A stretch of DNA of 23,639 bases from a virus. The stretch covers positions 1 through 23,639 of the IMG/VR virus record IMGVR_UViG_3300044522_000134; one strand, written 5' to 3'. This document shows, one piece after another, positions 1 to 23,639 of the stretch. Position numbers and translations under genes: made by a program. The first letter of the stretch is position 1; every line of letters begins with the position of its first letter. A model generated the notes under the pieces. That model did not search any database and was not told the DNA's origin. It worked only from the letters and a program-made list of their open reading frames with translations.

Positions 1-1
1 A

Positions 2-3000
2 TATAAATCTATCCGCGACGATCTAAACGAAATCTACAGGAATCAGTTTGGTACTGACCTTCCGTTCCTGACCGATGAGGTGCGCGGCGTGTTTGACAGA
101 ATGCTTGCGTCCGAAGAGCAGATTGCGCGGCGCGAAGCAATTGACAACTTTAAGGGTATGTACCAAACGCAAGCAGAGTCTGGGATGAATGACGCAACAT
201 GGGCTGCGTACCAGGCTGAAATTGCGGAGGCGCATGAGATGGCCGTCACCGACTTGACTAAGGCGACAGTCAAGCAAATGGAATGGTTGTCGGGTGCGCG
301 CAAAGGCATTCTGAAATCAATGCAAGCCGCTCACAACGCGCTTCGCAAATCAGTGCAGGGCGAAGAGTCTGTCAAGATGGACAACGAACCAGTCCGCAAG
401 GCAGAACGATTCTTTAAGACTGGCAAGATGGTTGACCCAGACGGCAAGGAAATTGAAGTACTTGTAGGCAACAAGATTGACAGCGTTGCTGTTGGCGGAA
501 TGTATCCAACCAGCACGACTGGCTTGGCGCTAGCAGTTGACTTGACCAAGTTGCGTGGCATGACAATGGAAGGCGGTTTGGCGCCAGACCTAGCAGCCGA
601 GATGTTTGGCTTTAGCAGCGGCGACGAGTTGATCCGTGCGCTAACAGAATTGAAGCCGTTTAAAGATGAATTGAAAGAACGAACTGACGCCAGAATGCTG
701 GACGAGCATGGCGGCATGAACACAGAGGCCGAGAAGGAAGAGGCTGTCAACAAGGCTCTTGCCAACGAAGTGCGCGCACGAATTGTTGCCATTGAGAACC
801 GATACCTGACCAAGGTAAAGACGCCTGTTGCGGTCATCATGCAGGGCGCTAAGGAACTTGCTAGGACGATTCTTGGACGCATGGCTATCAAGGACATCAA
901 GCCACGAAACTATGTCGCAGCCGAAGCCAAGGTGGCTAAGGACAAGCACACGGCGGTCAAGGCAATGCAGTCGCCTGAGACGGCTGGCAAGAGCGCATAC
1001 ACGCGGTCATTTAACGAGCAGATTGCCGCAGGAGTGGAAGAGTCCGCTGCTGCGTCTGAGGCGCTGGTCAAGAGCGTGGAGGCGATCAAGCGCGCACAGG
1101 CGAAGATTGACGCGCACAAGAAGCAGTACGGCGATGTTGACCCTGCAATTGTTGCCAAGAAGGCAAGCCACCAGCAGGTAATTCAGAATCAACTTGCAAA
1201 AGAGGGATACAAGATTCTTGACGAGGTTGAGAAACAGGTATCATTATTTAAGCGATTCTTTAAGGATGACAAGAAGATTGCAGCAACCCGCAACATGGAC
1301 TTGGTCAACGCAGCCAGATCAATCTTGGCGTTCTATGGTCTTGGCAAGCACGACAAGTTGCCTAGTTTTTACTTAAAGCAAATTGAACAATACAACCCAG
1401 GTCTGTTTGAAACCATTTCTGCAATGGTAAACGAGGCTAAGGTTGGAACGCCCGACTACGAATCGTTGACCTTTGAAGAGTTCCAGTCAATGCAGGAAAC
1501 GGTTGACGCTTTATGGCAACTTGCCAAACGCGAGAATCAAATCAAGATTGAAGGCGAGATGGTTTCGCTTGGTCAAGCCACAGAAAAACTTGAGAAACGC
1601 ATGGATGTTGTTGGAGTTCCAACAACAATTGCTGGCGAAACGCAAGCAGTCACAAGCAAAGACCGAGCGGTAAGACACATCAATTCTATGAAAGCGATAC
1701 TTAGAAGGGTTGAGCATTGGGCTGATTCAATCGATGGCGCTGGCAATGTTGGCGGCCCATTTACCAAATACATTTGGAGACCGATTAGCCAGGCTCTTGA
1801 CGCATATCGAATTGACCGCAACAAGTATGTGAAGCGGTATGTTGAACTTCTTAAACAGGTTCCACTTCCTGCTGGAAAGATTGCCGCTCCAGAACTCAAT
1901 TACACATTTGGCGCTGGCAACGGAGGAATAGGAATTGCGGAACTTCTTGGCGCCATTATGCACTCAGGCAACATTAGCAATTTAGAGAAGTTGCTGATTG
2001 GTCGTAAGTGGGCAACGGTTTCTGAAGATGGGACAATGGACACATCTCGTTGGGATGCGTTTGTTGCGCGAGTTAGCACCGATGGAACACTAACCAAAGA
2101 ACACTTTGACTTTATTCAAGCAGTGTGGGACTTGAACGAAGAGATAAAGCCAATAGTTCAAAAGGCTCATTACGACATTGAAGGCTACTACTTTAAGGAA
2201 GTTGAGGCGACACCGTTTACAAATCGGTTTGGTACTTATCGCGGCGGATATGTTCCTGCAAAGACAGATCCATTCATTGTCCGTGACGCCCAACGCCAGG
2301 CAAAGATGTCAGAACTTGAAAGCGATTTTAGGGCGGCAATGCCAAGCACTGGCGCAGGATTTACAAAGAGTCGAGTCAAATACAACAAGGCTTTGTCACT
2401 TGATATCCGATTGATGGCAAAACATATTGATGATGTCATTAGGTATTCGCATGTTCAGCCAGCCGTAAAGGATGTATTGCGAATCTTAAAGAAGAGTTCG
2501 TTTGCCGACAAGTTAACGCAGATGGATTCAATGGCAATTGATGAAATGCTTACGCCGTGGCTAAACAGGGCGGCAAGACAGATCACAAGCGAAAGCGGTC
2601 GCTGGAAACCAATTGATACTTTTTGGAGAACGGTTCGTTCACGAACTGGAATTTCAGTGATGATTGGAAACATTACAAACGCATTGCAACAGGCAACTGG
2701 TTTGTTTATGTCATCAATTAAAGTTAAGCCAGCAATTTTAGGCAATGCATTGTATGCATATTTTTCAAGCCCACGATTGGCTGCACAAGAAGTTGCTGCA
2801 CTTTCTCCGTTCATGTCAAACAGAATGGAAAATCAGATATTTGATTTACAAGATCAAATGAATCAATTAATTCTGAATCCAAATAAATTCCAAAAGATTC
2901 AGAAGTGGTCTTCGCATCATGGATATTTCTTGCAGAGCGCATTTCAAAATATGGTTGATGTGGTTACATGGACTGGCGCGTACAACCAATACCTTGCAGA

Positions 3001-3754
3001 GTCTGGTGTTGGAATGTCTGATGCTGACGCACAAAGAGAAGCCGTCAACAGGGCTGACGCCGCCGTGCGACTTACTCAAGGAACCATGAATCCAGAAGGT
3101 TTAGCAGCCTTTGAAGTCGGAACTCCGTTCTACAAAACCTTTGTTCAATTTACTGGATACTTCAATATGCTTGCTAATTTAAATACGGACGAGTATGTAA
3201 AAATATTTAGGGATCTTGGATGGCGCGGAAATGAAGGGAAATTGGCATACACATTCCTTATGGGATTTGCCGCACAAGCCATTATCTCTGATGCAATTGT
3301 CAGAACAATGCGTGGTGGTTGGGAAGACGAAGACGATGATGGGTACCTAGATGTATTCATGGATTGGATCTTTGGATCAATGGCTAGGTCTGCTGTTGCA
3401 ATGGTTCCGTTTGGTTCTTCCGCTTACACGGCTTTGACCACTGCATACAACAACAAACCATACGACGACAGAATTACAAGCAGCCCATCCATATCAGCGC
3501 TTGAGTCTTCAACCGTTGGTGTTGGTAAAACGATCATAAATGTAGTGTCAGAAGACAAGGAAATAACTGGTCAAAATGTCAAGGATGTAATGACTCTTAT
3601 CAGTTTGACTACTGGTATTCCAGTCACACTTCTTGGTCGCCCAGTCAGTTACCTAGTCGATGTCAATCGCGGCAAGGTTGAGCCAACAAGCACAGCGGAT
3701 TACATGCGCGGTCTGATTACAGGCACGGCTACTAAAGAGAGCAAGAAACGATAA
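2..3754 (+). CDS. Large virion/ejection-type protein, 5' partial
   Basis: The frame is open from the first bases of the window, so the true start lies outside; the GTG at 80 is only an internal codon. At least 1250 residues are visible. The N-terminal half is charged, Ala/Lys-rich and probably helical or coiled coil. The C-terminal third has hydrophobic stretches (around YTFLMGFAAQAIISDAIV and the later WIFGSMARSAVAMVPF) separated by a very acidic GGWEDEDDDGY segment. This style is known from very large podovirus internal virion (ejection) proteins and large polyvalent proteins, which enter the cell with the DNA. The position directly upstream of the tail fibres fits. No peptidoglycan-lytic motif was recognised in the visible part. 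Base composition drifts from GC-richer (first 1.2 kb) to AT-richer (about 2.6-3.6 kb). Ejection role is inferred; being a large virion protein is fairly secure. Confidence 0.6.
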   Translation, partial: YKSIRDDLNEIYRNQFGTDLPFLTDEVRGVFDRMLASEEQIARREAIDNFKGMYQTQAESGMNDATWAAYQAEIAEAHEMAVTDLTKATVKQMEWLSGARKGILKSMQAAHNALRKSVQGEESVKMDNEPVRKAERFFKTGKMVDPDGKEIEVLVGNKIDSVAVGGMYPTSTTGLALAVDLTKLRGMTMEGGLAPDLAAEMFGFSSGDELIRALTELKPFKDELKERTDARMLDEHGGMNTEAEKEEAVNKALANEVRARIVAIENRYLTKVKTPVAVIMQGAKELARTILGRMAIKDIKPRNYVAAEAKVAKDKHTAVKAMQSPETAGKSAYTRSFNEQIAAGVEESAAASEALVKSVEAIKRAQAKIDAHKKQYGDVDPAIVAKKASHQQVIQNQLAKEGYKILDEVEKQVSLFKRFFKDDKKIAATRNMDLVNAARSILAFYGLGKHDKLPSFYLKQIEQYNPGLFETISAMVNEAKVGTPDYESLTFEEFQSMQETVDALWQLAKRENQIKIEGEMVSLGQATEKLEKRMDVVGVPTTIAGETQAVTSKDRAVRHINSMKAILRRVEHWADSIDGAGNVGGPFTKYIWRPISQALDAYRIDRNKYVKRYVELLKQVPLPAGKIAAPELNYTFGAGNGGIGIAELLGAIMHSGNISNLEKLLIGRKWATVSEDGTMDTSRWDAFVARVSTDGTLTKEHFDFIQAVWDLNEEIKPIVQKAHYDIEGYYFKEVEATPFTNRFGTYRGGYVPAKTDPFIVRDAQRQAKMSELESDFRAAMPSTGAGFTKSRVKYNKALSLDIRLMAKHIDDVIRYSHVQPAVKDVLRILKKSSFADKLTQMDSMAIDEMLTPWLNRAARQITSESGRWKPIDTFWRTVRSRTGISVMIGNITNALQQATGLFMSSIKVKPAILGNALYAYFSSPRLAAQEVAALSPFMSNRMENQIFDLQDQMNQLILNPNKFQKIQKWSSHHGYFLQSAFQNMVDVVTWTGAYNQYLAESGVGMSDADAQREAVNRADAAVRLTQGTMNPEGLAAFEVGTPFYKTFVQFTGYFNMLANLNTDEYVKIFRDLGWRGNEGKLAYTFLMGFAAQAIISDAIVRTMRGGWEDEDDDGYLDVFMDWIFGSMARSAVAMVPFGSSAYTALTTAYNNKPYDDRITSSPSISALESSTVGVGKTIINVVSEDKEITGQNVKDVMTLISLTTGIPVTLLGRPVSYLVDVNRGKVEPTSTADYMRGLITGTATKESKKR

Positions 3755-3805
3755 GGGTACCCATACCCATTACGCAAATAATTAACATCCTACAGGAGAC
3801 AAACT

Positions 3806-6049
3806 ATGACTATTTCTAGCACAACACGAATTGCAGGGCCGTTCACAGGCAATGGAGTGACGACCACATTTCCATTCACATACAAGGTGTTTAGCACGGC
3901 TGATGTGCAAGTCATTCGGTTGACCATTTCGACTGGTATTGAAACGACTCTGACCATTGTTACCGATTACACCATCACCCTAAATGGCGATCAAGACAGT
4001 AACCCTGGCGGCAATATTGTGCTAGTTGCTGCACTGTCTGCCCTGTACAAACTGACAGCCACTAGCGACATTGCCAACCTCCAGCCAACCGATCTGACCA
4101 ACCAAGGCGGTTTCTACCCTGAGGTTATTACGGACGCGCTAGATCGCGCCACAATCCAGATCCAGCAATTGGCTGATCAGACAGAACGAACACTCAAGAT
4201 TCCAATTAGCGATGGCGCTTTAAACATGGAACTTCCAACAGCCACTGTTAGGGCAAACTCATTCCTAGCCTTTGGCGCAACAGGCTTGCCTACCGTAGTA
4301 ACGGCTGGTTCAAGCGGTGCGCCTACGACAATGACCCGCCAGAACTTTAGCGGTACTGGTTCGCAAGTGGCGTTCACCTTGGCAAGTGATCCAGGCGCGC
4401 TTGGCAATAGCGCCGAAGTGTTCATTGGTGGCGTGTACCAGAACAGGACTACCTACACGATTAGCGGCACGACCTTGACATTTAGCGCGGCGCCTGTGGC
4501 TGGCACTGACAACATTGAGTTTGTCAACTTCTTGACTGACGCTATTGGTTCGACCAGCGCGGACTTAGTGACATACACGCCAGCGGAGACGGGCGCGGTC
4601 GCACGAAGCGCACAGGCAAAGATGCGTGATACCGTCAGCGTCAAGGACTTCGGTGCTGTAGGGGATGGCGTGGCTGATGATACGGCTGCAATTCAGGCAG
4701 CGATCAACACCAACAAAGAAGTGTTTGTTCCAAATGGGACATATCTAATTACATCCGCATTGGCAATGGCAAGTGGACAAACATTGCGAGGAGAATCAAA
4801 TGTATACACAATTCTCAAAGTTAATTCAGCAATCAATGCAATCAATATTTCAGATACAAGTAATGTTGTAATTGACAATTTGTATATTCAAGGAAATAGC
4901 GTTGGCTTGGCAGCAGTTCGGGTTGGGCTTGGCGTTGCTACTGGATCACTGCACACAATATCAAATTGTCGCATTTATCAATTTACAAGTCATGGCGTTC
5001 ATCTGCAAGGATGTGCATACACAAAGATTTCTGATTGCATTATTCAGCAATGTAGCAACGGCGTATATGGGGATGCCCCAGGCGCACAGGCTGGACACAC
5101 AAATACAATTGATCGCTGTCTAATAATTAACAACGCAACATGCAACATCAATATGAACCAGAAGTGTCACTACTGGTCAATTCTAAACACGGACACATAT
5201 TTTGATAACGCTGGAACTCGCACTGCAAGCATTCGATTAAACAATTCACACCATGTAAATATTGATGGATGCACTATTGAAATTATTGCTGGAACTTGCA
5301 CATATGGAATTCTTGTTGATGATAGTGATGGAGCAACATCTCCAAATACAACTGTCAATTCTATTACAAATACTAAGTTTATTGGCATATCCACATATAT
5401 GACATACAGTATTGGTATTGGAATTGCTGGGGCAGTTTATAATACTGAGATTGATAATTGCACAGCATTGGCGGCAACAACGGATTTATTTATTGGTCAG
5501 TATGGATACTTGACGGTTATCTCTAGATGTTTAAGAGCCACAACTGGGTACGACAATCCAATCACAGAAAATCCATTTGTAATAAGCAATACATTTTCTA
5601 ATGTAATTAGCACAATTCCATACAATTCTCCCAATGGAACATTTTCTCCAACTATTCAAAGCGCAACTGGGACAGACTATGTTGGAACTTATACAACACA
5701 ACTTGGAACATCGCAAGTGTTGGGCGATCTCGTATTCTTTACTGTAGCAATTACTGTAAATGCGGTTACGACTGCTGGTGGTGGATCGCTCGTTATTACT
5801 GGATTCCCACAACCAATAGCCGCAACTGGCGTTATTTATTCATCAGTTTCTATTGGAAGATTTGGAGCAATTGTAACTCCATTAACTTATAATATTAATG
5901 TTAGGGCTGGTATTTTCACACAATCTGTTCAAGCGGTTAATAAAACTGCTGTGCTGTTTACATATGGCGCATCTTCTGATACTGCACTTCCGTGTTCACA
6001 AATACAAGCAGGAACAGTAATTTGGATTACTGGTTTTTATAGAAAATAA
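3806..6049 (+). CDS. Tail fibre/tailspike with T7-like adaptor and pectate-lyase-like beta-helix
   Basis: This 747-aa protein starts at an ATG behind a good Shine-Dalgarno (ACAGGAGACAAACTATG). Residues 1 to about 145 resemble the T7 gp17 N-terminal domain that docks a fibre to the tail (TTFPFTYKVF, DYTITLNGD, LTNQGGFYPEVITDALDRAT). A second small beta module follows (about 175-250, VFIGGVYQNRTTYTISG). At about residue 275 a pectate-lyase_3-type right-handed beta-helix begins (SVKDFGAVGDGVADDTAAIQ). The C-terminal 150 residues (GTFSPTIQSATGTDYVGTYT onward) look like a C-terminal module of phage tailspikes. Known family members bind or degrade surface polysaccharide; whether this one is enzymatic cannot be read from sequence. 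From about 4720 the gene turns clearly AT-richer than its N-terminal part, suggesting a swapped receptor-binding module. Confidence 0.88.
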   Translation: MTISSTTRIAGPFTGNGVTTTFPFTYKVFSTADVQVIRLTISTGIETTLTIVTDYTITLNGDQDSNPGGNIVLVAALSALYKLTATSDIANLQPTDLTNQGGFYPEVITDALDRATIQIQQLADQTERTLKIPISDGALNMELPTATVRANSFLAFGATGLPTVVTAGSSGAPTTMTRQNFSGTGSQVAFTLASDPGALGNSAEVFIGGVYQNRTTYTISGTTLTFSAAPVAGTDNIEFVNFLTDAIGSTSADLVTYTPAETGAVARSAQAKMRDTVSVKDFGAVGDGVADDTAAIQAAINTNKEVFVPNGTYLITSALAMASGQTLRGESNVYTILKVNSAINAINISDTSNVVIDNLYIQGNSVGLAAVRVGLGVATGSLHTISNCRIYQFTSHGVHLQGCAYTKISDCIIQQCSNGVYGDAPGAQAGHTNTIDRCLIINNATCNINMNQKCHYWSILNTDTYFDNAGTRTASIRLNNSHHVNIDGCTIEIIAGTCTYGILVDDSDGATSPNTTVNSITNTKFIGISTYMTYSIGIGIAGAVYNTEIDNCTALAATTDLFIGQYGYLTVISRCLRATTGYDNPITENPFVISNTFSNVISTIPYNSPNGTFSPTIQSATGTDYVGTYTTQLGTSQVLGDLVFFTVAITVNAVTTAGGGSLVITGFPQPIAATGVIYSSVSIGRFGAIVTPLTYNINVRAGIFTQSVQAVNKTAVLFTYGASSDTALPCSQIQAGTVIWITGFYRK
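4628..4704 (+). repeat. Shared beta-helix entry segment, copy 1 (copy 2 at 6177-6253)
   Basis: These 77 bases and 6177-6253 encode an identical peptide starting DTVSVKDFGAVGDG. I count 8 base differences, all in third codon positions. It marks the start of the pectate-lyase-like helix in both spike genes and sits just before the AT-rich, divergent receptor part, so it could serve as a homology block for module exchange. Confidence 0.85.
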
Positions 6050-6086
6050 TCAACAACCCACAATCTAAACAAAGGAAACCACAAAC

Positions 6087-7493
6087 ATGGCCATGACTAA
6101 ACCAACCTCTGAACAGGTTACATTTCTACAGACTGGCACAGGCGCAACGGCGCGTACGGTGGATGCCAAACTGAAAGACACTGTCAGCGTTAAGGACTTT
6201 GGTGCTGTGGGGGATGGAGTGGCTGACGATACGGCTGCGATTCAGGCAGCGATTACTTACGCCGCAAGCACAATTAACGGAGCGGCTGGAATGGAAGTAT
6301 TTCTGCCGACAGGTACATATTTAATTTCTAGCAGAATTGCTCTTCCAAACCGTGTAGGTCTTCGCGGTGCAAATGGTCGCGGAACGGTCATTAAGCCACA
6401 CTCATCGTTTGCAGATTCATATATGTTTCACGCATCCAATGGAGTTATATCCATGTTTGGATCGTATCTAGCAGATATGTACATTGACGCTCGCGGCAAG
6501 AATATGACCGCAGTTGTTTGGTCACAGGCATGGCAAGAAACTTGTGGCATGTACAAAGTTTCTATGCAATTTGATGGAACAACAAACTACGGAGTGTACT
6601 TAACTGATGGGTATGGCGGTTCGTCTTTCTGTCATTTTGATCAATGCGAAATCTTTTCAGACAGCACATTTGCAACTGCTGCTGGAATTTTAGTTGATCA
6701 AATTTCTGTCGTTGGTGGATTTATGTTTAATCTGACCAATACAAGCATTACTGGATCTGTAACAAATACATTGCCGTCTGGCATTCGGATGGTTAACGAC
6801 AGTTTGATATTGAACACATATCACTGCGAATATGTCACCAACATGGTTTCAATGTCAGGTGTTGGTGGATTGCAGGCCAACACAATTACTGGTTCCTTTA
6901 ATTTAGTAACCAATGTAATTAAATTAGAAACAGGCTTTACGGGGCGGCTGTCTCTGAACAACATTATTCCAAACGGAGCAACCAATGTTGTGAATGATGC
7001 TGCAACTTCTAGAAGCATTGTTGCAGCAGAAACAGGAATTGTTTCTAATTATAATTATCCAGAAATTGCATTTTCTTCGGTAGTGTCAGCGCAAATTCCA
7101 AATGTAACTGGAAACGCAACCGAATATGTTATTGTGTTTGGTACAGAAATATATGATTACCAATCAAATTACAACAATGCTACTGGTGTGTTTACCGCAC
7201 CAAGAACTGGAAAATATTTAATATGCGCTTCTGTAAAAATTGCTGTAGCAGCAGGAGTTACAACATATGTTGCAAAGATTTTAACATCAAATCGTGAATA
7301 TTATTTTTATCGTGGTGATACAGACAATGTTTATGATGGATCTGGGACATTTACTTGCGCTGGATCTTTTGTTTGTGATATGGATTTTGCAGATACAGCA
7401 AGAGTAACAATTGTTGTTAGTGGACTTGGTGCTAATACAGTTGATGTAGAAGCAAACGAAACCTATTTTCAAGCGCACTATTTAATGCGATAA
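6087..7493 (+). CDS. Second tailspike-like protein: beta-helix plus C1q-like tip
   Basis: This 468-aa protein starts at ATG behind AAGGAAACCACAAAC. It has no T7-like docking domain: only about 30 residues precede the same pectate-lyase_3 opening motif as the previous gene (SVKDFGAVGDGVADDTAAIQ). The middle is beta-rich and Asn/Gly/Thr-rich, as in a parallel beta-helix. The last 140 residues resemble a C1q/TNF-like jelly roll (YNNATGVFTAPRTGKYLI, ending ETYFQAHYLMR), a trimeric tip known on phage fibres. The linker before the helix is similar to that of the neighbour (VTFLQTGTGATARTVDAKL versus VTYTPAETGAVARSAQAKM). A protein without its own adaptor may be mounted on the first spike as a branch; that is inference. 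AT-rich after about 6260. Confidence 0.82.
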   Translation: MAMTKPTSEQVTFLQTGTGATARTVDAKLKDTVSVKDFGAVGDGVADDTAAIQAAITYAASTINGAAGMEVFLPTGTYLISSRIALPNRVGLRGANGRGTVIKPHSSFADSYMFHASNGVISMFGSYLADMYIDARGKNMTAVVWSQAWQETCGMYKVSMQFDGTTNYGVYLTDGYGGSSFCHFDQCEIFSDSTFATAAGILVDQISVVGGFMFNLTNTSITGSVTNTLPSGIRMVNDSLILNTYHCEYVTNMVSMSGVGGLQANTITGSFNLVTNVIKLETGFTGRLSLNNIIPNGATNVVNDAATSRSIVAAETGIVSNYNYPEIAFSSVVSAQIPNVTGNATEYVIVFGTEIYDYQSNYNNATGVFTAPRTGKYLICASVKIAVAAGVTTYVAKILTSNREYYFYRGDTDNVYDGSGTFTCAGSFVCDMDFADTARVTIVVSGLGANTVDVEANETYFQAHYLMR

Positions 7494-7502
7494 TTTATTC
7501 TA

Positions 7503-9245
7503 ATGATCAAGAACCTAGGCGGTGTATTCGGTCGCAACCCAACCTTCAACAATGTTGAGGTCGAGGGCGATCTCACGGTTGACGGCAACTATGTTGTTGC
7601 TGGCGATATCGCAGTCACTGGCAACGCGACGATTACAGGAACGCTTGGTGTGACTGGCCAGATTACTGGCAATGTCACAGGCAATCTGACAGGCAACGCT
7701 GACACCGTGACCAACGGCGCGTATGTGAATGTTGACAACAACTTTAGCGCGTTTCAAACATTACAGGATGGTCTTGAGGTTTTTCTTGACACATATCTTG
7801 ACGCATCGTTGACTGTTGGAACGACAATCACCAGCGGTGCAATTAATGGCTTGACTGTTGGTCAAGTGAATGGTGTAGGAAACACGGTTGTTGGCAGTGC
7901 GGCTGGAACAACGCTAGCGGCTGGCGCACAGCACAATGTATTGATTGGCTTGAATGCGGGTGACGCAATTAACACTGGCGACCGCAACATTGGAATTGGC
8001 AAAGATGCAATTGGTCTACTGAGTTCGACCGCCGACAATGTTGCCATTGGAAATCAGGCTGGCGATGCGCTGACAACAGGCTCTACGAATATTGCCATTG
8101 GCAGCGATGCGTTGGGTGCTGCACAGACAACGACAGGATGTGTTGCAGTAGGACACAATGCGTTGTTGCTTAATACTGCTGTTGATACAACGGCTATTGG
8201 ATATTTAGCACTAGACGCAAATACAACTGCTGTACGAAACACCGCTGTTGGAGCATACTCACTTAGCGCAAACCAAACTGCTGTCGATAATACGGCTGTT
8301 GGTTATAACGCTTTAAAATTAAATACTGGAGACACTAATGTTGCCGTTGGTTCTAATGCTTTGGCGGCGTGTACAACTGGATCTAACAATGTTGCGCTTG
8401 GAACAAATGCGTTAAATGCGCTTGGAATTGGTACTTACAATATGGCAGTTGGTGGATCATTGCGAGCAGTTACAAGCGGTCAAAATAATGTTGCAATTGG
8501 ACAATCAGCAGCAGTGAGTGTAACAACTGGAGTTAACAATATTGCTATTGGTACATTTGCTTTATATTATGCAAATACCACATCATCTGAAAATATTGCA
8601 ATTGGAAATCAGGCTGGTGGTGCTGGCGCAGCAAGTGCAACAATTCAAAGTAAAAATGTATTTATTGGAACTTCGTGTGCTAGGTTTATAACAACTGGCA
8701 GTCAGAATGTTGGTATTGGAATGGAATCCATTTACAACATTACCACTTCTGGAAACAATACTGCAGTTGGGTATCAGGCTGGCAGATACATAGCGGATGG
8801 CGCAACTGCCATGACTGCAACAGCCAACGCCGTGTATGTGGGTTATGGAGTCCGTGGTTCAGCCAACTCAGTTACTAACGAAACTGCACTTGGATATGTT
8901 GCAATTGGTCTTGGTTCAAACACGACTGCAATTGGAAATTCAAGCACACTTGGTAACCGCATCTTTGGCGTTGCATCAACTGGTCAGGTAGCACCAACCA
9001 TTGCAAGCGCAACTACGATTGCTCCAACTAAAGCGGTGACATTTATTAGTGGCACAACTGCGGTGGTCACAATCACGGCTCCGTCATTGATCGCCACTAC
9101 TGGTGGTCAAATCACGCTAATACCCACTGGCATATTTACGACAACCACCGCTGGTAACATTGCGTTAGCAAGCACGGCTGTTGTGTCCAAGGCTTTAATT
9201 ATGACATATGACGCAACCACGGCAAAGTGGTATCCGTCCTACTAG
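7503..9245 (+). CDS. Tail appendage protein with YadA-head-like beta-roll repeats
   Basis: This 580-aa protein has an N-terminal part (1-115) rich in Gly/Thr/Val short repeats (TGNVTGNLTGNAD), as in phage fibre shafts. Residues about 126-480 carry many copies of a degenerate unit of the type N-x-A-[VI]-G-x-x-A-L...TTG, for example NNVAIG, NTAVGYNAL, TNIAIGSDAL. This resembles the left-handed beta-roll heads of YadA-type trimeric adhesins. The last 100 residues are Thr/Ala-rich and end AKWYPSY. No chaperone (S74) domain is seen. The ATG lies 9 bases after the preceding stop and has no recognisable Shine-Dalgarno (TAATTTATTCTAATG), so translation may depend on reinitiation after the upstream spike. 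A receptor-binding or decoration role is inferred from position and repeat type. Confidence 0.72.
   Translation: MIKNLGGVFGRNPTFNNVEVEGDLTVDGNYVVAGDIAVTGNATITGTLGVTGQITGNVTGNLTGNADTVTNGAYVNVDNNFSAFQTLQDGLEVFLDTYLDASLTVGTTITSGAINGLTVGQVNGVGNTVVGSAAGTTLAAGAQHNVLIGLNAGDAINTGDRNIGIGKDAIGLLSSTADNVAIGNQAGDALTTGSTNIAIGSDALGAAQTTTGCVAVGHNALLLNTAVDTTAIGYLALDANTTAVRNTAVGAYSLSANQTAVDNTAVGYNALKLNTGDTNVAVGSNALAACTTGSNNVALGTNALNALGIGTYNMAVGGSLRAVTSGQNNVAIGQSAAVSVTTGVNNIAIGTFALYYANTTSSENIAIGNQAGGAGAASATIQSKNVFIGTSCARFITTGSQNVGIGMESIYNITTSGNNTAVGYQAGRYIADGATAMTATANAVYVGYGVRGSANSVTNETALGYVAIGLGSNTTAIGNSSTLGNRIFGVASTGQVAPTIASATTIAPTKAVTFISGTTAVVTITAPSLIATTGGQITLIPTGIFTTTTAGNIALASTAVVSKALIMTYDATTAKWYPSY
7878..8942 (+). 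repeat. Degenerate tandem repeat coding for Ala-Ile/Val-Gly beta-roll units
   Basis: This part of the 580-aa appendage gene encodes successive units containing NxA[VI]G, spaced roughly 14-24 residues, often followed by TTG and AL. Units are diverged at the DNA level, so this is an old protein repeat rather than a recent tandem duplication. The central units are AT-richer than the gene ends. Confidence 0.7.
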
Positions 9246-9252
9246 GAGCAAC

Positions 9253-9486
9253 ATGGAACCCGATAAGAAACAAGAATATTTGGACGGCCTTAAAGATGTG
9301 TGCGATGGTATTCGCCTAATCATTGCGGGTGGTTACAGTCAGACCGACATGATAAATCCAGAACCGATGAGTGCTGTAATGAAGCGCCACACCGACCACA
9401 TCCGCATTATGCAGGAGTACATGGTTGGCGTTGACCTAACAGAGTTTGCAGAAGTTGCCGCGCTTGGCGAAGCATGGAATTCTTAA
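9253..9486 (+). CDS. Small protein of unknown function (77 aa)
   Basis: The chosen ATG has a strong site (CTACTAGGAGCAACATG) and begins MEPDKKQEYLDGLKDV; earlier in-frame start codons overlap the end of the tail appendage gene. The protein is mostly helical in appearance and acidic at its C-terminus, with no signal peptide or membrane segment. I do not recognise a family. It lies between the tail appendage genes and the probable lysis group, and its stop overlaps the next ATG (TAATG). Confidence 0.7.
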   Translation: MEPDKKQEYLDGLKDVCDGIRLIIAGGYSQTDMINPEPMSAVMKRHTDHIRIMQEYMVGVDLTEFAEVAALGEAWNS

Positions 9487-9788
9487 TGCCAATTCAAGCA
9501 GCCAGAACAGTCAGCGCACAGAACCAATGGACTACTCCAATTGGCATCAACGGATGGTTCAATGTCAGCATTTCCAACACCGCTGGCGGATCACTTGGCG
9601 GAACTATTGTGACGATCCAGCGCTCGTGGGATGGCGTCAACTACTACGATGTTGACACATGGAAAAAGACATCCCAAGATGTTGGATTTGAACCCGATTT
9701 GGTGTGGTATACCATTGGCGTTAAGACAGGCGAATATGTAGCATCTGTGTATGTCCAAATATCTGTACTTGGAAGTATGAGATCCTAA
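9486..9788 (+). CDS. Small beta-rich protein of unknown function (100 aa)
   Basis: The start at 9486 overlaps the preceding stop as TAATG, indicating translational coupling; an ATG at 9474 in the same frame would add four residues. The sequence (SISNTAGGSLGGTIVTIQRS, NYYDVDTWKK, YVASVYVQISVLGS) is beta-rich and soluble, like small tail or accessory structural proteins, but no family is assigned. It ends 2 bases before the next gene. Confidence 0.68.
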   Translation: MPIQAARTVSAQNQWTTPIGINGWFNVSISNTAGGSLGGTIVTIQRSWDGVNYYDVDTWKKTSQDVGFEPDLVWYTIGVKTGEYVASVYVQISVLGSMRS

Positions 9789-9790
9789 AC

Positions 9791-10069
9791 ATGGCTGTTA
9801 AACCTCCAACCGTTGTATCCGTTCCAAGTACCCTGCAATCGTCAGTCCAGATCGGAACGCTGTGCATGATCTCGCTAGGCGTCTTGATGATGGCCGTCGA
9901 TTTAGGACGCAAAGATGAAACCCTGCGCCGCATACAGATCGACACTGGCGAGTTAAAAATGATATGCTCTGAACTAGTAAAGTCTCAGGTTCGCGCCGTA
10001 GCAAACGATGAGAACATGATTAAGGAACTAGCCATGTTGGCTAGTCGATTGGATAAAATTACGAGATGA
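9791..10069 (+). CDS. Small membrane protein with coiled-coil tail; holin-type candidate
   Basis: This 92-aa protein has one hydrophobic segment at about residues 20-38 (VQIGTLCMISLGVLMMAVDL), followed by a charged helical tail of about 50 residues likely to form a coiled coil (ELKMICSELVKSQ, IKELAMLASRLDKI). Genes of this shape often sit in phage lysis groups, and a lipoprotein gene follows two genes downstream. Holin activity is only inferred; it could equally be a virion or superinfection membrane protein. The gene starts 2 bases after the preceding stop. Confidence 0.6.
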   Translation: MAVKPPTVVSVPSTLQSSVQIGTLCMISLGVLMMAVDLGRKDETLRRIQIDTGELKMICSELVKSQVRAVANDENMIKELAMLASRLDKITR

Positions 10070-10082
10070 AAGAAGACATACA

Positions 10083-10196
10083 ATGGATGCATTTCTTGGA
10101 ACTATGTGGTGGTCTGCTTTGTGCGTATTGGTTGGCTGGTTGGTTGGTTCGGTATATGGTTTCACACAGGTCAAAGAGTGGTTCTTCAAAAAGTAA
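10083..10196 (+). CDS. 37-aa single-TM protein (probable lysis group)
   Basis: A short frame starts MDAFLGTMWW and ends EWFFKK. It carries one strong hydrophobic segment (WWSALCVLVGWLVGSVYGF) with a basic C-terminus, so an N-out, C-in single-pass protein is plausible. A GAAAGAAG site precedes the ATG by 7 bases, the gene starts 13 bases after the preceding stop, and its 3' end overlaps the GTG start of the lipoprotein gene. It could be a small holin, antiholin or spanin partner. An overlapping 79-aa frame from 10066 was considered less likely because its C-terminal half is a low-quality basic sequence. Confidence 0.55.
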   Translation: MDAFLGTMWWSALCVLVGWLVGSVYGFTQVKEWFFKK

Positions 10197-10738
10197 TTGT
10201 GACGCTGGCAATCGTGTGTTGCGCGGGATGCAGCGCAACAAGGCAGATAGCACAATCCGCAAACCAAGTGTCAGCGTCAAGCGTAAAAATCGCAAGACAG
10301 GCTGACTACATTGCGGCGACTAGCGACCAGCCTGAGGTGGTGAAAGCCGCAGTTGCTATTCATTCTGAGTCTGACATCATTCTTGAGCATTCCCAAATGA
10401 TCGCTGAAAATGTGGCATCCGTAAAAGATATTGTGCCTTGGTTTGCCACACTAGCCCAATGGCTAGCCATAGCCGCCTTTAGCATCTGCGCTGCGTGGAT
10501 CCTGACCGCGTCTGGCGCGTTAGGCGCCGTGCGCGCAGCCGTAGGATGGTTGCCTAAACGCAAGGTCATGGACGCCAACCTAGCGCGTCAGGTGCTTGAC
10601 TCTGGCAGCGAGACAGGCATCCGCGAATACATTGCCGCTCGTCGTATGTCAGACGCTGAGTTTAACGCGGCGTTCGTTGCTTCGGGGAAGTCCGTCGATA
10701 CCGCAACGCCCACAGTCCCTTTGCCACAGCCTCGCTGA
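10178..10738 (+). CDS. Lipoprotein with second TM segment; candidate unimolecular spanin
   Basis: I choose GTG 10178 (AGG 7 bases upstream) because it gives a clean lipoprotein signal: MVLQKVIVTLAIVCCAGC, with the lipidated Cys at residue 18. The -3 residue is Cys, which is unusual; the in-frame GTG at about 10106 would put a long hydrophobic Trp-rich piece in front. After about 70 helical, periplasm-like residues comes a strong TM segment (about 88-112, WFATLAQWLAIAAFSICAAWIL), then a basic stop-transfer (LPKRK) and a 55-residue tail ending in a Pro-rich stretch. Lipid anchor plus downstream TM is the layout of u-spanins such as T1 gp11, although those lack such a tail. The 3' end overlaps the convergent metallopeptidase gene by 77 bases. 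Confidence 0.55.
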   Translation: MVLQKVIVTLAIVCCAGCSATRQIAQSANQVSASSVKIARQADYIAATSDQPEVVKAAVAIHSESDIILEHSQMIAENVASVKDIVPWFATLAQWLAIAAFSICAAWILTASGALGAVRAAVGWLPKRKVMDANLARQVLDSGSETGIREYIAARRMSDAEFNAAFVASGKSVDTATPTVPLPQPR

Positions 10739-10967
10739 TAGCGATTACGGACTCTTCCGCTAGCACTTCGCAGGATGCATGTAGCAGTTCGTGGATCAGG
10801 GTGACCATGATCTGTTTCTCGGTCAGGTTTTTGTTGACCTCAAGGCTAGGAAATCTCCCTGGCGGATACGAGCAAGTACCGTCGGCATCCGATGGCAATT
10901 CCTTTGGTGAGACCATGCGTATCTTCCAGTGTTTGCCGTTGATCACAATTTTTGCTTCATCTCGCAT
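10662..10967 (-). CDS. HELLH zinc metallopeptidase-like protein (101 aa)
   Basis: The start is an ATG behind GGGAGGTGACCG. The protein carries HELLH at residues 59-63 in the helix LTEKQIMVTLIHELLHA, followed by EES at 71-73, which could supply the third ligand as in gluzincins. Upstream lies a beta-like half (KIVINGKHWKIRMV, PSLEVNKNLTE). This resembles a small phage protein family with an HExLH motif and an EE pair; its substrate is unknown. The gene is the last of the leftward operon; its start lies inside the end of the metallophosphoesterase gene, and its 3' end overlaps the rightward lipoprotein gene. Confidence 0.75.
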   Translation of the reverse strand: MRDEAKIVINGKHWKIRMVSPKELPSDADGTCSYPPGRFPSLEVNKNLTEKQIMVTLIHELLHASCEVLAEESVIAISEAVAKGLWALRYRRTSPKQRTPR

Positions 10968-12012
10968 CGGTCACCTCCCAGTTGATTCTTGGAATAGATC
11001 TGCGCGTCTTCATCATGTTTCCTTCTTCATCGCGTTGCGGGCCTTGGTACTCGTAGTCAATAAACAAGCGCACCCACTTCTGACAGATAGGTGCAGGGCC
11101 AGTACCAGCGCCGCGCTCGACTGCCCAACCGTTGGCATGCCATTCGTCTTTAAGTGTTCCAATGCGGACAAACTCGACAAACTTTTGTTTGATTTCGTAA
11201 TTGCCCTTGCAACTTGAAAGCACCTCGGTTGCTAGACCCATCGTGTTGCTAGCGTGGTTGTGACCCATTACTGCAAGATCTGCGTTCACATAAGTAAACA
11301 CGCGCCTTGCGTCTAGCGTTCCACCGCTGAGACCGCCACCACCTGATCCGTGGTGGTGTTTCATTGTCCAAGTCAAGTACTGGAACGCATTGAGTCCAGT
11401 CTTAATCTTGACGCGCAAGTATCCGTGGTATCCGCCCGCGCTGACGCTGCTCACACACCTGCTCTTAATCGCTCGCGCCAGGTGTGCATTGCAATCGACC
11501 TCCCTTCTAGACTGAAATCCAGTCTCATGATTTCCATCCCCAAGCGCAATAAAGTTTGTTCCAGCGTAATCGCATTCGGAACTGCACAAGTAATCAGCAG
11601 TGGAATCAATAACGGAATCAAAGTAGTGTTCGCTCAACAGCGCAGATCGAAATACTTTTAACGCCGATTTATTGGATCGTGGGTCGCCTTTTCCCTGCAT
11701 GAGGTCAAGCATGTCGCCGTTGGAAAAGATCGCTGCTTTGCGAGCAACTGCTTCTTTTAACAATCGTGAAAGCACATGCTTTTGGCAACTTGGATTGTCG
11801 ATATGCACATCTGACAGCAACAAAATCCACTGCTCAAATTTAGACACGCTTGGCGCACTGCAATTCATCACATGGATATTGCGACCATGATGCTCGACTT
11901 CCCATTCAAACGGAACCTTGGGTTTAATCAGTTTGACTTTGCTTGGCTCGTATCGCTCGCCGTTTGCAAACGCAACAGCATCAACTTTGATTTTCGGTTT
12001 TGATTTTGCCAA
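10957..12012 (-). CDS. Calcineurin-like metallophosphoesterase
   Basis: With TTG 12012 as start (351 aa, MAKSKPKIKVDA) the motifs of the metallophosphoesterase superfamily appear in order: D68-x-H70 in LLSDVHID, D100 in SNGDMLDLM, N161-H162 in LGDGNHE, a His run at 219-221 (MKHHHGSGGGG), and H251-x-H253 in VMGHNHA. These form the two-metal site. Substrate is not predictable; phage members are often placed with DNA-processing genes, and RusA is directly upstream here. The frame is open to 12099 with ATG codons at 12099 and 12084, but that part is the shadow of the rusA 3' end. The TTG lies about 30 bases inside rusA. Confidence 0.88.
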   Translation of the reverse strand: MAKSKPKIKVDAVAFANGERYEPSKVKLIKPKVPFEWEVEHHGRNIHVMNCSAPSVSKFEQWILLLSDVHIDNPSCQKHVLSRLLKEAVARKAAIFSNGDMLDLMQGKGDPRSNKSALKVFRSALLSEHYFDSVIDSTADYLCSSECDYAGTNFIALGDGNHETGFQSRREVDCNAHLARAIKSRCVSSVSAGGYHGYLRVKIKTGLNAFQYLTWTMKHHHGSGGGGLSGGTLDARRVFTYVNADLAVMGHNHASNTMGLATEVLSSCKGNYEIKQKFVEFVRIGTLKDEWHANGWAVERGAGTGPAPICQKWVRLFIDYEYQGPQRDEEGNMMKTRRSIPRINWEVTDAR

Positions 12013-12496
12013 TGGGTTTCTTTCTTTGTTCGACAGAAAAGTCAACTGGTTGAATAGAAATTTCCATGTACGGCGTGATGCCATACATCTTGGCTGCATT
12101 TACTTGCACCACTTGTGAATCGTCGCTCCACATCCCTGCGTCTGTGAGGGCGTCTAGCGCTGCCTTGAGCAAGTTGTCGATGTCAGGCTTGCTGGTCTTG
12201 AAGTTGCCGATCTCGGTCTTGCGCCGCGCTTTAAACACAAACAAGACATCGACCTTGACCGCGTGTTCGCATACATTTTCTACTTGCTCAAACGCCTGGC
12301 GCGCAATCGAATTCTTCCAATGGTGGATTGCATGGTCTTTTGGAATATACATCTTTGCAAACCCACCACGGAATGAAGCGCGGTGGCGCGGTTGCGCTAC
12401 TGGTACGCCTTCTACCCTGAATGTGATTGGTTGAAATTCGCTCAATGTATGGTCATTGTGCCATCGCAAAATGTCTGAAGCAATAGTTGCTATCAC
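11981..12496 (-). CDS. rusA: RusA-like Holliday junction resolvase
   Basis: This endonuclease resolves four-way DNA junctions. The RusA signature is complete: VEGVPVAQPRHR near the N-terminus, KPDIDNLLKAALDAL with D105 and D107, and DDSQVV with D125/D126, matching the metal-binding aspartates of the family. I start at GTG 12496 because it overlaps the preceding stop as GTGA, the same 4-base arrangement used by neighbours; this gives 171 aa. A frame open to 12592 would overlap the upstream gene by 100 bases. It may resolve junctions made by the Bet-like annealase of the divergent operon or trim branched DNA before packaging. Confidence 0.93.
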   Translation of the reverse strand: MIATIASDILRWHNDHTLSEFQPITFRVEGVPVAQPRHRASFRGGFAKMYIPKDHAIHHWKNSIARQAFEQVENVCEHAVKVDVLFVFKARRKTEIGNFKTSKPDIDNLLKAALDALTDAGMWSDDSQVVQVNAAKMYGITPYMEISIQPVDFSVEQRKKPIGKIKTENQS

Positions 12497-12942
12497 CCAA
12501 TTGCTTGCGCCAAGGCCGACACCATGCCTATTTGCCACGCTCGCCACGCAAACAGATCTGTTGGTATTGGATCGTTTGTTAAGGCTCCACACTCACGACC
12601 GTGTTTCACGGCTGCGCGAATTTCTTCTTTACTCAAAGTTAAAAGAAATTTAAACGCAGTATCACGATCTTGGTCTACCTCGGTCTGGCTAAATACAATT
12701 TCATTTCGCACTCCAATATTCTTTGCCTTGCGTTCAACCATCTTGCATTGAATCGCAAGTTCGGCAACAGAAATAAATGTGCGACCAAGTCCGATCTTGG
12801 CTTGCTTTACCGCCGTTACAATTGTTTCATCGGTGAATGTAGCGAGCGCCTGAATTGACGAAGCGTGTTGCTTGCTTGAAGGAATAGCCCACCGCGACCC
12901 GCTGAAATGTTCCAATATTGTCTGCATTGTTTCAGGCTTCAT
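12493..12942 (-). CDS. Protein of unknown function (149 aa)
   Basis: It begins MKPETMQTILEHFSGSRW and starts by an ATGA overlap with the preceding stop. It appears mostly helical and soluble, with KAKNIGVRNEIVFSQTEV in the middle and a Trp-containing C-terminal helix (DLFAWRAWQIGMVSALAQ). No motif was recognised. Its place directly upstream of rusA suggests a DNA metabolism accessory, but this is only context. Confidence 0.72.
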   Translation of the reverse strand: MKPETMQTILEHFSGSRWAIPSSKQHASSIQALATFTDETIVTAVKQAKIGLGRTFISVAELAIQCKMVERKAKNIGVRNEIVFSQTEVDQDRDTAFKFLLTLSKEEIRAAVKHGRECGALTNDPIPTDLFAWRAWQIGMVSALAQAIG

Positions 12943-13337
12943 TTGATTTGGTCTCGGTGATTGTGTCGTAACCCAAGCATTGGATCTAGTTCTGTTCCGC
13001 GCCGTGGCGTGATCTTGTGCTTGATCTGTAGGAAGTTGCGAATCTCATCACCAAACAATGCATCACCATGCTTCGTCAGCGCAAGCATTCCAACCAGCGC
13101 TTCACCTAATTGTTCTAGATCCCCAGCAATTCCGTGCAGTTTAAGGTCACGCAACAAATCGCATGACTCGTTTAACATCTCAACAAGCGATGGCGGGTTC
13201 CTGCGGCTAGGAATTTTGCGCTTCTCTTCCATCGAAAAGGACTCCACGATGTTCCCACCGTGAAATCCCACTAGGTGCGCTGGCTCGACAATTTCGGGGG
13301 CGAGCCAAGCCAGCACATGGGTCATGCTATCAAACAA
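12939..13337 (-). CDS. Protein of unknown function (132 aa), TTG start
   Basis: An excellent Shine-Dalgarno (GGAGGAATTACTTTG) points to TTG 13337, giving MFDSMTHVLAWLAPEIVEPA; it overlaps the preceding stop by 8 bases. An ATG at 13364 is in frame but has no ribosome site and a longer overlap. The protein has an N-terminal helix, a basic segment (EEKRKIPSRRNPPS), a Leu-rich helical centre (CDLLRDLKLHGIAGDLEQLG) and a basic C-terminus. No family recognised. Confidence 0.68.
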   Translation of the reverse strand: MFDSMTHVLAWLAPEIVEPAHLVGFHGGNIVESFSMEEKRKIPSRRNPPSLVEMLNESCDLLRDLKLHGIAGDLEQLGEALVGMLALTKHGDALFGDEIRNFLQIKHKITPRRGTELDPMLGLRHNHRDQIK

Positions 13338-13602
13338 AGTAATTCCTCCAACGACTATCGACATATTCGCTTGCCAACTTAAATATTTTTGTTAGGTCAA
13401 GACGCTCGTACTCAATCACAATCTCAAAGTCGTGCGCGTCATTCTTAATGCGCCAGCGGTCGCAAGCGCGGCGCATACCAACCATGCTCTTGTAGCGCGA
13501 CTGTTTAAGAATCTTTGTGTGATTAAATCCGTCCTGGCGATAGCGGATGTGAAACAGCCCAGTCTTCCAGGCGCCGCACGGTAAATTTTTAGGTGCTTGC
13601 AT
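13330..13602 (-). CDS. Small basic protein of unknown function (90 aa)
   Basis: The ATG at 13602 follows GGAAGGAAAGCCA, a good site. The protein is rich in Arg, Lys and aromatic residues (FHIRYRQDGFNHTKILK, RACDRWRIKNDAHDFEI) and could bind nucleic acid. It starts 14 bases inside the winged-helix gene and reads through to the TTG start of the next gene, so all three are translationally linked. No family recognised. Confidence 0.66.
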   Translation of the reverse strand: MQAPKNLPCGAWKTGLFHIRYRQDGFNHTKILKQSRYKSMVGMRRACDRWRIKNDAHDFEIVIEYERLDLTKIFKLASEYVDSRWRNYFV

Positions 13603-13999
13603 TGGCTTTCCTTCCGCTAAGAATTCCTAGTGACTCTTGGAACTTTGACCAGTCGCCAGTGTCCCGCGCAAAGATTGCATGTTTTATGATTTGATCTTTC
13701 AGGTCGCTGACTGTTTGCTTGCGATCAGGGAACAGCGTGTCAATCGTGTCAGAGACTTTCCACACAATCGCCTTGCGCCCTGATCGCGTCACACGCCGCT
13801 GGCCGCTGTCGTAGATTTGTCCATCTTTGGACAGCCAAGTAAAGCAAGGACTGCACGACTGGTGCGTCATGCTCAACAACACTTGCGCCTCGTCGCATGT
13901 TGAACCTCCCAAGCGCGTAATCATTGACAACACTTTGCCGCGCTGATGACTGACATCAACTGACTGGTATGCATCGCGTGATGTTTCGCGCTGGATCAA
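13589..13999 (-). CDS. Winged-helix DNA-binding protein
   Basis: This 136-aa protein starts at TTG 13999, which overlaps the lysozyme stop as TTGA and has AAGG about 8 bases upstream. Residues about 17-80 read as a winged helix: RGKVLSMITRLGGSTCDEAQ, then LLSMTHQSCSPCFTWLSKDG as the recognition helix region, and QIYDSGQRRVTRSGRKAIVW as the wing. A similar small protein, with the pattern SHQSxSPRFxELxxxGxIxxSGxxRxTxSGRxAxVW, is frequent in phage early operons. A helical C-terminal tail follows. Role as a regulator or replication accessory is unproven. Confidence 0.75.
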   Translation of the reverse strand: MIQRETSRDAYQSVDVSHQRGKVLSMITRLGGSTCDEAQVLLSMTHQSCSPCFTWLSKDGQIYDSGQRRVTRSGRKAIVWKVSDTIDTLFPDRKQTVSDLKDQIIKHAIFARDTGDWSKFQESLGILSGRKANAST

Positions 14000-14412
14000 T
14001 TTAGCACCTTGGAAACCCTTGCCCAGTACAAAAGTGTTGCCAACTTCTTGTGACCGCGTGGGCCGCCATTGTGTATGCGAGCCATGTCTTTCATGGTTGC
14101 ATTCTTTGGGGCGTAACGCTTCATGTATGCGCGCACGACACGCTCGGCGTATTGCTCGTTATAACAATCGTTATAACTTCCTCCGATTGTTTGGTCATAC
14201 TCAACTGCATCTGCCCAGTACACAAAATGAATCTGAAAGCAACCAATCGCTTTATAAGTGTGAGTCCCACAATCCCAATCTCCCACTGCTGCACAGTCTC
14301 CACCTGACTCGACTTGCTTGATCGCCTTAAGCAGTTGCACGGTCTGCGCCTCAGTCAGCGAGTACGCGCTTGGTGCAAACGCCAACATAAAAACAATTGG
14401 AATATATTTCAA
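13996..14412 (-). CDS. Exported i-type-like lysozyme (endolysin)
   Basis: I start at TTG 14412, which overlaps the preceding stop as TTGA and yields a Sec signal, MKYIPIVFMLAFAPSAYS, with likely cleavage after AYS; an ATG at 14442 would add ten residues lacking signal-peptide character. The mature part has the catalytic-type VESGGDC (Glu35), Asp45/Asp47, GCFQIHFVYWADA, VVRAYMKRYAP and ARIHNGGPRG, followed by a YW near the end. This pattern matches invertebrate-type/destabilase-like lysozymes found in phages, which cut peptidoglycan. Several Cys residues suit a periplasmic enzyme. It lies in the leftward operon, away from the holin and spanin candidates. It could also be a virion-independent wall-remodelling enzyme. 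Confidence 0.78.
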   Translation of the reverse strand: MKYIPIVFMLAFAPSAYSLTEAQTVQLLKAIKQVESGGDCAAVGDWDCGTHTYKAIGCFQIHFVYWADAVEYDQTIGGSYNDCYNEQYAERVVRAYMKRYAPKNATMKDMARIHNGGPRGHKKLATLLYWARVSKVLN

Positions 14413-14774
14413 TGGCGACCCGCTTTCTCGTTTGCATCCCACGACATGTCAGAATAAAGTTTGTGCGCCTCGTCAAATGTTTCGCACAGTTTATATTCAG
14501 GCTCAAGCATTGTGTCAGTATCCCAGATGACTAAGCCCCCCATACAATCACGCAACTTCAATTGATCGACCACACTCAACAGATCGTAGTGCTGCATCAT
14601 TAAAGTTTGCATTGGTTCTGGGTAAGCCAATGGACAATGTCCAATCTCTCCAACGCCGTCCCAATCCAAGTCCGCAGGGATCAACACAATCTTAGTTCCG
14701 CGCTCGTTGTCCACAGTTTGCTCGTCCGTGTCCCACAACTTAAGCAGGATTTCCATGTACTTGTCCAGGTTCAT
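14409..14774 (-). CDS. Acidic protein of unknown function (121 aa)
   Basis: It begins MNLDKYMEILLKLWDTDEQT, starts by an ATGA overlap, and has GGTGG six bases upstream. It is strongly acidic and Asp/Trp/Leu-rich (LIPADLDWDGVGEIGHCPLA, LVIWDTDTMLEPEYKLCET), soluble, without a recognised domain. Small acidic early proteins in phages can be DNA mimics or inhibitors of host proteins, but nothing here proves that. Confidence 0.68.
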   Translation of the reverse strand: MNLDKYMEILLKLWDTDEQTVDNERGTKIVLIPADLDWDGVGEIGHCPLAYPEPMQTLMMQHYDLLSVVDQLKLRDCMGGLVIWDTDTMLEPEYKLCETFDEAHKLYSDMSWDANEKAGRH

Positions 14775-14980
14775 AGTTGACCACCTTTTTTTTGTTCCAT
14801 TTCCTTTAGTACATCCTGCGCCGCTTGCAACTCGCTAATAAGAGAATTATTTTGCATTGCACGGATTGCAGAACCTTTGCCAACAATATAAATTTCTCGG
14901 AACAAATCTTTCAAACATTCGCCTTCAACATGTCGCTCGTAGTAGAACTCGACCATTGCGTTTAGTTTCTTATCGTTCAT
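14771..14980 (-). CDS. Small helical protein, first gene of leftward operon (69 aa)
   Basis: ATG 14980 is chosen because it follows CTACTAGGAGACACTGAA, a strong site also used in the divergent operon; the frame is open to 15067, but that part overlaps the promoter. The protein (MNDKKLNAMVEFYYERHVEG) is charged and helical with a C-terminal LISELQAAQDVLKEMEQKKG coiled-coil-like helix. No family recognised. Its stop overlaps the next ATG. Confidence 0.66.
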   Translation of the reverse strand: MNDKKLNAMVEFYYERHVEGECLKDLFREIYIVGKGSAIRAMQNNSLISELQAAQDVLKEMEQKKGGQL

Positions 14981-15003
14981 TTCAGTGTCTCCTAGTAGTG
15001 CCA

Positions 15004-15022
15004 GAACCCGCTGGCGCGGTTC
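15004..15022 (-). other. Leader hairpin of the leftward operon
   Basis: Read leftward, CCGC-GCCA-GCGG (15019-15008) forms a 4-bp stem extended by GAA/TTC across a bulged G. It lies between the predicted leftward transcription start (about 15039) and the first ribosome site. Small, so only a weak call. Confidence 0.3.
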
Positions 15023-15045
15023 GAGTCGCCCGACCCGATGGATCA

Positions 15046-15074
15046 AACATAGTTCAGGTATCGACATGTGTCAA
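15046..15074 (-). promoter_or_regulatory. Sigma70-type promoter of the leftward operon
   Basis: Read leftward: -35 TTGACA (15074-15069), 17-base spacer, -10 TATGTT (15051-15046). The expected start is about 15039, leaving a leader of some 60 bases before ATG 14980. The 50 bases behind the -35 are AT-rich and shared with the divergent promoter, so may act as a common UP element. Confidence 0.72.
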
Positions 15075-15124
15075 CTAAAACTTTAAAAATTTCAATAAAT
15101 GTTTCACATAATTCAAGATAAGGC

Positions 15125-15152
15125 TTGCACTGGTCGATATACCTGCTACTAA
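15125..15152 (+). promoter_or_regulatory. Sigma70-type promoter of the recombination/replication operon
   Basis: The -35 TTGCAC (15125-15130) is separated by 16 bases from an extended -10, TGC-TACTAA (hexamer 15147-15152). The expected start near 15159 lies at the foot of a strong hairpin. It is back to back with the leftward promoter. Confidence 0.62.
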
Positions 15153-15156
15153 TGTA

Positions 15157-15185
15157 TTTCCGCTAGGGGCGTTCTTTGGCGGAAA
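15157..15185 (+). other. 5'-terminal leader hairpin before the annealase gene
   Basis: TTTCCGC (15157-15163) and GCGGAAA (15179-15185) pair perfectly; inward T-G, A-T, G-T, G-T and G-C pairs can extend the stem to 12 bp with a GCGTT loop. It would lie at or next to the mRNA 5' end, so it may protect the message or bind a regulator. No T-run follows, so it is not a standard terminator. It contains the octamer CTAGGGGC found in two other gaps of the operon. Confidence 0.55.
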
Positions 15186-15193
15186 CACAAACT

Positions 15194-15204
15194 CTACTAG
15201 GAGA
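15194..15204 (+). promoter_or_regulatory. Shared translation initiation element CTACTAGGAGA
   Basis: CTACTAGGAGA occurs here, in front of the first gene of the leftward operon (minus strand, 14998-14988), and as CTACTAGGAG at 9239-9248. It contains the Shine-Dalgarno, but the extra upstream CTACT is conserved beyond what ribosome binding needs. Confidence 0.6.
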
Positions 15205-15209
15205 TTGAA

Positions 15210-16283
15210 ATGTCTGATTTAGCACTGAAACACAATGAAATTGATATGGCGCTCGTAGCGCGGACAGTCGCAAAGGGCTGTTCATCGGATGAGTTGCAAC
15301 TATTTGGCGCCATTTGCAAGCGCACTGGGCTAGACCCATTTGCCAGGCAGATCTACGCAATCAAGCGTGGCGGCGTCATGACCACACAGGTCAGCATTGA
15401 CGGCGCAAGGCTTATTGCCCAACGCAGCGGCGAGTACGCAGGTCAGGTTGGCCCATTTTTTTGCGGCGCTGACGGTCAATGGGTGGATGTCTGGTTGGGC
15501 AAGACGCCACCAATGGCAGCCAAAGTAGGCGTTCGTCGTTCGACATTTGTCGAGCCGTTGTTTGCCGTTGCCATTTGGAGCGAGTACGCGCAAAGCGGAA
15601 ACATGTGGGCTAAGTATCCAAGCGTAATGCTTGCGAAGTGTGCAGAGTCTTTGGCTTTGCGAAAGTCATTTCCTGCGGAGTTGTCGGGTTTGTACACGAC
15701 TGACGAAATGCCGCAGGAAGATCATGTTGCTGTGTCCGTGATGCAAGCACCAGTTGTTGCTACCCGAAAAGTAGAACGCGCTCAGGCTCAAATTCCTGCG
15801 CCTGTTGGAATCAGCAACGAAGTGATCCACACGGACACAGCGACTTATGTTGAGTCTGAAGTTGTCGAGGCGTCAAAGGCGAAGCCAGCGCCGAAGGCGA
15901 AGACAGCAGCGCCAGCGCTTGTAAGCGGTGGACTGCATCACCGCGCTAGTCGTGTTCCTGCGGATGCGACGATTCAGGTTGAGCCTGTTTACATTCGCAA
16001 GGTAGGCGAGCCTAAGCCAACGAAGGTTGGCACTTTGCGCACTGGAATTCTTGTGCAGGACAGCATGAAAGAGTATTGGGTGTCGTGCTTTGACCAGAAG
16101 ATTGTTGAGTGCTGTTTAAATGCAATTGACGCAGAATGTAGAATGCAATTGCTTGCAGTGAATAATGAGAAGGGAATTACGCTCTACGGTGTGCGCGAGT
16201 ATCTCAGCGATGAAGTGACTGTGCCAGCGGAAGAGGAAATTCCACAGCCGAAGCCAATTGACATTGACGAGATCCCATTCTAA
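15210..16283 (+). CDS. bet: Bet/RecT-type single-strand annealing protein with SSB-like C-terminal tip
   Basis: This 357-aa protein anneals complementary single strands in phage recombination. Residues about 25-170 match the lambda Bet/RecT family: [76 protein letters not shown] and LYTTDEM. A Lys/Pro/Ala linker (about 220-236) leads to an extra beta-rich domain (about 255-332) that could be an OB fold. The last residues are [11 protein letters not shown], resembling the acidic IPF tip of bacterial SSB proteins. It starts at ATG behind CTACTAGGAGATTGAA. No lambda-Exo or RecE-type exonuclease was recognised beside it. First gene of the rightward operon. Confidence 0.9.
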
Positions 16284-16292
16284 AAACCTAGG

Positions 16293-16334
16293 GGCTGGCG
16301 GTTCTCGACGGAGCCGTCAGCCTCGCTCTTACAC
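16293..16334 (+). promoter_or_regulatory. Intercistronic hairpin followed by a lambda-like boxA
   Basis: GGCTGGCGG (16293-16301) pairs with CCGTCAGCC (16314-16322) with one G-T wobble. Directly after comes CGCTCTTACAC (16324-16334), which contains the lambda nut boxA octamer CGCTCTTA. The hairpin-then-boxA order resembles rrn antiterminators more than lambda nut sites. No T-run follows, so termination is unlikely. Confidence 0.45.
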
Positions 16335-16343
16335 GGAAACACA

Positions 16344-16874
16344 ATGAACAGCATTACACAACGAGTCTTTACAGCGTCCGCAGCAGCGGTGGCATTGGAA
16401 GAACTAATTGCAGCAAGCGAAGCCAACGGCGGTGACATCAGTGCCGTGGAAGGCCAGATCGATTGGCTTGCATCGCAGTCTACAGACTTGGCGCCAGCAA
16501 TAGATGATCTGTTGGCTATTGCAAGCGAAATCGAGCATCGCGCCGCAGGACGCAAGCAGGAAGCCAAGCGCATTGCAGATTTAGGCAAGCGCGACCAAGC
16601 CATCGCAGATTGGATGAAGGGTCAGATCACCCGCGTGTTGGAGTCAAGTGGCGCCACATCGATTCAGACGCCCCGACACAAAGTGACGCTAGCCACGCCT
16701 GGCGGAGTTCGGGCGCTGGAGATTACTGGCACTGTGCCTGACGAGTTTACGACCACGGTTACAACGGTTGTTCCAAACAAGGAATTGATTCGCGCCTATC
16801 TTGAGGCTGGTCATGGTAAATCGCTACCATTCGCAATGCTTCACAGCAAGCAGAAAGTACTAAAGGTGTCTTAA
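16344..16874 (+). CDS. Gp157-like (Siphovirus Gp157 family) protein
   Basis: This 176-aa protein has a long helical N-terminus (ALEELIAASEANGGDISAVE, EIEHRAAGRKQEAKRIADLG, QAIADWMKGQITRVLESSGA) followed by a short beta part (IQTPRHKVTLATPGGVRALE), then IPxEF-like PDEFTTTVTTVVPNKELIRA and a Gly-containing end. This order matches the phage Gp157 family often found next to single-strand annealing or single-strand-binding proteins; its molecular role is unclear. Start is ATG 16344 with CGGAAACACA upstream. Its stop overlaps the next ATG as TAATG. Confidence 0.75.
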   Translation: MNSITQRVFTASAAAVALEELIAASEANGGDISAVEGQIDWLASQSTDLAPAIDDLLAIASEIEHRAAGRKQEAKRIADLGKRDQAIADWMKGQITRVLESSGATSIQTPRHKVTLATPGGVRALEITGTVPDEFTTTVTTVVPNKELIRAYLEAGHGKSLPFAMLHSKQKVLKVS

Positions 16875-17188
16875 TGGGTGGTTTATATTCAATCGAAAAA
16901 GTAAACGCGGCAGTTCAGATTGCGCTTGCGCGCCGTGGTTTTTTGTATCCATCGTCATCGCAAGAACGATCAAGGGATGCGATCACTGCGCGCACATTGA
17001 TCTTTGACGCTATGCGGAGTCTGACAGGGAACAGCGTCACAGGCAGCGCGGTTTCCGTTGGCGCCAGCACAGCCAGCGGCAAAGCGTTTGAGGAGCGGTG
17101 TCAGACTTATGCTTCGCCTGACGAGCGGTTGTTGTGGATTGCAGAAGTTCGTAGCCTGATTGAAGAGTCTATGAAGGGCAAAAAGTGA
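16874..17188 (+). CDS. Protein of unknown function (104 aa)
   Basis: It begins MGGLYSIEKVNAAVQIALAR and is coupled at both ends: TAATG with the Gp157 gene and GTGA with the methyltransferase gene. Helical ends surround a Ser/Thr/Gly-rich centre (GNSVTGSAVSVGASTASGKA). No family recognised. Position suggests a recombination accessory. Confidence 0.68.
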   Translation: MGGLYSIEKVNAAVQIALARRGFLYPSSSQERSRDAITARTLIFDAMRSLTGNSVTGSAVSVGASTASGKAFEERCQTYASPDERLLWIAEVRSLIEESMKGKK

Positions 17189-18621
17189 ATTACATATCTG
17201 TTTGTAGCGGAATTGAAGCAGCGAGCGTTGCGTGGCATCCACTAGGTTGGAACTGCCTTGGAGTATCAGAAATAGAACCGTTTCCCAGCGCAGTGCTGGC
17301 TCATCACTACCCTTGTGTTCCCAACTTTGGGGACATGACCAAATTCAAAGAATGGAATATCAATGGAACAGTCGATCTTCTCGTGGGGGGAACCCCTTGT
17401 CAATCATTCAGCGTTGCAGGACTCCGTCAAGGACTTAAAGATCCAAGAGGAAACCTCATGCTTACCTATCTTGCAATCGCTGAACATCTACGGCCTAGAT
17501 ACATTGTCTGGGAAAATGTTTTTGGGGTTTTGTCATCTAACGGAGGAAAAGATTTTGGTTCCTTCCTTGGGGGCTTGGGGGAACTGGGGTATGGGTGGGC
17601 TTACAGAGTCTTGGACGCTCAATGGTGCAGAACACACAGGCATCCAAGAGCCGTGCCGCAGCGTCGAAGGCGTGTCTTCGTTGTCGGATGTCTTGGAAAC
17701 CCAACAAGTGCCGCAAAGGTTTTATTTGAGTCAGAAAGCATGCAGCGGTATTCTGCGCCGCGCCGAACGACGAGGCAAGGAACTGCCGTTAATGTTGAGG
17801 AAAGCGTTGGAAGCGGTGGCGATAAAAGATGGCCAGCCCAAGTAGCCAGCACATTGAACGCGTCATTTGGAGACAAGCAGGGACTTGAAGATCAGCATGC
17901 GTTAAATGGTGCGCCGTGCTTTGTGGCGGATATTCCAAAGTTTGTTGAACCTATTTATTGTGGCAGCAATCCAAATATTTGCGACACAGTAACAAGCAAG
18001 TGGCAAAAACAAAGTGGCGGGCCCGCGGGAAGCGAGTGTGGATTATTTGTGTTGCAGCCTGTTGCAATTCAAGCAACCGTAATTGGTCGGAAAGATCACA
18101 ATGGGCCAAGTGGATCAGGCTGTTCTGACAACGGTGAGATGTTTACTCTTAATAGCACGGATGTTCATGCTGTGGCAATGGTCAATATGCAGGGAAGCAA
18201 GTCAAACGCTTGCGTAACAGAAGACGGCTCGTCATACACAATCAACGCAATGCACGGACATGATGTTCACGCTGTGGCAGTTGCGCCACAAGAAATTACG
18301 GCATTCCAATCTTCGGAATTACGCTTGCGCGGAACGCTGACAAATCAAATTGTTGCGCCAACGCTCAAATCGGAAACTAAATCAGGCGATACTGAACTTA
18401 GGGTTTTAGGCACAACCATGCAGGTGCGCCGCTTGACTCCAACAGAATGCGAACGGTTGCAAGGCTTTCCCGATGGTTGGACTGCAATACCTTGGAAGAA
18501 GAAGTCAGCGGATCAATGTCCCGATGGGCCTCGATACAAGGCGCTAGGCAACTCGATGGCAGTTAACTGCATGGAATGGCTAGGCGAGCGAATACAAGCC
18601 GTGGAAAGTGGGACGCTATGA
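17185..18621 (+). CDS. C5-cytosine DNA methyltransferase
   Basis: This 478-aa enzyme methylates cytosine at C5. Motifs run in canonical order: I (ISVCSGIEAAS, residues 4-14), IV with catalytic Cys72 in GGTPCQSFSVAG, VI (ENV, 110-112), VIII (PQRRRRVFVVG, 158-168), IX (RRLTPTECERLQGFP, from 415) and X (YKALGNSMAVN, 451-461). The variable region between VIII and IX (about 190-405) is the target recognition domain; it contains a repeated element around DVHAVA (STDVHAVAM and GHDVHAVAV). It starts at GTG 17185 in a GTGA overlap. No restriction partner is present, so it probably protects phage DNA from host restriction; specificity is unknown. The region around motif VII uses a run of GGG codons. 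Confidence 0.95.
   Translation: MNYISVCSGIEAASVAWHPLGWNCLGVSEIEPFPSAVLAHHYPCVPNFGDMTKFKEWNINGTVDLLVGGTPCQSFSVAGLRQGLKDPRGNLMLTYLAIAEHLRPRYIVWENVFGVLSSNGGKDFGSFLGGLGELGYGWAYRVLDAQWCRTHRHPRAVPQRRRRVFVVGCLGNPTSAAKVLFESESMQRYSAPRRTTRQGTAVNVEESVGSGGDKRWPAQVASTLNASFGDKQGLEDQHALNGAPCFVADIPKFVEPIYCGSNPNICDTVTSKWQKQSGGPAGSECGLFVLQPVAIQATVIGRKDHNGPSGSGCSDNGEMFTLNSTDVHAVAMVNMQGSKSNACVTEDGSSYTINAMHGHDVHAVAVAPQEITAFQSSELRLRGTLTNQIVAPTLKSETKSGDTELRVLGTTMQVRRLTPTECERLQGFPDGWTAIPWKKKSADQCPDGPRYKALGNSMAVNCMEWLGERIQAVESGTL
17569..17599 (+). other. Canonical G-quadruplex motif inside the methyltransferase gene
   Basis: Five G-runs of 5, 5, 4, 3 and 3 (17569-17573, 17577-17581, 17586-17589, 17593-17595, 17597-17599) are separated by loops of 3, 4, 3 and 1 bases on the coding strand. 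It encodes LGGLGELGYGW; most of these glycines use GGG. Confidence 0.6.
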
Positions 18622-18797
18622 CATTGCCACACGAAGAGGTCAACGCACTCAAGATGACACGCGAATTCTTGTACAAGTTGCTAATTGTTAAGGGAACGCC
18701 TAAGTGGATTAAAGACGAGGCGCGGTGCTGTTTGCGGCATTATCCGATTGTTATTGACGATACTTATTGCAGTGGGAAGGCAAGCAAGTTAGACTAG
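18618..18797 (+). CDS. Small basic protein of unknown function (59 aa)
   Basis: ATG 18618 overlaps the methyltransferase stop as ATGA. The protein begins MTLPHEEVNALKMTREFLYK, is Lys/Arg-rich and has two CC/C positions (RCCLRHYP, DTYCSGK). No family recognised. Its stop is followed by a 110-base structured gap, the only sizeable gap in the second half of this operon. Confidence 0.62.
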   Translation: MTLPHEEVNALKMTREFLYKLLIVKGTPKWIKDEARCCLRHYPIVIDDTYCSGKASKLD

Positions 18798-18907
18798 GGG
18801 CATGTTCAAGGCCTCTTTCAAATTCAATGCGTTTAATCCTTCAGGTTGGTGCTTGGCCTTGAACATCCTGCATCAGCCTGTTGGACTAAACGCATTTAGG
18901 AAACAAT
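18794..18907 (+). promoter_or_regulatory. Structured leader (hairpin with pseudoknot potential) before the replication gene
   Basis: A hairpin has arms 18826-18852 and 18870-18896: 24 of 27 positions pair, including two G-T. Its 17-base loop (18853-18869) contains GGCCTTGAACAT (18855-18866), the perfect 12-base complement of ATGTTCAAGGCC (18802-18813), upstream of the hairpin. The order A-B-A'-B' is that of an H-type pseudoknot or of two competing folds. The 3' arm ends next to the Shine-Dalgarno (TAGGAAACAATATG) of the replication gene, so translation control is a natural guess. The octamer CTAGGGGC (18794-18801) precedes the structure. No T-run, so not a simple terminator. Confidence 0.65.
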
Positions 18908-18960
18908 ATGAAAGAATCAAATACATCACCGTGGATGGCGTTCTGGGGCGAAGACTTTAA
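18802..18960 (+). CDS. Possible 52-aa ORF across the structured leader
   Basis: An open frame (MFKASFKFNAFNPSGWCLAL to GVLGRRL) spans the whole structure and overlaps the next gene by 53 bases in another frame. The only ribosome-site-like bases (AGGGG) are one base from the ATG, too close for normal initiation. The frame may be open by chance, or may be a leader peptide whose translation melts the hairpin. Confidence 0.2.
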   Translation: MFKASFKFNAFNPSGWCLALNILHQPVGLNAFRKQYERIKYITVDGVLGRRL

Positions 18961-19732
18961 TAGATCAACCATTGGTTGGTCACTAGAGGAGCGTGGCGCG
19001 TACCACTTTCTGCTGTGGCATTCATGGTCGTGCGATGGATTGCCACCTGAACTGGACAGGATCTTTAGACTTGACCCAGACCTGAAGCGATTGTGGCCGT
19101 GCCTTGAATCCAAGTTTCCAATAGCCAAAGATGGTCGCCGCAGGAACCCACGCCAGGAGCGCGGTCGCATGGAAATGATCAACATCTCGTCAGGAAAGAG
19201 CAAGGCTGGCAAGTTGGGAGCGTCAAAAAGATGGCAACAAGATAATGGCATATGCCATGCGTCTGCCATACCCTCTGCCATCAGTTTGCCAATGGCAGAA
19301 CCTATGCGGTCGCAATGGCAAACCGATGGCTATTCACCTTCACCTTCACCTCTACCTTCACTTTCACTTTCATCTCCAATTCCAAGTGCTATAAAACATA
19401 CGCTCAACGGCGTTGCCGTCGAGCCTGAGTTTGAGAAGAAAAAGTTAGCCAAATCAATCCCAGCATCCGAAATTGAGCGAGTGTGGGAATGCTTCCCACG
19501 CAAGGTCGGCAAGTTGAAGTCGCTGGCTCTGATTCGCAAAGCATGTGATCTTGTCGCTGTCGAACACGACCTGCTCGACGCTGGTGACGCGGTTGAGTAC
19601 ATGATCGAGAAAGTGAATCTGTTTGCGGACGATTGTCGAAAGAAAGCAACTGAGCCACAGTACATTGCACACCCACAAACTTGGCTTAACGGCGGACGAT
19701 ACTTAGATCCTGTGGTCACAGAATCGCATTAG
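18908..19732 (+). CDS. DUF1376-type replication protein (replisome organizer-like)
   Basis: This 274-aa protein starts at ATG behind TAGGAAACAAT. Residues about 5-105 match DUF1376 (PWMAFWGEDF, SLEERGAYHFLLWHSWSCDG, LPPEL, ending KAGKLGASKRW), found in phage replication proteins. A low-complexity Ser/Pro linker follows (about 143-160). The C-terminal part (VWECFPRKVGKLKSLALIRK ... YIAHPQTWLNGGRYLD) is the type of ending seen in phage replication initiators that load host helicase. No polymerase or helicase gene is seen in the window, so it likely recruits host machinery to an origin. The mid-gene repeats described separately may be that origin. Last gene of its operon. Confidence 0.8.
   Translation: MKESNTSPWMAFWGEDFNRSTIGWSLEERGAYHFLLWHSWSCDGLPPELDRIFRLDPDLKRLWPCLESKFPIAKDGRRRNPRQERGRMEMINISSGKSKAGKLGASKRWQQDNGICHASAIPSAISLPMAEPMRSQWQTDGYSPSPSPLPSLSLSSPIPSAIKHTLNGVAVEPEFEKKKLAKSIPASEIERVWECFPRKVGKLKSLALIRKACDLVAVEHDLLDAGDAVEYMIEKVNLFADDCRKKATEPQYIAHPQTWLNGGRYLDPVVTESH
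19231..19385 (+). repeat. ATGGCA/TGCCAT cluster and G-free tract; candidate internal replication origin
   Basis: ATGGCA or its complement occurs at 19231, 19245, 19253, 19264, 19276, 19292 and 19315, with near copies at 19287 and 19326. TGCCA starts at 19253, 19264, 19276 and 19287 are 11-12 bases apart, about one helical turn. Two are palindromes: ATGGCATATGCCAT (19245-19258) and TGCCAATGGCA (19287-19297). The next 56 bases (19330-19385) have no G on this strand and contain CACCTT/CACTTT repeats. Iterons beside a strand-asymmetric tract inside an initiator gene is how lambda ori is built. Confidence 0.45.
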
Positions 19733-19738
19733 ATGACA

Positions 19739-19755
19739 GCCACGGCGTTCGTGGC
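19739..19755 (+). terminator. Hairpin after the replication gene; possible weak terminator
   Basis: GCCACG-GCGTT-CGTGGC makes a perfect 6-bp stem with a 5-base loop, 6 bases after the stop codon. It is followed by AATAATTGG rather than a T-run, so it may stop transcription poorly or only stabilise the 3' end. Confidence 0.35.
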
Positions 19756-19794
19756 AATAATTGGTCTGTAGGTATTACTTAAAGCAAAGAATCG

Positions 19795-19904
19795 TTTAAA
19801 TCGCATTTAATAAGGTTTAATTGATATGTACAAAAAAAACAAAAATGTATACATGATTGCAATTTGTGTATAAGCGTTGACTTTATGCATTGGAAATATG
19901 TACA
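19795..19904 (+). promoter_or_regulatory. AT-rich operator/curvature region before the packaging operon
   Basis: TTTAA occurs at 19795, 19806 and 19816 (spacing 11 and 10), followed by an A-rich tract (19832-19845), consistent with curved DNA. ATATGTACA is repeated at 19824-19832 and 19896-19904, and the palindrome ATGTATACAT lies between (19845-19854). The second copy overlaps the -10 of the promoter below. These look like operators, possibly for the HTH protein encoded just downstream. Confidence 0.45.
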
Positions 19905-19906
19905 CT
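19877..19906 (+). promoter_or_regulatory. Promoter of HTH-terminase operon
   Basis: The -35 TTGACT (19877-19882) and -10 TACACT (19901-19906) are 18 bases apart. The expected start falls at 19912-19914, coincident with the ATG of the HTH gene, which has no Shine-Dalgarno; the message may be leaderless. Confidence 0.5.
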
Positions 19907-19913
19907 TCGCATA

Positions 19914-20150
19914 ATGAGTAGAATTAAAATTGCACTCAATGAACACGGTTATCGAATTGGAGCAACGCACCAAAGGGCGCGGATTCCAGAAGCAACAGTT
20001 GATAGAATCAGGCAACTCCATGAAACACATGGGTTTGGGTACTATCGGATTTCCAAGTTGCTTGGAATTGGAAAGTCAACAGTTCAGAAAATATGCAAAT
20101 ATCTCATACGCGGTCAGGCGCCGCATGAATACAGGGTGATTGATGGCTAA
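19914..20150 (+). CDS. Small helix-turn-helix protein upstream of terminase
   Basis: This 78-aa protein begins MSRIKIALNEHGYRIGATHQ. Residues about 23-65 form a resolvase/Hin-like HTH: EATVDRIRQLHETHGFGYYR, then ISKLLGIGKSTVQKICKYLI as the turn and recognition helix. The opening GATHQRARI matches a type of small phage HTH protein often found next to terminase genes. Other in-frame starts (TTG 19890) would overlap the promoter. It may regulate its own promoter or help recognise packaging sites. Its end overlaps the small terminase start. Confidence 0.75.
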   Translation: MSRIKIALNEHGYRIGATHQRARIPEATVDRIRQLHETHGFGYYRISKLLGIGKSTVQKICKYLIRGQAPHEYRVIDG

Positions 20151-20592
20151 GAAGACAAAGAAACCAGAGAAGGCGCTTTCAATGCAGTCTGTTCATGCTG
20201 AACCGATCATTGCTTGGCTTGCCGCAGGTAAGACTTTGCGGTCTTATTGCTGTCAGGATGGAACGCCATCGTTTGTAGCGGTTTATGATTGGATGGCAAT
20301 GGATGAAGACTTTGCTTTACGCATCGCGCGCGCGCGCGATAGTGGTAGCGATTCCATTGCCGACCAGTGTGTTGAGTTGGCTGACACCGAACCAGCCGAC
20401 CAGGTACAGGCTGCTTGGCGCCGAACGCAGATAGATACGCGACTTAAACTGCTGGCTAAGTGGTCGCCTAAGAAGTACGGTGACCGCACGGCCGTCGAGC
20501 ATCAAGGTGGAATCAGCCTGACGGTGGTCACTGGCGTTCCGCAGCCTGACGCAATCACAGGACGGAAACCCGATGCCAAGCAGATCACATGA
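20143..20592 (+). CDS. terS: Terminase small subunit
   Basis: This 149-aa protein recognises phage DNA for packaging. After a basic start (MAKKTKKPEKA) comes an HTH-like region (IIAWLAAGKTLRSYCCQDGT, VAVYDWMAMDEDFALRIARA), then the conserved helix-rich end (QIDTRLKLLAKWSPKKYGDR) typical of small terminases. ATG 20143 has AGGGTGA upstream; a TTG one codon earlier is possible. Its stop overlaps the large subunit ATG (ATGA). It contains a (CG)7 tract. Confidence 0.85.
   Translation: MAKKTKKPEKALSMQSVHAEPIIAWLAAGKTLRSYCCQDGTPSFVAVYDWMAMDEDFALRIARARDSGSDSIADQCVELADTEPADQVQAAWRRTQIDTRLKLLAKWSPKKYGDRTAVEHQGGISLTVVTGVPQPDAITGRKPDAKQIT
20324..20339 (+). repeat. (CG)7 alternating tract
   Basis: T(CG)7A is a perfect 16-base palindrome inside the small terminase gene, encoding the RIARARDS region. 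Such alternating CG can adopt Z-DNA under negative supercoiling and is a slippage-prone simple repeat. Confidence 0.85.
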
Positions 20593-21920
20593 GCAACACG
20601 CATCTAGCAGTGGATTACTCGCCGCGAGAATGGCAACGAAACTGTCACTACGCCCTGAAGCGGTTCAATGTGTTCGTGTTGCACCGACGAGCAGGGAAGA
20701 CGGAACTAGCGATCATGGAGTTGCTGGACAAAGCCATGAGGTTCGACAAGGGCATGGGGCTTTTTTTCTATATCGCCCCATTCTTGAAGCAAGCCAAGGC
20801 AATTGCCTGGAGTCGTATCAAACACAAGTTGCAGCCGATGATTGGGACTGGCGCCGTAACGATCAATGAATCGGAATTGAGTGTCACATTCGCACACAAC
20901 TCAAGTGTGATCAGGATCTTTGGTGCAGATAATCCCGACGCAATGCGCGGTGTGCGCCTAGACGGCATTGTGATTGACGAGGTGGCACAGATCAAGCCAA
21001 CAGTGTGGGAAGACATCATTCAGCCAACGCTGTCAGATCGCAATGGCTGGGCGATCTTTACTGGCACACCCAACGGAGTCAACCTGTTCAGCGAGATCTT
21101 CTACAAGGCACAAAAGTTGCCTGACTGGCATGCTGCGATCTACACGGTCTATGACACGGATGCTGTGATCCCATCCGAAGTCGAGCGCTTACGCCGCGAC
21201 ATGACTGAGACATCGTTCAGCCGTGAGTATCTGTGCGACTTCAACGCTAGCGCGGAAGATCAGTTGATCAGCCTGTCAGATGCCAACGCAGCAGCCAACC
21301 GTGAGTATGCGGACAAAGATTTCATGAACGCGCCCAAGATCGTGGGCGTAGATCCAGCGCGGTTTGGTGATGATCGCAGCGTAATTATCAGGCGCCAAGG
21401 GCTTAGGGCGTCCGACATAGTCGTGTTTCGTGGGCTAGACAATATGCAACTAGCAGCCAGAGTGGCGATGATCTATGACCTGTGGGAGCCTGACGCCGTG
21501 TTTATCGATGCTGGCGGCGGCGCTGGTGTTCTAGATCGCCTACGACAACTCGACTACGACCCTATTGAAGTGCCGTTCGGTGGCAAAGCCATTCTGGAAC
21601 AGCAGTTTGTGAATCGCCGTACAGAAATGTGGTGGAACATGAAAGAGTGGATCGAGAATGGTGGCGCCATACCAAGCGATCCGATGCTGCGACAGGAATT
21701 ATCGACGCCGACATATTGGTTCGACGCCCAAGGCCGCAAGATGCTAGAGAGCAAAGACGAGATCAAGAAGCGCTTGCAGGGCGGAGCATCGCCCGACATT
21801 GCTGACGCGCTGGCTCTCACATTCGCATACCCAGTAGGCAAGCGACTGCCGCTAGAAGTGCGAAACAAACTACGACTAGGCAAGGCAAGTGACTACGACC
21901 CATACTCGCGAAACGACTGA
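20589..21920 (+). CDS. terL: Terminase large subunit
   Basis: This 443-aa protein is the packaging motor and nuclease. The ATPase has Walker A at 32-38 (HRRAGKT), Walker B at 126-131 (GIVIDE), and a coupling-like FTGTPNG at 157-163. The RNase H-like nuclease has its first acidic residue at D255 (IVGVDPARFGDDRS), a second at D307 (AVFIDAGGGAG) and the final one in SPDIADALALTF. Start by ATGA overlap with the small subunit. Length is normal for compact podovirus terminases. Packaging mode (pac, cos or repeats) cannot be told. Confidence 0.95.
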   Translation: MSNTHLAVDYSPREWQRNCHYALKRFNVFVLHRRAGKTELAIMELLDKAMRFDKGMGLFFYIAPFLKQAKAIAWSRIKHKLQPMIGTGAVTINESELSVTFAHNSSVIRIFGADNPDAMRGVRLDGIVIDEVAQIKPTVWEDIIQPTLSDRNGWAIFTGTPNGVNLFSEIFYKAQKLPDWHAAIYTVYDTDAVIPSEVERLRRDMTETSFSREYLCDFNASAEDQLISLSDANAAANREYADKDFMNAPKIVGVDPARFGDDRSVIIRRQGLRASDIVVFRGLDNMQLAARVAMIYDLWEPDAVFIDAGGGAGVLDRLRQLDYDPIEVPFGGKAILEQQFVNRRTEMWWNMKEWIENGGAIPSDPMLRQELSTPTYWFDAQGRKMLESKDEIKKRLQGGASPDIADALALTFAYPVGKRLPLEVRNKLRLGKASDYDPYSRND

Positions 21921-21942
21921 CGGTACCCATAGAGAAAATACA

Positions 21943-22398
21943 ATGAGCATAATACGCAAGGCAACGATTGATGATTTGGATCAGATAGTCGAGATGGCAG
22001 ATAGATTCATTGCGTTTGCCCCGCATGGATCACTGATAAAGCACACCACGGATGAGATTACTTACACCGTGCGTCTGTTCTTGGAGTCTGGAATTATCTT
22101 TGTCATCGATGTTGATGGCAAGGCTGTTGGGATATTGGCTGCGATGATGACAAGCGTGTGGTATTCGCCTTCAACAAAGGTGGCGCACGAAATGATGTGG
22201 TGGGTCAACGAAGAGCATCGAGGCACAATTGCCTCCATCAAGTTGATCAAGGCTTACGAAAAGTGGGCGCGTGAACAAGGCGCTCAGATCATTGCGATGT
22301 GCGACTTGGTGATTGAAGGACATGAACCAGTAGGAACGACATTGAACAGACTCGGCTACGAAATGAGTGAACGAACATACATCAAAGGAGCGAAGTAA
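21943..22398 (+). CDS. GNAT-family N-acetyltransferase
   Basis: This 151-aa protein begins MSIIRKATIDDLDQIVEMAD. It has the GNAT layout: beta1-alpha1 (IRKATIDDLDQIVEMADRF), beta strands with VIDVDGKAVGILAAMM, and a VAHEMMWWVNEEHRGTIASI segment corresponding to the acetyl-CoA loop, with the Q/RxxGxG motif reduced to EEHRGT. It sits between terminase and portal, where GNAT genes are common in podoviruses; its substrate is unknown. The ATG at 21943 is preceded by AGAGAAAATACA, a weak site; its stop overlaps the next ATG (TAATG). Confidence 0.82.
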   Translation: MSIIRKATIDDLDQIVEMADRFIAFAPHGSLIKHTTDEITYTVRLFLESGIIFVIDVDGKAVGILAAMMTSVWYSPSTKVAHEMMWWVNEEHRGTIASIKLIKAYEKWAREQGAQIIAMCDLVIEGHEPVGTTLNRLGYEMSERTYIKGAK

Positions 22399-22760
22399 TG
22401 CCGCTATTCACAGCAGGTGCTTTGACAACATTGGGAGCAGTCATGGCTGGAACCGCAGCCGCTGCTACTGCCGCTGGTACTGGATATGCAATTGCGTCTG
22501 GCGAAGACGCCAAGAAGAAACAGGCAGCAGCATTGTCTAGACAAGAATCAGCGCAAGCGCAAGCAGTTAACGCAGCACAAGGTCAACGCAAGAAGTCTGA
22601 GATGGCGATTAACCAGGCAAACCGTGCAACTCCAAATGTGCAAGGAATCATGGAGTCCGCAAGTGCAATGGGTGGCGCTAGCGGCACCATGCTGACTGGC
22701 CCGACTGGTGTTGATCCAAACGCTCTTGCACTCGGCAAGTCAACGCTCCTAGGAAGTTGA
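22398..22760 (+). CDS. Ala-rich membrane-like protein between terminase and portal (120 aa)
   Basis: An N-terminal hydrophobic Ala/Gly/Thr segment (TTLGAVMAGTAAAATAAGTG) is followed by a Lys/Gln/Ala helix (KKKQAAALSRQESAQAQAVN), likely coiled coil, and a C-terminus GPTGVDPNALALGKSTLLGS. A similar short ending (Gly-Val-Asp, then LG, then TLLG) is seen in other small phage proteins at this map position. Function unknown; a virion or ejection-associated protein is one option. The stop overlaps the portal ATG (TGATG). Confidence 0.7.
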   Translation: MPLFTAGALTTLGAVMAGTAAAATAAGTGYAIASGEDAKKKQAAALSRQESAQAQAVNAAQGQRKKSEMAINQANRATPNVQGIMESASAMGGASGTMLTGPTGVDPNALALGKSTLLGS

Positions 22761-23639
22761 TGAGTCAATACCCAGCAAACAACGAGAGTTACAAAAACGC
22801 TCCACAGCGCGAGAAGTTGTTGACTCGTTGGGGTCAACTCCAATCTGAGCGAGCGTCATGGTGGGCGCATTGGCAGGAAATCACATCATATGTGTTGCCG
22901 CGCAATGGTCGATACTTTAGGCAAGACCGCGACAAGGGTTGGCGCCGACACAACAGCATCTACGACAACACTGGCACTCGCGCATTGCGAACGCTGGGCG
23001 CTGGCATGATGGCTGGCGCCACTAGCCCCGCTCGCCAATGGTTCCGACTTGGAACTGGCGATCCAGAACTAAACTCGTACGCGCCAGTCAAAGTATGGCT
23101 CGACGATGTCACAAAACGAATGCAGTTGGTATTCCAAAGGTCGAATACTTACCGCGCACTACACACGATGTATGAAGAACTTGGAGCATTTGGTACGGCA
23201 GTTTCGATTGTCTTGCCAGACTTCAACAATGTCATACATCATTACCCTATCACGACTGGTGAATACGCTATCGCAACCGATTATCAAGGTCGAGTAACCA
23301 CTCTCTACCGCGAATTTGAGCAGACTGTATCCCAGATCGTGACGGAATTCGGTTACAAGAACTGCTCGCATTCCGTAAGGAATCTGTTTGATCGCGGCAG
23401 TCTTGACCAATGGATCCCTATTATCCACGCAATCGAGCCGCGCACAGACCGCGACACGACCAAGAAAGATAACTTGAACATGCCGTACAAGTCTTGCTAC
23501 TTTGAGGTCGGCGGCGACCAAGGCAAGTTCTTGCGAGAGGGCGGATTTAACAAGTTTCCTGCTCTTGTACCGCGCTGGAGCGTGAGCGGAGGCGACATCT
23601 ACGGCAACTCACCAGGCATGGAAGCGCTTGGCGACATCA
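22760..23639 (+). CDS. Head-to-tail connecting (portal) protein, 3' partial
   Basis: The frame starts MSQYPANNESYKNAPQREKL at ATG 22760, with AGGA at 22751, and stays open to the window end (293 codons). It matches podovirus head-tail connectors: RWGQLQSERASWWAHWQEIT, SYVLPRNGRY, the characteristic IYDNTGTRALRTLGAGMMAG followed by ATSPARQWFRL, then YRALHTMYEELGAFGTAVSI and a later RWSVSGGDIYGNSPG. Twelve copies form the ring at the capsid vertex through which DNA passes. The missing part would be roughly the last 40 percent. Confidence 0.93.
   Translation, partial: MSQYPANNESYKNAPQREKLLTRWGQLQSERASWWAHWQEITSYVLPRNGRYFRQDRDKGWRRHNSIYDNTGTRALRTLGAGMMAGATSPARQWFRLGTGDPELNSYAPVKVWLDDVTKRMQLVFQRSNTYRALHTMYEELGAFGTAVSIVLPDFNNVIHHYPITTGEYAIATDYQGRVTTLYREFEQTVSQIVTEFGYKNCSHSVRNLFDRGSLDQWIPIIHAIEPRTDRDTTKKDNLNMPYKSCYFEVGGDQGKFLREGGFNKFPALVPRWSVSGGDIYGNSPGMEALGDI

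Follow-up and report, generated by a model that had tools for sequence, protein, structure and literature searches.

A conserved two-hairpin leader with competing predicted folds in front of the replication initiator gene of a podovirus-like phage

Little is known about how freshwater phages time the expression of their replication initiators. We asked what the strongly folded leader in front of an initiator gene (rep) might do in a podovirus-like phage fragment of 23,639 nucleotides (IMG/VR virus record IMGVR_UViG_3300044522_000134; this whole stretch is referred to as the window). The host is likely to be a freshwater betaproteobacterium, because the head-tail connector encoded in the window resembles those of Limnohabitans phage DC33 (78% identity) and Bordetella phage BPP-1 (64%). 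The DC33 record (PQ492659.1) assigns this phage to the Inoviridae, yet it is 39 kb long and carries a head-tail connector gene; its taxonomy line looks wrong. The DC33 region with a possible rep gene showed no similar leader on reading.

Hairpins of the leader and their complementary loops

The leader is placed between a 59-aa gene and rep, and consists of the following parts.

18618-18797, + strand: conserved 59-aa upstream gene; its stop codon TAG (18795-18797) lies inside P1
18787-18824, + strand: hairpin P1; core stem 18796-18801 with 18811-18816, weak outer pairs out to 18787/18824
18802-18810, + strand: P1 loop, AUGUUCAAG; all nine nucleotides complement 18858-18866 of the P2 loop (predicted kissing pair)
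18802-18813, + strand: segment A, the perfect 12-nt complement of A'
18826-18852, + strand: 5' arm of hairpin P2 (sequence and folding)
18853-18869, + strand: P2 loop, 17 nt (sequence and folding)
18855-18866, + strand: segment A' inside the P2 loop (sequence and folding)
18870-18896, + strand: 3' arm of P2, ending directly 5' of the Shine-Dalgarno sequence
18897-18901, + strand: Shine-Dalgarno TAGGA of rep, 6 nt 5' of the ATG (read directly)
18908-19732, + strand: rep, a lambda-O-like modular replication initiator (primosomal/replication-initiation PHROGs); ATG at 18908 by direct reading

An earlier sequence-only reading had described a hairpin with 27-base arms, 24 pairs and a 17-base loop, a perfect 12-base complement of this loop just 5' of the hairpin, and a 3' arm adjoining the rep Shine-Dalgarno. 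The hairpin (P2) was confirmed base by base, with 24 of the 27 arm positions pairing (22 Watson-Crick and two G-U pairs). The complement was found at 18802-18813 against 18855-18866 (the former, segment A, is the upstream partner of that reading), and the 3' arm ends at 18896, immediately before TAGGA.

The same reading held that neither fold was expected by chance. Taken singly, each turned out to be less exceptional than this: a hairpin with 27-base arms and 23 or more pairs, counting G-U, was present in 65 of 200 shuffled windows and is thus not rare at this window size (at least 22 Watson-Crick pairs, 1 of 200), and a perfect 12-bp inverted repeat within 60 bases appeared in 18 of 200 shuffles (9%). 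What stood was the rarity of the nested combination; even a relaxed version of the design (17 of 20 pairs plus a nearby 9-nt loop complement) was obtained in only 3 of 300 shuffled windows. The predicted fold of the 131-nt leader has a z-score of -4.3, none of 200 shuffles being equally stable, and that of the minus-strand RNA is almost as strong (z = -3.4). A second long hairpin (6764-6872; 23 of 27 pairs, loop of ∼50 nt) lies in a pectate-lyase-like gene and is within chance expectation.

A 12-bp pseudoknot had been put forward as the main second fold. Geometry argues against it, since the 12-nt and 3-nt connectors are too short to span the helices, and the full pseudoknot together with an intact 27-base stem is ruled out; a partial one keeping just the lower 10 bp of P2 is possible. 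A 9-bp loop-loop kiss between P1 and P2, combined with a helix at the start codon (described below), is more plausible. The segment that partners the P2 loop from upstream forms, in turn, the predicted loop of a smaller hairpin (P1), which had been overlooked. P1 alone is predicted at -8.7 kcal/mol, with a pair probability of 0.84 in the stretch 18780-18915 and of 0.15-0.43 in stretches reaching 18960-19020. The kissing duplex (18802-18810/18858-18866) is predicted at -9.6 kcal/mol. A loop-loop complement of at least 7 nt was not obtained in any of 1000 dinucleotide shuffles of the leader (maximum 6), and a complement of 9 was confined to this leader when both strands were scanned in 1,176 windows of 131 nt. 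By geometric estimate, P1 and the kissing helix together match P2 roughly in length, and the two loops could kiss side by side; a 12-nt linker is unable to span the 27-base stem in a complete H-type pseudoknot, a steric problem that the kiss with P1 would remove.

A promoter or terminator reading of the leader was dropped, as neither kind of site was seen in 18300-19200 (promoters on both strands, by consensus scan only).

Competing predicted folds at the rep start codon

We observed a further complementarity, also missed earlier, between 18814-18824 and 18905-18915 around the rep start codon. It gives rise to a predicted helix with the following components.

18814-18825, + strand: linker and 3' half of P1, the alternative partner of the rep start (sequence and folding)
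18814-18820 with 18909-18915, and 18823-18825 with 18900-18902, + strand: helix C, start-closing (predicted fold)
18909-18915, + strand: UG of the rep start codon and the following bases, closed by helix C

Helix C uses the 3' half of P1, and the two are therefore mutually exclusive. Their predicted energies are nearly equal, -54.4 kcal/mol for 18780-18966 with P1 forced against -54.5 kcal/mol for the closed fold of 18780-18960, both values excluding the kissing pairs, which the energy model does not cover. With P1 forced, the mean unpaired probability of the AUG was 0.55, as against 0.35 when bases up to 18811 were occupied, a mimic of a ribosome at the upstream stop codon; helix C reached a probability of 0.98 under this occupation. 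Accessibility of the Shine-Dalgarno was almost unaltered between the folds (0.69-0.72). The predicted shift in start accessibility is modest. In prefix folding, A:A' was held in the minimum free energy structure of transcripts ending at 18866-18875, and P2 appeared from 18880. The suggestion of the sequence-only reading that its two folds could not both be complete is supported.

From these complementarities and predicted energies we infer the following course of folding in the RNA. During transcription A:A' would form first and be displaced on emergence of the 3' arm of P2. P2 (18826-18896) would then be present in every final state, ending at the rep Shine-Dalgarno. In an open state, P1 (18787-18824) would form and its 9-nt loop would kiss the P2 loop, leaving the rep start region available. 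In a closed state, 18814-18825 would instead pair with the Shine-Dalgarno edge and the start codon (18900-18915), stacked on P2. We give a probability of roughly 0.55 to the leader being a cis-acting two-state RNA that controls translation of the lambda-O-like initiator; the fold z-score, the loop-loop complement, the invariant block described below and the predicted competition between P1 and helix C speak for it. The more general view of the sequence-only reading, a structured replication-gene leader with translation control among its possible roles, is supported, and a part in translation control is likely.

The upstream gene has its stop codon within P1, and the choice of state may hinge on whether a ribosome is present there. 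The leader might then stand for a new class of phage RNA switch, kissing hairpins against a start-codon helix, decided by the ribosome finishing the upstream gene; we put this forward tentatively, as a conjecture well short of the two-state reading itself. If true, such a switch would couple expression of the replication initiator to the flow along the early operon.

Conservation of the leader and its exchange among relatives

Relatives were gathered via rep, the leader pattern, the 52-aa frame discussed below and the 59-aa gene. Five distinct contigs (the window, L003, L004, L006 and L007) carry the leader, as do the partial contig L005 and L002, which is identical to the window over the whole length compared; none of them differs at any base of 18783-18966. 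Their alignment has one long invariant block.

18783-18966, + strand: leader plus the first ∼20 rep codons; 0 variable positions of 184 in the five distinct contigs

The span given for the element by the sequence-only reading, 18794-18960, was therefore slightly too narrow. Outside the block, the aligned contigs have variable positions at 22 of 166 bases on the upstream side and at 30 of 211 on the downstream side. None of 20,000 random placements gave such an invariant gap, and the next-longest invariant run is 43, counted over the 4,548 positions at which four or more relatives align. Judged from these sequences, neutral drift does not explain the 184 invariant bases. The block ends near the limits of the predicted closed fold, extends 51 nt past helix C, and covers bases left unpaired in every fold. 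For the first 20 rep codons, outer pairs of the closed fold or the overlap with the 52-aa frame would account for only part of the conservation.

As no leader position varies, there is no base change to score for covariation. Diverged copies were not found in phages or plasmids by distant blastn, in other loci or 399 genomes (the family of one Burkholderiaceae MAG) by a covariance model (R1), or with patterns of the 52-aa peptide. The exact A/A' pattern matched, among viral contigs, only the five carriers and three unrelated sequences by chance. The stem-plus-loop pattern gave 10 new matches in viral contigs, all chance, and 50 in genomes, none similar beyond chance by blastn.

Other relatives carry the same 59-aa gene followed by an unrelated but conserved two-hairpin leader (type B), again just 5' of a Shine-Dalgarno and start codon. 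Type B and the leader of the window (type A) thus share the junction after the 59-aa gene, the two hairpins and the position, while their sequences are unrelated.

L010:2888-2970, L013:1164-1246, L039:2527-2609, L121:620-702 and others: type B leaders, no Rfam match; hairpin GAAACAGCCYAGG..CCTRRRCYGYTTC and a second GCGG/CCGC hairpin

Of the 13 pairs of the first type B hairpin, 11-12 are present in each of the eight variants, and at one pair C-G, T-A and T-G replace each other. Type B precedes reps with other N-domains and also, by sequence reading, an HNH-like gene; in L121 it precedes a rep whose N-domain resembles that of the window. Since type B stands before such varied genes, the leader can be exchanged and is not strictly confined to a single initiator domain; this agrees better with a general expression element than with a site bound by this Rep. 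The 184 frozen bases, at a place where relatives swap structured leaders, point to a strong, exchangeable control element. Separately, L111 (1178-1605), L110 and L112 have, after a relative of the 59-aa gene (46% identity), a sequence like the 3' end of a tmRNA; in L111, a viral contig, ARAGORN calls a permuted tmRNA with the tag ANRMAMAA.

The rep gene is itself modular (18908-19732; L003-L043): its N-domain is swapped among relatives, and the C-terminal domain is strongly conserved in most. The N part in the window is DUF1376-like, under the Pfam cut-off. Between the N- and C-terminal parts lies a cluster of iterons, an arrangement like that of lambda O, where the origin is likewise inside the initiator gene.

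19231-19320, + strand: iteron cluster TGCCAT, seven sites in both orientations, inside rep (read directly)

This cluster is probably the origin. It is a better origin candidate than the leader, for which a role as a single-strand origin or primosome site had also been considered.

The foregoing observations bear on several other explanations of the leader. The molecule at work, RNA or DNA, is not fixed by the folding data, given that the minus strand folds too and DNA could form the same arms. The inverted repeats could accordingly be a protein-binding site, or extruded or single-strand DNA used in replication, packaging or recombination, with the RNA folds as a by-product. The identity of bases unpaired in every fold, the folding of both strands, and the location at a module border, 330 bp upstream of the iterons in a phage with a RecT gene, would all suit a DNA element. 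We nevertheless regard it as unlikely: the iterons inside rep already offer an origin, the block is missing from relatives that have the same C-terminal rep domain and bear other leaders, and its position is set exactly against the Shine-Dalgarno and the start codon.

A somewhat smaller chance attaches to recent recombination, by which the block would have spread among mosaic phages and be identical without constraint. These contigs are indeed mosaic, individual pairs of them have identical stretches of 120-234 bp in common elsewhere, and the junction is a swap point. Against this, the leader lies in one run common to all five contigs with nearly the same ends, far longer than the 43 positions of the next.

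The 52-aa frame offers another explanation, which we find doubtful.

18802-18960, + strand: 52-aa open frame, overlapping the rep start in a different frame; no family match

Its AUG is 4 nt past the stop codon (TAG) of the upstream gene and its own stop is 50 nt inside rep; it could be a leader peptide translated by reinitiation, with translation through the rep start controlling rep. The frame ends at 18960, close to the end of the block at 18966, and dual coding would explain the conservation of the first rep codons. However, the SD-like GGGG is just 1 nt from the AUG, the peptide has no family match, and the frame is lost where an alternative leader replaces type A. Moreover, in the flanking genes roughly one synonymous site in two is variable, which predicts an estimated ∼10 synonymous changes over the 21.7 synonymous sites of the non-overlapping part; none was seen. 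The frame cannot be the only cause of the conservation, which goes beyond its codon constraint as the sequence-only reading required. Finally, a trans-acting RNA (c4/CI-RNA-like), with P2 cut out of the transcript and its loop pairing to the AUG-bearing segment A of other transcripts, would make use of the perfect 12-nt complement to such a segment, but it is very improbable with segment A close by in the same transcript and no promoter- or terminator-like site in 18300-19200.

Comparison with known regulatory leaders

The preferred reading, a two-state RNA controlling rep translation, was compared with known systems. Rfam gave no match for the leader at gathering or relaxed thresholds (sub-threshold matches had E values of 0.03-2.6, far under gathering scores), riboswitch aptamers included; the riboswitch-like sensor considered by the sequence-only reading gained no support. 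In plasmids of the IncL/M, IncB and IncI-alpha groups (repBA, repYZ), translation of rep depends on a pseudoknot, and the target region is bound by an antisense RNA. The IncL/M rep leader is structured, its distant parts pair, and it contains a short frame (PMC8125031). The phage leader is likewise a structured initiator leader with predicted distant pairing and a short frame. However, in the plasmid type the loop of an upstream hairpin pairs beside the rep Shine-Dalgarno, whereas here the perfect partner (18802-18813) is on the 5' side of the hairpin and 84 nt away from the Shine-Dalgarno; and the antisense RNA of the plasmids contrasts with the lack of promoter-like sites on either strand of 18300-19200 in our consensus scan.

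Operators of the T4 gene 32 type are marked by a short H-type pseudoknot, with UUAAA repeats that run across the Shine-Dalgarno. The autogenous T4 gene 32 operator consists of a ∼28-nt pseudoknot followed by a less structured region of UUAAA repeats that is bound by gp32 (PMC535899). Both this operator and the phage leader are folded elements 5' of the Shine-Dalgarno of a phage replication gene, but in the latter strong hairpins, with 27-nt P2 arms, take up more than 100 nt, and UUAAA repeats were not seen. Judged by sequence, the leader is thus somewhat like the IncL/M rep leaders and the gene 32 operator, yet fails the defining features of both.

Intramolecular kissing loops between two hairpins of one RNA are found in the purine riboswitch. 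The complementary loops of the phage leader are similar, but it has no ligand core or Rfam match, and its stems are unequal (∼12 against 24 pairs). The lambda cIII leader has two nearly isoenergetic mRNA folds, one of which closes the start region; here the likeness is in predicted fold behaviour. We suggest that the leader is a new member, absent from Rfam, of the structured translational leaders, with a predicted role for which the competition between P1 and helix C supplies a clear two-state prediction.
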